DNA of 64,000 nucleotides from Microbulbifer flavimaris (GTDB lineage: Bacteria; Pseudomonadota; Gammaproteobacteria; Pseudomonadales; Cellvibrionaceae), in contig NZ_LRFG02000004.1 of NCBI RefSeq assembly GCF_001641755.2, positions 186,001-250,000 on the forward strand. Direction: 5' to 3'. A program made the position numbers and the translations under genes. Position 1 is the first letter of the stretch. Each line of letters starts with the position of its first letter. The notes beneath the pieces are model-generated. The model searched no databases. It was not told the origin of the DNA and saw only the letters and a list, made by a program, of their open reading frames with translations. Positions 1-64,000 of the stretch are shown piece by piece.

Positions 1-1
1 G

Positions 2-253
2 CTGACGCAGCAGCGGGGTGAAGACAATATCGCCGCCATGCTTCAGGTCGGTCTGGAGAATTTTATCCTGCTGGGGCAGACCGGATTTGGTCACAGCGCC
101 GATATATCCCAGTTCGGCATTACCAATTCAGCATTGATCGACCAGGTGGGCAATATCAACAGTGTCACGATTTACCAGAGCGGTAATGGGCTCCATACCG
201 CGGTAAAACAGGTTGGTACTGGCATCAGTACCATCGTCAACCAGTATGACTAA
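2..253 (+). CDS. Curlin-repeat protein, C-terminal fragment (curli subunit)
   Basis: The reading frame is open from the first full codon of the window, so the gene starts upstream; the ATG at 38 lies inside a repeat and is unlikely to be the start. The visible 83 residues consist of curlin repeats with Q-x-G-x-x-N spacing (QVGLEN, QTGFGH, QFGITN, QVGNIN, QSGNGL, QVGTGI), ending in NQYD. Curlin repeats form the beta-solenoid core of extracellular amyloid fibres nucleated by CsgB and built from CsgA. It is followed after 48 bp by another curlin gene, so this is probably the first or second subunit gene of a csg operon. Whether it is the nucleator or a fibre subunit cannot be told without the N-terminus. 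Confidence 0.85.
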   Translation: MTQQRGEDNIAAMLQVGLENFILLGQTGFGHSADISQFGITNSALIDQVGNINSVTIYQSGNGLHTAVKQVGTGISTIVNQYD

Positions 254-301
254 CGCTGGTTTCCTCTCGACGTCCGATAACTTGATGTAAAGGAGTATCC
301 T

Positions 302-1177
302 ATGAAGACGTTAGCCCCGATCGCTGCAGCCGTGCTTTTTGCCCTCAGTGGTACAGCGCTCGCAGCGGGTAATACTACCAACGTGGTCCAGTCAGGCACC
401 GGCAACAGCGCCGACGCAGATCAAACCGCCCCGAATACCGTCAACAACACCATCAACCAGGATCAGGATGGATTTTACAACCGCGGCAAGGCTATACAGA
501 ACGGTGAGCGCAACAGCACCATCTTTCAGGATCAGACCGGTGCGCTGAACAGGGCCTTCAGCCGCCAATCTTATGGCGTGGGTAATTTGAGTACGACATT
601 CCAGCTTGGTGACGCCAACAGCTCATACAGTGTACAGAAAGTGGAACGCAACAGTTCCATTGTGACTGTCCAGGTTGGTCTCAAGAACTATGCCAATGCC
701 GTTCAGTCCCACGGTGTCAATAACACCTCTGACATCTTGCAAGATGGTTCCTTCAATACCGCCAGCGTGATGCAGCTACTGAGCCAGAGCTCGAGTGCCA
801 GCATTCTGCAGGATGGCTTCGCCAACAATGCCGATGCCTGGCAGTCCGGCCGCGCGCATCGATCCGACATTCAACAGGACGGCGAGCTGAACGATGCGGA
901 TACCCGTCAACTGGGTGCCGGCAACGATGCCGTAATTCTGCAAGATGGTATCGGCAACGAGGGAGATGTTTCCCAGGCCGGACGCAACAACCTGGGCTTT
1001 ATGGAGCAGTCCGGTCTTGGTAACGACGCCTATATTGGCCAGGTGGGCAATGGGAACCAGGCGCAAACTTCCCAGATCGGCCTCTTCAACAATGCTCTGG
1101 TAGGCCAGTTCGGTAACAACGAGAATGCAGCAGTATTCCAGAATGGTGCCGGCAACAACGCCGTGGTCTTCCAGTAA
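302..1177 (+). CDS. Extended CsgA-like major curlin subunit (291 aa)
   Basis: A secreted amyloid subunit. An N-terminal Sec signal peptide (about residues 1-22, ending near ALAAG) is followed by curlin repeats across the whole mature protein. I count about 22 half-repeats of the type Q-x-G-x-x-N, for example QDGFYN, QLGAGN, QSGLGN, QVGNGN. E. coli CsgA is 151 aa with five full repeats, so this protein has roughly twice as many rungs. The start is fixed by the Shine-Dalgarno AAAGGAG just upstream. Some repeats are degenerate in the middle (QKVERN, QLLSQS). No CsgC/E/F/G export gene is visible; they would have to lie upstream of the window. Confidence 0.9.
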   Translation: MKTLAPIAAAVLFALSGTALAAGNTTNVVQSGTGNSADADQTAPNTVNNTINQDQDGFYNRGKAIQNGERNSTIFQDQTGALNRAFSRQSYGVGNLSTTFQLGDANSSYSVQKVERNSSIVTVQVGLKNYANAVQSHGVNNTSDILQDGSFNTASVMQLLSQSSSASILQDGFANNADAWQSGRAHRSDIQQDGELNDADTRQLGAGNDAVILQDGIGNEGDVSQAGRNNLGFMEQSGLGNDAYIGQVGNGNQAQTSQIGLFNNALVGQFGNNENAAVFQNGAGNNAVVFQ

Positions 1178-1311
1178 GGGGATCCACGAGATCACTGAAA
1201 TGCAGTAAGCGCCTGCCCCGGTCGTTGTTATCCTGACGGCCGGGGCAGACTACAGAAATAAGACGACACCAACGAGCCCGCATAAACGAGTCAAAGTTAC
1301 GAGGAGAAATC

Positions 1312-2202
1312 ATGAAGATTCTGCCCCTGGCGGCAGTGGCTGCACTGATCACTTCAGCAGCGTTTGTGTCGGCAGCCGAGAACACCGCCAACCTCAACCA
1401 GAGTGGTGCCGGCAACACCGCCAACGCCGACCAGAGCGTGGCGGGCACCCTCAACAATCTTATCGACCAGACCCAGGATGGCTCCTTCAACGATGCCCAG
1501 GCAGTACAGGAGCAGGAAAACAACAGCAGTATTTACCAGGTGCAGAATGGCGCCTACAACGAGGCATACTCTTACCAGTGGAGTGGCTCGGACAATGTGG
1601 CCAGCATCTATCAGGATGGTGCCGGCAATGAGGGCTACACCTATCAGTTAATGGAATATGGCAGCAGTGCCACCATCCGCCAGACGGGCTTTGCCAATAC
1701 CGCCCACACCTACCAGGCTCAGGGTTCGGACAACAGTGCCACCATCGAGCAAACCGGCTCCTTCCATAACGGCAGCATCTATCAATTTGCCAGCTTCAAT
1801 GCGGACGCGTCCATCATCCAGCAGGGCCAGGGCAACGCCGCTGACATCGACCAGGCGGGTATCGGCCACGAGGCGACCATAATCCAGGCCGGCGGTATGA
1901 ACACGGCCAATATCGAGCAGGCAGATGTGGGGAACTCGGCGCTTATCGATCAGGACGGCTGGGCCAACAACGCCACCATCCAGCAGGATGCTTGGTACAG
2001 CGAGGCCCGCGTCTATCAGGCCGGGGTGGGCAACAATGCCACCATCTATCAGACCGGCGCCTATGGCTATGGCGGTGGTCATCTCGCCATCACCAACCAG
2101 CAGGGCACGCTCAACGAAGTGCTGATCATCCAGAGCGGCTACAACGAGACGGCCATCACCACCCAGGTCGGCACCGGAAACACTGCCACTATCGTCCAGT
2201 AG
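1312..2202 (+). CDS. Extended CsgA-like curlin subunit, second copy (296 aa)
   Basis: Paralogue of the preceding gene, 134 bp downstream, with its own Shine-Dalgarno (GAGGAGA). The signal peptide is about residues 1-20 (MKILPLAAVAALITSAAFVS), then curlin half-repeats run to the C-terminus, which ends TGNTATIVQ much as the upstream protein ends AGNNAVVFQ. It differs in a high content of tyrosine at repeat turns (YQ motifs: IYQVQNG, TYQLMEY, IYQTGAYGYGGG). A bidirectional terminator follows at 2270. The two large subunits may be co-assembled; which one dominates the fibre cannot be read from sequence. Confidence 0.9.
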   Translation: MKILPLAAVAALITSAAFVSAAENTANLNQSGAGNTANADQSVAGTLNNLIDQTQDGSFNDAQAVQEQENNSSIYQVQNGAYNEAYSYQWSGSDNVASIYQDGAGNEGYTYQLMEYGSSATIRQTGFANTAHTYQAQGSDNSATIEQTGSFHNGSIYQFASFNADASIIQQGQGNAADIDQAGIGHEATIIQAGGMNTANIEQADVGNSALIDQDGWANNATIQQDAWYSEARVYQAGVGNNATIYQTGAYGYGGGHLAITNQQGTLNEVLIIQSGYNETAITTQVGTGNTATIVQ

Positions 2203-2269
2203 TGCAGTATTTCGTTTAACGGGGCAAGCATCGGGTGATCCGTATCCCAAGAGTACTTTCAACAACAAA

Positions 2270-2295
2270 AAAGGGCGGCCAGCTGGCCGCCCTTT
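2270..2295. terminator. Bidirectional intrinsic terminator between curlin genes and greA
   Basis: A perfect palindrome, AAAGGGCGGCCAG joined to its own complement, flanked by A-run and T-run. It sits between the convergent curlin operon and greA, so it can end both transcripts. Confidence 0.8.
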
Positions 2296-2316
2296 CCTGC
2301 TGAAAAACAACCCGGC

Positions 2317-2793
2317 TTACAGATGCTCGACGGAATCGATCTCGTATTCCACCGAGCCAGACGGAGTGTGCACTTCCACCACGTCGCCCACTTCCTTGCC
2401 GATTAGCGCGCGGGCGATGGGCGAGTTCACAGAAATTTTCTTGTGCTTCACATCCGCCTCGTCGTCACCGACGATTTTGTAGGTAACCTCTTCGTCCGTC
2501 TCCATATGGATGATGGTGACGGTGGTGCCAAAGATCACCTTGTCACTCGGCTCGATGGTTTTGACATCGATGACCTGGGCGTGAGAAAGCTTGGCTTCAA
2601 TTTCCTGGATTCGGCCCTCGATAAACCCCTGCTTTTCCCGTGCGGCGTGATATTCGGCGTTCTCTTTCAGGTCACCGTGTTCGCGCGCCTCAGCGATCGC
2701 CTGCACGACGGCGGGACGCTCGACTTTTTTCAGGTTGTTCAGCTCGGTGCGCAGTGATTCGGCGCCTTCGACAGTCATTGGTACCCGGTTCAA
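2317..2793 (-). CDS. greA: Transcription elongation factor GreA
   Basis: GreA binds RNA polymerase, inserts its N-terminal coiled coil in the secondary channel and stimulates cleavage of backtracked RNA. The 158-aa length is normal. The coiled-coil region includes [20 protein letters not shown], with the acidic tip D-x-x-E needed for cleavage; the C-terminal FKBP-like domain has VGDDEAD and [15 protein letters not shown]. The start is TTG: it aligns with the E. coli N-terminus (M-x-x-x-P-M-T) and has GGAGG six bases upstream, whereas the internal ATG at 2778 has no such site. It follows carB in the same direction, the common pseudomonad-type arrangement. Confidence 0.95.
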
Positions 2794-2816
2794 TGTGGGC
2801 CTCCAGTTTTTATAAC

Positions 2817-2850
2817 GACAAAACCAGGCCCCCTGTTTCGGGGGACCTGG
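2817..2850 (-). terminator. Hairpin between carB and greA
   Basis: On the minus strand an about 10-bp stem (CCAGGTCCCCC / GGGGGCCTGG, one bulged base) with a six-base loop is followed by TTTTG. It lies just upstream of the greA Shine-Dalgarno, so it may attenuate or end carB transcription while greA is expressed from read-through or its own promoter. Confidence 0.5.
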
Positions 2851-2918
2851 CTGCGATTGTTGTGTTCAGAGTGGCCGGCCGCGCAGACGCTGGTGCCTGG
2901 CGGCCTGAGTGACCGGCG

Positions 2919-5900
2919 TTACTCCGGCAGCTTGACCACGCGCTGGTGCAGGTCCTGCAGACGGCGAACCTTGAGCGGTTCGCCCAGCTGCATCGCCAGG
3001 GCCATGGCCTTGGCCGCCGCCAGCGTGGTGGTGTAGCAGACCTGGTGATTCTCCGCGCTGCGGCGAATATCGGCCGAGTCGCGAATGGCCTGACGCCCTT
3101 CGGTGGTGTTGACCACCAGTGCAATCTCGTCGTTTTTGATCATATCGACGATATGCGGACGACCTTCACTCATCTTGTTGACGGTTGTAACGGCAATGCC
3201 GTGATCTTGCAATACCTGCGCCGTTCCGCGGGTAGCCACCAGCTCAAAGCCGAGGGTCGCCAGGTCGCGGGCCACCGCTACCACCGCGTCCTTGTCGGTG
3301 TCGCGTACGGAGATAAACACCTTGCCGGACTCCGGCAGGGTATCGCCGGCGGCCAGCAGGCCCTTGTCGAAGGCCTCGGCGAAAGTCGCGCCCACGCCCA
3401 TCACCTCGCCGGTGGATTTCATCTCCGGACCGAGGATCGGGTCCACCTTCGGGAACTTGTTGAAGGGGAACACCGACTCCTTGACGGAGAAGTAATCCGG
3501 CACGATCTCCTCGGTAAAGCCCTGGTCCTCCAGACTGATACCGGCCTGGCAGCGGGCCGCCACCTTGGCCAGGGAGGTGCCGATGCACTTGGAGACAAAC
3601 GGCACGGTACGGGAGGCACGCGGGTTGACCTCGATGACGTAGATTTCGCCATCCTGGTAAGCCAGCTGGGTATTCATCAGGCCCACCACGCCCAGTTCGC
3701 GTGCCATCGCCTTCACCTGCTCGCGCATCTTGTCCTGCACGTCTGCGGGCAGGCTGTAGGGCGGCAGGGAACAGGCGGAGTCACCGGAGTGTACGCCGGC
3801 CTGCTCGATGTGCTGCATGATGGCACCGATGACGACATCATTGCCATCGGACACCGCGTCGATATCCACTTCGATGGCCGCGTTGAGGAAGTTATCCAAA
3901 AGCACCGGTGCCTCGTCGGACACCTGCACCGCCTCTTTCATGTAGTTCAGCAGCTCGTCTTCCTTATAGACGATCTCCATGGCGCGGCCACCCAGCACGT
4001 AGGAGGGGCGCACCACCAGCGGGTAACCCACATCCCTGGCCGCCTGCACAGCTTCGGTGATGGAGCGGACGATGGCGTTCTCGGGCTGCTTGAGGCCCAG
4101 GCGCACGATCATCTGCTGGAAGCGCTCGCGGTCCTCGGCGCGGTCGATCTGCTCCGGGGTAGTGCCGATGATGGGCACCCCCTCTGCCGCCAGGTAGCGG
4201 GCCAGGTTCAGCGGCGTCTGGCCACCGAACTGCACGATCACCCCGGTGGGATTTTCCTTGCGCACAATTTCCAGCACGTCTTCCAGGGTCACCGGCTCGA
4301 AGTAGAGGCGGTCGGAGGTATCGTAGTCGGTAGAAACCGTCTCCGGGTTGCAGTTGACCATGATGGTCTCGTAGCCGTCATCGCGCATGGCCAGAGCGGC
4401 ATGCACACAGCAGTAATCGAACTCGATGCCCTGGCCGATACGGTTGGGGCCGCCGCCAAGCACCATGATCTTTTTCTTGTCCGACGGATTGGCCTCGCAC
4501 TCCTCGTCGTAGGTGGAGTACATGTAAGCGGTGCTGGTGGCAAATTCTGCCGCGCAGGTATCCACCCGCTTGAAGGAGGGGAAGACACCCAATTTGTGGC
4601 GGAACTCGCGCACGGTCTTCTGGCTCACACCCAGCAGGTCCGCCAAGCGCTTGTCGGAGAAGCCCTTGCGCTTCAGGAAGCGCATATGCTCAGCGGTCAG
4701 GGCTGAAGTGGGCAACGCCTTGAGCGGTTCTTCGATCTTGATCAGTTCCTCGATCTGCACCAGGAACCACGGATCGATTTTGGACAGCTCGAACACCTCT
4801 TCCACGGTCATGCCCATGCGGAACGCATCGCCGACATACCAGATGCGTTCGGCGCCGGCGACTGACAGCTCGCGGCGCAGACGCTCCTTGGCCCCGTCCT
4901 CGTTCGGGTCGATCTTGCTCTCCAGGCCAAAGCTGCCCACTTCCAGACCGCGCAGCGCCTTCTGCAGGGACTCCTGGAAAGTGCGGCCGATGGCCATGAC
5001 TTCACCCACGGATTTCATCTGGGTGGTCAGGCGGGCATCCGCCTCGCCGAACTTCTCGAAGGTAAACCGCGGAATCTTGGTAACCACGTAATCGATGGAC
5101 GGCTCGAAGGATGCCGGCGTGGCACCGCCGGTGATCTCGTTCTGCAACTCGTCGAGGGTGTAACCCACCGCCAGCTTGGCGGCCACCTTGGCAATCGGGA
5201 AACCAGTAGCCTTGGAGGCCAGCGCCGACGAGCGGGATACCCGCGGGTTCATCTCGATCACTACCATGCGGCCAGTGTTCGGGCACACACCGAACTGCAC
5301 GTTGGAACCGCCGGTCTCCACGCCGATCTCCCGCAGCACCGCGATGGAGGCGTTGCGCATCAGCTGGTATTCCTTGTCGGTGAGCGTCTGCGCCGGTGCC
5401 ACGGTAATGGAGTCACCGGTGTGCACACCCATCGGGTCGAAGTTCTCGATGGAGCAGACGATGATGCAGTTGTCGTTCTTATCGCGAACCACCTCCATCT
5501 CGTACTCTTTCCAGCCGAGCAGTGATTCGTCGATCAGCAGCTCATTGGTCGGGGACAGATCGAGGCCGCGCTTGCAGATTTCCTCAAATTCCGGCCAGTT
5601 GTAGGCCACTCCGCCACCGGAACCACCCATGGTGAATGATGGACGGATGATGACCGGGAAACCGAACTCTTCCGGGACCTTCTTCGCCTCCTCCATGGAG
5701 TGGACGATCTTGGCGCGCGGGGTTTCGAGGCCGATGGCACGCATCGCCTTGTCGAACAGGTCGCGGTCTTCGGCCTTTTCGATGGCCTCCTTGTCAGCAC
5801 CGATCAGCTCTACGCCGAACTTTTCCAGCACGCCGTGCTTGTCCAGCGCCAGCGCGCAGTTCAGCGCGGTCTGTCCACCCATGGTGGGCAGGATCGCGTC

Positions 5901-6149
5901 AGGGCGTTCCTCCTCGATGATTTTGGCAACGGTTTTCCACTCCACCGGTTCGATGTAAGTGGCATCTGCCATCGCCGGGTCGGTCATGATGGTGGCCGGG
6001 TTGGAGTTCACCAGGATCACCCGGTACCCCTCTTCCCGCAGCGCCTTACAGGCCTGGGCACCGGAGTAGTCAAACTCACAGGCCTGACCGATCACGATGG
6101 GACCGGCGCCGATAATCAGAATGCTTTTGATGTCTGTGCGTTTTGGCAT
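2919..6149 (-). CDS. carB: Carbamoyl-phosphate synthase, large subunit
   Basis: CarB makes carbamoyl phosphate from ammonia (delivered by CarA), bicarbonate and two ATP, for pyrimidine and arginine synthesis. The 1076-aa length is typical. The two halves each hold a pre-ATP-grasp plus ATP-grasp unit: first half starting with [20 protein letters not shown] and second half with [19 protein letters not shown] near residue 560; each has the [11 protein letters not shown] / [11 protein letters not shown] active-site motif. The MGS-like C-terminal regulatory domain occupies about the last 140 residues. The ATG start lies 76 bp after carA, consistent with a carAB operon. Confidence 0.97.
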
Positions 6150-6225
6150 CTTTCTTCCGCTTCACGCCGGCCTGTAGCCGGTCGTTTTAAGGTTGTCTCT
6201 CTCGGGCGTTTTGCTGGGGCGCCGC

Positions 6226-7362
<1,137 letters not shown>

Positions 7363-7488
7363 CAGGGACTCCGGCGTGGGGACAGTTTTACTCAACGTGA
7401 TCTCCAATCTTCAGAACTGCTTCCGGGCGGGATGGGTCGGGGCGGCACCGAGCAGCCTCGGTGCTGGGACTGCTCTCGTCGCCCCTAT

Positions 7489-7527
7489 AAAAAAGCGAGA
7501 TGAAACTTCCGCTTCATCTCGCTTTTT
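7489..7527 (-). terminator. Strong intrinsic terminator or attenuator upstream of carA
   Basis: A perfect 15-bp stem (AAAAAGCGAGATGAA and its complement, eight-base loop) ends in a six-T run on the minus strand. It stands about 127 bp before the carA ATG and is followed by a second hairpin (GCACCGAG / CTCGGTGC). It either ends the rimBK / YfiR-like transcript or acts as a carA leader attenuator. On the plus strand it would also have a T-run. Confidence 0.75.
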
Positions 7528-7831
7528 GAAATTATTCACGCGCGGCTCTCACATGTTGGCCGGCGCTTGCCACCGGCGTTGACGGACCGCCGCTGCGCAG
7601 TTGAAACGCGCTGCGGGACATGCCCAAACCGGGCGCAGATTGTACGGTATGTGGCCGGCGGACGCCAGTGCAAAAAAGCGTCGATTCTAACGCCAAGCCC
7701 GGTCCCGTCACTGCTCCCGGCCATCGGGGCCACGGCCTCCGCGCCCTCACCTCCTTCTCGCCGCCTTCTCACTCCCTCGATCACCCTGTGTCATTGAACC
7801 CTGGGTGCCGCGCCCTGCACAGCCCTGCACA
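7528..7831. other. 304-bp intergenic region, no gene seen
   Basis: Short open frames exist on both strands but none has a Shine-Dalgarno site, coding character or recognisable product. The region may hold the carA promoter if the hairpin at 7489 is an attenuator. Confidence 0.5.
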
Positions 7832-8419
7832 CTAGGGGACGTGACGGGTAAGCCGGAACAGGCTGGTGCCGGTCTTGAGTTCTGCCCGCTCCAGCATGGT
7901 CTTGTTGAGGCGCAGGGATACCTGCGCCCCGCTGCCGACAAACTCCACCATTCCCCCGGTTGCCGCAAACCTCGGGGAGTCGCTCATGGTCAACACCGGG
8001 AAGTATTGCAGTGCGCCGATAATCTCCAGCTGATCGGCCCGCGGCAGCGCCAGCAACAACAGCACTTGGCAGTCACGGGCCCGGCGCAGCTCGCCGTGCG
8101 CCAGCGTCTCCACTGACGCCCTGCGCCCGTCGATACTCTGGTGCTTCAGGCGTGCCCACAGCGCTTCACGAATCTGGTTTTCACCGACAAGGCACACCCG
8201 AAAGGGGGCATCGGTACCATTAAATGCCTCGATGGGCCACTGGATATGGTGGGCAAAGTGAATAATATAATTCACCATCACCGCCCTGCCCGCCTCTGTA
8301 TCCGATAACCGCGGGGCAGCACTGGCCAGAGACGGCAGCAGCAGACTTCCCAGGCACAACCACGCCGCCAAGAGGCTGTTCCAGATAGCGTTTTCCGGTA
8401 ATACCTTGCTGCTTTTCAT
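7832..8419 (-). CDS. YfiR-like (DUF4154) periplasmic protein
   Basis: A 195-aa secreted protein of the YfiR/DUF4154 type. A signal peptide (about residues 1-33, hydrophobic core SLLAAWLCLGSLLLPSLASA) precedes a domain with the family pattern YIIHFAHHIQWP, FRVCLVG, and the C-terminal EFVGSGAQVSLRLN. YfiR proteins inhibit membrane diguanylate cyclases such as YfiN from the periplasm. The ATG at 8419 is chosen because it gives a normal signal peptide; an ATG at 8437 is possible, and the longer frame up to 8821 is not protein-like. No diguanylate cyclase lies beside it, so it is an orphan member and its partner is unknown. Confidence 0.75.
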   Translation of the reverse strand: MKSSKVLPENAIWNSLLAAWLCLGSLLLPSLASAAPRLSDTEAGRAVMVNYIIHFAHHIQWPIEAFNGTDAPFRVCLVGENQIREALWARLKHQSIDGRRASVETLAHGELRRARDCQVLLLLALPRADQLEIIGALQYFPVLTMSDSPRFAATGGMVEFVGSGAQVSLRLNKTMLERAELKTGTSLFRLTRHVP

Positions 8420-8732
8420 GCCAGCGATTCCATGCATTGACCCGCTACAAAGAGATGCGGGATGGCTCCCGCCCCTGTCGCCATTCCGTGGCGGCATTGA
8501 TTGAAGGTTGGCAGCGGCAGGCGGGGGAGTAGTGCAACCACCGCGCCCGTCGCGCCCTGGAGACTTGCGCGAGCGAACGCGCAGTCTCCCAGCTTCAGGG
8601 TAGTCTCGGCGGCAGAGGTTCGCCAAAATCACCCCTGGCAAGGTCACCCGAAAGTTGCAGAACGGGAGAGGCGCAAGGCAGGGGAAGACGCGACAATGCC
8701 CGGAAGTTGCGGGCCATTCGCGCGCCAGATAA
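8420..8732. other. 313-bp intergenic region with one hairpin
   Basis: No gene is seen. A stem-loop at 8559-8587 (GGAGAC and GCGC arms, one bulge) has no T-run. The region probably contains the promoter of the YfiR-like gene. I looked for a c-di-GMP riboswitch signature because of the neighbour and did not find one. Confidence 0.4.
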
Positions 8733-10172
8733 TCAGTCCCCGGCTGGTGGAACCTCGGCATCCGCGGCCAGGGTCCCGTCGCCGCTGGGCATCGGTGGGC
8801 GCCACTTGAGGGCTTTCTCAATGGAGACGATCATGGCGCCGGCCACATCCTTCCGCGTGGCGCTCTCGATACCCTCGAGCCCCGGCGAGGAATTGACTTC
8901 CAGTAACAGGGGGCCCTTCTTCGAACGGATGATATCGACGCCGGCCACCTTGAGACCGAGCACCTTGGCTGCCTTGACCGCGAGACGCTTCTCTTCGGTC
9001 GTGACCTTCACTACGGAAGCGGTGCCACCCTGGTGAATATTGGCGCGGAACTCCCCGGGCGCAGCCTCACGCTGGATCGATGCCACTACCTTGCCGTCGA
9101 TCACGAACAGGCGCAGATCGCGGCCCTGGGCCTCGCGGATAAATTCCTGCACCAACAGGTTGGCCTTCAGGGCCTTGAACGCATTGATCACCGACTCACC
9201 CGCCTTGCGGGTCTCCGCCAGCACCACGCCGCGGCCCTGGGTTCCCTCCAGTAACTTCACGATCAGCGGCGCACCACCCACCATCTCGATCAGTTCATTG
9301 GTGTCCACCGGCGAGTTGGCGAACCCCGAGGTGGGGATATTCAGGCCGCTCTGTTGCAGCAACTGCAGGGAAAACAGTTTGTCTCGCGATTGGCTGATGG
9401 CGGCAGAGCCGTTCAGGGCGAACACACCGAGACTTTCGAAGTGGCGGGTCAGGGCGCATCCATAAAAAGTCTGGCTGGGGCGGATACGGGGGATAACCGC
9501 GTCCAGGTTGTTGAGAATACGGCCGTCGCGGTAATGCACTTCCGGATCGGTCGGATCCAGCTTCATATAGCACTGGCGGATATCCAGGAAGCTCATGCGG
9601 TGGCCGCGCTCCGCCCCCGCCTCCATGATGCGCTGATTGCTGTACAGATCCGGGTTGGAGGCCAGCAGGCCGATACGCAGGCCGGTGCCGGCAATATGGT
9701 GCTCGTCCCGGTAGTATTCTTCCAGTTCGCTGGGGCGGACGTCACCGAGACAGAAGCTCTCGGACGGGTCCACCAGCATGCGACCGAGCATCGCCTCGCG
9801 GCCCAGCAGCATGCGATAGCCCATGGTGTCCCGATTGGTCAGCGTCAGCTCGATATCCCAGACGCAGCCACCAATGGACAGCGCGGTGCGGATTACCGGG
9901 CGCTTCTCCGAGTCACCGGAGGAGCTACGCACCATGCGCTTGTCCAGCAGCTTTGCTTCACAGCGCACCGACGGACGGCGCAGGTGCTGGAGGGGGTGGG
10001 CCTCAAAACTTACCCAGGGTTCGCCGTCCCTTTTAAATGTCTGGATATTGTAGGCGTGCAGGCTGGAAGTCTTGGCACCAGAATCCACTCGCGCCTTGAT
10101 GGCGGGAATACCGAGAGAGGGAAAGCTGCACCACTCCTCACTGCCGACGATCAATTTCTTTTCCAAACCCAT
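8733..10172 (-). CDS. RimB-RimK fusion: retropepsin-like protease domain plus RimK ATP-grasp ligase
   Basis: Two domains in 479 aa. Residues about 5-150 match the RimB / ATP-dependent zinc protease family (PF05618), with the aspartyl-protease-like motif [12 protein letters not shown] at 29-40 and later LLGREAML. Residues about 155-455 are a RimK-type ATP-grasp ligase ([45 protein letters not shown]). RimK adds glutamates to the C-terminus of ribosomal protein S6, and RimB trims such tails; in Pseudomonas they are separate rim genes. The ATG at 10172 follows AAGGAG closely; the in-frame TTG at 10208 is less likely. It lies 55 bp after dapB and probably shares its transcript. Confidence 0.85.
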
Positions 10173-10227
10173 TGGCTCCTTGAACTGGAAACATTGCGCA
10201 GGGCGCAATCAGGGAAAACCGCAAAAC

Positions 10228-11082
<855 letters not shown>

Positions 11083-11231
11083 CTAACGCGCAGTAGCGGC
11101 GCCTGTCGCCGCGGGAGCATGCAAAAAGATAACAGAGCCGGTCACGACAACCATGATTTGATCGAACAGATGGCGGTGAAAGGCACAGTGCAACGCGAGA
11201 TCCGCTGGGGCGACAACAGGAGGAGTCTAGG

Positions 11232-11714
11232 ATGGGTAAAAGCCAAGGAGAACTCATGATGAACCGGCAACAATTCCCGTATCTGCACTGCCCCTCGGGT
11301 AGTGTTTACCGCTGGCTCTCTCTCGGTGCCCTCTTACTGCTGCTCGCGGGTTGTGCCCGTGAGGAGGGTCTCGGCGAGGATTTCTGGGAAAAGTATGACG
11401 ACATTACCGACTGGGTAACCCTGCGCCTGGAGCTCACGCCGGAACAGGAGGAGAAAGTCCTGCCCATCCTCGAGCAGAATTTCCAGCGCAAAAAAGCAAT
11501 GCTCAAGTCCTACGGTTTCCTGAGCGGGGCAACACCGCACCTCAGCGAGCAGGAGGTCGAGGAAATCGATGCCAAGATGATCGCCATTCGTGCCGAAACC
11601 CGCGCCAAACTGGTGCCGCTGCTGGCACCGGACCAGCTGAAATCACTTAAGCAAATACAGCGGGAATATCACCAGGACTTTCGTGAACGGCTCGACGGGC
11701 TGATGGATGGGTAG
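11232..11714 (+). CDS. Small lipoprotein with LTXXQ/periplasmic-repressor-like helices
   Basis: A 160-aa predicted lipoprotein: hydrophobic stretch LSLGALLLLLAGC with lipobox LAGC, then a charged helical domain containing LELTPEQEEKVLPIL and LLAPDQLKSLKQIQ. The repeated LTPEQ / LAPDQL motifs recall the helical hairpins of Spy/CpxP-like periplasmic proteins, but the match is weak and by eye. The start at 11232 has AGGAGG eight bases upstream; an ATG at 11256 has its own AAGGAG and is an equal alternative. It is divergent from dapB and convergent with dnaJ. Function unknown. Confidence 0.6.
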   Translation: MGKSQGELMMNRQQFPYLHCPSGSVYRWLSLGALLLLLAGCAREEGLGEDFWEKYDDITDWVTLRLELTPEQEEKVLPILEQNFQRKKAMLKSYGFLSGATPHLSEQEVEEIDAKMIAIRAETRAKLVPLLAPDQLKSLKQIQREYHQDFRERLDGLMDG

Positions 11715-11724
11715 TCCTGAACTC

Positions 11725-11744
11725 GGGCGGCCGGACGGCCGCCC
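11725..11744. terminator. GC-rich hairpin between lipoprotein gene and dnaJ
   Basis: GGGCGGCC, a four-base loop, then GGCCGCCC, lying between two convergent genes. No T-run on either side, so termination is uncertain. Confidence 0.45.
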
Positions 11745-11766
11745 TCAAGGTTGGGGCCGGTAAACC

Positions 11767-12885
11767 CTAGAGCTTCATGTCACCGAAAAAGTTCTTCACC
11801 CCTTCAAACCAGCCAGTCTGGCGGGGAGAGTTCTTTTTCTCGCTAAGGGTATCGGCAAATTCCTGCAGGAGTTCTTTCTGCTTCCCCGTCAGGTTGACTG
11901 GGGTTTCCACCACCACACGGCAAAGCAGGTCGCCCGGTGCACCACCGCGCACCGGGGTGACACCCTTGCCGCGCAGGCGGAACAGTTTGCCGGTCTGGGA
12001 CTCCGCCGGGATCTTGAGCTTCACCTTGCCGTCCAGGGTCGGCACCTCCAGTTCGCCGCCCAGCGCCGCGGTGACGAAGCTGATGGGCACCTCGCAATAG
12101 AGATTGCGGCCATCACGCTGGAACAGCTCGTGCTCCTTTACCACCACCTGTACGTACAGGTCGCCGGGCGGTCCTCCGTCCGGCCCTGCCTCGCCCTCGC
12201 CGGTCAGGCGAATGCGGTCACCGGTATCGACACCGGGCGGCACCTTCACCGACAGGGTCTTGGTCTGCTCCACGCGACCGGCACCGTGACAGCTGCCACA
12301 GGGGTCGCTGATGATGGTGCCGCGTCCGCGACAATTGGGGCAGGTCTGCTGCACCGAGAAAAAGCCCTGCTGCATGCGCACCTGGCCGACACCGCCACAA
12401 GTGCCACAGGTCTGCGGTTTGGAGCCCGGCTTGGCGCCAGAACCGTCACAGGTATCACAGCCGACCAGGGTGGGCACACGGATCTTGACGTTGGTGCCGC
12501 GCACCGCGTCTTCCAGGTCCAGCTCCAGGTCGTAACGCAGGTCGGAGCCCCGCGCGGGGCCACCACGGCGGCCGCCTCCGCCACCAAAGATATCGCCGAA
12601 GACGTCGCCGAAAATATCGGAGAAACCACCGAAGCCACCGGCACCACCACCCATCTGGCCCTCGACGCCCTCATGGCCAAACTGGTCGTAAGCCGCTTTC
12701 TTCTGCGGGTCGGACAGGACCTCGTAGGCCTCATTGGCCTCCTTGAACTTGGCCTCTGCCTCCTTGTCATCGGGATTGCGGTCCGGGTGATATTTCATCG
12801 CCACCCGGCGATAGGCTTTCTTGAGCTCTTTCTCGTCCGCACCTTTGCTGACACCGAGAATTTCGTAGTAATCGCGCTTCGACAT
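11767..12885 (-). CDS. dnaJ: Chaperone protein DnaJ (Hsp40)
   Basis: Co-chaperone that stimulates DnaK ATPase and delivers unfolded clients. The 372-aa protein has the full type I layout: J domain (residues 1-70) with the HPD motif in [11 protein letters not shown], a Gly/Phe-rich linker (about 75-110), four zinc-finger repeats of the C-x-x-C-x-G-x-G type ([32 protein letters not shown]) and a C-terminal substrate-binding region. It starts 196 bp after dnaK and belongs to the heat-shock locus grpE-dnaK-dnaJ. Confidence 0.97.
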
Positions 12886-13012
12886 AAATCTGCTTCTCTG
12901 GACCGGCCAGTTCGCCGGTCAGGCTGTCTTTGTTCTCTTTCTCCCAAACCCAAACACGCCGCTCTCCCGTCGGCGATATCGCAGGCCGCCGGTTGCCCGG
13001 CCGCAAACGACA

Positions 13013-13050
13013 GGGGCGCGGCGGCCCCTCTCGGTTAACCGCCGCGCCCC
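13013..13050. other. Inverted repeat in the dnaK-dnaJ spacer
   Basis: A perfect 12-bp stem (GGGGCGCGGCGG with its complement) around a 14-base loop. There is no T-run; it may be an mRNA processing or stability element that sets the dnaK to dnaJ ratio. Confidence 0.5.
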
Positions 13051-13081
13051 GCGAAGGACAGTCAGTCCGCCGGCTGGCGGC

Positions 13082-15022
<1,941 letters not shown>

Positions 15023-15096
15023 CAGTATGTCCTCTAGTCTCTGCGCGCTACCCGGAGTGCCGGGCTTGCCGCGCGTTTGTATTCTGTGTTGCCAGC

Positions 15097-15125
15097 TATA
15101 TTGGTGCCGGCCTTACGATTTCAAG
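15097..15125 (-). promoter_or_regulatory. Possible sigma-32 promoter upstream of dnaK
   Basis: On the minus strand an exact CTTGAA -35 element is followed, after about 13-15 bases, by CACCAATATA, an imperfect match to the CCCCATNT -10 element. It lies 75-103 bp before the dnaK start. Confidence 0.5.
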
Positions 15126-15279
15126 GGGCTTTTTGCCCTTATCACTCTGATATCCGCTTCAGGGCAGAGGGAAGTGCCCCTGGCAGACCGACAACTCTCT
15201 GCCGATCTGGCGAATGCCGATGGCGGACATGCGCCGACAACGGCTTGCCGGGTTCCGTTCAGGGAAGAACGGAATACGG

Positions 15280-15930
15280 CTAGGAGAGCGCCTTGCTGAC
15301 AACGACCATCGCCGGGCGAACCAGGCGGCCGTGCAGGCGGTAGCCTTTCTGGAACACTTCCAGCACGGTGTTCGGCTCCACATCGCCGTTGGGAACCTGG
15401 GTCATGGCCTGGTGCAGCTCCGGATCGAAGGGCTCCCCGGTCGGATCCACCTCCTCGACGCCGTTCTTGGCCAGGGTATCCAGGAAGGACTTGCGGGTGA
15501 GTTCGATACCCTCGATCACGGCTTTGTTGGCCTCATCACCCTGGTCGATGCTGGCCAGCGCCCGCTCCATGTTGTCCACCACCGGCAACAGGTCCTGCAG
15601 CAGCTTCTCGGTGGCGTACTTGCGCGCCCGGTCGATGTCCTGCTCGGCTCGCCGGCGGGCGTTCTGAGCCTCTGCCTGGGAGCGCAGCACAGTGTCCCTC
15701 TGGATATCGATCTGCTCCTGGAGGCTGACGATCTGCGCTTTCAGTGCCTCGGCACTGTGCGCCTCCTCATGCAGGGCATCCTCGGCCTCATGCTGCTCCT
15801 CCGCCGAAGGCTCCTCTATCTCTACTTCGGGCTCGTGCTCCTGGGGCTCCAGATGCTGGTCGCTCAGGGCTTCATGGTGCTCAGCCCCGCTGTCCCTGTT
15901 CTGTTCTTGTTCGCTGCGCTCTTTGGCCAC
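15280..15930 (-). CDS. grpE: Nucleotide exchange factor GrpE
   Basis: GrpE releases ADP from DnaK. This 216-aa protein has an unusually acidic, Glu/His-rich N-terminus (about residues 1-60), a long coiled coil (about 60-130, with DIDRARKYATEKLLQDLLPV) and the C-terminal beta domain with HQAMTQV and GYRLHGRLVRPAMV. The start codon is GTG, preceded by GGAG at seven bases; no in-frame ATG occurs before the conserved core. It is first in the grpE-dnaK-dnaJ group and lies divergent from recN, as in pseudomonads. Confidence 0.95.
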   Translation of the reverse strand: MAKERSEQEQNRDSGAEHHEALSDQHLEPQEHEPEVEIEEPSAEEQHEAEDALHEEAHSAEALKAQIVSLQEQIDIQRDTVLRSQAEAQNARRRAEQDIDRARKYATEKLLQDLLPVVDNMERALASIDQGDEANKAVIEGIELTRKSFLDTLAKNGVEEVDPTGEPFDPELHQAMTQVPNGDVEPNTVLEVFQKGYRLHGRLVRPAMVVVSKALS

Positions 15931-16034
15931 TGCTCTACTCCGTCACGTCGGGTGTCTGTGAATTCGCGTGGTAATGGGTCCGCTTTCCGCCGCCGGGCGT
16001 CTGCCCCACGGCAAATTGCGGCAAGTGCAGGGCT

Positions 16035-16062
16035 ATATGGGGCCTAACCCCTATTCTTCAAG
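16035..16062 (-). promoter_or_regulatory. Heat-shock (sigma-32) promoter of grpE
   Basis: Minus strand: CTTGAA, a 14-base spacer, then CCCCATAT, an almost perfect match to the sigma-32 consensus (CTTGAA, 13-14 bases, CCCCATNT). It lies about 105-130 bp upstream of the grpE GTG. Confidence 0.85.
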
Positions 16063-16119
16063 TGGATTTTCACGTGAGGGTAATGTCACCCCACCCCACT
16101 GGCGAACGCGCAGCCATTA

Positions 16120-16135
16120 CTGTATAAATAACCAC
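16120..16135 (+). promoter_or_regulatory. Probable LexA (SOS) box of recN
   Basis: CTGTATAAATAACCAC matches the CTG-N10-CAG consensus except for the last base and has the expected AT-rich core. It lies 62-78 bp upstream of recN, a classic SOS gene. Confidence 0.65.
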
Positions 16136-16197
16136 TGATTTACCCATCGCCGGGCGGTCCCGGCCACTTAATAAGAAAGGCCAAAGAAGCGATTTCT

Positions 16198-17865
16198 ATG
16201 TTGCTGCACCTGTCGATCAGTCAGTTCACCCTGGTGGACCAGCTGGAGCTGGAGTTCGGCCCGGGCACCAGTGCCCTCACCGGTGAGACCGGCGCGGGCA
16301 AATCCATTACCCTCGATGCCCTCGGCCTGGCCCTGGGCGACCGCGGCAGCGCCGACCTGGTGCGGACCGGCGCCAATCGCGCCGACATCCACGCCACCTT
16401 CGACATCGGCGGTCACCCGGAGGCCGCCGCCTGGCTCGAGGAGCAGGAGATGGATGCCGGCAGTGAGGTGATACTCCGCCGGGTGATCGGCGCCGACGGC
16501 CGCTCCCGCGCCTATATCAATGGCCAGCCGGTGACCCTGCTGCAACTGAGGGCGCTGGGCGAGCAGTTGATCGATATTCACAGCCAGCATGAACACCAGT
16601 CACTGCTGAAGAAGGACACCCACCGGCGCCTGCTGGATGAGTACGGAGAGGCGCAGGAGCTGGCAGCGGAGACCCGCATCCACTTCAAGACCTGGCAGGA
16701 CCGCTACCGGCGCTACCAGACCCTGGCCGAAAGTGCCGAGGAGACCGAAGCGCGCCGGGCACTGCTGCAATACCAGCTGGAAGAACTGGAGCAGCTCGAC
16801 CTGCAAGCGGGGGAAATCGAATCCCTGGAGAGCGAACAGCGCCAGCTGGCCAACGCCGGCGAGATCCTGAGTGGCAGCTACCAGTTGGCTGCCATGCTGT
16901 CCGGTGGCGAGGGCGATATCGCTGAGCATCTGCATCGCGCACTGCAACTACTCACCGCCATGCCGGAGCAGTCGCCCGCTCTGTCGGAAGTCGCCCAGAT
17001 GCTCGATAGCGCGCGCATCCAGGTCGACGAAGCCGCCAGCACCCTGTCCCGGCACATCGACGGTTTCGAGATGGATCCCGAGCGCCTTGCGGAGGTGGAG
17101 GAGCGCCTCAGCGCCATCTACCAGACGGCCCGCAAACACCGGGTGCAGCCGGAACAGCTGCCAGACTTGCAGGCCCAGCTTCAGGCCGAGCTTGAGGAGA
17201 TTGGCGCACCGGATGCACTGGACAAGATGGCCAGTGAATGTGAAGCACTGGAAGCGAGCTACAGAAAAGTGGCAGCCCGGCTCGGCAAATGCCGTAAAGA
17301 AGCCGCAAAACGTCTTGCAGACGCTGTGAACCAGCAGCTGGCCGACCTGGCCATGCCCCATGCCCGGGTCGAACTGGCACTGCATCCACTGGAAAAACCT
17401 GCCGCCAGTGGCCTGGAAGAGGTGGAAATCCTTATCGCCACCAACCCCGGCCAACCGCCGCGCCCGCTGGGCAAGGTCGCCTCCGGCGGTGAACTCTCCC
17501 GGGTCAGCCTGGCCATCCAGGTGGTCACCGCTCAGACCTCCCGCACCCCGACCCTGGTGTTCGACGAGGTGGACGTGGGCATCGGCGGCGCCACCGGCGA
17601 AGTGGTTGGCCGGCTGCTGCGGCAGCTGGGCGAGTCCCGTGACGGCCGCGGCGGCCAGGTGATCTGCGTTACCCATCTGGCCCAGGTCGCCGCGCGGGCC
17701 CACCGCCAGTATCTGGTAGAGAAACACGCGGACGGTGACAGCGCTTTTGTCTCCCTACGGGAACTGAAAGAGGAGCAGCGCCGCGAGGAGGTTGCGCGCA
17801 TGCTGGGGGGCGAACCAACAGCACAATCCCTCGCCCACGCGGGTGAGATGCTGGAGCGCACCTGA
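16198..17865 (+). CDS. recN: DNA repair protein RecN
   Basis: SMC-like ATPase acting in recombinational repair of double-strand breaks. The 555-aa length is normal. The Walker A motif ALTGETGAGKSITLDAL is near residues 25-42, the long coiled-coil arms span about 150-370, and the C-terminal half carries the ABC signature ASGGELSRVSLAIQ and Walker B LVFDEVDVGIGG. The family QNQHxxLL-like QHEHQSLLKK motif (near 138) is present. Regulation by LexA is suggested by the box at 16120. Divergent from grpE. Confidence 0.97.
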   Translation: MLLHLSISQFTLVDQLELEFGPGTSALTGETGAGKSITLDALGLALGDRGSADLVRTGANRADIHATFDIGGHPEAAAWLEEQEMDAGSEVILRRVIGADGRSRAYINGQPVTLLQLRALGEQLIDIHSQHEHQSLLKKDTHRRLLDEYGEAQELAAETRIHFKTWQDRYRRYQTLAESAEETEARRALLQYQLEELEQLDLQAGEIESLESEQRQLANAGEILSGSYQLAAMLSGGEGDIAEHLHRALQLLTAMPEQSPALSEVAQMLDSARIQVDEAASTLSRHIDGFEMDPERLAEVEERLSAIYQTARKHRVQPEQLPDLQAQLQAELEEIGAPDALDKMASECEALEASYRKVAARLGKCRKEAAKRLADAVNQQLADLAMPHARVELALHPLEKPAASGLEEVEILIATNPGQPPRPLGKVASGGELSRVSLAIQVVTAQTSRTPTLVFDEVDVGIGGATGEVVGRLLRQLGESRDGRGGQVICVTHLAQVAARAHRQYLVEKHADGDSAFVSLRELKEEQRREEVARMLGGEPTAQSLAHAGEMLERT

Positions 17866-17974
17866 GAACTTGACCAGAGAGCCACACAAAGCCCGGGCAG
17901 TCGGCCTAAAATGACCGGTAAAGGTCTGGAAGGTCACTTTATACTGCGCCGCCTGTGGTAACCCGGTTTAAGTC

Positions 17975-18568
17975 ATGCAAAGAACGATTTTCAACACCCC
18001 ACTGATCACCCCAGTGTTACGCCAGCTCGCCCGCCTGCTGCTCAAACTGCACGGCTGGCGCGTCGTGGCCGACCAGAGTGCCACGGACCTGAAGAAATAT
18101 GTCCTGCTGGGTGCGCCACACACCACCAACTGGGACGGCTACTATTTCATCCTCGTCGCTCTCAAACTGAAGCTGGTCCCGCAGTGGATGGGCAAGGACA
18201 ACCTGTTCAAGTTTCCCCTCGGCGGAATGATGCGCTGGTTTGGCGGAATCGCAGTGGACCGCAGCAAGGCCAACAACCTGGTAGAGGGCACCGTGAACGC
18301 CTTCAACCGCAACGAATCGCTGATCGTAGCGGTGCCGCCTGAGGGCACCCGCGGCAAGGCCGAACGCTGGAAGACCGGCTTCTACCACATCGCCCGCGGG
18401 GCGTCGGTGCCGGTCGTATGCGGCTTTATCAATTTCCCCAAGAAAGAGGTCGGGTTGGGCCCGGCATTCTGGATGAGTGAAAATCTTGAGGCGGAGCTGA
18501 AGCGCTTCCGCGATTTCTACGCGGATAAAATCGGCAAGTACCCGGAGCTCTACACGCCGCCCATTTGA
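17975..18568 (+). CDS. PlsC-type 1-acyl-glycerol-phosphate acyltransferase family protein
   Basis: A 197-aa acyltransferase of the LPLAT/PlsC superfamily. The catalytic block I appears as APHTTNWDGYYF (a variant of H-x4-D, H49 to D54 region), and block III as VPPEGTRGKAERWKTGF (near 125-140). The N-terminus has a short hydrophobic segment (VLRQLARLLLKL). The substrate is not readable: related small proteins act on lysophosphatidic acid or on lipid A-like acceptors. It is followed by a strong bidirectional terminator and convergent yebC, so it is probably monocistronic. Confidence 0.8.
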   Translation: MQRTIFNTPLITPVLRQLARLLLKLHGWRVVADQSATDLKKYVLLGAPHTTNWDGYYFILVALKLKLVPQWMGKDNLFKFPLGGMMRWFGGIAVDRSKANNLVEGTVNAFNRNESLIVAVPPEGTRGKAERWKTGFYHIARGASVPVVCGFINFPKKEVGLGPAFWMSENLEAELKRFRDFYADKIGKYPELYTPPI

Positions 18569-18606
18569 GCGGTAAGGCAGTTGGCTGCCAGGGCAAAAGC
18601 GCACAT

Positions 18607-18637
18607 AAAAAAAGACGGGCCAGAGCCCGTCTTTTTT
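18607..18637. terminator. Bidirectional intrinsic terminator
   Basis: Stem AAGACGGGC with its complement, CAGA loop, A-run on the left and T-run on the right. It serves both the acyltransferase gene and convergent yebC. Confidence 0.9.
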
Positions 18638-18655
18638 ATCTACCGCGAGGCTGGA

Positions 18656-19399
18656 TCAGCCCAGCTCGGCCATTACTTCATCGGGGATATCGGCATTGGT
18701 GTACACATTCTGCACATCGTCGAGATCCTCGAGCATATCCACCAGCGCCATCACTTTTTCCGCACCGTCTTTATCCATCGGCACGGTGGTAGAGGGGATC
18801 ATGGCGATCTCGGCGCCGTCCGGCTTGAACCCCGCTTCGGTCAGGGCGTCTTTGACCGGCATGTAATCCTGGAACTCGGTAGTGACCTCAATGCTGCCAT
18901 CGTCGTTGGTCTCGATGTCTTCGGCTCCCGCCTCCAGGGCGGCCTCCATCAGCGCATCTTCGTCAGCACCGGGCTCGTAGTACATCTGACCCTTGCGGGA
19001 AAACAGATAAGCTACCGAACCATCAGTTCCCAGGTTGCCGCCGCGCTTGGTGAATGCGTGGCGCACCTCCGCCACGGTGCGGTTACGGTTGTCGGTCAGG
19101 CACTCCACCAGGATCGCGACACCGCCGACACCATAACCCTCATAGGTTACCGCCTCGTAATTGTCGCCGTCGGCGTTGCCGGCACCGCGGGCAATGGCCT
19201 TCTCGATAGTGTCCTTCTTCATGTTGGCGCCGAGCGCCTTATCAATGGTGGCGCGCAGAGCCGGGTTGTCTTCCGGGTTGGGGCCACCCTTCGCGGCCAC
19301 GGTCAGCTCGCGGATGATCTTGGTGAAAACCTTGCCGCGCTTGGCATCCTGGGCCGCCTTGCGGTGCTTGATATTGGCCCATTTACTATGTCCGGCCAT
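18656..19399 (-). CDS. yebC: YebC/PmpR (TACO1) family protein
   Basis: A 247-aa member of the YebC family, described as DNA-binding regulator (PmpR) and, for some members, as a factor relieving ribosome stalling at polyprolines. The N-terminus [20 protein letters not shown] is diagnostic, followed by [40 protein letters not shown] and the C-terminal [20 protein letters not shown]. It lies downstream of aspS on the same strand with a 73-bp gap. Family members usually precede ruvC; here ruvCAB is absent from the window. Confidence 0.95.
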
Positions 19400-19472
19400 T
19401 GGAGTTCTCCGGGTTTAGTCGCTTGTGGCTTGATTCACAGAGTGCGCCGCCGGTAAAGCGGCGCCCCTACCA

Positions 19473-21251
19473 TTAGCTCACCTGCTCTTCTTTGAGGCGC
19501 AGGCGGATATTCAGCTCGCGCAGCTGACGCGAATCCACAGTGCCGGGGGCATCGGTCATCACGCAGGCGGCGCTCTGGGTTTTGGGGAAGGCGATGACAT
19601 CGCGAATGGAGTCGGTGCCGGTCATCAGCATCACCAGGCGGTCCAGGCCAAACGCCAGGCCACCGTGGGGCGGCGCACCGTACTTGAGCGCGTCCAGCAG
19701 GAAGCCAAACTTCTCCCGCTGTTCCTCGGGGTCGATACCGAGAATGCGGAACACGGCCTGCTGCATGGCCTGGTCGTGGATACGTACGGAACCGCCACCC
19801 AATTCAGTGCCATTCAGCACCATATCGTAAGCACGGGACAGCGCCTCGAGGGGGTTCTGTTCCAGCTCTTCCGGGGAGCAGGACGGCGCAGTGAACGGGT
19901 GGTGCAGCGCAGTCAGGCTGCCATCGTCGTCTTCCTCGAACATGGGGAAGGCAACGACCCATAGCGGGGCCCACTCACTGGTGTACAGGTTCAGGTCCTC
20001 GCCCAGCTTGCAGCGCAGCGCGCCCAGGGATTCGGAAACCACCTTGTGGGAATCCGCCCCGAAGAAAATCAGGTCTCCGCTCTCTGCCTCGAGGCGCTCG
20101 AGAATGGCCGCGCGCACTTCGATGGGCAGGAACTTGACGATTGGCGACTGCAGGCCATTTTCCAGGTCAGCGCGATCGTTGACCTTGATATAGGCCAGCC
20201 CCTTGGCGCCGTAGATGCCAACAAACTTGCCGTAATCATCGATCTGCTTGCGGGTCAGCTTGTCATTGCCGCCGGGGACTTTGATCGCCGCTACACGGCC
20301 TTTCGGGTCGTTGGCCGGACCGGAGAACACCTTGAAGTCCACTTCGGTCATCAGGTCCTTGATCTCTACCAACTCCAGCGGGATACGCAGGTCCGGCTTG
20401 TCGGAACCGTAGCGCAGCATTGCCTGATAGTGGGACATACGCGGGAACTCGCCCAGATCCACGCCCAGCAATTCCTGGAACAGGCTGCGTACCATGCCCT
20501 CGGTGATGGACATGATGTCTTCTTCATCGAGGAAGGAAGTTTCGATATCGATCTGGGTAAATTCCGGCTGGCGATCCGCCCGCAGGTCTTCGTCGCGGAA
20601 GCACTTGGCAATCTGGTAGTAGCGGTCGAAACCGGAAACCATCAGCAACTGCTTGAACAGCTGCGGTGACTGCGGCAGGGCGAAGAACTTGCCATCGTGG
20701 GTACGGCTCGGTACCAGGTAGTCCCGGGCACCCTCGGGGGTGGCGCGGGTCAGGATCGGGGTTTCGATATCGAGAAAGCCCATCTCATCCAGGTAGTTGC
20801 GGATCGCCGTGGTCAACTTGGAGCGGAAACGCAGGTTGCGCTGCATTTCGTTGCGGCGCAGATCCAGGTAGCGGTACTTGAGACGTACGTCCTCACCCAC
20901 TGCGGTGTGTTCGTCCAACTGGAAGGGCGGCGTCTCGGCGACATTGAGAATCTCCAGCTCATTGCCGTAGACCTCTACCTCACCGGTATCCATGCTCGGG
21001 TTCACCGTGGCTTCGGAGCGTGCCCGCACGCGGCCTTTGACCTGCAGCACATACTCGGTGCGCACGCGATCGGCCTGCTCGAAATGCTCTGCGGCATCGG
21101 GGTCGAAAACCACCTGCACGATACCGTCCCGGTCGCGCAGGTCGATGAAGATGACCCCGCCGTGGTCACGGCGGCGGTCCACCCAGCCGCACAGGGTAAC
21201 TTCGCGGCCGATGTCCGCAGAACGAAGGGCGCCACAGTAATCGCTGCGCAT
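19473..21251 (-). CDS. aspS: Aspartate-tRNA ligase
   Basis: Class IIb synthetase charging tRNA-Asp (or Asp/Asn in organisms lacking AsnRS). The 592-aa protein has the OB anticodon domain ([20 protein letters not shown]), class II motif 2 ([18 protein letters not shown]), the bacterial GAD insertion (about 290-410) and motif 3 [16 protein letters not shown] start it at the ATG at 21251, which aligns with E. coli (M-R-x-x-Y-C-G) and has GGGA at a suitable distance; the ATG at 21260 would add three residues with GGGA touching the start codon. Confidence 0.96.
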
Positions 21252-21322
21252 GGATAACATTCCCGTTGTCTTGAGTTATTTCGGGGCCGGTCAGCGCCGG
21301 CCCGGTTTATTGCCGGCGGGCC

Positions 21323-21598
21323 TCAGCCCGCTGCGGCGGAGCCCCCGGCCGGCTTGTCAGTGCCGGACTTGGCCGACTGGGGCTTGGCCGAGTCCCCGGC
21401 CAGGTTTTTCTTGCTGCCGGTTTTGAAATCGGTCTCGTACCAGCCGCCGCCCTTGAGGCGGAATCCGGCTGCGGAGATCTTCTTCTGCAGGTCGGCCTTG
21501 TCGCAGGCTGGACAATCAGTCAGCGGCGCATCACTGATGCGTTGCAGAGCCTCCAGTTGATGACCGCAGGCCCTGCACTGGTATTCATAGATCGGCAT
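21323..21598 (-). CDS. FmdB-family zinc-ribbon protein
   Basis: A 91-aa protein with an N-terminal FmdB regulatory-type zinc ribbon: MPIYEYQCRACGHQLEALQ with a second C-P-A-C pair (TDCPACDKADLQKKISA). The C-terminal half is low-complexity and charged (KTGSKKNLAG, then Ser/Ala/Gly-rich). The gene lies directly upstream of aspS on the same strand, an arrangement common in proteobacteria. Its biochemical role is unknown. Confidence 0.85.
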   Translation of the reverse strand: MPIYEYQCRACGHQLEALQRISDAPLTDCPACDKADLQKKISAAGFRLKGGGWYETDFKTGSKKNLAGDSAKPQSAKSGTDKPAGGSAAAG

Positions 21599-21900
21599 GG
21601 ATCAGTACCTGGTGCTTTGAGGGGCGCAGATTATACATGAGCGTTCTGGCAGGAAGAAGCTGGCCCGCGAGGTGCGGAGGAGTCATTGCGAGAAAGGCAA
21701 AAAAGAGCACGAAGATTCCGCCCGCCCTGTCATATCGTGAAAAAAAGCACTATTTTTCCCGGTTTTTCTCGTGCGAGAGAAAAAAAACTGGATATACTCA
21801 CCCCATACCCATACGGCTTTTTGCTCCCCCGGAGCGGTACCGATGGGGTAGAGAACACATTTTCACTGGACAGACACCACCAATAGAGAAGGAAGCTACT

Positions 21901-22332
21901 ATGGCCGCACGCAAGAAAGCCGCAGCTAAGAAAGCCCCCGCCAAGAAGACGGCAGCTAAGAAGGCTCCCGCCAAGAAGACCGCAGCCAAGGCCGCGGCCA
22001 AACCTAAAAAGGTCACTGCGATCCGGGAGAAATACACCAAGACCCAGATCCTGAACCAGATCGCCGAGAACACCGAACTGAGCCGCAAACAGGTGCAGTC
22101 TGTTCTGGACGAGCTGTCCAACGTGATCGAGGGCCACATCAAGAAGCGCGCGGTGGGCGAGTTTGCCCTGCCCGGCCTGATGAAGATCACCACCGTGAAG
22201 AAGCCGGCCAAAAAGGCCCGCAAGGGTATCAACCCGTTCACCGGTGAAGAGACCGTCTTCAAGGCCAAGCCCGCCAGCATCCAGGTGAAGGTGCGCCCGC
22301 TGAAGAAACTGAAGGAAATGGCCGAGAACTGA
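21901..22332 (+). CDS. HU-family nucleoid protein with histone H1-like Ala/Lys/Pro tail
   Basis: A 143-aa DNA-binding protein. Residues 1-38 are a basic tail built from repeats of the type AAKKAPAKKT; residues about 45-138 are an HU/IHF-like fold (TKTQILNQIAENTELSRKQV, then VDELSNVIEGHIKK-like helix, GINPFTGEETVFKAKPAS-like arm and VKVRPLKKLKE end). The ATG at 21901 follows GAGAAGGAAG; an upstream in-frame extension is not protein-like. The 300 bp before it are AT-rich compared with the neighbourhood. Ala/Lys-rich tails of this kind bind and compact DNA in eukaryotic H1 and in bacterial AlgP/HupN-type proteins. Followed by a strong terminator. Confidence 0.88.
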   Translation: MAARKKAAAKKAPAKKTAAKKAPAKKTAAKAAAKPKKVTAIREKYTKTQILNQIAENTELSRKQVQSVLDELSNVIEGHIKKRAVGEFALPGLMKITTVKKPAKKARKGINPFTGEETVFKAKPASIQVKVRPLKKLKEMAEN

Positions 22333-22354
22333 TTTCAGCCCATTCCCGCCAAGG

Positions 22355-22378
22355 AAAACCCCGCCCCGGCGGGGTTTT
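22355..22378 (+). terminator. Intrinsic terminator of the HU-like gene
   Basis: AAAACCCCGCC, two-base loop, GGCGGGGTTTT, then TCTGTTTT. A compact perfect stem 22 bp after the stop codon. Confidence 0.88.
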
Positions 22379-22484
22379 CTGTTTTCTGCACGCCGTGCCC
22401 CATATCCGCCACGGCCCCTACCATCCGGCGGCCGCACCGGCGTAAAATGTGCGACCCCATAAGCAAGACAAACCGACTATTCCT

Positions 22485-24212
22485 ATGCGCGCATCCCGCT
22501 ACCTGATCGCCACCCAGAAAGAAACTCCCAACGACGCAGTGGTCATCAGCCACCAACTGATGCTGCGTGCCGGCATGATCCGGCGGCTCGCTTCTGGCCT
22601 CTATACCTGGCTGCCGACCGGCCTGCGGGTGCTGCGCAAGGTTGAGCGCATCGTGCGCGAGGAGATGGATCGGGCCGGCGCTCTCGAAGTGCTGATGCCA
22701 GTGGTCCAGCCCGCCGAGCTGTGGGAAGAGTCGGGCCGCTGGCAGCAGTACGGCCCGGAACTGCTGCGCATCGAGGATCGCCACCAGAACCCCTTCTGCC
22801 TTGGCCCGACCCATGAAGAGGTGATTACCGACCTGATCCGCAACGAGATCAACAGCTACAAGCAGCTGCCGGCCAACTTCTACCAGGTGCAGACCAAGTT
22901 CCGCGACGAGATCCGCCCCCGCTTCGGCGTCATGCGCGCGCGGGAGTTCACGATGAAGGATGCCTACTCTTTCCACCTCGGGGCAGACTCCCTGCAGGAA
23001 ACTTACGATGTGATGCACGATGCCTACTGCCGCATCTTCGACCGCATCGGCCTGGACTATCGCCCTGTGCTGGCGGATACCGGTTCAATCGGCGGTTCCA
23101 GCTCGCACGAGTTCCATGTGCTGGCAGCGAGCGGCGAGGACGACATCGCCTTCTCCACCGATAGCCGCTATGCAGCGAACGTGGAACTGGCCGAGGCCGT
23201 GGCCCCGGCGGGTGAGCGCCCGGCAGCTACCCGGGAGATGGAGGAGGTCCACACACCCGGCCAGAAAACCATTGCCGATGTGAGTGCGTTCCTGAAGTCC
23301 GATCCGGCCCACTCCGTGAAAACCCTGATCGTACTCGGTGAAGCCGAAGAGGGAGACAAGGCACCGCTGGTGGCGCTGGTCCTGCGCGGCGATCACGAGC
23401 TGAACGAGCTGAAAGCGGAAAAACTCGAAGGGGTGGCCAGCCCGCTGGAATTCGCCCCCGAGGCGCGCATTACCGACGAGCTTGGCTGCGGCATCGGCTC
23501 CCTGGGACCGGTGAACCTGCAGATCGAAACCATCGTCGATCGCGCAGCCGCGCAGCTGGCGGATTTCACCTGCGGTGCCAATAAAGATGACTACCACCTG
23601 ACCGGCGTCAACTGGGGCCGCGACGCGGAACCGGGGCGCGTAGAGGACCTTCGCAATGTGGTCGCCGGCGATCCCAGCCCGGATGGCCAGGGCACCCTGG
23701 AAATCAAGCGCGGTATCGAGGTGGGCCATATCTTCCAGCTGGGCGACAAGTACAGCCGGGCCATGGACGCCACAGTGCTGGACGAGAACGGCAAGGAACA
23801 GGTGATGGCGATGGGCTGCTATGGCATCGGTGTATCACGCATCGTCGCCGCCGCCATCGAGCAAAACCACGACGACGCCGGCATTATCTGGCCCGAGGCC
23901 ATCGCACCGTTCCAGCTCGCGATCGTGCCGATCAACATGCACAAGAGCGACCTGGTGCGGGAGAAGTGCGAACACCTCTATGAAGCCCTGCGCGCGCAGG
24001 GTATCGATGCACTGCTGATGGACGAGCCGAAAGCTCGACTCGGTGCCATGCTGGCGGACGTGGAGCTGATGGGCATTCCGCACCGCATCGTGGTGGGTGA
24101 CCGCGGCCTGGAGCGGGGCGTGGTGGAGTACAAGGGCCGGCGCGATGCGGAGAGCCAGGATTTTGCCGAGTCACAGCTGCTGGAAATCCTGCAGGAAAAG
24201 CTCTCAGGCTGA
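22485..24212 (+). CDS. proS: Proline-tRNA ligase (bacterial type with editing domain)
   Basis: Class II synthetase charging tRNA-Pro. The 575-aa length fits the bacterial form: N-terminal catalytic core ([20 protein letters not shown], then [20 protein letters not shown], motif 2 around [19 protein letters not shown]), the INS editing domain inserted at about 225-400 (which deacylates Ala-tRNA-Pro), motif 3 [20 protein letters not shown] and the C-terminal anticodon-binding domain. The ATG at 22485 aligns with E. coli ProS; the upstream GTG at 22449 adds 12 unrelated residues. Confidence 0.96.
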
Positions 24213-24283
24213 AGCCGCTGGCAGTGCGCGGGCAATGGGGTAAGATAATCCCGGAGCCCGTACTGCCCAAGACATTGAAGACA

Positions 24284-24847
24284 ATGATAAGAATCTGCCT
24301 ACCGTTGCTGCTCGCGCTCGCCTGGGCCCCGGCACAGGCGCAGATGCAGATCCCGCAAATCGACCCGGAGCAGCGTCGCGCCCTGCGTGCGGCCATCAGC
24401 CAGGCCGACAGTTTTACTGATCGCTTCGACGCAGAGGTCTGGCTGATGGCCAAATCTCAGCCGCTCGCCCGCTTCATCAAGGATCCGGACGAGCGTATGC
24501 ACGTACTGAAGGCCGTGCATCGGGAAGCCACCCTGGCCGGACTGCAGCCGGAAATCGTCCTCGCCGTGATCCAGATCGAGAGCGCCTTCAACCCCTACGC
24601 GGTGAGCCGTGTCGGCGCCCAGGGCATGATGCAGGTGATGCCTTTCTGGAAAAACGAGATTGGCAGCCCGGAAGACAACCTCATCGATATGGACACCAAC
24701 CTCCGCTACGGCTGCACCATCCTCAAGCACTATATCGGCAAGGCCAAGGGCAACCTGGCCAACGCGCTGGCTTACTACAACGGCAGCTACGGCCGCCACA
24801 CCTATAGCAGCAAGGTGCTCGATGCCTGGGCGGACCGGTGGAGGTAA
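24284..24847 (+). CDS. Lytic transglycosylase (SLT domain)
   Basis: A secreted 187-aa peptidoglycan lytic transglycosylase of family 1. Signal peptide residues 1-20 (MIRICLPLLLALAWAPAQAQ), then an SLT domain with the catalytic glutamate in IQIESAFNPYAVS (E99), the GAQGMMQVMP motif and LAYYNGSYGRHTYSS near the end. The start at 24284 is chosen for the signal peptide. The next gene begins three bases after its stop and its Shine-Dalgarno overlaps the stop region, so the two are probably co-translated. Confidence 0.92.
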   Translation: MIRICLPLLLALAWAPAQAQMQIPQIDPEQRRALRAAISQADSFTDRFDAEVWLMAKSQPLARFIKDPDERMHVLKAVHREATLAGLQPEIVLAVIQIESAFNPYAVSRVGAQGMMQVMPFWKNEIGSPEDNLIDMDTNLRYGCTILKHYIGKAKGNLANALAYYNGSYGRHTYSSKVLDAWADRWR

Positions 24848-24850
24848 GCG

Positions 24851-25921
24851 GTGCATAGCAGCTATGTGTTTTTTACCGGCAGCGCCTGTGGCCTTTTGCT
24901 GCTGATCTCCGCCCGCCTGTTGATCAGCTACCGTCACCAGCCGGCCGGGCGCTGGCTGATCGTGATGCTGGCCGGCGTGCTCTGTTATCTGCTGTGGCCC
25001 CTGCTGTCGCTGGAACACCCGCTGGTCAAACTGCTGTTCGACCTGCCCACCATCCTGGTACCGGCGGCTTTCTGGCTCTTTGCCCACCAGCTTTGCAGTG
25101 AAGAGGACGACTTCCCCCGCTGGGGCTGGGTACCCATCGGGCTGTCCATCGTCGTGCCCAGCGCCGCCAACCACCTGAACTTCGCCACCACACCGGCACT
25201 GCACGGGGCACTCTATGTGCTGGCGCAACCACTCAAGCTGGGGCTTATCGCTGCCGGAATGGTGGAACTGTTCCGCCACTTCCAGTCCGACCTGGTGGAG
25301 GCGCGCCGGCGTTTGCGGGCAGTACTGCTGATCGCCGTGGGCGGCTACATGCTGGTGGTGGTCAGTGCAGAGTTTCTCTTTACCTACTGGCCGGTGCCTG
25401 CGGGCATCCCCACCCTGCACGCCCTGCTGGCTACCCTGCTTACATTTGCCGCCTGCCTGTGGCTTCTGGCCCTGTCCCCCGGTGCGCTGGGAGAATCACT
25501 GCCGCCGGCGCCGGAGGAAAGCTCGACTCCGACGGAAGAAACACCGGCCCCCGCAGCGCAGCCTCTGGATACCGCACAGCAGCAATTGCTGGAACAGTTA
25601 CAGGCGCATATGCGGGCGGGTGGCTATCGGCATACCGGCCTCACCATCCGCGAGCTGGCGGAGCAGCTGGGCGCCCGGGAACATGTGCTGCGCAGCCTGA
25701 TTAACCGCCACCTCGGCTACCGCAACTTCAACGAATACCTGAACGAATTCCGCATCGACGAGGCCAGCGCACGCCTGGCCGACCCGGGGCAATCCCACCT
25801 GCCGGTGCTCTCTATTGCCCTGGATATCGGCTACCGCTCACTGAGCCCCTTCAACGCCGCTTTCAAGCGCCGCCACAACTGCACCCCCACGGAGTATCGG
25901 CGCGAGCAACTGCCCGCCTGA
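24851..25921 (+). CDS. Membrane-embedded AraC-family transcriptional regulator
   Basis: A 356-aa regulator. Residues about 1-215 contain some seven hydrophobic segments (for example GLLLLISARLLISY, LIVMLAGVLCYLLWPLL, LIAVGGYMLVVV, LLATLLTFAACLWLLAL), then a Pro/Ala/Glu-rich linker (about 216-240), then an AraC-type double helix-turn-helix (LTIRELAEQLGAREHVLRSL and VLSIALDIGYRSLSPFNAAF, ending PTEYRREQL). Membrane AraC proteins of this layout are common in marine gammaproteobacteria; the ligand is unknown. The start is GTG with a perfect GGAGGT five bases upstream. The desaturase genes downstream are likely targets. Confidence 0.88.
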   Translation: MHSSYVFFTGSACGLLLLISARLLISYRHQPAGRWLIVMLAGVLCYLLWPLLSLEHPLVKLLFDLPTILVPAAFWLFAHQLCSEEDDFPRWGWVPIGLSIVVPSAANHLNFATTPALHGALYVLAQPLKLGLIAAGMVELFRHFQSDLVEARRRLRAVLLIAVGGYMLVVVSAEFLFTYWPVPAGIPTLHALLATLLTFAACLWLLALSPGALGESLPPAPEESSTPTEETPAPAAQPLDTAQQQLLEQLQAHMRAGGYRHTGLTIRELAEQLGAREHVLRSLINRHLGYRNFNEYLNEFRIDEASARLADPGQSHLPVLSIALDIGYRSLSPFNAAFKRRHNCTPTEYRREQLPA

Positions 25922-25928
25922 TCGCGCC

Positions 25929-25964
25929 AATTTCGGAATCCGTCAGCTGTAATTGCGGATTCCG
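25929..25964 (+). promoter_or_regulatory. Putative AraC-type operator: 14-bp direct repeats 22 bp apart
   Basis: AATTTCGGAATCCG at 25929-25942 and AATTGCGGATTCCG at 25951-25964 match at 12 of 14 positions and are spaced exactly 22 bp, about two helical turns, the spacing used by AraC-family dimers. The inner CGGAATCCG/CGGATTCCG also form an inverted repeat, so a palindromic site or a hairpin is an alternative. It lies between the regulator and the first desaturase. Confidence 0.5.
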
Positions 25965-26087
25965 CAAGCGTCCCCGCCACCAATCCATCACACTGGTTCT
26001 CTGTCACTGAGACAGCGAATACCGGCACGGCTCATGTGGGCCATGCAAACAACAAGAACAAATAAAAGCCCTGGAGAGAAATCAGCC

Positions 26088-26894
26088 ATGGAATTTCTAC
26101 TGGAGATGGGCCAGGACTGGGCGCGGCACTTTCAGCGCGACCTGTTCCGCTACCTGCTCGCCACCACCACTGTCAGCCTGCTGGTCGGTTTCGTATTCAG
26201 GCGCTGGATGGACCGCCGGCGCATCCAGAAACGCCGCGCCGGCTGGAAAGATATTCGCCGCGAGGTCAGTTTCTCCATGCTGACCATCGGGGTCTTCGCC
26301 ACCATCGGACTGATTACCGGCGTCCTCTATGACTGGGGCTGGCTGCAACTGTACCGGGACTGGGGGGCATACCCCTTGTGGTGGAATATCGTCAGCCTGC
26401 CGGTGGTGATCCTGGTGCACGACGCCTACTTCTACTGGACCCACCGCACCATGCATCACCCGAAGCTGTTCCGGCACTTCCACCGCTTGCACCACCTGTC
26501 GCGCACCCCCACGCCCTGGGCCGCGTACAGCTTCTCCGTGGGCGAGGCCGTACTGATGGCCATTTTCTCGCCCCTGATCACCATCCTGCTGCCATTGCAC
26601 GTGCTGGTGTGGCTGTCCTTTATCTTCGTGATGATCTTCCGCAATGCCATGCTGCACGCAGGCTGTGAATTCCACCCCCGCGGCTGGGTAGACGGTCCTC
26701 TGGATGTGCTGACCACCACCACGCATCATGACCTGCACCACCAGAAGTTCCAGGGCAATTATGGCTTCTACTTCACCTTCTGGGATCGACTGATGGGGAC
26801 CGAATTCAAGAACTACAAAGAAGCCTTCCGCCGCGCCGCCGCCGGCAATGAAATTGCAGAAGAGAATGCTCCAGGCACCAAGGTAGCAACCTGA
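26088..26894 (+). CDS. Sterol desaturase / fatty acid hydroxylase family protein, copy 1
   Basis: A 268-aa integral-membrane di-iron oxygenase of the FA_hydroxylase superfamily. Histidine clusters: HDAYFYWTHRTMHHP, FHRLHHLSRTPTPWA and THHDLHHQKFQGNYGF, the usual three-box arrangement; membrane segments are near residues 20-40, 60-85, 95-120 and 155-180. These enzymes hydroxylate or desaturate lipid chains or sterol-like substrates; the substrate is not readable. Start at 26088 with GGAGAG upstream. A close paralogue lies 455 bp downstream, and both copies are followed by copies of the same minus-strand membrane-protein gene. Confidence 0.88.
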   Translation: MEFLLEMGQDWARHFQRDLFRYLLATTTVSLLVGFVFRRWMDRRRIQKRRAGWKDIRREVSFSMLTIGVFATIGLITGVLYDWGWLQLYRDWGAYPLWWNIVSLPVVILVHDAYFYWTHRTMHHPKLFRHFHRLHHLSRTPTPWAAYSFSVGEAVLMAIFSPLITILLPLHVLVWLSFIFVMIFRNAMLHAGCEFHPRGWVDGPLDVLTTTTHHDLHHQKFQGNYGFYFTFWDRLMGTEFKNYKEAFRRAAAGNEIAEENAPGTKVAT

Positions 26895-26971
26895 CTCAGA
26901 TTTGCGGCTGATCGGCAAATAACCGCAAGCCTCGCGCGGCCCGTATTGCGGCGCCGCGCTTTTTTATTCCT

Positions 26972-27220
26972 TCACGCCGGTGAGAGACCCTGCCTCCTTT
27001 GCTGCAGATAACAGGCTGTGCCCCACAGGATAAGCAGAATCTCGGTGGCGAAGAAAAGCCCATTGCGCCAGTCCGACCCACTGTGCGCCAGCATCCCGAT
27101 CAGGTTCCCGCTGCTGAAGCCGACGCAGGCCATGACAATCGACAGTAACGCACACAGCAGAAGGAATCCCGTGCCAAGCGGGTCTGAAACTGCGAACCCC
27201 ACAGCTGCCGCTAATCGAAA
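26972..27220 (-). pseudogene. Truncated copy of the DUF membrane protein encoded at 28234
   Basis: The frame encodes about 80 residues matching the C-terminal half of the protein at 28234-28635: shared NLIGMLAHSGSDWRNGLFFA (versus RLVGMLAHSGFDWRNGLFFA) and the end LLILWGTACYLQQRRQG. Similarity begins around AAAVGFAV and the N-terminal half is missing; upstream codons stay open but look unrelated. I read it as a decayed duplicate, though a short GTG-started protein (27202) cannot be excluded. Confidence 0.7.
27009..27073. repeat. 65-bp exact direct repeat, left copy
   Basis: Identical over 65 bases to 28271-28335, within the two copies of the minus-strand membrane-protein gene. It is much better conserved than the flanking DNA, suggesting recent duplication or gene conversion. 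Confidence 0.9.
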
Positions 27221-27348
27221 TTTATCTACTATGGTGATTCGCCCGCTGCCGAAACCGCAAGAATCCTTATCCCGGCAGTGAAGCCGACATGTCCTGTGCT
27301 CAAGGCGAAACCTCCCATGGAATTTCGAAAGAATGGCAAGGAGTCACT

Positions 27349-28161
27349 ATGGAGTGGGAATTTTTGTCAGAGTTTGCAGGATCGTGGCTGACACGGTACG
27401 AAAGGATGCTATTTCGCTACATACTGGCGGCCACCCTGGTTAGCCTTTGCGTCTCGCTGTTATTTCGCAGCTGGATGAATAAGCGCCGACTGCAAAAACG
27501 ACGCGCCACCTGGCGAGACATCCGCCGGGAAGTGAGTTTCTCGCTACTCACCATCGGCATAGGCGCCACCATTGGCCTGGCCATGGTAGCCCTCAGCCGT
27601 GCCGGCTACTTGCATCTCTACTGGGAGTGGACTGACTATCCACTCTGGTGGAACATCGTCAGTCTGCCCGCCCTCATTCTCCTGCATGACACTTACTTCT
27701 ACTGGGTGCACCGCGCCATACACCATCCCAGGCTATTCCGGCACTTCCATCGGGTACACCACCTGTCTGTCAGCCCCACACCCTGGGCGGCGTACAGTTT
27801 CTCCGTCGGTGAGGCTTTGCTGATGGTGCTATTCACCCCCCTGTCGCTGGCCTTATTGCCAATCCATATCTGGGTCGGGATCGCTTTCAGCTTCATCCAG
27901 ATCTTTCGCAATACCATGCTGCATGCCACCTGCGAATTCCACCCGCGTGGCTGGGTCGATGGTCCGCTGGACTTCCTGACCACCACAACCCACCACAATC
28001 TGCACCACCAGAAATTCCAGGGTAACTACGGGTTTTATTTCACCTTCTGGGATCGGCTGATGGGCACAGAGTTAAAAAATTACAAAGACGAGTTCCGCCG
28101 GGTGACGGCTGGCGCGGTGGAGAACGATGAGGGAGCCAAAGGCGCTGAGGTGACCCCCTGA
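27349..28161 (+). CDS. Sterol desaturase / fatty acid hydroxylase family protein, copy 2
   Basis: A 270-aa paralogue of the gene at 26088, sharing long identical blocks (YPLWWNIVSLP, TPWAAYSFSVGEA, CEFHPRGWVDGPLD, HHQKFQGNYGFYFTFWDRLM). Histidine boxes: HDTYFYWVHRAIHHP, FHRVHHLS, THHNLHHQ. The ATG at 27349 follows AAGGAG at five bases. The N-terminal and loop regions differ most, so the copies may have diverged in substrate or partner. It is convergent with the minus-strand gene at 28234. Confidence 0.88.
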   Translation: MEWEFLSEFAGSWLTRYERMLFRYILAATLVSLCVSLLFRSWMNKRRLQKRRATWRDIRREVSFSLLTIGIGATIGLAMVALSRAGYLHLYWEWTDYPLWWNIVSLPALILLHDTYFYWVHRAIHHPRLFRHFHRVHHLSVSPTPWAAYSFSVGEALLMVLFTPLSLALLPIHIWVGIAFSFIQIFRNTMLHATCEFHPRGWVDGPLDFLTTTTHHNLHHQKFQGNYGFYFTFWDRLMGTELKNYKDEFRRVTAGAVENDEGAKGAEVTP

Positions 28162-28233
28162 AACCGTATTGCGGCTGATCGGCAAAACCCCGCAACCTTC
28201 GCATGGCCCCTGGTCAGGGTGCGGCGCTTTTTT

Positions 28234-28635
28234 CTAGGACGGCCCGTGGCCCTGTCTCCGCTCCTGCAGGTAACAGGCTGTGCCCCACAGGATAAGCAGA
28301 ATCTCGGTGGCGAAGAAAAGCCCATTGCGCCAGTCAAACCCGCTGTGCGCCAGCATGCCGACCAGGCGCCCGCTACCGAATCCGGCATAAGCCATGGCGA
28401 TTAGCAGGAAGGCGATACTGCGATGCCGGCGGAAGACCACTGCCAGTCCGATCGCCGCACCGATCATCACCATCAACCCGCCGAAGGTGGCGAGAAACTC
28501 CGGCATGGCCGCCGGTGCGGTCAGCGCAAAATCGATTGTCTTGGTAAAGGCGAGCGGATTCGCAAAAGCCGATACGCCAATGATGGCGAATATGAGCGCA
28601 TTCAGAATCAGATATATTGTCCCACTGTGTCTCAC
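28234..28635 (-). CDS. Small integral-membrane protein (four helices), intact copy
   Basis: A 133-aa membrane protein with predicted helices near residues 5-27 (TIYLILNALIFAIIGVSAFA), 45-68, 75-95 and 108-126 (GLFFATEILLILWGTACYL). I resemble it to the DUF4345/DoxX-like small membrane proteins but cannot name a family with confidence. The start is GTG at 28635, preceded by a perfect AGGAGG eight bases upstream; the longer frame up to 28692 lacks a site. It contains the right copy of the 65-bp repeat (28271-28335). It pairs with the desaturase in each duplicate, hinting at linked function. Confidence 0.7.
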   Translation of the reverse strand: MRHSGTIYLILNALIFAIIGVSAFANPLAFTKTIDFALTAPAAMPEFLATFGGLMVMIGAAIGLAVVFRRHRSIAFLLIAMAYAGFGSGRLVGMLAHSGFDWRNGLFFATEILLILWGTACYLQERRQGHGPS

Positions 28636-28894
28636 GGTCCTTGCCTCCTGCCCCGTTGATTTTACTGCCCCGCCAAAGCCTGGCTGGTCCACTCAGTTTA
28701 GAGTGGCTCTATCCAGGCAGTTAGACGTTGAGATTTACGTACCTGTTGAGTGATCAGATGCCAACCTTTCTGCCTCACCGAACCTGCCCAACTAAGCTAC
28801 AGGCAACTTGAACCCCACTCACCGCCTTAGTCTGCGGCCATTGCGCTTATCCAGCATGGCCGGCAGAGATGCAAAACTCCTCACGGAAGAATCC

Positions 28895-30910
28895 ATGAAA
28901 GCGCACATTCTCACACCGATGCTTCTCACTGCTCTGACAGCGCTCACCGCCTGCGGTGGCGACAAGCAACAGGGCCAACCGGACCAATCGGATAGTGGCG
29001 GGGAGCAGGTCATCGGGGAAGAATTTGGCTCCCGCGACGCTCCTGTGAGCGAGGTAGACAACGAAGCCAACCCCTATGGGGCCAAAGACTCCGATGACAG
29101 CAGTACCGGCGAAGCCAGTAAAGCCAACGCCGGTCAGCGGGATTACCCGACCGATGCCTATTTCGGTGACACCCATGTGCATACCGGCTGGTCCGCCGAT
29201 GCCGGCATGGACGGCGCAATACTGACGCCGGAGGATGCTTACCGCTTCGCCCTGGGTGAGGAAGTGGACTCCAACAGCGGCGTGAAGGCAAAGCTGGAGC
29301 GACCCTACGACTGGTTCATGATCACCGACCACTCCGATGGTATGGGCGTCATCAACGAAATCATCGCCGGCAACCCGGAGATGATGGAGGACGCCACCAT
29401 CAAGAGGTGGAGCGAGGCACTCAACTCCGGTGATCCGGATCAAGCCAGCGCTGCCAAGAGTGAACTGATCACCATGCAGTCCGAGGAGCGGCTGCCTGAA
29501 CAGGTTATGGACCCCAAGTGGATGAAATCCGCCTGGCAAAAGACCATAGAGGCCGCCGAGAAATATTACAAACCGGGCGAGTTTTCCACCTTTATCGCCT
29601 TCGAGTGGACCGTGAATGCCGATGGAGGCAACAACCTGCATCGCAACGTCATTTTCCGCGATGGCGCCGACCGCGTCGGTGACCTGTTGCCGCTCACGAC
29701 TTTCGAAACCCAGGATCCGATGAAATTGTGGGAGTGGATGCAGGCCTACGAACAGAAAAGCGGCGGCCAGGTGCTCGCAATTCCCCATAACGGCAACCTC
29801 TCCAATGGCCGTATGTTCGAAGAGCAGCAATTCGATGGCTCCGCCATGACGGCAGAGTGGGCGGAGATGCGGGCAAGATATGAGCCGCTCTTTGAAGTAA
29901 CTCAGATCAAAGGCCAGAGCGAATCTCACCCCAGCCTTTCCCCGGAGGATGAGTTCGCCAACTGGGACTTGTGGGATCGGGGCAATCTCATCCTGGTGCC
30001 CAAGCCCGAGGGCGCTTTCAAGACCGAGTACTGGCGCGAAGCGCTCAAGTCGGGACTGCGCCTGCAGGAAGAGCTCGGTACCAACCCCTTCCAGTATGGA
30101 GCCAACGCCGCCACCGATACCCACACCGGCCTGTCTACCGCAGAGGAAGACAATTTCTTCGGCAAATTCAAGACTCTAGAGCCGTCCAACAAAACCCGCT
30201 GGAACTTCCCTTTGCTCGAGGGAAAAAGTGGTGACTTTTATGGGTGGGAACAGGCGGCCTCGGGAATCATGGGCGTCTGGGCGAAAGAAAACACCCGCGA
30301 GGCGATCTGGGATGCCATGAAGCGCAGGGAAACCTTTGCCACCACCGGACCTCGCATGACGCTGCGCTTTTTCGGCGGCTATGAATTTACCGAACAGGAC
30401 GCAGAGGGCGATATTGCCGCCGTCGGTTATGAAAAGGGCGTACCGATGGGCGCCGAACTCAGCGCGGCCAAAGAGGGGCAGCCTATAACCTTCCTGGTAG
30501 CCGCCATGAAAGACCCCGAGGGCGCCAACCTGGATCGGGTGCAGATCATCAAGGGCTGGGTGGACGGCAACGGCGAAACGCACGAGAAGATCTTCAACGT
30601 CCTCTGGTCCGGTGACCGCAGTAAGGACTCGCAGGGAAAAATCCAGCAGGTGGGCAACACAGTCGATATGGAGACCGCCGAGTACACCAACGATATCGGC
30701 TCGCCGCAGCTGGTCGGCTACTTCACCGACGAGGAGTTCAACCCTGAACACAAAGCGGTTTACTACGTCAGGGTTCTGGAAATACCCACGCCCCGGTGGA
30801 CCCTGTATGACAAGGTTCGCTTCGACGAAGAGATGGACAAGGACGTCCCGCTGACCCATCAGGAGCGCGCGTTTTCCAGCCCGATCTGGTATGTGCCATC
30901 GGATTCATAA
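28895..30910 (+). CDS. DUF3604 lipoprotein, PHP-like metallohydrolase
   Basis: A 671-aa outer-compartment protein. Residues 1-20 are a lipoprotein signal ending TALTAC, then a Gly/Asp/Ser-rich spacer, then a DUF3604 domain with PHP-type metal ligands: GDTHVHTGWSADAG, FMITDHSDGMG, AFEWT, AIPHNGNLSNG, QSESHPSLSP. The HxH and DH-type clusters suggest a divalent-metal hydrolase, but the substrate is unknown. The ATG at 28895 follows GGAAGA; the frame opens earlier at 28808 but lacks signal-peptide character. It is followed by a PpiC-type isomerase and a HupE/UreJ-like protein in the same direction, a trio seen in other marine gammaproteobacteria (recalled, not checked). Confidence 0.82.
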   Translation: MKAHILTPMLLTALTALTACGGDKQQGQPDQSDSGGEQVIGEEFGSRDAPVSEVDNEANPYGAKDSDDSSTGEASKANAGQRDYPTDAYFGDTHVHTGWSADAGMDGAILTPEDAYRFALGEEVDSNSGVKAKLERPYDWFMITDHSDGMGVINEIIAGNPEMMEDATIKRWSEALNSGDPDQASAAKSELITMQSEERLPEQVMDPKWMKSAWQKTIEAAEKYYKPGEFSTFIAFEWTVNADGGNNLHRNVIFRDGADRVGDLLPLTTFETQDPMKLWEWMQAYEQKSGGQVLAIPHNGNLSNGRMFEEQQFDGSAMTAEWAEMRARYEPLFEVTQIKGQSESHPSLSPEDEFANWDLWDRGNLILVPKPEGAFKTEYWREALKSGLRLQEELGTNPFQYGANAATDTHTGLSTAEEDNFFGKFKTLEPSNKTRWNFPLLEGKSGDFYGWEQAASGIMGVWAKENTREAIWDAMKRRETFATTGPRMTLRFFGGYEFTEQDAEGDIAAVGYEKGVPMGAELSAAKEGQPITFLVAAMKDPEGANLDRVQIIKGWVDGNGETHEKIFNVLWSGDRSKDSQGKIQQVGNTVDMETAEYTNDIGSPQLVGYFTDEEFNPEHKAVYYVRVLEIPTPRWTLYDKVRFDEEMDKDVPLTHQERAFSSPIWYVPSDS

Positions 30911-30958
30911 ACTCGAGCAAGACAAGCCCCTCAAACAATAAACCAAGGGAATCCAGCT

Positions 30959-31813
30959 ATGAGCCACACGGTTTTACGGGAACCGCTGCTGCATTTTGTG
31001 CTGATCGGCGCGCTGCTATTTGGATTGAGCGCAGTTTTCTCCGATACGGGCACTGAACAGGACGAAATTGTCGTCACTCAAAGCCGTATAAACCACTTGA
31101 CCGCTGTTTTTGAACGACGATGGCAGCGGCCGCCCACCGAGCCGGAGCTGAATCGGCTGGTCGACAACTTTGTACGCGAAGAAGTGCTTTATCGTGAGGC
31201 GCTCAACCTGGGCCTGGACCGGGACGATACTGTCATCCGGCGGCGCCTGCGCATGAAGATGGAATTCCTGGCCCGGGATCTGGTGGACACCATCGAACCG
31301 GAGGAAACCGTCCTGCGCGACTATTTTGCCGATAACGCAGAGCACTATCTGGATCCTGCCAGGTTCTCAATACGACAGATCTATTTCGACAGGGCTGCGC
31401 ACAAGAATCCCGATGCCGTCGTCGAGACCGCCCGAGCCTTGCTCTGGGAGGGCCTTCCAGCGGCTGAACTCGGCGACAGCAGCCTCCTGCAAAGCTCCTA
31501 CAAGGATGAAACTATCGACCGCCTGCAACGGGTCTTCGGGCAGGGGTTTACCGATCAGCTCAGTGAGCTTCCCAAAGGCGAGTGGGCCGGCCCCCTGCAG
31601 TCCGCCTATGGGCTGCACCTGGTGCTGGTGGAATCCGCCAGCCCGCCGCAAACCGCCAGCTTTGACCAGGTGCGCCCGAGCGTATTGCGCGACTGGCAGC
31701 AGGCAGAGAAACAGAAAGTTCTGGAATCACAGTTTGAAAACTATCGCAGCAATTACCAGGTGCGAATCGAAGGGGATTTGAATAACTCCGGTACCGAGGT
31801 GGCATTGCAATGA
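30959..31813 (+). CDS. Membrane-anchored PpiC-type peptidyl-prolyl isomerase
   Basis: A 284-aa protein with one N-terminal membrane anchor (LHFVLIGALLFGLSAVF, about residues 10-27) and a periplasmic part. It has a SurA-like helical N-domain (LVDNFVREEVLYREALNLGL) and a parvulin domain (about 130-245: RFSIRQIYFDRAAH ... AGPLQSAYGLHLVLVESA). The parvulin core is shortened and several usual active-site residues are not obvious, so chaperone action without isomerase activity is possible. It overlaps the next gene by four bases (ATGA), strong evidence of translational coupling. Confidence 0.85.
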   Translation: MSHTVLREPLLHFVLIGALLFGLSAVFSDTGTEQDEIVVTQSRINHLTAVFERRWQRPPTEPELNRLVDNFVREEVLYREALNLGLDRDDTVIRRRLRMKMEFLARDLVDTIEPEETVLRDYFADNAEHYLDPARFSIRQIYFDRAAHKNPDAVVETARALLWEGLPAAELGDSSLLQSSYKDETIDRLQRVFGQGFTDQLSELPKGEWAGPLQSAYGLHLVLVESASPPQTASFDQVRPSVLRDWQQAEKQKVLESQFENYRSNYQVRIEGDLNNSGTEVALQ

Positions 31814-32850
31814 ACCGCCTGTCCCCCCTGCATGTCACGCTGATTTTTGCTGTGCTCAGCCTCCTGCTGGCCTTTCAGGCAAAGTCCCATGAGCTGCGCC
31901 CGGCCTTCCTGCAGATTCAGCAGAACTCCGCCGAGACCTTCGCTGTAAACTGGCGCGTACCGGCCAGGGGCGACCTGCGGCTGTCCCTCGACGTTCGCTT
32001 TGACCAGAGCGTAACCCCTGCAAGCACTCCCCGCGGTACCTTCGCCAACGGCTCCTACACCGAGAGCTGGAAGGTAAGCCACAGCGACGCGCTGGCAAAT
32101 GCACGCATCACCATCGACGGCCTGGAACAGACCATGACGGACGCGCTGGTGCACATCCAGTGGCTGGATGGGCGTGAGCAAGTGACGAGACTGCTACCGG
32201 ACCGCACCGCCCTGGTGGTTGAGGCCAGGGGCAGCAGCAGCCAGATCGCCGCTACGTATTTTGTATTGGGCGTGGAGCATATCCTGCTGGGTATCGACCA
32301 CCTGCTGTTTGTGCTGGCACTGGTGTTACTGGTCAGTGGTTTGCGGCAGCTGGTATTGACCATCACGGCATTCACCCTGGCCCACAGCCTGACTCTGGCG
32401 GCGGCGGTGCTGGGCTGGGTTTCTGTGCCGCAGGGGCCGGTGGAGGCGATCATTGCACTCAGCATCGTATTTGTGGCGACTGAAATACTGCACAAAATTC
32501 ACGGTCACTCGACACTGGCCATTCGCAAGCCGTGGCTGGTGGCATTCAGCTTTGGGCTGTTACACGGACTCGGCTTCGCCGGAGCCCTGACAGAGATCGG
32601 TGTACCCCAGCACGCGGTTCCCCTCTCGCTGGCGCTGTTCAATATCGGCGTTGAGGCGGGCCAGCTGGCTTTTATTGCTTCACTCGCGGGGATCGTCTGG
32701 TTGGTGCGGCGCATACCGCCGGTCAGGCTGTGGGAGTCTCGCCAGGGCACCAGCGTCACCGCGGTTACCGCCTGGCCGGTGGCCTATCTGGTGGGGGGGC
32801 TGGCCGCCTGGTGGCTGATCGATCGCTCGCTGGCGGTGGTGCTGGGTTAA
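31810..32850 (+). CDS. HupE/UreJ-family membrane protein with periplasmic N-domain
   Basis: A 346-aa protein. After a signal segment (residues 5-22) comes a soluble domain (about 25-145, beginning SHELRPAFLQIQQ), then about six membrane helices with the HupE/UreJ_2 signature VEHILLGIDHLLFVLALVLL, AFTLAHSLTLAAAV and GLLHGLGFAGALTEIG. Conserved His and Asp residues in these helices resemble nickel/cobalt transporters, but members without nickel enzymes nearby, as here, have no known function. Last gene of the DUF3604-PpiC-HupE operon. Confidence 0.83.
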   Translation: MNRLSPLHVTLIFAVLSLLLAFQAKSHELRPAFLQIQQNSAETFAVNWRVPARGDLRLSLDVRFDQSVTPASTPRGTFANGSYTESWKVSHSDALANARITIDGLEQTMTDALVHIQWLDGREQVTRLLPDRTALVVEARGSSSQIAATYFVLGVEHILLGIDHLLFVLALVLLVSGLRQLVLTITAFTLAHSLTLAAAVLGWVSVPQGPVEAIIALSIVFVATEILHKIHGHSTLAIRKPWLVAFSFGLLHGLGFAGALTEIGVPQHAVPLSLALFNIGVEAGQLAFIASLAGIVWLVRRIPPVRLWESRQGTSVTAVTAWPVAYLVGGLAAWWLIDRSLAVVLG

Positions 32851-32927
32851 TGGAAGCTGGCGGAGGGCAATCCGGGCGGACTGCTGTCCGCCCGGATAGT
32901 AACGCCAACTGATTTCAGGTATTCCAC

Positions 32928-33404
32928 TCAATCCTGGAACAGCAGTTCCAGCGGGTAACCGGTGAAGGGCTTGGTTTTCTCGATCACCAGGTGGGAAGTC
33001 ATGCGTGATATGGCCGCATCTTCATTCGCCAGCAGCTGTTCGGAAACCTGATTGAAGTCTGCCGCATCCGGGCAGACAAACCGCAGCATGTAATCGAACT
33101 CCCCGGACATCTTCACGCAAGAGACGATCTGGGGTATCTCATTGATGGCCCGGCGGAAGCTTTCACTGGTACGGGCATCCTGGCGCTTCAGCGCCACGTT
33201 CACGTAAAACTCTGCATGGCGGACCTTGTCCAGGTTCACCTCCGCGTGAAACTCGCGGATATAACGCTCACTGGTCAGCCGCTTTACCCGCGCCAGACAG
33301 GCGCTCTCGGAGAGGCCGATCTCTTCACTCAGGTTGAGATTGCTGATGCGGGCGTTTGTCTGCAGGGCCTGCAGTATTTTTAGATTATGCCGGTCGATTT
33401 TCAC
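32928..33404 (-). CDS. Lrp/AsnC-family transcriptional regulator
   Basis: A 158-aa regulator: N-terminal winged helix (DRHNLKILQALQTNARISNL, then EIGLSESACLARVKRL) and a C-terminal RAM ligand-binding domain (AEFYVNVALKRQD ... VSCVKMSGEFDYMLRFVCPD). The start is GTG with only a weak purine stretch upstream. It is 113 bp downstream of an AruH-like aminotransferase gene on the same strand, which suggests amino-acid-responsive control of that enzyme. Confidence 0.9.
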   Translation of the reverse strand: MKIDRHNLKILQALQTNARISNLNLSEEIGLSESACLARVKRLTSERYIREFHAEVNLDKVRHAEFYVNVALKRQDARTSESFRRAINEIPQIVSCVKMSGEFDYMLRFVCPDAADFNQVSEQLLANEDAAISRMTSHLVIEKTKPFTGYPLELLFQD

Positions 33405-33517
33405 GGTGCTGTTTCTTCAACTACAGAAAAGCCAAGGATAACGGCAATCGACAGAAGTCGAAACAGGGGCGCGTTTGCGCACCCCTTTATTGCCAGCCTT
33501 CTCAGGGAGAGCCTCGA

Positions 33518-34711
33518 TCAGCCTGCCTGACGGTTATCGCTGTTGACGAAGTGTTCGATACGATCCAGCGCTCGGCGCAGGTCTGCATCGTCCGCAGCCA
33601 GGGTGAGGCGCACATGGTTCACGGCACTCGGACCGAAAGGTGCCCCGGGCAGGACGGACACGCGCTCGGCATCCAGTAACGCCGAGGCAAACGCCTCACC
33701 GGATTCCGCGATCTGTGACACATCCACCATCACGAACATACCCGCATCCGGTGCATAACAGCTGAGACCCGGCATTTTGCCAATGCGCTCAACAATCAAG
33801 TCGCGCCGCTTCTCATACGCGGAACGCATCTGCTCGACGAAGTAGCCATCAAACTCGAGCGCGAATGCAGCCGCTTCCTGAATGAACTGGGGGCAGCCGA
33901 ACATGGTGGCACCGGCAAACTGGGACAGGCGCTCGACCAGCTCGCCCTGGGCCACAGCCCAGCCCAGGCGCCAGCCACTCATGGCGTGGGACTTGCTCAG
34001 GCCGTCGATCACTACCACGTTATCCAGGTGCTCTGCAGCGGAACGCAGGGAGGTGTGACGGCGGGCAAAGGTGATCATGGAGTACATCTCGTCGCTCACC
34101 AGCCACACATTGCGCTCACGGCAGTAAGCCGCCAGCTCGCGCAGCTGCTCCGGCGTGGCCATGGCACCGGTGGGGTTGACCGGGGTATTGATCATTACCA
34201 CGCGGGTCTCGTCACCGATGGCGGCCTTGATGGACTCCACATCGAAGGCAAAGTTGTCTTCCGCCGGGCATGCCACCCGCTTGACGTTCAGGCGCAGGGC
34301 ATCACAAATTGGCACGTAGCCAATGTACATCGGCTCCGGGATGACGATTTCCTCCCCGGGGTTCAGCAAACAGCCCAGCACGGAATAAATGGCATTGGTG
34401 CCACCGGGGAATACCACCACATCATCGGCGCTGCAGGGATGCGGGGAAACCTTGCTCTCGATACTGGCGATGGCACGGCGCAGCACCGGTTCACCGGCGT
34501 CGGGGGAGTAGTGGGTGCGACCGACACCAAGCCGGGCGCGGGTGTAATCGAGGATGGGTTCGGGGGTATCGAAGTTGGGATCGCCCACACAGAGGAAAAT
34601 CACGTCCTCGCCCTTGTCGGCCAGCTCGTGGGCGCGCGTGCTGACCGCCCAGACATCGGCGTCGGCTCGGTTGAGGGCTTCACTCGGCAGGCTGAACTTT
34701 GGCTGGAACAT
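33518..34711 (-). CDS. Class I PLP-dependent aminotransferase, AruH (arginine:pyruvate transaminase)-like
   Basis: A 397-aa fold-type I aminotransferase. PLP-binding lysine in DGLSKSHAMSGWRLGW (around residue 240), the substrate-arginine motif near FGPSAVNHVRL, NTPVNPTGAM and SDEMYSM. The blocks LSKSHAMSGWR, PQFIQEAA, GMFVMVD and RVSVLPGAPFGPSA resemble P. aeruginosa AruH from memory, so arginine or a related amino donor is the best guess; substrate is not proven. The ATG at 34711 follows AGAGAAG; an upstream frame to 34795 is not conserved-looking. Confidence 0.83.
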   Translation of the reverse strand: MFQPKFSLPSEALNRADADVWAVSTRAHELADKGEDVIFLCVGDPNFDTPEPILDYTRARLGVGRTHYSPDAGEPVLRRAIASIESKVSPHPCSADDVVVFPGGTNAIYSVLGCLLNPGEEIVIPEPMYIGYVPICDALRLNVKRVACPAEDNFAFDVESIKAAIGDETRVVMINTPVNPTGAMATPEQLRELAAYCRERNVWLVSDEMYSMITFARRHTSLRSAAEHLDNVVVIDGLSKSHAMSGWRLGWAVAQGELVERLSQFAGATMFGCPQFIQEAAAFALEFDGYFVEQMRSAYEKRRDLIVERIGKMPGLSCYAPDAGMFVMVDVSQIAESGEAFASALLDAERVSVLPGAPFGPSAVNHVRLTLAADDADLRRALDRIEHFVNSDNRQAG

Positions 34712-34900
34712 CTTCTCTATCCGGTTGTTATCGATACTGCGTACACTAACAACCGCGCGGGTAATTGATGCCCGATCTGAAGGCGGATTTCGCATTCCCG
34801 CGAGTTTTTAGCGCCCCGCACCGCAGAAAATTCTGCGCCGCGCCACAACCGACCGGACATTGCCCGCCGGTCGCGAGATCAGGCCGGCCGCGCGACCCGG

Positions 34901-37078
34901 TCAGAACCGGTAGCTGAAATTCAGTCCGCCCAGTGTGTCCTCCGGCCGCACCAGCACGGTGCCACTGACCAGGAACTGGTCGGTGACATTGAGCCCCACC
35001 ATGGCCCCGCCGCCATTCTGGAAGTAACCGGAGTTGCGGCTGTTGTAGGCGGCCAGGTTGGCATTGTTACCGCGGATCGACTTGATGCCGATATTCACGT
35101 CCTGGCGGTCATCGCCGTCATTGGCTTCCACCCACACCTCGCCGAACCAGCGCCAGTCCGCCTCTTCCGGTGCGTTGTAGAAAAAGCCCGCCCGGTAACG
35201 CCAGTACTCCCGGCTGATCCCCCCCACACGCAGGCCGATGGGATCCACTGTCTGGCCGTTGATGGCACTGATATACGTCAGGTCAGAGTTGGTCCGCTCG
35301 GTGAAACGGTCGCTATCCACGTCGGTCCAGGCCACGGAAACAAAGGGGCCTACCTGGCAGGGCAACGCCGGTGCCGTGTCGAAGCCGCCACGCACAAATG
35401 CACTGCTGGCATCACCTTCGGTGCTGGCCTTGATCTGCGTCCGGTAAGGTCCGAGATCGATATGGCGATTCACATCGTCGTAGTCGATGTCGCTATAGGT
35501 CAGGCCCCCGTCCACAAACCAGCGCTCGTCGTGCCAGCGGGCCAGCCAGCTGAAATTGAGGTTATCCGCCTTCAGCGACCAGTCCCGCGGCCGGTAATCG
35601 GAGCTGCCATAGGACAGGGCCAACGACCACTCGAGATTGTCGCTGGCGTTGAAACTGAAGCCGAAGAAGCCGTCCCAGGCATTGTCGTTATAGTTGGGTG
35701 CCGGTCCTCCGCCGAGTTCAGTGGTGGTCCAGGCGGCGCTGAAAAAGACGGTGGTGGTGGGCTCACGAAACCGCTGCGACAACAGGTGCTGGTCGATATT
35801 GGACTGGTGGGCGCGGGTGTTCTGGTAGCCCAGGTCCGGCAGGATGGCGAAGCCCGTCGGCGCGCTCAGCACCGAGTAATAGTAATCCCCCAGCACTTCC
35901 TGGGCGGCGAGGGTGGGATGCACACCGTCATTGAAGTAAAGCCGGTCCGCATTGGGGGCACTACCCACCTCACTGAAGACCGGATCCGGATTCGCGCAGG
36001 CTCCTGCGGCATAGCAGGTCGCCGCCTGGTCAATATCGGCAAAGCCGAATAACCCGGGCCGCTCCAGCGCCAGGGCGGCGAAGCCCTCGGTATCCAGGAT
36101 CAATACATTTTCAACAAACAGCAGCTGGCCGCGCAGCTCTTCATTGAACAGCGCGGTGCCGGAGTTGGCAGCGGAAACCGCGGCCGGCCCCAGGTCATTC
36201 ATCAGGGGCGTATTGCCGACCCGCGGCGCGTTGGAAACCACTACGTATTTCGCTCCTGCACCACGCAGCTGCTCCGCAGCGGTAACGAGGAAAGTGGCGG
36301 CGCGCTCCATCGACGCCGGACTGATGGTGCCGGCAATGGTGTTGGCAATAATGTCGTTACCACCGCCGTTCAGGTAGTAGAGCGTGTCTCTGGAAACCGA
36401 ATTGCGCTGCAGGTATCCCTGCCCCAGGGCATTTGGCACACCGGTAAGACCGATACCGTTGGTGGGATCGTCTACCAGTGCCTGCAGGGCGGCAGGATTA
36501 TTAAAACTGGAAACCGCTGCAATCAGCTCCGCCGGCGGCAGGTAGGGGCTCTCCCCCGCTGCGGGGTCACAGATACCGTCCTCACCACAGCGGGTCGAGT
36601 CCGGCAGGATGGTTGTCAGGCTGTTGTGATCTGCCACCGTCGTGTCAGGGAAAAGGGCCAGGAAGCGCTGGGGACCCACAACATCCAGCAGCACATCCGC
36701 GGCGCGATTTCCCCCAACCGCCCAATTGCTGCCATTGACCAATACCGAACCGGTGATCTGCGCCACCTGCTCTTCGACGGTGCCCGCTGCCGGATAACAG
36801 GGTACTGCACCACCGAACTGTGGTCCCAGGCCAAAACAGGAAGGGGTCAAAGGCTCCAGCCCGAAGCGCTGCGCGGTAAAGCTGATAGCCGGCTGGCGCG
36901 GTGTTTCGCCGTCCGGGTCATCGCTGGTAAAAATACCCGCATTACCGCTGTCAGAGAGACTGTCTCCGAAGACAACAACATTGCGGTAGAGTCCCGAGGT
37001 CACGCTGTCGTCAGCGGCGGCGACCGACGCGGTCGCGAACGCCACCGCGAAGCTGATGGATCTTGCCGTGAATCCCAT
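34901..37078 (-). CDS. GDSL-type autotransporter esterase/lipase
   Basis: A 725-aa surface protein (EstA type). Signal peptide about residues 1-22; GDSL passenger from 31 with the nucleophile in VVVFGDSLSDSGN (S40), a GGNDI block III near 240, and DGVHPT block V near 380; then a C-terminal 12-strand autotransporter barrel (about 450-725) ending in the outer-membrane signature NFSYRF. Such enzymes are anchored in the outer membrane with the esterase outside. The ATG at 37078 follows AAGGAG at six bases; the frame to 37156 is not a signal sequence. Confidence 0.93.
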   Translation of the reverse strand: MGFTARSISFAVAFATASVAAADDSVTSGLYRNVVVFGDSLSDSGNAGIFTSDDPDGETPRQPAISFTAQRFGLEPLTPSCFGLGPQFGGAVPCYPAAGTVEEQVAQITGSVLVNGSNWAVGGNRAADVLLDVVGPQRFLALFPDTTVADHNSLTTILPDSTRCGEDGICDPAAGESPYLPPAELIAAVSSFNNPAALQALVDDPTNGIGLTGVPNALGQGYLQRNSVSRDTLYYLNGGGNDIIANTIAGTISPASMERAATFLVTAAEQLRGAGAKYVVVSNAPRVGNTPLMNDLGPAAVSAANSGTALFNEELRGQLLFVENVLILDTEGFAALALERPGLFGFADIDQAATCYAAGACANPDPVFSEVGSAPNADRLYFNDGVHPTLAAQEVLGDYYYSVLSAPTGFAILPDLGYQNTRAHQSNIDQHLLSQRFREPTTTVFFSAAWTTTELGGGPAPNYNDNAWDGFFGFSFNASDNLEWSLALSYGSSDYRPRDWSLKADNLNFSWLARWHDERWFVDGGLTYSDIDYDDVNRHIDLGPYRTQIKASTEGDASSAFVRGGFDTAPALPCQVGPFVSVAWTDVDSDRFTERTNSDLTYISAINGQTVDPIGLRVGGISREYWRYRAGFFYNAPEEADWRWFGEVWVEANDGDDRQDVNIGIKSIRGNNANLAAYNSRNSGYFQNGGGAMVGLNVTDQFLVSGTVLVRPEDTLGGLNFSYRF

Positions 37079-37223
37079 AATGCACTCCTTTGCACAGGTC
37101 GCGATTGGGCAAGTATAGACATCCAGCTGATCAACTTTTCTGCAGCTTGCGAGCACTGGAGTCCTGCGCCCTACAGAGAACCGACGATGGAGTCCATGGT
37201 TGTAAATTCAGCCGCCGCGCCGC

Positions 37224-38687
37224 CTATTTTTTCAAATCGGCAAACGCTTCGATGGCTTTTTTCCGGGTCTCTTTAACATCGCAAATGGGCGGCGGGTAGC
37301 CCTCCATCGGTGGCGGGCAGTGCACCTCGTCGTCACTGAGTTTTTTCAGTTCCGGCAGATAGTGACGAATAAACTCACCGTGGCGATCAAACTTCTTCGA
37401 CTGACTGTAGGGGTTGAAGACGCGGAAATAAGGCACTGCATCAGTACCCGTCGATGCCGCCCACTGCCAGCCGCCGTTGTTGGAGGCGAAGTCCCCATCG
37501 ATCAGCTGGTTCATGAAATAGCGCTCGCCCCAGCGCCAGTCGATCAACAGGTTCTTGGTCAGGAACGAAGCCACCACCATGCGCAAGCGGTTGTGCATCC
37601 AGCCAGTCTTTTCCAGCTGACGCATCGCCGCATCGACGATGGGCACGCCAGTCTTGCCTTTGCACCAGCGACGAAACGCCAGCTCGTCGCTAGACCAGGG
37701 CACCGCCTCGGTTTCCGGCTTGAACGGCTTGTGTTTACAGATGCGGGGGTAGGCCACGATCAGGTGGGTGTAAAACTCCCGCCAGATAAGCTCGCCGAGC
37801 CAGCAGTCGATACCCTCGCTGCCGCCTTTCCAGCGACCGCGGTTACACTCCAGGGCCATATGTGCACACTGGCGTACAGAGAGTGCACCGGCATTCAAGT
37901 AGGGAGACAGTTTGGACGTGCCATCGATGGCCGGGAAATCCCGCTCGTCCTCGTAGGCGTCGACCTGCTCCTCGAATGCTTTCAACCGTTTCAGCGCGGC
38001 TTTCTCTCCCGGTTGCCAGCCCAGCAGCCGGCCGTTTTCCATGGGCACGGCACTGTACCCATCCACGGTATCGGGGATTGTCTGGCGCAGGTTTTCTTCC
38101 CCCTTGACCTGCAACCAGCTGGGCCATTCCTCCGTCTCCCGTTTGCGCGGAGCGGGCAGTGGGGAAAAGTCAGTACCGCCGCACTGCTCGATAAAAGCCC
38201 GTTTGAAAGGGGTAAAAACTTTATAGGCGTCACCACTGTTGGTCTTCACCGCCCCGGGAGAGACCAGGGTCCGGTCCGTGCTGAACTCGATCGGGATGTC
38301 GACTTCCTTCAAAGCCGCCCGCACGGCCTGGTCCCGCTCCTGTTCATTCACCGGGTACTCCGCGTTGGCAAAAACCGCACCCACCTCCAGCTTCTGCGCG
38401 ATCTGCGCCATGGCTTCCGGCACCTGATCAAAGCGTTTCAGCTCGAGGAAGTACAGCGGGATATTGCGATCTCCGAGGGCATCCTGCAGTTCGCGCAGAC
38501 AGGCGAGCCGAAAGGCGACCAGGTTGTCGCCCTCGTCGTGCCCCTGCCAGGTCTCCGGGCAGGCGATAAAGACACCCGCCACCGAGTGACAGGCCTGGAC
38601 AGCCCGGTGCAGCGCAGTATTGTCATGGATTCTGAGATCCGTGCGGAACCAGACCAGGCCGCGCGCATGTTCGAATCGGTCACTCAT
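37224..38687 (-). CDS. phrB: Deoxyribodipyrimidine photolyase (class I CPD photolyase)
   Basis: Light-driven repair of UV pyrimidine dimers. The 487-aa protein has the N-terminal antenna-binding domain (LVWFRTDLRIHDNTAL) and the FAD-binding helical domain with GELIWREFYTHLIVAYP, GVPIVDAAMRQLEKTGWMHN, SFLTKNLLIDWRWGERYF, NNGGWQWAASTGTDA and YFRVFNPYSQSKKFD, all hallmarks of class I photolyases. Its start codon overlaps the merR stop (ATGA), so it is translationally coupled as the third gene of a rudS-merR-phrB operon. The antenna chromophore is probably MTHF by family, not visible here. Confidence 0.95.
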   Translation of the reverse strand: MSDRFEHARGLVWFRTDLRIHDNTALHRAVQACHSVAGVFIACPETWQGHDEGDNLVAFRLACLRELQDALGDRNIPLYFLELKRFDQVPEAMAQIAQKLEVGAVFANAEYPVNEQERDQAVRAALKEVDIPIEFSTDRTLVSPGAVKTNSGDAYKVFTPFKRAFIEQCGGTDFSPLPAPRKRETEEWPSWLQVKGEENLRQTIPDTVDGYSAVPMENGRLLGWQPGEKAALKRLKAFEEQVDAYEDERDFPAIDGTSKLSPYLNAGALSVRQCAHMALECNRGRWKGGSEGIDCWLGELIWREFYTHLIVAYPRICKHKPFKPETEAVPWSSDELAFRRWCKGKTGVPIVDAAMRQLEKTGWMHNRLRMVVASFLTKNLLIDWRWGERYFMNQLIDGDFASNNGGWQWAASTGTDAVPYFRVFNPYSQSKKFDRHGEFIRHYLPELKKLSDDEVHCPPPMEGYPPPICDVKETRKKAIEAFADLKK

Positions 38688-39682
38688 GAAAATTGCTCCC
38701 GCAATTGCTGCAATGCTTCAGTGCAATTCGCCGACAACAACCGCATCCGCGCCCGCTCTGCCAGGCGGCACAGGTCCTGCTGCTGCAAGTCCACGAACCC
38801 ACCGGCAAACCACAGTGGCACCCTCAGCCCCTTGCGGGCCCGCTCTAGACCACTGCCGAGCGTCGCCATTGGCAGGGCGTGATGGCTATAGCAGAGCACG
38901 CCATCGATCCCCAGGGTTTTCTCCGCAATGGCCAGTTCGCCCAGCTCGGCCTCCGGCGCCAGGCCAATCACCTCGAAGCCGATATCTGTCAGGGCAGCCT
39001 CGAACAGCTGCGCAAACACTCCCTGCTCAGTGCCGGGGAAGGTCAGCAGTACCAGACGGCCCAGGACCGGGCCACGCTTGCGGTTGCGGCGGCCGGCGCG
39101 CAGGTTCACAGCCAGCAGCTCGCCCAGATGCCGCCAGAACAGAGCCCGGGCGATGCTGCTGCCGTAACGGCGCTGGCGGCTGAGCCTGCGCTGCAGCGGC
39201 GACAGCCATCGATCCAGCAGCAGCGGCAGCGGGTAGGCGGAGAGCAACTGCTCCAGGTGCCGGTCCAGCTCGGCCGGCACCAGGCGCCCTTCCAGGGCCA
39301 GGGTTTCAGCCACCAGCTGCGACCAGCTGTCCTCGACGGGGGTAGGCTCCAATCCGGCCGCATCCGCTGGGGGGGAATCTCCCCGGGATTGCTCCAGCAG
39401 CGGGCGCACCTTGCCGATGGCGACACCGCGGGCCAACCAGGCCTGGATATCACGAATCCGGGCCACATCGCTCTCGCTATAGAGGCGGTGGCCCTTCCCC
39501 GTGCGGCTGGGAACCAGCAGCCCATAGCGCCGCTCCCAGGCCCGCAGGGTCACCGGATTGACCCCGGTGCGCTGGGCCACTTCGCCGATCGCCAGATTCG
39601 ACTCTGTCAAAGGCTGCTCAGTCTCCCCTGACGGTTTCTCTCCCCGCGCTGCGGCCGGGGTGGGTACTTCTGCTTCAGACAC
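38684..39682 (-). CDS. MerR-family regulator with B12-binding-like C-domain (LitR type)
   Basis: A 332-aa regulator. A low-complexity N-tail (1-28) precedes a MerR winged helix: AIGEVAQRTGVNPVTLRAWE with RYGLLVPSRTGKGHRLYSE (about 30-75). The C-terminal part (about 105-325) has the helical bundle and Rossmann-like layout of cobalamin-binding light sensors (VLLTFPGTEQGVFAQLFEAA ... IGLAPEAELGELA). I do not see the E/D-x-H cobalamin-ligand motif, so it may be of the non-B12 class that works with a separate photosensor. The start is GTG with GAGG upstream. Likely binds the TGTACA sites at 40765-40834. Confidence 0.82.
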   Translation of the reverse strand: MSEAEVPTPAAARGEKPSGETEQPLTESNLAIGEVAQRTGVNPVTLRAWERRYGLLVPSRTGKGHRLYSESDVARIRDIQAWLARGVAIGKVRPLLEQSRGDSPPADAAGLEPTPVEDSWSQLVAETLALEGRLVPAELDRHLEQLLSAYPLPLLLDRWLSPLQRRLSRQRRYGSSIARALFWRHLGELLAVNLRAGRRNRKRGPVLGRLVLLTFPGTEQGVFAQLFEAALTDIGFEVIGLAPEAELGELAIAEKTLGIDGVLCYSHHALPMATLGSGLERARKGLRVPLWFAGGFVDLQQQDLCRLAERARMRLLSANCTEALQQLREQFS

Positions 39683-39780
39683 GTTTGCCTCAATCCGGTA
39701 TCAAGTTAACCGCCCTTTCATCGGGCGACTGTATTTAAAAGCGCTCGCGGTGCTCTCTTCGCGATTGCAAGCGCAACTGT

Positions 39781-40758
39781 TCAGTGAAAATCGCACAGCC
39801 CCATTTCCGCCGGCTCCGCTGCCAGTAACATCTGGCTGTGAATAAAGCTGTGGGGGGTACGGGGCAGGTAATGACGCAGCAGCGTCAGCACTGCCGAGGC
39901 CGGCTTGAGTCCACGGCGGTACTCGTCGATCAGCTGGGTCAGCTCCGCCTTTTCCTCCTTGCTGAGATATCCCTTGAGGTGCCCCTGGCTGTGCATCAGC
40001 GCGTTGGTCTTGTCCTTGCGGCTGGCCATATGGGTGAGGATATCCATCATGCGGGCGCGCACGTCCAGTGCCAGCTCCTCATGGTCCCGCCCCTTCGAGT
40101 TGGCCAGCACCCGCCCCAGTTCGCGGGTTTTGTCTTGGTGGTGCGCCAGCAACAGGTACTTGTAGGCAGTGAAGAACTCGATGATGTGCGCCGGGCTCGG
40201 CTCCTCCTGCACATAGCGGAACCAGGCATCGTAAGCGAATACCCGGGTCAGGAAGTTCTCACGGATCTCATTGCTGTTGAGGCGGCCCACCTCTTCCATC
40301 GGCAGGTCCGGGAAGCGCTCCCGCAGCCGCTGTGCGTAGACGCCCATGCCGTCATTGTCGTGGCCGTGCCCGTTGGGCAGGTAGCGCCGGATACCCTTGA
40401 GGCCGCAGCTGGGGGAGTTCTGCATAAAAATGTAGCCGCGCACCTGCTGCAACTGCGGGACCATGCTGTCCGCATAGTCCTTTAATGGCTGGGTGACATC
40501 GAGCGTCGGGTCGTCCACCCCGAGCACGCGAATTTCGGCATCAGCCGAGGTGTCGCTCTTCACCAGGCGAATGGGCTGACGTGGCACACCCATACCGATC
40601 GCCACTTCAGGGCACAGTGGCACATAGTCGAATACGCGCCCCAGCAACTGGGTGCAGATCTTGCTGTGCTTGTGTCCGCCGTTATAGCGCACTGCGTCCC
40701 CCATGGCGCACTGACTGATGGCCACGGGAATTTTTTCCGCCTGCAACTCGATTTTCAT
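39781..40758 (-). CDS. rudS: TudS (DUF523)-DUF1722 protein, RudS-like tRNA 4-thiouridine desulfidase
   Basis: A 325-aa two-domain protein. The N-terminal TudS/DUF523 domain (about 10-155) shows the three cysteines expected to hold a [4Fe-4S] cluster: VAISQCAMGDAVRYNGGHK, PLCPEVAIGMGVPRQP and QNSPSCGLKGIRR. The C-terminal DUF1722 domain (about 180-310: FFTAYKYLLLAHHQDKTREL) is the YbgA-type domain. As I recall, TudS-DUF1722 fusions (RudS) remove sulfur from 4-thiouridine in tRNA. ATG at 40758, ten bases after the last TGTACA site; a GTG just before it is in frame. First gene of the operon with merR and phrB. Confidence 0.82.
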   Translation of the reverse strand: MKIELQAEKIPVAISQCAMGDAVRYNGGHKHSKICTQLLGRVFDYVPLCPEVAIGMGVPRQPIRLVKSDTSADAEIRVLGVDDPTLDVTQPLKDYADSMVPQLQQVRGYIFMQNSPSCGLKGIRRYLPNGHGHDNDGMGVYAQRLRERFPDLPMEEVGRLNSNEIRENFLTRVFAYDAWFRYVQEEPSPAHIIEFFTAYKYLLLAHHQDKTRELGRVLANSKGRDHEELALDVRARMMDILTHMASRKDKTNALMHSQGHLKGYLSKEEKAELTQLIDEYRRGLKPASAVLTLLRHYLPRTPHSFIHSQMLLAAEPAEMGLCDFH

Positions 40759-40764
40759 CACACC

Positions 40765-40834
40765 TGTACACCTTTGAAGATTTGTACAAGTTATAACTCC
40801 TCACTCCACCCTGTACAAGTTTTATTTTTGTACA
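40765..40834 (-). promoter_or_regulatory. rudS-merR-phrB promoter with four TGTACA operators
   Basis: Minus-strand promoter: TTGTAC (-35, 40818-40813), a 17-base spacer, TATAAC (-10, 40795-40790). Four TGTACA palindromes lie at 40765-40770, 40783-40788, 40812-40817 and 40829-40834. They form two pairs (start-to-start 18 bp and 17 bp). One pair overlaps the -35 and the other the start point and ribosome site. Sites 2 and 3 share the longer TGTACAAGTT. The layout fits repression by the MerR-type protein of the operon; I recall a TGTACA-type consensus for LitR/PplR regulators but could not check it. Confidence 0.75.
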
Positions 40835-40983
40835 ATGCAGATACAGACGGATAACCCCACCCTAGACTCGGGGAGCGCCAGCCGCGATTTTTGTCCTGTT
40901 GCCGACAGTGACCCGGAAGGCCGCTTGCGCCACAGTGCGCCACCGCTAAAATGCCAGACCCCCTGAGAGCTACGGACATAGCC

Positions 40984-43900
40984 ATGATTCCAGCACTGCG
41001 TGAAGTCGATCCGGTTCAGGCCCTTTACCTGCAGTTCCTGCAGGCGTTGCGCGACGGCGGATTCCGCGGCGACCTGACTCCCAGCTATGCCAGTCGAACG
41101 GTGCTGGCCACCGACAACTCCATTTACCAGGTGTTGCCGCAGGCGGTGGTCTACCCGCGGGATACCCACGACCTCCAACTGCTGGGTGAGCTGGCAGACC
41201 GGGAGGAGTTCCAGCAGGTGGTGCTGTCCCCACGCGGCGGCGGAACCGGCACCAACGGCCAGTCTCTCACCGACGGGCTGGTGGTGGATATTTCCCGGCA
41301 CATGAACCGCATTCTCGAGATCAACGCCGAGGAGCGCTGGGTGCGGGTACAGGCCGGGGTGGTCAAGGACCAACTCAACGCGGCACTAAAGCCCCACGGG
41401 CTGTTCTTCGCTCCGGAGCTCTCCACCAGCAACCGGGCCACCATTGGCGGCATGATCAATACTGACGCCTCTGGCCAGGGTTCCTGTGTTTACGGCAAGA
41501 CCCGCGACCACGTACTGGAACTCGCCACCGTATTGCTCGGCGGCGAGCTGTGGCACTCCACCCCGCTGAGCGACAGTGAACTGGCAGAAGTCGCCGGGCA
41601 GGACGGCCGCGCCGGCCGCGTGCACCGGATCTGTGACGAGATCGCCCGGGACAAAGCCAAACTGATCGAGCAGCGCTTCCCCAAGCTCAACCGCTGCCTG
41701 ACCGGCTACGACCTGGCCCACCTGCGCGAGGGCGAGGGTGACGGAGAGCAGGCGCAATTCAACCTGAATAGCGTCCTCTGCGGCTCCGAGGGCACTCTGG
41801 GCTTTATTGCCGAAGCCAAGCTGAATGTGCTGCCGATCCCCAAGTGCGTGGCGCTGGTCAACCTCAAGTACGACAACTTTCAGGATGCCCTGCGCGACGC
41901 CAATGACCTGATGGAAGCCGGTCCCACGTCCATCGAAACCGTGGACAGCAAGGTATTGCAGCTGGCGATGGAGGACATCGTCTGGCACAGCGTGAGCGAG
42001 TTCTTCCCCGCAGACGACCGGCCGGTGCGCGGCATCAACCTGGTGGAGTACACGGCGGACTCGGAAGAGGCCCTGGAGGAGGCGCTGCAGCGCTTCACTG
42101 CGCTGATCGACAGCGTGATCGGCCACCCGGGCAAGAGCTTTGGCTACTCCATCGCCCGCGGGCACGGTGAGGTCAACCGCATCTGGGCCATGCGCAAACG
42201 GGCCGTGGGCCTGCTCGGCAATGCCGAGGGAGAGAAGCGCCCCATACCGTTCGTCGAAGACACCTGCGTGCCACCGGAACACCTGGCGGACTTTATCGCC
42301 GAGTTCCGCGGCGTACTGGATGAAGCCGGCCTGGCCTACGGTATGTTCGGCCACGTCGACGCGGGCGTATTGCACGTGCGCCCGGCCATCGACATGAAGG
42401 ATCCTGAACAGGCGGCCATGATCCGCCCCATTACCGATAAGGTGGTGGCGCTGACACAAAAATACAAAGGACTGCTGTGGGGCGAGCACGGCAAGGGTGT
42501 GCGCTCGGAGTACGCACCGGAATTCTTCGGCGAACTGTATCCGGAACTGCAGAAAGTCAAAGCGGCTTTTGACCCCCGCAACCAGCTCAACCCCGGCAAG
42601 ATTGCCACCCCCAGCCGCGCCTCCGGGCTGCTGAAAATCGACGAGGTCCCCACCCGCGGCGAGCAGGACCGACAGATTCCGGTACAGGTCTGGGACGGCT
42701 ACAGCGAGGGCGTGCACTGCAACGGCAATGGCGCCTGCTTCAACTGGGATCCGGACTCAGCCATGTGCCCCTCCTATAAGGCCACGCGGGAGCGGATACA
42801 CTCCCCCAAGGGCCGTGCCTCACTGATGCGCGAGTGGCTGCGCCTGCTCAGCGCGCGGGGCGTGGACGCGGTGGAAACCAGCCAGAAATTCCGCGAGCGC
42901 TCCTTCTTTGTGGGCTTGCCGGGGCGTATCAAGAATTCCCTGGCCAAAGCCCGTGGCGAGTACGATTTCAACCACGAAGTAAACGAGGCCATGCAGGGCT
43001 GCCTGGGCTGCAAATCCTGCGTTGGCCAGTGCCCCATCAAGGTGGACGTTCCGGAGTTTCGCGCCAAGTTCCTGGAGCTCTATTACAGCCGCTACCTGCG
43101 ACCGCTGAAGGACTATTTCGTCGGTGCGCTCGAATTCGTGATGCCGCACCTCTCGCGGGCGCCCCAGCTGTATAACTGGCCCTTGAAGTTCGCGCCGGTG
43201 CGCTGGCTGCTGGAGCGCGGCCTCGGTCTCGCCGATAGTCCCGACCTGTCGCGCAAGACCCTGCGCGATGAAATGGAAGAGCTGGGCGTACCCCTGGCCC
43301 GACCCGCATGCCTGGCAGCGCTGGGGCCGGAGCAGCGCAGCCGCGCAGTCATCATTGTGCAGGATGCGTTCACCAGTTATTTCGACGCCCAGGTGGTGGC
43401 AGATGCGTTGCGCCTGCTGAAACAGCTGGACTTTTACCCGCTGGTGGCGCCGTTTCGCGCCAACGGCAAACCCCTGCATGTGCACGGTTTCCTCGGCCCG
43501 TTCCGCCGCGTCGCCCAGTCCAACAGCGAAATGCTGCAGGAACTGTCCAGCAGCGGCATCCCGCTGGTGGGAATCGATCCCTCCATGACGCTCACCTACC
43601 GCTCGGAGTACCGCAAGGTGCTCGGTGAGGGAGCTCCCTCCGTACAATTGCTACAGGAGTGGCTGGCAAGCCAGCGGGAGCACCTGGAGCGGCAGCAGCC
43701 GCGACTCCGGGCCGGCAGCTTCCGCCTGCTGCCCCATTGCAGCGAACAGACGAACGCCGCCGCTTCCCTGAAGGATTGGCGCGCGATCTTCGAGGCGCTG
43801 GGGCTGGAACTGCACACCGAAGCGCTCGGCTGTTGCGGCATGGCTGGCACCTATGGTCACGAAACCGCCAACAAAGAGACCTCCCGCACCATCTTCCAGC

Positions 43901-44055
43901 AGTCCTGGGCGCCGCGTCTTAACGGCGACAACCAGTCAACCCTGGCCAGTGGCTACTCGTGCCGCTGCCAGAGTAAGCGCTTCGCGGGTGTGACCCTGCG
44001 CCATCCGCTGCAGGGATTGCTGGCACAAATGTCCGATTCGCGGTTTACTGAGTGA
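40984..44055 (+). CDS. FAD- and Fe-S-containing dehydrogenase, YdiJ type
   Basis: A 1023-aa D-2-hydroxyacid dehydrogenase-like enzyme. N-terminal FAD-binding domain of the PCMH/VAO fold (SPRGGGTGTNGQSL at 82-95), FAD-oxidase C domain (about 300-560, ending NPGKIATPSR), then a ferredoxin-like region with GCLGCKSCVGQCPIKVD (near 670) and an earlier CNGNGACFNW, and a CCG domain (LGCCGMAGTYGHE near 945). E. coli YdiJ has been described as a D-2-hydroxyglutarate dehydrogenase (recalled). Start at 40984 with GGA at seven bases. It is divergent from the rudS operon and its promoter may share the TGTACA region. Confidence 0.85.
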   Translation: MIPALREVDPVQALYLQFLQALRDGGFRGDLTPSYASRTVLATDNSIYQVLPQAVVYPRDTHDLQLLGELADREEFQQVVLSPRGGGTGTNGQSLTDGLVVDISRHMNRILEINAEERWVRVQAGVVKDQLNAALKPHGLFFAPELSTSNRATIGGMINTDASGQGSCVYGKTRDHVLELATVLLGGELWHSTPLSDSELAEVAGQDGRAGRVHRICDEIARDKAKLIEQRFPKLNRCLTGYDLAHLREGEGDGEQAQFNLNSVLCGSEGTLGFIAEAKLNVLPIPKCVALVNLKYDNFQDALRDANDLMEAGPTSIETVDSKVLQLAMEDIVWHSVSEFFPADDRPVRGINLVEYTADSEEALEEALQRFTALIDSVIGHPGKSFGYSIARGHGEVNRIWAMRKRAVGLLGNAEGEKRPIPFVEDTCVPPEHLADFIAEFRGVLDEAGLAYGMFGHVDAGVLHVRPAIDMKDPEQAAMIRPITDKVVALTQKYKGLLWGEHGKGVRSEYAPEFFGELYPELQKVKAAFDPRNQLNPGKIATPSRASGLLKIDEVPTRGEQDRQIPVQVWDGYSEGVHCNGNGACFNWDPDSAMCPSYKATRERIHSPKGRASLMREWLRLLSARGVDAVETSQKFRERSFFVGLPGRIKNSLAKARGEYDFNHEVNEAMQGCLGCKSCVGQCPIKVDVPEFRAKFLELYYSRYLRPLKDYFVGALEFVMPHLSRAPQLYNWPLKFAPVRWLLERGLGLADSPDLSRKTLRDEMEELGVPLARPACLAALGPEQRSRAVIIVQDAFTSYFDAQVVADALRLLKQLDFYPLVAPFRANGKPLHVHGFLGPFRRVAQSNSEMLQELSSSGIPLVGIDPSMTLTYRSEYRKVLGEGAPSVQLLQEWLASQREHLERQQPRLRAGSFRLLPHCSEQTNAAASLKDWRAIFEALGLELHTEALGCCGMAGTYGHETANKETSRTIFQQSWAPRLNGDNQSTLASGYSCRCQSKRFAGVTLRHPLQGLLAQMSDSRFTE

Positions 44056-44115
44056 TATGTGATCAGGGCGCGAGGGAAGCGCGCCCCAGTGAAACCCGGT
44101 ACCGTGTTGATAGCC

Positions 44116-44802
44116 ATGTCGAATCTCCTCAACCGCCAGCTCCTCAAGCAGTTAGTAGTCTGCGTCGCCCTGCTGGCCCCCGCGGCTGACGCGACCGAAT
44201 CCGCCCCGGACCTGGTGGCAGAGGCCGAGGCCCTGGCACAGGAAGGCGACTACGATGCCGCCCTGCCCCTCTACGAGCAGGCAATTGCCGAGCTGGAGGA
44301 GGAGCCGCGCGCCCAGCACAACCTGCGCTACCGCTATGGCATCATTCTCAGCGCCCTCGGCGGCGCGCTGCGTCCGGACCTCTACCCCCTGGCAAGGGCC
44401 CAGTTCGAATCGGTGCTGGATTTCCTCGACAGTGGGGCGTCGCTACCCCACTCCCCCGCCCGCGTACGCTCCGCGCTCGCACACACCTACCACCAGCAGG
44501 CCGCCACGGCGGAAGCTGGCAAGCAGGTGGACCTGCTGCGCAACGCCTATTTCCTCTATAAGGGCGCCGTGCCTGAGCTCGCAACCCAGAGAGAGTGGCA
44601 CAACCTCGCTATCACCTATTTCAACCTGGGACAGGTGTGCGAGTGGCAGGGCAATCTGGTGGAGGCCGTGGACTGGCTGGAAAAGGCAGTCGAACTGGAT
44701 ATGGAGCACGGGTTTGCCGACCTGGAAGAGGATCGCGCCTACCTGCTGGCTTTGCGCGAGCAGCTGAACCCGCCTGCCCAGGCCACCACCACCGCTCTCT
44801 GA
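44116..44802 (+). CDS. Secreted tetratricopeptide-repeat protein
   Basis: A 228-aa protein with a signal peptide (about residues 1-28, LLKQLVVCVALLAPAADAT) and TPR-like helices: DLVAEAEALAQEGDYDAALP with YEQAIAELE, then YPLARAQFESVLDFLD and a C-terminal unit YFNLGQVCEWQGNLVEAVDW with LEKAVELD. TPRs mediate protein-protein contacts; no partner is visible. Starts: ATG at 44116 is chosen for the signal peptide, although its Shine-Dalgarno is weak; a GTG at 44059 would extend it. It follows the dehydrogenase gene on the same strand after 60 bp. Confidence 0.68.
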   Translation: MSNLLNRQLLKQLVVCVALLAPAADATESAPDLVAEAEALAQEGDYDAALPLYEQAIAELEEEPRAQHNLRYRYGIILSALGGALRPDLYPLARAQFESVLDFLDSGASLPHSPARVRSALAHTYHQQAATAEAGKQVDLLRNAYFLYKGAVPELATQREWHNLAITYFNLGQVCEWQGNLVEAVDWLEKAVELDMEHGFADLEEDRAYLLALREQLNPPAQATTTAL

Positions 44803-45341
44803 CCTGCCGCAAACGTCGCCAAGACAACGCTGCCAACTATTGGTGACAGCGCTGACATCGACCTATCTCCCCTGAAAGCTCGGATTCCATCGCCAGTCAC
44901 CTGACTTTTGACAGGGTTTGACCAAACGGTCGCAAATAGTTGGGGGAGAATTTTTTACTTTCAAAGGCAGGGTTAGAAACCGAATTTCCGATCCTGACCC
45001 ATTCCTGATTAGAAAGACATCGCTGTCATTACTGTTTGTTGGTGGTGGATTCCATTGCTCAAATGACCAACACACACTGATCATTTATTAATCAATCGCG
45101 CATTTGAAAGAATGCTATTCCCACAGGAGCGGAAACACAGGGATGGATTGCCATTCTACCGCTCGAAAACGCCCTCCCGTACGGCCCGGAGATCATTGCA
45201 CAGAAAATATTTGATAACCCGGGGCTGACCCGTAATATAGCCACCACTGTTCAAATATTGATCAGTTATTTCCAAAAGTACTTGGAAGCTTCGCAAGCAC
45301 CTCTTGGCTTGTGACCGTTTGAATCTCGGAGGTATCGGGAC
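44803..45341. other. 539-bp intergenic region, AT-richer than surroundings
   Basis: No convincing gene on either strand. Being AT-richer and just upstream of a well-formed Shine-Dalgarno, the right part probably contains the promoter and a long leader for the gene at 45342. Confidence 0.45.
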
Positions 45342-45746
45342 ATGATGAAACAGACTCTGCGCAATTGGGTATTTTTTGTAACTGCCGTTCTGGCGGGTTC
45401 CTTCAGCCTCAGCGCGTCTGCAGCAATCGAAAAGACCATGACTGTTGATGCGACTGCATACAACTCTGTGCCCGGCCAGACCGATGACGATCCCTGGGTA
45501 GCAGCGTGGAACAACCGTCTGCGTCCGGGTGACAAGATCATCGCAGTGTCCCGCGACCTGGAAAAGCACGGCCTGACCAACGGCGCCAAGGTAAAAATTG
45601 AAGGTCTGCCCGGTACCTACACCGTGCGTGACCGTATGAACAAGCGCTTCACCAACCGCATCGACGTGTGGATGGAAAAAGACATCAAGAAAGCCCGCCA
45701 GTGGGGTAAGAAGAAGCTGAAGATCGTCTTCAAGCCGGTCAAGTAA
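45342..45746 (+). CDS. Secreted 3D-domain protein (MltA C-terminal-like)
   Basis: A 134-aa exported protein: signal peptide residues 1-28 (ending LSASAAI), then a small 3D domain named for three aspartates: MTVDATAYNS, VRDRMNKRFTNRIDVWM. The family is found at the end of MltA lytic transglycosylases and in RlpA/YuiC-like cell-wall enzymes. The whole protein is one domain plus a basic C-terminal tail (KKARQWGKKKLKIVF). It has a strong GGAGGT at eight bases and a terminator just downstream, suggesting a highly expressed monocistronic gene. Cell-wall binding or cleavage is plausible but not shown. Confidence 0.8.
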   Translation: MMKQTLRNWVFFVTAVLAGSFSLSASAAIEKTMTVDATAYNSVPGQTDDDPWVAAWNNRLRPGDKIIAVSRDLEKHGLTNGAKVKIEGLPGTYTVRDRMNKRFTNRIDVWMEKDIKKARQWGKKKLKIVFKPVK

Positions 45747-45808
45747 TCGCTGAACTAGCGACGATAGAGAGAACAATCCTAAAAACCGCGGCTAACCGCG
45801 GCCTGAAC

Positions 45809-45834
45809 GCCCCGCCTCCGAGCGGGGCTTTTTT
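45809..45834 (+). terminator. Intrinsic terminator of the 3D-domain gene
   Basis: GCCCCGC, six-base loop, GCGGGGC, then six T. A second stem (CCGCGG-CTAA-CCGCGG) lies just upstream at 45786-45801. Confidence 0.9.
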
Positions 45835-45877
45835 ATGGCCGCCGGACACTGCCCAGCCCAATCCAACCCCGCCAGTC

Positions 45878-46435
45878 TCAGGGCTCGATCTCCGCCTCAA
45901 TGCCAGGCAACTCCCGGCACTCGCTGTGCCCCAGGTGAAAGAGCTCCGGCCGGTACTGCTTGCTGTAGCGGTGCTCCAATCCCTGCTCGCCAAAAAGAAT
46001 CAGGTAGGTATCGTGATTCCAGCCAACGGGGCCGCGGTATTCACTGAGCCATAACAATGCGGCCTGCCCCTCATAACAGCGGCCGTAGAAGAAGCGGGTC
46101 TTCTCCACCAGCGCCTTGCTCTGGTAATCGCGATAGTTGCCCGGGTAGGTATAACGGGCCGCAGCCTGGGAAATCCGCTCGACAAAACCATTGCGAGGCA
46201 CAATCTTGCGAACGTAGAGCGCCGTATTCTCATCGCAGCCGATGCAATGACGACCAGCGATGATGGCAAAGCCCCGCAGTTCCGCCAGCAGCCGGGCCTC
46301 AGCCAGCCCCGTTTCCAGAACCCTCTGGTCGGACAGGGTCACCGGTACTGCGTGCAACGGCCGCAATGGCAGTAACGCGAGTAAGCCGACCGATAGTAAT
46401 AACAGTAAGGGGGAAGAAATACGGGATAGAGTCAT
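45878..46435 (-). CDS. Secreted protein of unknown function
   Basis: A 185-aa protein with a signal peptide (about residues 1-29, LLLLLSVGLLALLPLRPLHA). The mature part contains FAIIAGRHCIGCDENTALYV with a C-x-x-C pair, AARYTYPGNYRDYQS, and a later CYEGQ and HSECREL. I do not recognise a family; the cysteines could form disulfides or bind a metal. The ATG at 46435 is chosen for the signal peptide; its Shine-Dalgarno is weak. It is convergent with the 3D-domain gene. Confidence 0.55.
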   Translation of the reverse strand: MTLSRISSPLLLLLSVGLLALLPLRPLHAVPVTLSDQRVLETGLAEARLLAELRGFAIIAGRHCIGCDENTALYVRKIVPRNGFVERISQAAARYTYPGNYRDYQSKALVEKTRFFYGRCYEGQAALLWLSEYRGPVGWNHDTYLILFGEQGLEHRYSKQYRPELFHLGHSECRELPGIEAEIEP

Positions 46436-46863
46436 GGATCGCGGAACCGCTCGCTGCTGCCAATTGGTACCCCCGAAAACACAAGCTCCTGGTGTTTCCG
46501 GGGGCACCGCGATTGGGTCGTGTGCTGTCACACTGTCGCGATTCCCTTCACTCTTTAACGATAGCAGTCTTCAGCAATGGTGCTTCAGGTTCACCACAAC
46601 TCCCCGCTCCGAGTGGTCACCGCGCGCAAGGATACCGGCACAGGCGCAAGAGAGGCACTGCGGGAATGCTGGTTTAGGGGGTTGGACAAACTCACGGGGG
46701 ATAGGCAATGGGTCAGCCCGCGGAATGCAGGGCAATCCAAGTTACGGGGAAATCGAAGTTGCCGGGAAAGGACGACTGGAAAAACCCGTCGTCCCCGCAC
46801 AGGGAGTGGCAAGCAGAGGAGAGGCGGCGCCTCTCTTCATGCCCTCATGTCCCCATGGAATGA
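46436..46863. other. 428-bp intergenic region, no gene seen
   Basis: Several short frames occur but none with a credible start or product. A 7-bp hairpin (46770-46794, GGACGAC/GTCGTCC) may end transcription of the gene to the right. Confidence 0.4.
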
Positions 46864-47121
46864 TCAGGTCTCGTCCTCTTCCTCCACCGGACCGACAAAG
46901 GTCTCGATCCCCTCGTCGCGAAGCGCTTCCAGGGCCTCTTCCAATGCGTCTTCCTCGGTGTCGAATGGGTCTTCCCACACCGTGGAGTTATCGTCCTCAT
47001 CGATGATTTCGAGCAGCCAACTGCCGTCGCCATCCTCGTAAATATCGATTTGAACCGTATGGTCGCCTTCCCGGTAAGACCGGCTCAGGGGAGACTCTTT
47101 GGGAACGAACTCTTCTTCCAT
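46864..47121 (-). CDS. Small acidic protein, unknown function
   Basis: An 85-aa protein, very acidic (pI low, many Asp/Glu), with VQIDIYEDGDGSWLLEIIDE followed by WEDPFDTEEDALEEALEAL and ending in EEEDET. The pattern beta-strand, beta-strand, long amphipathic helix recalls small conserved hypothetical proteins of gammaproteobacteria, but no function is known to me. The ATG follows GAGG at seven bases. It is divergent from trhO. Confidence 0.7.
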   Translation of the reverse strand: MEEEFVPKESPLSRSYREGDHTVQIDIYEDGDGSWLLEIIDEDDNSTVWEDPFDTEEDALEEALEALRDEGIETFVGPVEEEDET

Positions 47122-47333
47122 GGAAACAGCCTCGCTGTGGGCAGGTGGGGCAAACGTAAAAGTCGCGCCACTTTGACAACTTGCGGCCCACTGGTCAATA
47201 ACAAGTCACTGCCCAATAAATGTACGACAAATCCGCTCGGGTGGGATAAAATGCGCGGCGATTTTCACCCCCGGCTCGCAGCCGGGGATTCCGTTGCTCC
47301 GGATTTACGCTCCGGCCCGCAAGAGGTAAAACC

Positions 47334-48332
47334 ATGAAACCAGTCGTAGTCTGTGCGCTGTACAAGTTCATCTCCCTGGACGACTTTGAATCCCTGCGCG
47401 AACCCCTCCTGAACGTCATGCTCGAGAACCAGGTCCGCGGCACCCTGCTGCTGGCCAAAGAGGGCATCAACGGTACCGTCGCCGGCTCCCGAGAGGGCAT
47501 CGACGCGCTGCTCGCCCACCTGCAATCCGACCCGCGCCTGGCGGAACTGGATTACAAGGAATCGTTTACCGGGGAAATGCCCTTCCTGCGCAGCAAGGTG
47601 AAGCTCAAGCGCGAGATCGTCACCATGGGTGTCGAGGGCATCGACCCCCGCCGCACCGTTGGCACCTATGTAAAGCCACAGGACTGGAACGCACTGATCA
47701 GCGATCCGGAAGTGCTGCTGATCGATACCCGTAACGATTACGAGTTTCAGGTCGGCACCTTCGAAAATGCCATCAATCCCAAGACCGAATCTTTCCGCGA
47801 GTTCCCCGACTACGTGAAGGAGCACCTGGACCCCGAAAAACACAAGAAAGTGGCCATGTTCTGTACCGGCGGCATCCGCTGTGAGAAGTCCACCGCGTTT
47901 CTGAAAGAGCAGGGGTTCGACGAGGTGTACCACCTGCAGGGCGGCATCCTGAAATACCTGGAGGACGTGCCCAAGGAAGAGACCCTGTGGAACGGGGAGT
48001 GCTTCGTCTTTGACGAACGGGTGACCGTGAACCACGACCTGGAGCGAGGCAATTACCAGCAGTGCAACGCCTGCCGCATGCCCGTCACCGAAGAGGAAAT
48101 GCAGTCACCGAAATTCGAGCAGGGGGTGAGCTGCCCGCACTGCTTCGACAAGGTGTCCGAGGCCGATCGCGCCCGCTACCGCGAGCGGGAGAAGCAGATC
48201 CAGCTGGCCAAGCAGCGTGGCGAGCAGCATATCGGCCAGGACGCCCGCGAAATCACCGCCGCCCGCCGCCGCGAGAAGTACGAGCAGCGCCGCCAGCAGG
48301 CCGAAGCCGCACGCGCCGCACAGAAGGCCTGA
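47334..48332 (+). CDS. trhO: tRNA uridine(34) hydroxylase TrhO (YceA, rhodanese family)
   Basis: O2-dependent hydroxylation of U34 in some tRNAs (ho5U). The 332-aa protein has the N-terminal UPF0176/YceA domain ([29 protein letters not shown]), a rhodanese domain (about 120-230) with the catalytic cysteine in [11 protein letters not shown], and a C-terminal zinc-binding region (CNACRMPV with CPHCFD). A charged, Arg/Gln-rich tail follows. Good Shine-Dalgarno AGAGG. It overlaps no neighbour and is convergent with the next gene. Confidence 0.93.
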
Positions 48333-48345
48333 ACCTGAGCCCGGG

Positions 48346-48735
48346 TCAGCCGGGCACCAGCCCCACTGCGCGCAGCCAATGGCAGGCAGCCTGCTCGCTG
48401 AAGAACTGGCGGACCAGCAGGCCGCGCTGCTGCGACGCGCGGTCGGTGGCGGCCATGGGATTACCGCAGGCATCGTGCAGCACCGCGATTCGCGCAGTGG
48501 CGAACCCCTTGAGGCCCGACAGCAACTCGGCGATTTGCTGGTTCTCGGCAGGCATGACCCGCACCACCACCCCGCGCGCATCGAGCAGGATGCGCATGGG
48601 TGAAAGATGCCCAAACTTCTCCGCCAGGTAGCGCGAGGTGCACGCCATTTCCGCGAAGGTCACCTCACTGGTAGGCGTGAGGCGCAGGATGCGCCCGGGC
48701 ATCTGGACCCTGACCTGTGTATTTGCCGGTCCCAT
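48346..48735 (-). CDS. Small cytoplasmic protein of unknown function
   Basis: A 129-aa protein with no signal peptide or membrane segment. The alternating pattern (MRILLDARGVVVRVMPAENQ, LSGLKGFATARIAVLHD) gives a beta-alpha arrangement reminiscent of STAS/SpoIIAA-like folds, as in small stress-related proteins, but the resemblance is only by eye. The ATG at 48735 has AGGAGG five bases upstream. Convergent with trhO; GCCCGG-GTCAG-CCGGGC hairpin overlaps both ends. Confidence 0.6.
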   Translation of the reverse strand: MGPANTQVRVQMPGRILRLTPTSEVTFAEMACTSRYLAEKFGHLSPMRILLDARGVVVRVMPAENQQIAELLSGLKGFATARIAVLHDACGNPMAATDRASQQRGLLVRQFFSEQAACHWLRAVGLVPG

Positions 48736-49354
48736 ACCGACCTCCTGCCTGATTTCGACACTGCAAAGCACCGCATGGCACCTGCTGGTTCCACCAAGTT
48801 ATGACACTTGTATGACGGAAGGATGACAGCCGCCCCCCGGCCCGGCTCAACGTCCGGCTCACTCGTCTCGCCCACCTCTCACCCACCTCTCACCCACCTC
48901 TCACCAGCCGCTGCCAGAAATAGGGGCAGCGGTAACGGGAGGCAAAGCCGACCCGCCAACAAGCGCAAGTTTCCCCCCGCTGCAACAATCCCAGACGCCG
49001 CCAGACTTCGCCGCATCTGGCATAGAAATCATCGGCGGCGCCCCACTGCAGGTGGATGTTGTCATTCATTTCTACGTGTATCCCGTTTCATTGCTGCCAG
49101 CCCGGTCCCACCTGCGCCGCGACAACTTTTGCCGGTAACACGATGGTGATAACGTCACATCAGGATCCATAAGCAAATAATTTTAATTAAGCGATCCATG
49201 TCCCAGCCCCCCGGTTCCGCTCTCTCGCCGGACGACCACTGTCAGGAAGCAGCCGCTTTTAGTTGAGCAAAAACCAGTGAAAGCCTCTTGGGCCATCCCT
49301 CCGCCGCAAACTCGTGACGGAGAGATTCCCAGTCCCGCTTGAATGGAGATGACC
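48736..49354. other. 619-bp intergenic region with a short tandem repeat
   Basis: No gene is seen; the 113-codon plus frame at 48808 is low-complexity and unlikely to be coding. Contains three tandem 11-bp repeats at 48871-48903. The right end (49140-49200) is AT-rich and may carry the promoter of the next gene. Confidence 0.45.
48871..48903. repeat. Three perfect 11-bp tandem repeats
   Basis: CCCACCTCTCA repeated three times head to tail. Possible slippage site; no function known. Confidence 0.85.
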
Positions 49355-50266
49355 ATGCAAATGATACGAAGCACCTTTTCGGCCCTGCTCGTTAGCCTGA
49401 TATTAACGCCACTGAATAGCTCGGCCGCCGAGCCAGACAGGAACGAGCCACAAGCCATCGATATCGTCACCCGCGAATACACCATTGAGGGGCCAGAAAA
49501 GCTCGACCTTGGCTGGCACCGCTTCCGCTTTCGCAATCTTGGGGGGCAGGCGCATTTCGTGGCGTTTTATAAACTGGTGGAGGGCAAAACCATTGAAGAT
49601 CAGCTCAGGGAGGTCGTGCCAGTATTCGACCCACTGATGGAGGGCCTGCGCAGTGGTGAGCTGACCAAGGCGGACATAGGCCCGTTCCTGCAGGAACATA
49701 TGCCCGCGTGGGGCATGCAGATGACCTGGGCGGGTGGCCCGGGCCTGATGGCTCCCGGTAAGATTTCCTATGCCACCATCGAGCTCACGGAGCCGGGTAT
49801 CTACCTGATGGAGTGCTACGTGAAGGCGCCGGACGGCCAGTGGCATACCTCCATGGGCATGCTGCAGCAGGTGGAAGTGACCAGTGAGAGGGGCGGAATC
49901 CCCGAGCCCAAAGCGGACAGCGAGGTGTCCGTGCGCAACGCGGGCATCGAGGCCCCGACCAGGCTACCCGCCGGCCCGCAAACCATCCGCGTCAATTTTC
50001 TCGAGAATCCGCCCGGCCCCGTGCCCTTTGACCTGCACCTGGCCAGACTGGATAGTGACACGGATCTCGACAAGGTCGCCCACTGGATGGACTGGAGCAA
50101 TGTCGGCGGACTGCGGGCACCAGCACCAGTCGAGTTCGTCGGCGGCATGGAACAGCTCCCCGCCGGCAACCACGGCTACGTCACTGTCGACCTGAAGCCG
50201 GGGCGCTACCTGTGGATCTCGAAGAGTAATGCCGGCGAGATGAATTCGACATTTGAGGTCGAGTAG
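49355..50266 (+). CDS. Periplasmic protein with one cupredoxin-like and one degenerate domain
   Basis: A 303-aa exported protein (signal peptide about residues 1-24). Two similar beta domains: the first (about 35-175) ends LMECYVKAPDGQWHTSMGM, where Cys, His and Met sit as in a type 1 copper site, with an upstream His in GGQAHFVAFYK; the second (about 190-303) ends YLWISKSNAGEMNS, matching in position but without Cys/His. Copper binding is an inference; the Cys-to-His spacing (nine residues) is longer than usual. ATG at 49355 follows GGAG at six bases. No partner gene is obvious nearby. Confidence 0.6.
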   Translation: MQMIRSTFSALLVSLILTPLNSSAAEPDRNEPQAIDIVTREYTIEGPEKLDLGWHRFRFRNLGGQAHFVAFYKLVEGKTIEDQLREVVPVFDPLMEGLRSGELTKADIGPFLQEHMPAWGMQMTWAGGPGLMAPGKISYATIELTEPGIYLMECYVKAPDGQWHTSMGMLQQVEVTSERGGIPEPKADSEVSVRNAGIEAPTRLPAGPQTIRVNFLENPPGPVPFDLHLARLDSDTDLDKVAHWMDWSNVGGLRAPAPVEFVGGMEQLPAGNHGYVTVDLKPGRYLWISKSNAGEMNSTFEVE

Positions 50267-50343
50267 CCGTATAACCCCGACATTTCAGGACACCGGTGGC
50301 TGCCGCGCCGGTGTCTTCGGCTGCTACGCCGGCGCGACTCCAA

Positions 50344-51492
50344 TCATCCGATCTCGATTTCCGGCCCGGCGCCCTGCTCCGCACTGAGCCAGATTTCCGC
50401 GGCAGCGCGCCGGGCAATCTCGCGGTAGTGCTGTGCCACTTCACTGTCCGGCTCGGCGATGACGCTCGGCAGGCCGCGATCGGTGCCCTCGCGGATGGCC
50501 ATCGCCAGCGGCAACTGCCCCAGCAGGCCGGTATCGTACTCCGCGGCAATCCTCTCGCCGCCGCCGCTGCCGAACACGGGCTCGGTATGGCCGCACTGGC
50601 TGCAGGTGTGCAGGGACATGTTCTCGACAATCCCCAGCACCGGCACCGACACCTTGCGGAACATTTCCACACCCTTGATCGCGTCCACCAGAGCCAGGTC
50701 CTGGGGAGTCGTCACGATCACGGCGCCGGCCAGGCGCGCTTTCTGGGCCAGGGTCAGCTGGATATCGCCGGTGCCCGGGGGCATATCCACGATCAGGTAG
50801 TCCAGTTCGCCGCCATCGTCGCACCACAGGGTCTGGGTGAGGATCTGGTTGAGGGCACCGCTGGCCATGGGCCCGCGCCATACCGCCGGGGTATCCTCCG
50901 TCAGCAAATAACCGAGGGACATGGTCTTGAGGCCGTGGGCCTCCACCGGCAGGAAGAACTTGTGTTCTTTCACTTTCGGTCGTACGCCCTCGGTGCCGAG
51001 CATGGTGGGAAGGCTGGGGCCGTAAATATCGGCATCCAGGAGACCGACGCTGGCACCTTCCGCAGCCAGCGCCAGCGCCAGGTTGACGGCAGTGGTGGAC
51101 TTGCCCACGCCGCCCTTGCCGGAGGCCACCGCGACAATGTTCTTCACGCCGCGCAAGTGCTCAGGCACCTCGCCAGCCTCGGTGGTGGGAACCTCACTGA
51201 ACAGCTCGAAGTGCAGGTGCGCCTCCCCCAGCGGGCCACCGCGCAGGGTTGGCATGCAGGCCTCCTGAATACGATCACGCCAGTCATCTTCCTGGCTGTC
51301 ACAGGGGTAGCCGAGGGTAATGCCCACCAGGACGCTACCGTCTTCATAGCCCACCTCGATATCCGCATCGAGCTCGTCGAGGATCCGCCCGCTGGCCGGG
51401 TCGTGCAGGCTGCCGAGGCATTCCGCCAACCGTTCCAGTTCCGCCTGCGCCCCCTCGGGCAGGTCCCCGTGGTCATGCTCGTGTTCACTCAC
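50344..51492 (-). CDS. apbC: Iron-sulfur cluster carrier protein ApbC (Mrp)
   Basis: P-loop ATPase that binds and delivers [4Fe-4S] clusters. The 382-aa protein has an N-terminal MIP18-like segment (about 15-95), the Walker [21 protein letters not shown], switch region [28 protein letters not shown] and the cluster-binding C-x-x-C in [14 protein letters not shown]. An acidic His-rich N-tail precedes this. The start is GTG at 51492 with AGGGGA seven bases upstream; the frame to 51594 lacks family character. Divergent from metG, as in E. coli and Pseudomonas. Confidence 0.93.
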
Positions 51493-51665
51493 GTCACTGT
51501 CCCCTGTTCCGCTATCTGTCAAAATTTGCGTGCATTGTGCGGTATGGCTCGAACCAGCGCCAGCGGCGCCCCGCGGGTGCCGCGCAGGCCGCATATCTGC
51601 TATATTCGCCGGTCTTTTACGGGGCCGCCAAACGCGGCCGGAAACTGTCTGTCATGGAAAAATCG

Positions 51666-53711
51666 ATGTCCGAATCGCGCCCCCAAGCCCGTAACATCCT
51701 CGTGACCAGTGCACTGCCCTACGCCAACGGCTCCCTGCACCTCGGGCACATCCTGGAGTACATCCAGACTGACATCTGGGCCCGCTTCCAGCGCGCTCGC
51801 GGCCACCACTGCCTGTACATGTGCGCCGACGATGCCCACGGCACCGCCATCATGCTGAAGGCCGAGCAGCTGGGCCTGACCGCGGAGCAGCACATCGCCA
51901 ACATGCAGGCGGAGCACGAGCGCGACTTCAGCGACTTCCTGATCGGGGTGGATAACTACCACTCCACCCACTCGGAAGAAAACCGCGAACTGTCCGCGAT
52001 GATTTACCAGCGCCTGCGGGACAACGGGCACATTGCCTCGCGCACCATCACCCAGGCGTTCGATCCGGAGAAAGAGCTCTTTCTCGCCGACCGCTATATC
52101 AAGGGTACCTGCCCGCGCTGTAAAACGCCGGACCAGTATGGCGACAACTGTGAGGCCTGTGGCGCCACCTACAGCCCCACCGAGCTGATCGACCCGGTTT
52201 CCGCCATCTCCGGCGCCACCCCGGTCGAAAAGGAGTCCGAGCACTTCTTCTTTACCCTGCCGGAATTTACCGATTTCCTGAAGCAGTGGACCCGCTCCGG
52301 CACCCTGCAGAGCGAAGTGGCCAACAAGCTTTCCGAGTGGCTGGACGAGGGCCTGCAGGAGTGGGATATCTCCCGCGATGCGCCCTACTTCGGCTTCGAG
52401 ATTCCCGACGCACCGGGCAAGTATTTCTATGTCTGGCTGGACGCGCCCATCGGCTATATGGCCAGCCTGAAGAATTACTGCGACGCAAAGGGCCTCGACT
52501 GGCTGGACTACTGGAAGAAAGACAGCGACGCCGAGGTGTATCACTTTATCGGCAAGGATATCGTCAACTTCCACGCGCTGTTCTGGCCGGCGATGCTGGA
52601 CTCCGCCGACTTCCGTACCCCCACCAAGGTGTGCGTGCACGGCTTCCTGACCGTCAACGGCAAGAAAATGTCCAAGTCCCGCGGCACTTTTATCAATGCG
52701 CGCAACTACCTGGACCACCTGCACCCGGAATACCTGCGCTACTACTTCGCCGCCAAGCTGACCGGCGGGGTCGACGACCTGGACCTGAACCTGGAAGACT
52801 TCATCGCCAAGGTGAATTCCGACCTGGTGGGCAAGGTGGTCAATATCGCCTCGCGCACCGCCAAGTTCGTCAGCAAGTCCGGCGGCATCCTCGCCGAACA
52901 ACTGGCGGACGAGCCCCTGTGGAACCAGTTTGTCGAGGCGGCCCCGCGGATCGCCGACTTTTACGAGAGCCGCGAGTATGCCCGCGCCATGCGCGAAATC
53001 ATGGCCCTCGCCGACGCCGCCAACGCTTGGATCGCCGACAAGGCGCCCTGGTCCCTGGCCAAAGAAGAGGGCAAGGAAGACGAGGTACTGGCCATCTGCT
53101 CCCAGGGTGTGAATATGTTCCGTGCCCTGATTACCTGGCTGGCGCCGGTGCTGCCGGAAACCGCCAAAAAAGCGGAGGCTTTCCTGGGTGCCGAACTGGA
53201 CTGGCACAGTGCCACCACACCGCTGGCAGGCCACACCATCAACAAGTTCAAGCCGCTGATGCAGCGCATCGAGCAGAAGCAGGTGGACGCCATTCTCGAG
53301 GCCGCAAAGGAATCCCTGGCCCAGCTGCAGGCCGAGACCGCCGGCGAGCAGAAAACCGGCCCACTGGCCGACGATCCCATCGCCGATGAGATCCAGTTTG
53401 ACGACTTCGCCAAGGTTGACCTGCGCATTGCGCTGATCGCCAATGCCGAACACGTGGAAGGCGCCGGCAAGCTGCTGAAGCTGACCCTCGACCTGGGCGG
53501 TGAAACCCGCCAGGTTTTTGCAGGCATCAAGAGCGCTTACAAACCGGAAGACCTGGTCGGCAAGCACACCGTGATGGTGGCCAACCTGGCGCCGCGCAAG
53601 ATGCGCTTCGGTGTCTCCGAGGGTATGGTGCTGGCAGCCGGGCCCGGCGGCAAAGACCTGTGGATCCTGGAGCCCCACGCCGGTGCACAGCCAGGCATGC
53701 GGGTGATGTAG
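51666..53711 (+). CDS. metG: Methionine-tRNA ligase (dimeric form with C-terminal tRNA-binding domain)
   Basis: Class I synthetase, 681 aa. HIGH motif in [19 protein letters not shown] (near residue 20), zinc knuckles [21 protein letters not shown]-type (around 145-162), KMSKS in [12 protein letters not shown] (near 335), and a C-terminal tRNA-binding (EMAP-like) domain (about 580-681: [20 protein letters not shown]). The ATG at 51666 aligns with P. aeruginosa and has GGAAA upstream; the ATG at 51654 would add four residues. Confidence 0.96.
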
Positions 53712-53788
53712 TTTTTCGACAGAAAATTTTTTATAGGACATCGGCCCCCACCCGGTGTCTGCGGACTACCACCAGGCCATAAATTGAA

Positions 53789-53897
53789 GGCAAAGTACCG
53801 GGACGGGTATTTCGAACCGTCGGCGACAGGACGTCCCCGACGGAGCGTACAGGGACGTATTTACAGCGTTTCGAAATACCCCTCCCGGTGCTTTGCC
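53789..53897. repeat. 109-bp inverted-repeat element (MITE/REP-like)
   Basis: Terminal inverted repeats of 28 bp (53789-53816 and 53870-53897) match at 26 of 28 positions. Between them lies a 7-bp inner stem (CCGTCGG / CCGACGG) and an asymmetric loop. It fills the 325-bp gap between metG and the 2-hydroxyacid dehydrogenase gene. Intergenic elements of this shape are often dispersed in marine gammaproteobacterial genomes; copy number is unknown here. The remaining sequence of the gap shows no gene. Confidence 0.7.
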
Positions 53898-54036
53898 GCC
53901 ACTCCACTCTGGAACCACCTCCTCGGCCCTTGCCAGGGTACTTAGTTCGAATATTCAGGCCGCCGTTCTCCGCTATCTGGCCGATCGGCCACTGGCAAAA
54001 CACTGTAAGCGGCATTAAGAAAAGGAGACTCAGACA

Positions 54037-54972
54037 ATGCGCGGTGTTTTTCTCGATACCCTGACCATGAAGCTGGAACAGCTGGACTGCAGCGGGCTCG
54101 AAGGCTGCCTGGAGCAATGGGATTTTTTCGAGACCACAAAACCCGAACAGGTCGCCGAACGCATTGCCGGTGCGGATGTGGTCATCACCAACAAGGTGGT
54201 ACTGGACCGCGAGCTGATTATGGGCGCCGGTAATCTCAAGCTGATCTGCGTGTGTGCCACCGGCACCAACAATATCGACCTCGAGGCGGCCGACGAGCGA
54301 GGTATTCCAGTCCGCAATGTGCACGGTTATGCCGGAGCCTCCGTACCACAACACGCATTGGCGCTGATACTCGCTCTCGCCACCCGCCTGCACCAGTACA
54401 ACAGTGACGTCAAAGCGGGCCGCTGGAGTGAGTCGCCGGTGTTCTGCATGCTCGATTACCCGGTGATGGAACTGGCGGGCAAGAATCTGGGCATCATCGG
54501 CTACGGCGATCTCGGACGCAGGACCGCCGAGTTGGGCAAGGCCCTGGGAATGAAGGTGCTGGTGGCAGAATCCTTCAGCGGGGAAAAGAAGTCGGGCCGA
54601 ATCCCGCTCGACCAGCTGCTAAGGGAAGCGGATGTGATCAGCCTGCATTGCCCACTTACGACAGCGACCGACCAGCTGGTAAATCACGAGTTTCTGGCTG
54701 CCATGAAGCGCGGCGCCCTGCTGATCAACACTGCCCGCGGAGGCCTGGTGGACGAAGCCGCCCTTGCGGATGCGCTGCACAGTGGCCAACTGGGCGGCGC
54801 GGCACTGGATGTCCTCAGCGTGGAACCACCACCGGAAAACCATCCCCTGCTCGATCCGGATATTCCCAACCTGCTGCTAACCCCCCATAGCGCCTGGATC
54901 AGCAAGGAGAGCCGCCAGCGGCTGCTCAATGGCGTGGTCGACAATATCCAGCAGTGGCAGGCCACTCGGTAA
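54037..54972 (+). CDS. D-isomer specific 2-hydroxyacid dehydrogenase (hydroxypyruvate reductase-like)
   Basis: A 311-aa NAD(P)-dependent oxidoreductase. The catalytic domain surrounds a Rossmann domain (about 100-285) with GIIGYGDLGRRTAEL (near 150), the arginine in NTARGGLVDEAAL, the glutamate in VEPPPENHP and the histidine in LTPHSAWIS, the standard catalytic set. The closest remembered relatives are glycerate dehydrogenase / hydroxypyruvate reductase; exact substrate is not readable. The ATG follows AAGGAG at nine bases. Confidence 0.9.
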   Translation: MRGVFLDTLTMKLEQLDCSGLEGCLEQWDFFETTKPEQVAERIAGADVVITNKVVLDRELIMGAGNLKLICVCATGTNNIDLEAADERGIPVRNVHGYAGASVPQHALALILALATRLHQYNSDVKAGRWSESPVFCMLDYPVMELAGKNLGIIGYGDLGRRTAELGKALGMKVLVAESFSGEKKSGRIPLDQLLREADVISLHCPLTTATDQLVNHEFLAAMKRGALLINTARGGLVDEAALADALHSGQLGGAALDVLSVEPPPENHPLLDPDIPNLLLTPHSAWISKESRQRLLNGVVDNIQQWQATR

Positions 54973-54991
54973 GCCTGTTTCAGTCTGCAAT

Positions 54992-55342
54992 CTAGCCTTG
55001 AGTATCAGGCCCGCTCGAATCCTCTTGCGGGTCGGATGCCCGGGCACACTCCCACCCCCAACCGGCCTGTTTCTCGGCAAACTCCCTGGCACGGGCTTCA
55101 CAAAATCCCGCCTGGTATTGTGAGCGCCACAAGGTCTCGGTGCCGGAGGGCTTGGTGTATTGCACTTCGCAGGGCAGCCCGGCCGGGGGGCTCACCTGTA
55201 CCACCTCAATGATCCGCTCACTATTGCCGAGCTTGCATACGAATCGCTCCTGCGCGCTTGCAGGCCCGAGCGCAAACAAGAGCATCAGGCCGCCCAGTAC
55301 GGATGCCTTCGACGAATACGGCTCACTTTTAAAACCAGACAT
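54992..55342 (-). CDS. Small secreted protein, unknown function
   Basis: A 116-aa exported protein: signal peptide about residues 1-36 (SVLGGLMLLFALGPASAQE), then FVCKLGNSERIIEVV, LPCEVQYTK, GFCEARAREFAEKQAGWGWECA with four cysteines (two likely disulfides) and an acidic tail. The ATG at 55342 has GGAGGAA upstream. I do not recognise a family. Convergent with the dehydrogenase gene. Confidence 0.65.
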   Translation of the reverse strand: MSGFKSEPYSSKASVLGGLMLLFALGPASAQERFVCKLGNSERIIEVVQVSPPAGLPCEVQYTKPSGTETLWRSQYQAGFCEARAREFAEKQAGWGWECARASDPQEDSSGPDTQG

Positions 55343-55693
55343 TCGAGTTCCTCCGGATAACAGCAGTGCGCCCACCGAGCCCGCTGACCCGGCGGGCGAA
55401 CCAGCAGGTCCGTGGGGTTGATTGCCTCCCGGCACTTTAATGTAAGCTGCGCGTTACCGACGAGCCCGTATCAGTCACCGATACCATCGTGGCTACGATC
55501 ATCAACGTACAGCCGGCGTGGCGATACTGTCTCTTCAGTCATATATCAACGGGGCAAGCCCCAGGCAGCCTCGTCATCGACAACCTCATCTCTCCGCAAT
55601 TTAACAACTTTGGGGAAGCCCAATTATTTGTGGGATTTATCGACTGCGACTCTACTCTTGCCCCACAGTCAAAACTCTGTGAAGGAGGAATGT
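55343..55693. other. 351-bp intergenic region, promoter for the ElaB-like operon
   Basis: No gene on either strand; short frames lack starts. It separates divergent genes, so it should carry promoters for both the secreted protein and the operon at 55694. Confidence 0.45.
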
Positions 55694-55987
55694 ATGGCAA
55701 GCGCGAAACCCTCATCCAATTCATCCAATTCATCCAGTAGGGAAAAACTGCACCAGGCTTACAACCTGGCGGGTGAGGCGGCATCAGATACTGCATCGCA
55801 TATCAAGGAGCGGGCAGCTGACAGAGCCGCACACCTCAGGGACCGCGCACGCTCTTCCGTAGAGCGCGGTAAGCACCGCGCCACTGATATGGAGCATCGT
55901 CTGGAGGAGTCTATCCAGCGCCACCCCCTGGTCAGCGTGGGTTGTGCCTTTGCCGCGGGCTGGCTGATCTCGAAAATTCTCAAGTAA
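55694..55987 (+). CDS. ElaB/YqjD-like (DUF883) ribosome-associated membrane protein
   Basis: A 97-aa protein with a Ser/Asn-rich N-tail, a long amphipathic helix (about 15-70: YNLAGEAASDTASHIKERAA and later ARSSVERGKHRATDM) and a C-terminal anchor (VSVGCAFAAGWLISKIL). This is the layout of ElaB/YqjD/YgaM proteins, tail-anchored factors induced in stationary phase in E. coli. AAGGAGGAA lies just upstream of the ATG. First gene of a three-gene operon with YqjE- and YqjK-like proteins. Confidence 0.8.
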   Translation: MASAKPSSNSSNSSSREKLHQAYNLAGEAASDTASHIKERAADRAAHLRDRARSSVERGKHRATDMEHRLEESIQRHPLVSVGCAFAAGWLISKILK

Positions 55988-56053
55988 GGATGTAAGCCCA
56001 TCATTCTTGACGGGTTCTCTGGAAAGCCACCAAAGCAATAGATGGGGAAACCG

Positions 56054-56545
56054 ATGAAGGACGACAATCAGTCCGACTCGCATACGACGAATCCCGATCC
56101 GGCCGCGCCACCGCGCGGCCGGCACACGTCTGGTTCTGACCCAGAAGCATCACCCGGGCAGCCGGGGCAAACCGAACCCTCAACCCTGGATCGCGCCGAG
56201 GCTACCCTGACCCTGGTCAGCGCTTGGACCTCAAACCTGCAGACTCTGATGCGACTTGAGTTCGATCGTACTATGGCAGCGGGAAAGCGCATTGTGGGGC
56301 TCAGCCTGGTGCTGCTGCCGCTGGCGATTGCTTTCCTTTTAAGTCTCTGCGCTGGTGTCGGCCTGATCAGCTACTACTTCACCGACTCGCCCTATATCGG
56401 CTTTGTGGGTTTTCTATTAGCTCAGCTGCTGCTTCTGGCAGCCATTCTGCTCTACCAGAACCGACTTCGCTCCCTGCTGGGCTTTACGCAGACCAGGCAA
56501 CAGGTGATGGAGGCGATCGACGATGTCCGTGAGACATTTAAATAA
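56054..56545 (+). CDS. YqjE-like (DUF1469, phage holin superfamily) membrane protein
   Basis: A 163-aa protein. A hydrophilic, Pro/Ser-rich tail (1-48) leads to a helix (WTSNLQTLMRLEFDRTMAAG) and two membrane segments (IVGLSLVLLPLAIAFLLSLC and IGFVGFLLAQLLLLAAILLY), as in YqjE. ATG at 56054 follows GGGGAAA; the one at 56042 has no site. It overlaps the next gene by 23 bases. Confidence 0.78.
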   Translation: MKDDNQSDSHTTNPDPAAPPRGRHTSGSDPEASPGQPGQTEPSTLDRAEATLTLVSAWTSNLQTLMRLEFDRTMAAGKRIVGLSLVLLPLAIAFLLSLCAGVGLISYYFTDSPYIGFVGFLLAQLLLLAAILLYQNRLRSLLGFTQTRQQVMEAIDDVRETFK

Positions 56546-56765
56546 GCGTATTCAGGAATGCACTCGAGACATGGAGCGCCAGCGCCGCAGCGCGCTGAAA
56601 CTGGTCAGGCAGGAGAAACAGAGTGCTCTAAAGCAGGTTGAGGAAATCCCGATGCCAGTATTACTGGGCATCGCCCTGGTCAGTGGATTTCTGGTGGAAC
56701 GGCTCTGGCACTATCCGAATACCTCGCAATTAATTCGACTGGCCATCGCATACCGGGCTTTTTGA
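56523..56765 (+). CDS. YqjK-like small membrane protein
   Basis: An 80-aa protein with a basic N-terminal helix (RIQECTRDMERQRRSALKLV) and one membrane segment (PVLLGIALVSGFLVERLW). Size, position and charge pattern fit YqjK/ DUF2-type partners in yqjDEK loci, but sequence identity is not certain. Overlaps yqjE-like by 23 bp, indicating translational coupling. Confidence 0.65.
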   Translation: MSVRHLNKRIQECTRDMERQRRSALKLVRQEKQSALKQVEEIPMPVLLGIALVSGFLVERLWHYPNTSQLIRLAIAYRAF

Positions 56766-56841
56766 CTTCCGGTATAGCCTTGTTTCCAAGCCTTGCAGCA
56801 AAGTGCAAAGTGACAGTGACTTTGCCAAAGTCCAGACACAA

Positions 56842-56865
56842 GAAAGCACGGCGAACCGTGCTTTC
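56842..56865. terminator. Hairpin between convergent genes
   Basis: GAAAGCACGG, CGAA loop, CCGTGCTTTC, a perfect 10-bp stem between the YqjK-like gene and the convergent gene at 56889. Only short T-tracts follow. Confidence 0.6.
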
Positions 56866-56888
56866 CTGTACTTCGCTGATGAAATTTT

Positions 56889-57965
56889 TCAGTTTTCCAT
56901 CGCGACCTGCGCTTTTTTCATTTCCTCCAGACGACGATCGACCGTAGTGTAATCTCTGTCCTCACCCCACTCTCTTGAAGCGGCCTTTGCATAAGCTTTC
57001 TTTGCACCGGTAATATCACCATTCAAACGATGATTAAAACCGATGGTTTGGTATACGCCCTTCATTGCGGATTTTTCCGCTTTTTCTGTTGGGAATTCAA
57101 GTGCAGCCACGGTGGCGATATAATCATCCTCAGAAAGTTTGCCGGACAAATACATCACCTCACTTTCAAAATATGCGGCCCAGATCGATTTGTTTGCTTG
57201 CTGCCATTCGCGGTCACCGATGGTTCTGCGAATTTTCTGTAGCTGCTTGCTGGCCGCACTCTCTTTACCCAGCTCCCGCATTGCGTTATACCGCAAGAGC
57301 ATGATTCGCGCATACCGAAGTGAGTTGGGATCGCCCATATCTGCGTTTTCTATCTCAGCGAGAAACTTTTCATATTCGCCATTATCATAGAGCCTGCTGA
57401 GGTATTCTTTATCGGTCACTGCGACAGTCATCGGCACTTCGTGAACATCAACGGCGCCGATCTCTACTTGTCCTGGCCCCGCAAGACCAGCTCCCATTCC
57501 AAGAAAACTGGCCTCTTCAGGCACCTGCAATACCATCTCTTTGCTCTGCCAATCACTGGTGCCGCGAATGGGCTCCACCCAGGTGCTATCCCATGTCAGC
57601 GTCTTACGCTCATCATCAAGCTGTTTCTGGGCATTGAAGAAAACAATGACCGACTGCTTGACATCAGTCGGCTTGAAGTCGACCTTCAGCCTGACCCTCT
57701 TGCCGAGAAATGGGGTCGCGTCAATGCGCTTTACGACTAACCCATGCTGGTCCATTCCAGCTTTATCGGACCGAATGACCAAACTTTTATCATCGATCTC
57801 ACCGGCACGGGTGAATACACCCTTTGCACTGGCATCATAGATCCACTGGGAATATTCCCGCTTCCCTTCAAATGGCACAATTTCCACTGCTTTTTTATCA
57901 GCAGCAGCTATAGCTGCACTGCATAGCATCGCACTAACAATTACCGCAGATTTCAGAATATTCAT
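56889..57965 (-). CDS. Secreted protein of unknown function in a low-GC patch
   Basis: A 358-aa exported protein (signal peptide residues 1-22, MNILKSAVIVSAMLCSAAIA). The first half (about 40-185) looks like a beta-sandwich (RVRLKVDFKPTDVKQSVIVF, WQSKEMVLQVPEEASFLGMG), the second half (about 195-350) is helical with TPR/Sel1-like phasing (YLSRLYDNGEYEKFLAEIEN, MKGVYQTIGFNHRLNGDITG). No family recognised. The codon usage is AT-richer than neighbours, suggesting acquisition. Strong AAGGAGG before the ATG at 57965. Confidence 0.7.
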   Translation of the reverse strand: MNILKSAVIVSAMLCSAAIAAADKKAVEIVPFEGKREYSQWIYDASAKGVFTRAGEIDDKSLVIRSDKAGMDQHGLVVKRIDATPFLGKRVRLKVDFKPTDVKQSVIVFFNAQKQLDDERKTLTWDSTWVEPIRGTSDWQSKEMVLQVPEEASFLGMGAGLAGPGQVEIGAVDVHEVPMTVAVTDKEYLSRLYDNGEYEKFLAEIENADMGDPNSLRYARIMLLRYNAMRELGKESAASKQLQKIRRTIGDREWQQANKSIWAAYFESEVMYLSGKLSEDDYIATVAALEFPTEKAEKSAMKGVYQTIGFNHRLNGDITGAKKAYAKAASREWGEDRDYTTVDRRLEEMKKAQVAMEN

Positions 57966-58173
57966 ATATTCCTCCTTGGTTTCCCGCGCTGACTCCATAT
58001 CAGGCAGTACCGGGAGGCTACATAATCAAAAACATTCCAACAACACTCAGACGCCTATTTGACAGGTCGTGTAATAACGAAAAGAATAAGGCGTCAGTTA
58101 CGCTCGGTTCAGTTCTGCTTCACCTGCCCCGATTCCCAAGCATGCCCCTCTTCTGACGTCTGAGCACAGATGA

Positions 58174-58194
58174 ACCCTCCCAAAAGAGGAGGGT
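58174..58194. other. Small inverted repeat in the 268-bp spacer
   Basis: ACCCTCC and GGAGGGT around a seven-base loop, just after the end of the minus-strand gene at 58234. No T-run; weak terminator at best. Confidence 0.35.
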
Positions 58195-58233
58195 CGAGTA
58201 ATGGATAGCTTGCGGGTATGAGCAGCCTGCAGG

Positions 58234-59469
58234 TCAATTAGGGGAGGTTTTCATTTTACTCCGGAGGTCAATAATAAACCGCCGCGCTCTCTTGAGCCGC
58301 GTGAGCAAGCCGCTTTCCTGCAGAAACACTGTGGTCGAATTAGCGAAGATATGTATCCACCTCGTGACTCTTGCGCGGGCCGATGAGCCATAGAAATCTA
58401 CCAGAGCATCTTCCCGCCGCATGGTGCCGTAGAGTTCCTTGTAATCGTAATCACCGATGCCATAGTCAAGCCACCGGATGCCCTCTTCCTGTAGCCGCTC
58501 GATAACTCGGCGGAGTAGATAGGTTCCCGGTGCCAGCCTGCCGTATTCAGGCAGGAATGATGTCGCCAGCAGAGTGAAGGTTCCATCCACCACCGGGCCT
58601 ACGATATAGGCAATCGGCTCCCCTTTGGCTTCCAGCAAATAGCCACGGAAATTACCATTCTCAGCGTGCATTCGGGATGTGGTTTTCCAGGTATCGTCAT
58701 CCTGGACCCCCACCCCGATGCTCTTCTGATAGCTGGCAGAAACGATCCTGACCGCCATCTTCAAAAAGTCGGCAACCTCTTCCGGCGCTCGAACTTCTCG
58801 CACTTCAACTGAGCCATCAAACGCTTCAACCAGCTTGCGGTCTTTACGGCGGAAACCACTGCGAGTCTTTGATGAATTGGCTATGACAGGTTGTCCATTG
58901 CCATCAGTCAATTCGGTGAACCAGCGCGCTATTTTCAGCGGTTTAACGTTATTTGATCTTTCGAGACCATTCGAGAGCACTTTTCCGGTCTCTCCATCGG
59001 TGGGTAGCCGAAAGATGGAAATGCAGTCCACACTACCGCCCGCCAGCAAATCCTGCAGGTGATTCTTTTGCTCCAACGCAGTAGCCGCACTCAGCGCCTC
59101 AAAACCTCCCTCGGTAATATTCAGTGTACGAAGCTTCGGCGCGGGAACCCGCCATTTACCAATTTTGATAATTGGGCGCCTGACACTGAGACGGCCTATC
59201 AATATCCCGTCGGCAGCTCCTCCCTTTTTCCACAATGCCACGTACGGCATTTTTTCTCCGGCGACCTGGGTGAGAAATGGCAGGAAGAACTCGGCATTTG
59301 CCGTTGCCACTCTGGGTGGATCCGTAAGACCCAGACGTTCCCACGCCTGCATCAATTCCCGCGCCCCATCAAAAGTCATCTCAACGCTCAAACTGGGCCC
59401 CGACTTCTCTGTGACCTGCGTTGGTTCTTTAGCTTTGTCTGGTTCAGATAGGAAAGTTTGCTCTTCCAT
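58234..59469 (-). CDS. CelD/FemAB-type acetyltransferase (Acetyltransf_6), paralogue A
   Basis: A 411-aa protein of the GNAT_acetyltransf (PF13480) type, double-GNAT-like proteins used in polysaccharide or peptide modification. Characteristic blocks: NAEFFLPFLTQVAGEKMPYV, SKTRSGFRRKDRKLVEAFDG, GYLLEAKGEPIAYIVGPVVD and RWLDYGIGDYDYKELYG. Substrate unknown. The N-tail (1-35) is polar. It is divergent from a clear paralogue at 59957, and its GC is lower than that of the paralogue. Confidence 0.8.
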   Translation of the reverse strand: MEEQTFLSEPDKAKEPTQVTEKSGPSLSVEMTFDGARELMQAWERLGLTDPPRVATANAEFFLPFLTQVAGEKMPYVALWKKGGAADGILIGRLSVRRPIIKIGKWRVPAPKLRTLNITEGGFEALSAATALEQKNHLQDLLAGGSVDCISIFRLPTDGETGKVLSNGLERSNNVKPLKIARWFTELTDGNGQPVIANSSKTRSGFRRKDRKLVEAFDGSVEVREVRAPEEVADFLKMAVRIVSASYQKSIGVGVQDDDTWKTTSRMHAENGNFRGYLLEAKGEPIAYIVGPVVDGTFTLLATSFLPEYGRLAPGTYLLRRVIERLQEEGIRWLDYGIGDYDYKELYGTMRREDALVDFYGSSARARVTRWIHIFANSTTVFLQESGLLTRLKRARRFIIDLRSKMKTSPN

Positions 59470-59956
59470 TTGGAATCCACTGGTCGATATGCGATTAGAG
59501 GGAGTGCCTACTCTGCTGCAGAATGGTTTCAGGCGCAGAAAGATTGCGGCGTAATAGTTTTAGGTAGGTACGTTTTTAGTCGATTCTGATGGAGAATCCT
59601 TTAGGAATACCAATATTCCCGCCAATATTCTGCCACTCGTCAGGAGGTCAATCTTCAGTCAACGCGAACGTGCGTATATTTCAACCTGACAGCTGAGGCT
59701 TGATACTCCGGATAAGTCCGCCGGATTAATTGGCGCCCTGTCCCCTCAATTGCCACATTGCGTTGATCTCACCCTGGCCGGCTCGCCGCCTCAATCGTAT
59801 TTTGCACGCCTCCCTGGGAGCTCTGGTGAAGTTGGCATGTCTTGTCTCACCAGCGTGACCGCACTCACTACACTCGGCTGTGCACTGGGATTTTTTTCAA
59901 GACCATGGCATCCAACCCGCTCCCAATGCCCCAAAGGTTTTTTACGAGGTTTTCAG
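59470..59956. other. 487-bp spacer between divergent acetyltransferase paralogues
   Basis: No gene is seen. The left 200 bp are AT-rich and contain TATTC/TTCCCG runs; promoters for both genes should lie here. The frame open from 59750 is the upstream extension of the next gene and is not protein-like. Confidence 0.4.
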
Positions 59957-61177
59957 ATGGAAGCGTCGATCGCCAGAGAACGCGCCGGCTATCCCGACAA
60001 GCACATTTCTGGCCAGGACCAAGTCATGCCGGAACTGGGAGAGGATGTCGAGTCGGCCCGAAGGCTGCTGGATGCCTGGGCTCTTGTCCAGCCCGATAGC
60101 GAGCCCTGTTCTGTCGATGCCCACCCCGACTTCTACTTACCTTTTCTCAATGCGCGGGAGGGTAAGAACTCGCCACAAGTGGTGCTCTGGCGTCAGGGTA
60201 GCGATGCCCGGGGCATCCTGGTCGGGCGACGTAGCCGGGGCCGGCACCAGCTCTCCATCGGCCCACTAAAGATTCCAATGCCGGAGCTCCGCCGCCTCGA
60301 TATCACTTATGGCGGACTGGAATCAAAGGACGAACAGGTGGCGCAGCTGCAAGCCGACTATTTGCGCGAGCTGTTACAGTCGGGAACGGTAGACTGTATT
60401 TCCGTCCATCACCTGCCGGTGGACAGCGCCATTGGCGGCATACTCCAAGCCGGGCTGCGAATGCCTGGCGATGGCAGCCCCATTGTAAAAAAGCAGTGGT
60501 TCCTGCAACTAACAGATGACCAGAAGCAGCCCATTGTCACCAACTCCGCCAAGACCCGCAGCTCGCAAAGGCGACAGGACAGAAAACTCGAGAAGGCATT
60601 TTCCGGCACCGTGAAAATCCGCGAGGTTCGGGATCTGGATCAGGTGGGCAGGTTCATAGAAGCAGCGTCAGAAATCGGGGCAAAAAGCTATCAGGGAAGC
60701 CTCCGAATCGGGGTAACCGATTCCCGGCGCTGGCACACCCATCTCGGGGTACTGGCCGGCATCGGCTGCCTCCGGGCCTACGTGCTGGAAGCGCAGGACA
60801 CGCCCATTGCCTATGCAGTGGGCTCCTACAAGCACCGCACTTATACCGGCATTGCCACTTCATTCCTCCCTGAGCACCGCAATCTGAGCCCCGGCGCCTA
60901 CCTCAATCGCCGCGTGATCGAACACCTGCAGGCAGAGGGGGCTATGTGGCTCGATTTTGGCTTTGGCGATGCATCCTACAAGCAACTCCACGGCACCTGG
61001 CAACGGGAAATTGTCACGCTGCACCTGTACAGCCGTACTCCTGCTGCCCGTGTGGCCCGGGCACTGGATGCCTCGGTGAAGTGGGTGGATCACACCAGCC
61101 GTCGCATGCTGCATGAAAGCGGCCTGTACGAGCGGGCCCGAAAACTGATACGGCGCAGTGCCGAGCGCAATCGCTGA
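59957..61177 (+). CDS. CelD/FemAB-type acetyltransferase (Acetyltransf_6), paralogue B
   Basis: A 406-aa paralogue of the gene at 58234. Shared blocks: HPDFYLPFLN, SGTVDCISVHHLPVD (versus GGSVDCISIFRLPTD), SAKTRSSQRRQDRKLEKAFS, AYVLEAQDTPIAYAVGS and MWLDFGFGDASYKQLHG. The ATG at 59957 is chosen because GAGG lies seven bases upstream and the paralogue alignment starts there; a longer frame to 59750 is unsupported. The C-terminal region (ALDASVKWVDHTSRRMLHES) is a basic helix. Family members modify surface glycans or lipids; no biosynthetic cluster is present. Confidence 0.8.
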   Translation: MEASIARERAGYPDKHISGQDQVMPELGEDVESARRLLDAWALVQPDSEPCSVDAHPDFYLPFLNAREGKNSPQVVLWRQGSDARGILVGRRSRGRHQLSIGPLKIPMPELRRLDITYGGLESKDEQVAQLQADYLRELLQSGTVDCISVHHLPVDSAIGGILQAGLRMPGDGSPIVKKQWFLQLTDDQKQPIVTNSAKTRSSQRRQDRKLEKAFSGTVKIREVRDLDQVGRFIEAASEIGAKSYQGSLRIGVTDSRRWHTHLGVLAGIGCLRAYVLEAQDTPIAYAVGSYKHRTYTGIATSFLPEHRNLSPGAYLNRRVIEHLQAEGAMWLDFGFGDASYKQLHGTWQREIVTLHLYSRTPAARVARALDASVKWVDHTSRRMLHESGLYERARKLIRRSAERNR

Positions 61178-61302
61178 GGAGGCTCTCCCGCCGGGCGCAC
61201 TCCATCACCGAGGTGCACACACTCTCCGTGAGGCGCAGCCGGCTTGGGACGAGACTGCGGCTTTCCGGTCACGGGCTGGTCGATTACAGTAGAGAGGCCA
61301 CG

Positions 61303-62217
61303 ATGCCCGAGGTACCGGAACCCGCCATGAGCCAGCCTTTCACTCCCCGTACCAGCCAAGCCGCAGAGCCGCCGACACAAGCAATCGCACCCATGCCGCC
61401 GGAAGAGGCGGCTGCGCAACTGGCAGAATTCATCGCCCAAAACCCGCGCCTGATGGTTCTCACCGGCGCGGGGGTAAGCACTGACTCCGGCATCCCCGAC
61501 TACCGGGATGAGGACGGGGCCTGGAAGCGCAAACAACCTGTGCAGCACCAGGACTTCATGGGCAGCCTTGATACCCGCCGCCGCTACTGGGGCCGCAGCT
61601 TGATCGGCTGGCCGGTCATCCGGCACTCCAAACCGAACCCGGCCCACCACCATCTGGCAGAACTGGAACGGCGGGAGTCGACGGAGCTGCTGGTTACGCA
61701 AAATGTGGACCGCCTGCACCAGCGGGCGGGCAGCCAGCGGGTCGTCGACCTGCACGGCCGTGCCGACCAGATCCGCTGTATGGCCTGCGATTACCGCTGT
61801 GATCGCCAGCTGGTGCACGATCAGTGTTTCGACCTGAATCCGGATTTCCGCAAGTACCGGGCCACGGTGGCACCGGACGGGGATGCGGACCTGGAGGTGG
61901 ATTTCAGCCGTTTCCGGATCTTCGACTGCCCCCGCTGCGGCGGCATCCTGAAACCGGACGTGGTGTTCTTTGGCGACAACGTGCCGTCTGCCCGGGTGCA
62001 GACGGCGCTGGATGCGCTGCGGGCCAGCGACGGGTTACTGGTGGTGGGCTCATCCCTGATGGTTTATTCCGGGTTCCGTTTCTGCCGCTATGCGCGCGAG
62101 TGGGGCAAGCCCATCGCAACACTGAATCTCGGGCGGACCCGTGCCGACGGCATGACTGACCTGAAACTGCATGCCCGCATTGGCGAGACTCTCTCAGCGG
62201 CACTGGCGCAGCTATAA
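61303..62217 (+). CDS. Sir2-family NAD-dependent protein deacylase
   Basis: A 304-aa sirtuin. The NAD-binding motif GAGVSTDSGIPDYRDEDGAW, the catalytic VTQNVDRLHQRAG with HG in VDLHGRADQ, and a zinc module of CMACDYRC plus CPRCGG. The insert between (about 175-200) is longer than in CobB. The sirtuin removes acyl groups from lysines, giving O-acyl-ADP-ribose and nicotinamide. ATG at 61303 has AGAGAGG at five bases; ATG at 61327 is possible. Lies next to two acetyltransferase genes, but those are not protein acetylases by family. Confidence 0.9.
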   Translation: MPEVPEPAMSQPFTPRTSQAAEPPTQAIAPMPPEEAAAQLAEFIAQNPRLMVLTGAGVSTDSGIPDYRDEDGAWKRKQPVQHQDFMGSLDTRRRYWGRSLIGWPVIRHSKPNPAHHHLAELERRESTELLVTQNVDRLHQRAGSQRVVDLHGRADQIRCMACDYRCDRQLVHDQCFDLNPDFRKYRATVAPDGDADLEVDFSRFRIFDCPRCGGILKPDVVFFGDNVPSARVQTALDALRASDGLLVVGSSLMVYSGFRFCRYAREWGKPIATLNLGRTRADGMTDLKLHARIGETLSAALAQL

Positions 62218-62278
62218 ACGCCGGCCCAACCCCGGGACCCACCCAATGCCCTCCGTGCTCTGAGCGCCGGTTGTCACG

Positions 62279-64000
62279 CTAGCGTGCCGGCAGAAAAGCA
62301 CCGAAACCGGCTTCACTGCCCAACTCCGGTTGCAGCGCTTCATCCCGCACTGCCACGCGGCCGTTGATGACCACATGCCTGACGATGCCCGGGTTGCGGT
62401 TCACCAGCCGTTGCAGGCCGAAGTTTTCCATTTCGGCCCAGTGCACCTGCTCCAGATCCTGGCTCAGCCCGCTGGGATCCAGCACAACCAGGTCGGCGCG
62501 ATCCCCCTCGCGGATTTTGCCGGCGCCCACACCAAACCAGTCGGCCTGATCCCCGGTGAGGCGCCAGACCGCCTGCTCCATCGACATGATCGGCCGACCT
62601 TCGTCGATAGATTCCTGCACCAGCTTCAGCAGGCGCAGGGGCAGGTTATAGAAGGCCATGTTTCGGATATGGGCGCCGGCATCACTGAAGGTGATCAGGG
62701 CGTGGCGGTCCCGCACCATTTTGCGCAGGACATTCTTGCGGTGGTTGGCGACGGTGGTGTACCAGCGCAGGCGGGTGCCGTATTCCACTACCAGGTCCAG
62801 GAACAGGTCCACCACGTGGATGCCCCGTTCCGCTGCTACCTCGGCAAAGTTCCTGCCGACCAGGCTTTTGTCGGGGCAGCCGATAATCTGTGCGTCACCA
62901 AAATCCCGCTGCCAGACCCGCGGGCTGAGTTTCTCGCCATAGAAGCGCCGAAACTCCCGCCGGTACTGCTCATCCTGCAGTAGCTCATTGCGCGCCACCG
63001 CGTCTTTCAGATCCAGCGCCATTTCGCCGGCACCAAATTCCTCGAAGAACACCACATCGATGCCGTCGGCATACACGGTAAATGGTGTCGGCAGCACCTG
63101 CCAGCGGAAGCTGCCGCGCAGGGCATTGGTCACTCTGGACGTCAACCGGGTGAGTAAATTCAGGTAGGCACTGCCCTTCAGGTCCATCTGGCTGATGAGC
63201 GTAGTTTTCAGCGGCCGCCGCAACCAGCCGATGCACTCACGCATGTACTGGGTAATCTGCAGCGGGCGGGCGGCATCCGGTGCACCCTGATGAACACGAT
63301 TGTACTTGCGCACAAGGCGGTTCAGGCGCGACACCTCACGCCAGTGGGCATAAGTACTGGGCAGGCTCTTGGACCACTCGCGCTCGCCATCGACCTTGTC
63401 CCACTTGAGGCACATGGTGGAAAGACCGAGAAAGCCGCACTGCAGCGCCTCGGCCAGCTGGGCTTCCATTGCTTGTAGTTCAGCCTCGGTGGGCCGCACA
63501 TTGCGATCCGTGGCCCGGCTCAGCCCCATGACACTGGCGCGCAGGTCACTGTGGCCCAGCAGGCTGATCACGTTGGGGCCCAGTGGCAGGGTAGCGAGGT
63601 GGTCGATCCACTCACGGGGCGAATGCCAGGACTTTTTCTCACGCAAGATTGGCAGCACTTTTTCCCGCGGTACGGTTTCCACCCGAGTGAAGATATCCGA
63701 GGCGTCCTCCGCCTCGCTGCACACCATGCTCAGGGAACAGCTGCCCACAAGCACCGTCGTCACACCGTGGCGAACCGATTCCGACAGGCTGGGGCTGACC
63801 AGCAGTTCTGCATCGTAGTGAGTGTGGGTATCCAGAAAGCCGGGCATCACCCATTGATCGCGGGCGTCGATGACCTCTCTCGCCTCACTGTGGTCAATCG
63901 TCTCCGCGGTCACCCGGGCAATGCGGCCATCCTTGATCGCGATATTTTGCACCGATGACGGCGCACCGGTGCCATCGAAGTATCGGCCACTCTCAATCAA
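62279..64000 (-). CDS. N-acyl-D-amino-acid deacylase-like amidohydrolase (5' end outside window)
   Basis: The frame reaches the window edge without a proper start (its first codon is TTG), so the N-terminus is missing by at least a few residues; 573 aa are visible. It is a D-aminoacylase-type amidohydrolase of the metal-dependent superfamily: PGFLDTHTHYDAELLVSP (metal histidines), GVTTVLVGSCSLSM, FSDAGAHIRNMAFYNLP near residue 440 and a C-terminal composite beta domain (GDRADLVVLDPSGL). An insertion of about 110 residues around 215-330 gives a non-standard middle region. Substrate unknown; D-amino-acid derivatives are the family guess. Confidence 0.85.
   Translation of the reverse strand: MIESGRYFDGTGAPSSVQNIAIKDGRIARVTAETIDHSEAREVIDARDQWVMPGFLDTHTHYDAELLVSPSLSESVRHGVTTVLVGSCSLSMVCSEAEDASDIFTRVETVPREKVLPILREKKSWHSPREWIDHLATLPLGPNVISLLGHSDLRASVMGLSRATDRNVRPTEAELQAMEAQLAEALQCGFLGLSTMCLKWDKVDGEREWSKSLPSTYAHWREVSRLNRLVRKYNRVHQGAPDAARPLQITQYMRECIGWLRRPLKTTLISQMDLKGSAYLNLLTRLTSRVTNALRGSFRWQVLPTPFTVYADGIDVVFFEEFGAGEMALDLKDAVARNELLQDEQYRREFRRFYGEKLSPRVWQRDFGDAQIIGCPDKSLVGRNFAEVAAERGIHVVDLFLDLVVEYGTRLRWYTTVANHRKNVLRKMVRDRHALITFSDAGAHIRNMAFYNLPLRLLKLVQESIDEGRPIMSMEQAVWRLTGDQADWFGVGAGKIREGDRADLVVLDPSGLSQDLEQVHWAEMENFGLQRLVNRNPGIVRHVVINGRVAVRDEALQPELGSEAGFGAFLPAR

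Follow-up and report, generated by a model that had tools for sequence, protein, structure and literature searches.

According to PMC9758184, PmlR2 of P. mendocina is a repressor which binds TGTACA-N12-TGTACA and protects positions -54 to +37 of promoter P6650, where two such sites have been footprinted, one over the -35 element and one after the start site. The same paper cites T(G/A)TACA-N12-TGTA(C/T)A as the consensus of PplR1 of P. putida, reports light control of class II LitR targets in P. putida and P. mendocina and no requirement for B12 in P. putida, and names BluF-BluR as a known pair of MerR protein and photoreceptor. RudS, LitR and PhrB have been described as one light-controlled Pseudomonas operon in a paper that calls class II LitR B12-dependent (PMC11417400). 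Another type of control is found in ECF RpoE-ChrR regulons. In the respective papers, phrB of Pseudomonas syringae PSPTO_1043 (PMC5507510) and Shewanella rpoE2 (PMC4336711) regulons lies behind TGATCC-N16-CGTA-type promoters, and the blue-light response of Vibrio cholerae needs a MerR-like protein and ChrR together (PMC5241685).

The locus studied here lies in the window, i.e. the whole 64,000-nucleotide stretch of Microbulbifer flavimaris DNA that was analysed. It holds the same gene trio as the RudS operons of PMC11417400; B12 dependence is stated there, whereas the B12 histidine is missing here. We consider it likely, with a probability of about three in four, that a LitR-like MerR protein binds TGTACA pairs and represses its own rudS-litR-phrB operon until a signal releases it. 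The features concerned are as follows.

37224-38687, minus strand: phrB, deoxyribodipyrimidine photolyase (equivalog NF007955, above cut-off)
38684-39682, minus strand: putative LitR-like MerR repressor (PF13411, 2.3e-19; MerR head followed by a CarH-type C-terminal region that has diverged)
39781-40758, minus strand: rudS, fusion of TudS desulfidase and DUF1722, by name for removal of s4U from tRNA (PF04463, 2.1e-36; PF08349, 1.2e-31)
40765-40788, minus strand: predicted inner operator pair, TGTACA-N12-TGTACA, across the region of the predicted start site, 6 bp before the ATG
40790-40795, minus strand: -10 hexamer TATAAC, between both operator pairs (from sequence; kept in litR-bearing genomes)
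40813-40818, minus strand: -35 hexamer TTGTAC (from sequence; kept in litR-bearing genomes)
40812-40834, minus strand: predicted outer operator pair, TGTACA-N11-TGTACA, whose downstream half-site forms the -35
40984-44055, plus strand: ydiJ, D-2-hydroxyglutarate dehydrogenase, the divergent neighbour (NF049975, 1596.8 bits)

The gene names given in an earlier sequence-only reading (a TudS-DUF1722 protein, a LitR-like MerR regulator and a photolyase) are borne out by the profile matches, and rudS, with an alternative GTG start at 40761, carries the TudS domain and DUF1722 in one protein as a RudS should. The same reading saw the genes as coupled by overlap, which is true of litR and phrB (4 bp, 38684-38687), the only overlapping gene pair of the operon; rudS and litR are 98 bp apart (39683-39780). 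The operon, one for DNA repair and tRNA care, has very likely been placed under a light-type repressor by a paired DNA switch of the kind mapped in Pseudomonas.

Four exact copies of TGTACA (40765-40770, 40783-40788, 40812-40817 and 40829-40834) span 70 bp before rudS as two pairs, spaced 18 and 17 bp from repeat to repeat (gaps N12 and N11) and with pair centres 46.5 bp apart; the coordinates confirm this arrangement, which had been noticed from the letters alone. The sites are far above chance: TGTACA occurs 12 times in the window, compared with 5.3 times on average in shuffles, and Markov resampling of the window (100 rounds) put at most two within 70 bp, where the real sequence has four. 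Genome-wide, TRTACA-N10-13-TGTAYA occurs at three places, namely the two pairs of the rudS promoter and a third exact TGTACA pair at C1:542911 before a yebG-like frame. The latter overlaps a LexA-type CTG-N10-CAG box and was rejected as a second target of the regulator; the labels LexA for the box and YebG for the frame are our assumptions. On the minus strand TTGTAC, overlapped by one operator pair, is separated by a 17-bp spacer from TATAAC, and conservation in all 20 litR-bearing genomes of the genus supports this promoter as originally proposed. A generic sigma-70 scan listed no promoter in 39600-41050, because its rule (a T at the -10 end and four of six matches in the -35) is not satisfied by TTGTAC-N17-TATAAC.

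As with PmlR2 and P6650, a sigma-70 promoter carries two TGTACA pairs, the first at the -35 and the other after the start, and the putative repressor is a MerR protein of the LitR/CarH family; a photolyase gene lies in the pmlR1 region of P. mendocina and within the operon here. Unlike at P6650, one pair here has the gap N11 and the inner pair ends 6 bp from the ATG. P. mendocina also has two litR genes, whereas a single copy was found in this genome (at E 1e-10 or better), and a short LOV protein was not found. With the PplR1 regulon of P. putida the locus shares the operator consensus (both halves are exact, one pair being N12 and the other N11) and a photolyase under class II LitR control, which for this locus is predicted. 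P. putida has three PplR proteins and LOV proteins, whereas here a consensus pair (gaps of 10-13) occurs only at rudS and the yebG-like place.

In the proposed mechanism the LitR-like protein, encoded by the second gene, would bind the TGTACA pairs as dimers or as a higher oligomer and would thereby shut the sigma-70 promoter of the operon, with the outer pair lying across the -35 and the inner pair across the region of the start site. The repressor would come off in response to a signal, for which blue light or its photochemical products are the most likely candidates, and the photolyase and the enzyme that removes 4-thiouridine from tRNA would then be made together. Direct binding, repression in the dark and release by light we infer from characterised relatives; relief by light, in particular, would follow the example of relatives using a short LOV protein.

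Likeness of the regulator to class II LitR was judged on the DNA-binding head, the C-terminal comparison and the operator, with PmlR2 and PplR1 compared by description. The N-terminal MerR-type head comprises residues 32-98 (PF13411, 2.3e-19), and CarH matches are confined to it. Using hhalign, the C-terminal region of the genus regulators aligned over 211 columns (probability 98.1) with L098 and L137, two relatives which have the E-x-H motif and which we take to be class I LitR. The MerR head and an alignable C-terminal region are thus shared with CarH and class I LitR, the B12 photoreceptor repressors; in contrast to these, the E-x-H B12-binding motif is absent, with PGTEQG replacing the PGEYHEFG-type sequence, and the position of the B12-ligand histidine is aligned to a glutamine, which is present in at least 19 of the 20 litR-bearing genomes of the genus. 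A CarH-related C-terminal region without the B12 motif is what is expected of class II. No Pfam B12 model was listed in the regulator at E up to 10, a setting at which the HMMER filters drop most weak matches. Single-sequence AlphaFold modelling of the regulator gave a mean pLDDT of 40.6.

The paired-operator architecture is already known, and the new part is the comparative evidence, i.e. the presence of litR against that of operator and promoter. The genus sample comprised 48 genomes, 20 with litR and 27 with rudS but without litR. An outer pair (up to two mismatches, at -73 to -77) is present in 20/20 of the former vs 2/27 of the latter, and identical counts were obtained for TTGTA[CT]-N17-TATAA. 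The two litR-less genomes retaining both outer pair and promoter (L189 and L190) hold litR ends flanking a deletion; another litR-less genome, L194, has a two-mismatch pair elsewhere, at -42. The inner pair (up to one mismatch, at -26 to -28) was found in 11 of the 20 litR-bearing genomes, and nine have the outer pair alone. These counts represent few independent events, because four changes of the litR label suffice on the YdiJ tree; an independent-pairs test of litR vs operator on this tree gave two pairs for, none against and one tie (p 0.5). Judging from these patterns, sites, promoter and regulator are retained together and tend to be missing together.

Of 50 loci of the order that lie outside the genus and have rudS and litR adjacent, 45 carry a TGTACA pair before rudS (up to one mismatch) and five have none, compared to 0/50 for the backward-motif control. 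The comparison of this intergenic region in relatives, which the sequence-only reading had suggested, therefore upholds its association of regulator and TGTACA pairs. Its view of the duplicated operator as more elaborate than usual is not supported: P6650 has two sites, 17 of the 50 order loci have two pairs, and nine of the 20 genus members only the outer one. With a view to possible cooperative, helix-phased binding, the centre distance of double pairs was compared: 46.5 bp here, 48-49.5 bp in ten genus relatives and 43-51.5 bp in the 17 order loci, it covers a narrow but not fixed range. Over 116 stretches from relatives plus our own, gaps of TGTACA pairs were N12 (54), N13 (10), N11 (6) and N10 (4), certain pairs being counted twice as stretches of one genome partly overlap; with the backward motif as control, all gaps up to 60 together yielded one pair. 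An exact pair is found in 51/116 and a relaxed pair in 82/116 relatives' stretches.

In the litR-less species another promoter type comes into view. T[GC]ATCC-N16-CGTA (up to one mismatch) precedes rudS in 13 of the 27 litR-less genomes, i.e. in 13/21 of those with ChrR and 0/6 of those without, and in 0/20 litR-bearing genomes; eight of the 21 have no motif within one mismatch. These 13 share the motif type of the RpoE-ChrR regulons, PSPTO_1043 and Shewanella rpoE2 being ECF11 by our own labelling, whereas the rudS promoter of the window is without it (best match to TGATCC-N16-CGTA, four mismatches). At chrR loci of the genus the motif was found in 24 of 30 cases; the chrR locus of the window genome and five others lack the exact motif. 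In roughly half of the sister species without the regulator, a ChrR-controlled ECF sigma factor appears to drive the operon, and from the distribution of motifs the operon seems to have moved from LitR to ChrR/ECF control, chiefly in one deep event. The independent-pairs test of litR vs ECF motif on the YdiJ tree (0 pairs the same way, a mean of 0.2 of three pairs opposite, p 1) gives no support, the motif being almost confined to a single deep clade. In a wider scenario, for and against which the odds seem evenly balanced, a LitR without B12 or LOV partner would run a photoprotection operon in half of the genus via another light or photo-oxidation input, and a ChrR-type ECF promoter would do so in most of the other half (13/20 of the litR-less clade). 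Repression in the dark would have given way to activation by stress in a natural switch, and two further members would keep a fossil litR. The sister species would then illustrate how control of a photolyase/tRNA operon can be handed over by a light-type repressor to a sigma factor for oxidative stress; a swap from LitR to a stress sigma factor at such an operon was not found described in the open full-text literature (titles and abstract openings).

The TGTACA pairs sit in the intergenic region common to ydiJ and rudS and might serve ydiJ (alternative ATG start at 40951) or another regulator instead of LitR, which we regard as very improbable. Within 500 bp, ydiJ adjoins rudS in 46 of 47 genus stretches (the exception is L178) and in 26 of the 27 litR-less genomes, only two of which have the outer pair; no ydiJ match was obtained in the 114 non-genus stretches, and the pair is present at most adjacent rudS-litR loci beyond the genus. 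We do not take ydiJ as a target, because it remains where litR and operators are missing.

For the LitR-like repressor itself no light sensor was found, since no short LOV protein turned up in the genus and the B12-ligand histidine is missing. Searches for the short-LOV anti-repressor of class II LitR gave no match at E 0.1 in the window genome and 0/48 in the genus, where the only seven matches, which all came from litR-less genomes, were weak (22-28% identity, frames of 540-564 aa); across the order, strong matches came from 45 of 390 genomes, 43 of them litR-bearing. Three PAS_9 matches were rejected as LOV candidates, being histidine-kinase-like frames by eye without an NCRFLQ-type motif. 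The failure to find a short LOV protein and the glutamine at the histidine position suit a regulator that senses photo-oxidative stress chemically, through singlet oxygen, peroxide or a ligand of its C-terminal domain, with light acting only indirectly. So does the ChrR/ECF11-type promoter in 13/27 litR-less species, which belongs to an oxidative-stress pathway in other bacteria (PMC5507510 and PMC4336711), as does the joint requirement for a MerR-like protein and ChrR in V. cholerae (PMC5241685). We hold this for possible but rather doubtful, as class II LitR targets are light-controlled in P. putida and P. mendocina (PMC9758184) and other photoreceptor candidates remain, namely BLUF, phytochrome, a cryptochrome-like protein at L012 and PhrB. 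Equally tentative is the idea that another photoreceptor (a BLUF protein, a cryptochrome or a photolyase) replaces the short LOV protein as anti-repressor; BluF-BluR provides a precedent (PMC9758184) and the genome has a second photolyase/cryptochrome-family gene, but no link to the operon was seen. Because LitR occurs in this genus without the light sensor known for it, a single protein and a single promoter would be enough to test how such regulators sense light. The second photolyase/cryptochrome-family gene lies elsewhere in the genome, encodes 437 aa and is, by eye, presumably of the DASH type.

The rudS operon and its control region occupy the following positions in the window.

39781-40758, reverse strand: rudS
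38684-39682, reverse strand: litR, the LitR-like MerR gene
37224-38687, reverse strand: phrB
start at 40951 or 40984: ydiJ, divergent from rudS
40829 and 40812: outer TGTACA pair, exact halves, gap 11, rudS-ydiJ intergenic
40783 and 40765: inner TGTACA pair, exact halves, gap 12, rudS-ydiJ intergenic

Our analysis confirms the sequence-only reading of two TGTACA pairs over the rudS promoter: four exact sites fall within a 70-bp part of the rudS-ydiJ intergenic region, whereas the window, resampled 100 times by a Markov model, never gave more than two in that length. The promoter (TTGTAC-N17-TATAAC) threads these pairs: its -35 is formed by the outer pair's downstream half-site, its -10 falls in the space separating the two pairs, and the predicted start region lies under the inner pair. 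The claimed coupling of the genes by overlap holds for litR and phrB (4 bp shared) and not for rudS and litR, which are separated by a 98 bp gap. A further TGTACA-N13-TGTACA in the same genome (G000:C1:542911-542935, locus L002) was rejected as an operator look-alike; it overlaps what we take to be a LexA-type box before a presumably yebG-like gene.

The supposition that the double operator is unusually elaborate finds no support; its arrangement is already known. According to excerpts of PMC9758184, the P6650 promoter of the Pseudomonas mendocina pmlR1-phrB region carries two TGTACA-N12-TGTACA sites, one across the -35 and the other between start site and start codon; PmlR2 represses this promoter, protecting -54 to +37, and repression is relieved in blue light by a short LOV protein. 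For P. putida the same paper cites T(G/A)TACA-N12-TGTA(C/T)A as the operator consensus. An operon of PhrB, LitR and RudS is named in a passage of the RudS paper (PMC11417400).

Homologues of the regulator (E 1e-20 or better) were found in at least 97 of the 390 genomes of the order. Across all 116 homologue places listed besides the window's own, plus the window stretch, TGTACA pairs show gaps of N12 (54), N13 (10) and N11 (6), some being counted twice where stretches from one genome overlap; gaps also cluster at 25-27 and at 43-45 as a result of paired pairs, and the backward-motif control gave one pair in total. In loci outside the genus where litR follows rudS immediately and in the same orientation, a pair (at most one mismatch) stands within 200 bp upstream of rudS in 45 of 50, against 0/50 for the control. 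Two pairs are present in 17 of the 50, with centres 43-51.5 bp apart, 14 of them at 49-51.5. In 31 of the remaining 64 litR stretches, a pair lies no more than 350 bp ahead of litR.

Within the genus, rudS is present in 47 of 48 genomes and litR in 20, and rudS upstream regions were inspected in all 47, window included. The outer pair (at most two mismatches, at -73 to -77) occurs in 20/20 genomes with litR versus 2/27 without, as does the promoter TTGTA[CT]-N17-TATAA (20/20 versus 2/27); 11 of the 20 also have the inner pair, located between -26 and -28. Both exceptions, loci L189 and L190, retain outer operator and promoter, and judging from the two litR ends that remain between rudS and phrB, flanking a deletion, litR was lost in them. 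Another litR-less locus, L194, has a pair (at most two mismatches) at -42 instead, and L183 may keep a litR remnant (about 25 bp of the 3' end). The YdiJ tree (46 rows; L178 lacks YdiJ in its stretch, L184 is partial) splits into 20 litR-less genomes and a group of 26 holding the 20 with litR. Because the litR label needs only four changes on this tree, the genus counts are not 47 independent trials; an independent-pairs test of litR against the operator gave two for, none against and one tie (p 0.5), the test being too small to reach significance.

The pairs are thus conserved in relatives (45/50 order loci; outer pair in 20/20 litR-bearing genus genomes), and on this comparative evidence TGTACA sites and LitR-like regulator belong together. 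The proposed dark autorepression relieved by light is partly supported: by analogy with PmlR2, the LitR-like protein very likely represses the rudS operon. Relief by light is plausible on the same analogy.

The most interesting part lies outside the original finding: LitR in this genus appears to be LOV-less and B12-less, and the genus seems to show a switch of the operon's control. A search of the 390 order genomes with the litR-linked short LOV gene from locus L062 gave matches at E 3e-45 or better in 45, of which 43 also have litR (Fisher p 1.3e-27, kinship ignored); 54 of 97 litR genomes, a set of at least that size, have no match that strong. The window genome has no match at E 0.1, and the 48 genus genomes none beyond seven weak ones, all in litR-less genomes. 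The C-terminal half of the regulator is alignable with two E-x-H relatives (probability 98.1, 211 columns), and the histidine of this B12-binding motif is missing, with a Gln in its place that no fewer than 19 of the 20 proteins from the genus share. Since strong short-LOV matches are absent and this histidine is replaced, no light-sensing device was found for the genus LitR. A Ser-His pair at 272-273 (trimmed alignment numbering) is conserved in at least 19/20 genus proteins. Many litR-LOV neighbourhoods occur among the order loci (e.g. L062, L077, L084): of 117 stretches surrounding litR, some of which overlap, 25 contain short LOV frames.

The switch, in the same genus, is an apparent one from repressor to sigma factor. 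Upstream of rudS in litR-less genomes we observed an ECF-type motif, T[GC]ATCC-N16-CGTA. Its TCATCC form has 11 matches when the 47 stretches are read on both strands (1.02 Mb in total), where chance would give about one and the backward control gave four anywhere. All 11 are upstream of rudS in litR-less genomes; ten lie no further than 90 bp away and the other is at -222. Counted at up to one mismatch within 150 bp upstream of rudS, the motif is present in 13/21 litR-less genomes with ChrR above the family cut-off, 0/6 litR-less genomes without a ChrR above it and 0/20 with litR (shuffled regions 7/1880).

Loci with the ECF motif upstream of rudS, all litR-less
L168-L171, L176, L177, L195, L196, L199-L201: motif
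L173, L197: motif with one mismatch

Three of the eight remaining litR-less ChrR genomes have the motif at up to two mismatches. L172 (genome G406) has no ChrR match, and its rudS promoter lacks the motif within two mismatches; its sister L173 retains it within one.

ChrR (TIGR02451) is above cut-off in 41 of 48 genus genomes, the window's included. The exact ECF motif lies somewhere in 24 of the best 30 chrR loci of the genus (3.6-3.7 kb each; 0.4 expected, 0 control matches) and is absent from the window genome's own, the one locus inspected for a neighbouring sigma-factor gene, which by eye adjoins chrR there. Because the motif is frequent at chrR loci, and RpoE-ChrR-type promoters described in parts of PMC5507510 and PMC4336711 for P. 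syringae and Shewanella, that of phrB among them, read TGATCC-N16-CGTA, 13 of the 27 litR-less genomes appear to have the rudS operon controlled by a ChrR-dependent sigma factor. All 13 fall in the litR-less clade of 20, which suggests essentially one deep switch from LitR to ChrR/ECF control on the YdiJ tree; taken alone, the independent-pairs test of litR against the ECF motif on this tree does not support the switch (p 1). As printed in an excerpt of PMC4336711, the ECF spacer of the Shewanella SO_3386 promoter contains TTGTACAAG, a TGTACA half-site, and this promoter is possibly under both kinds of control.
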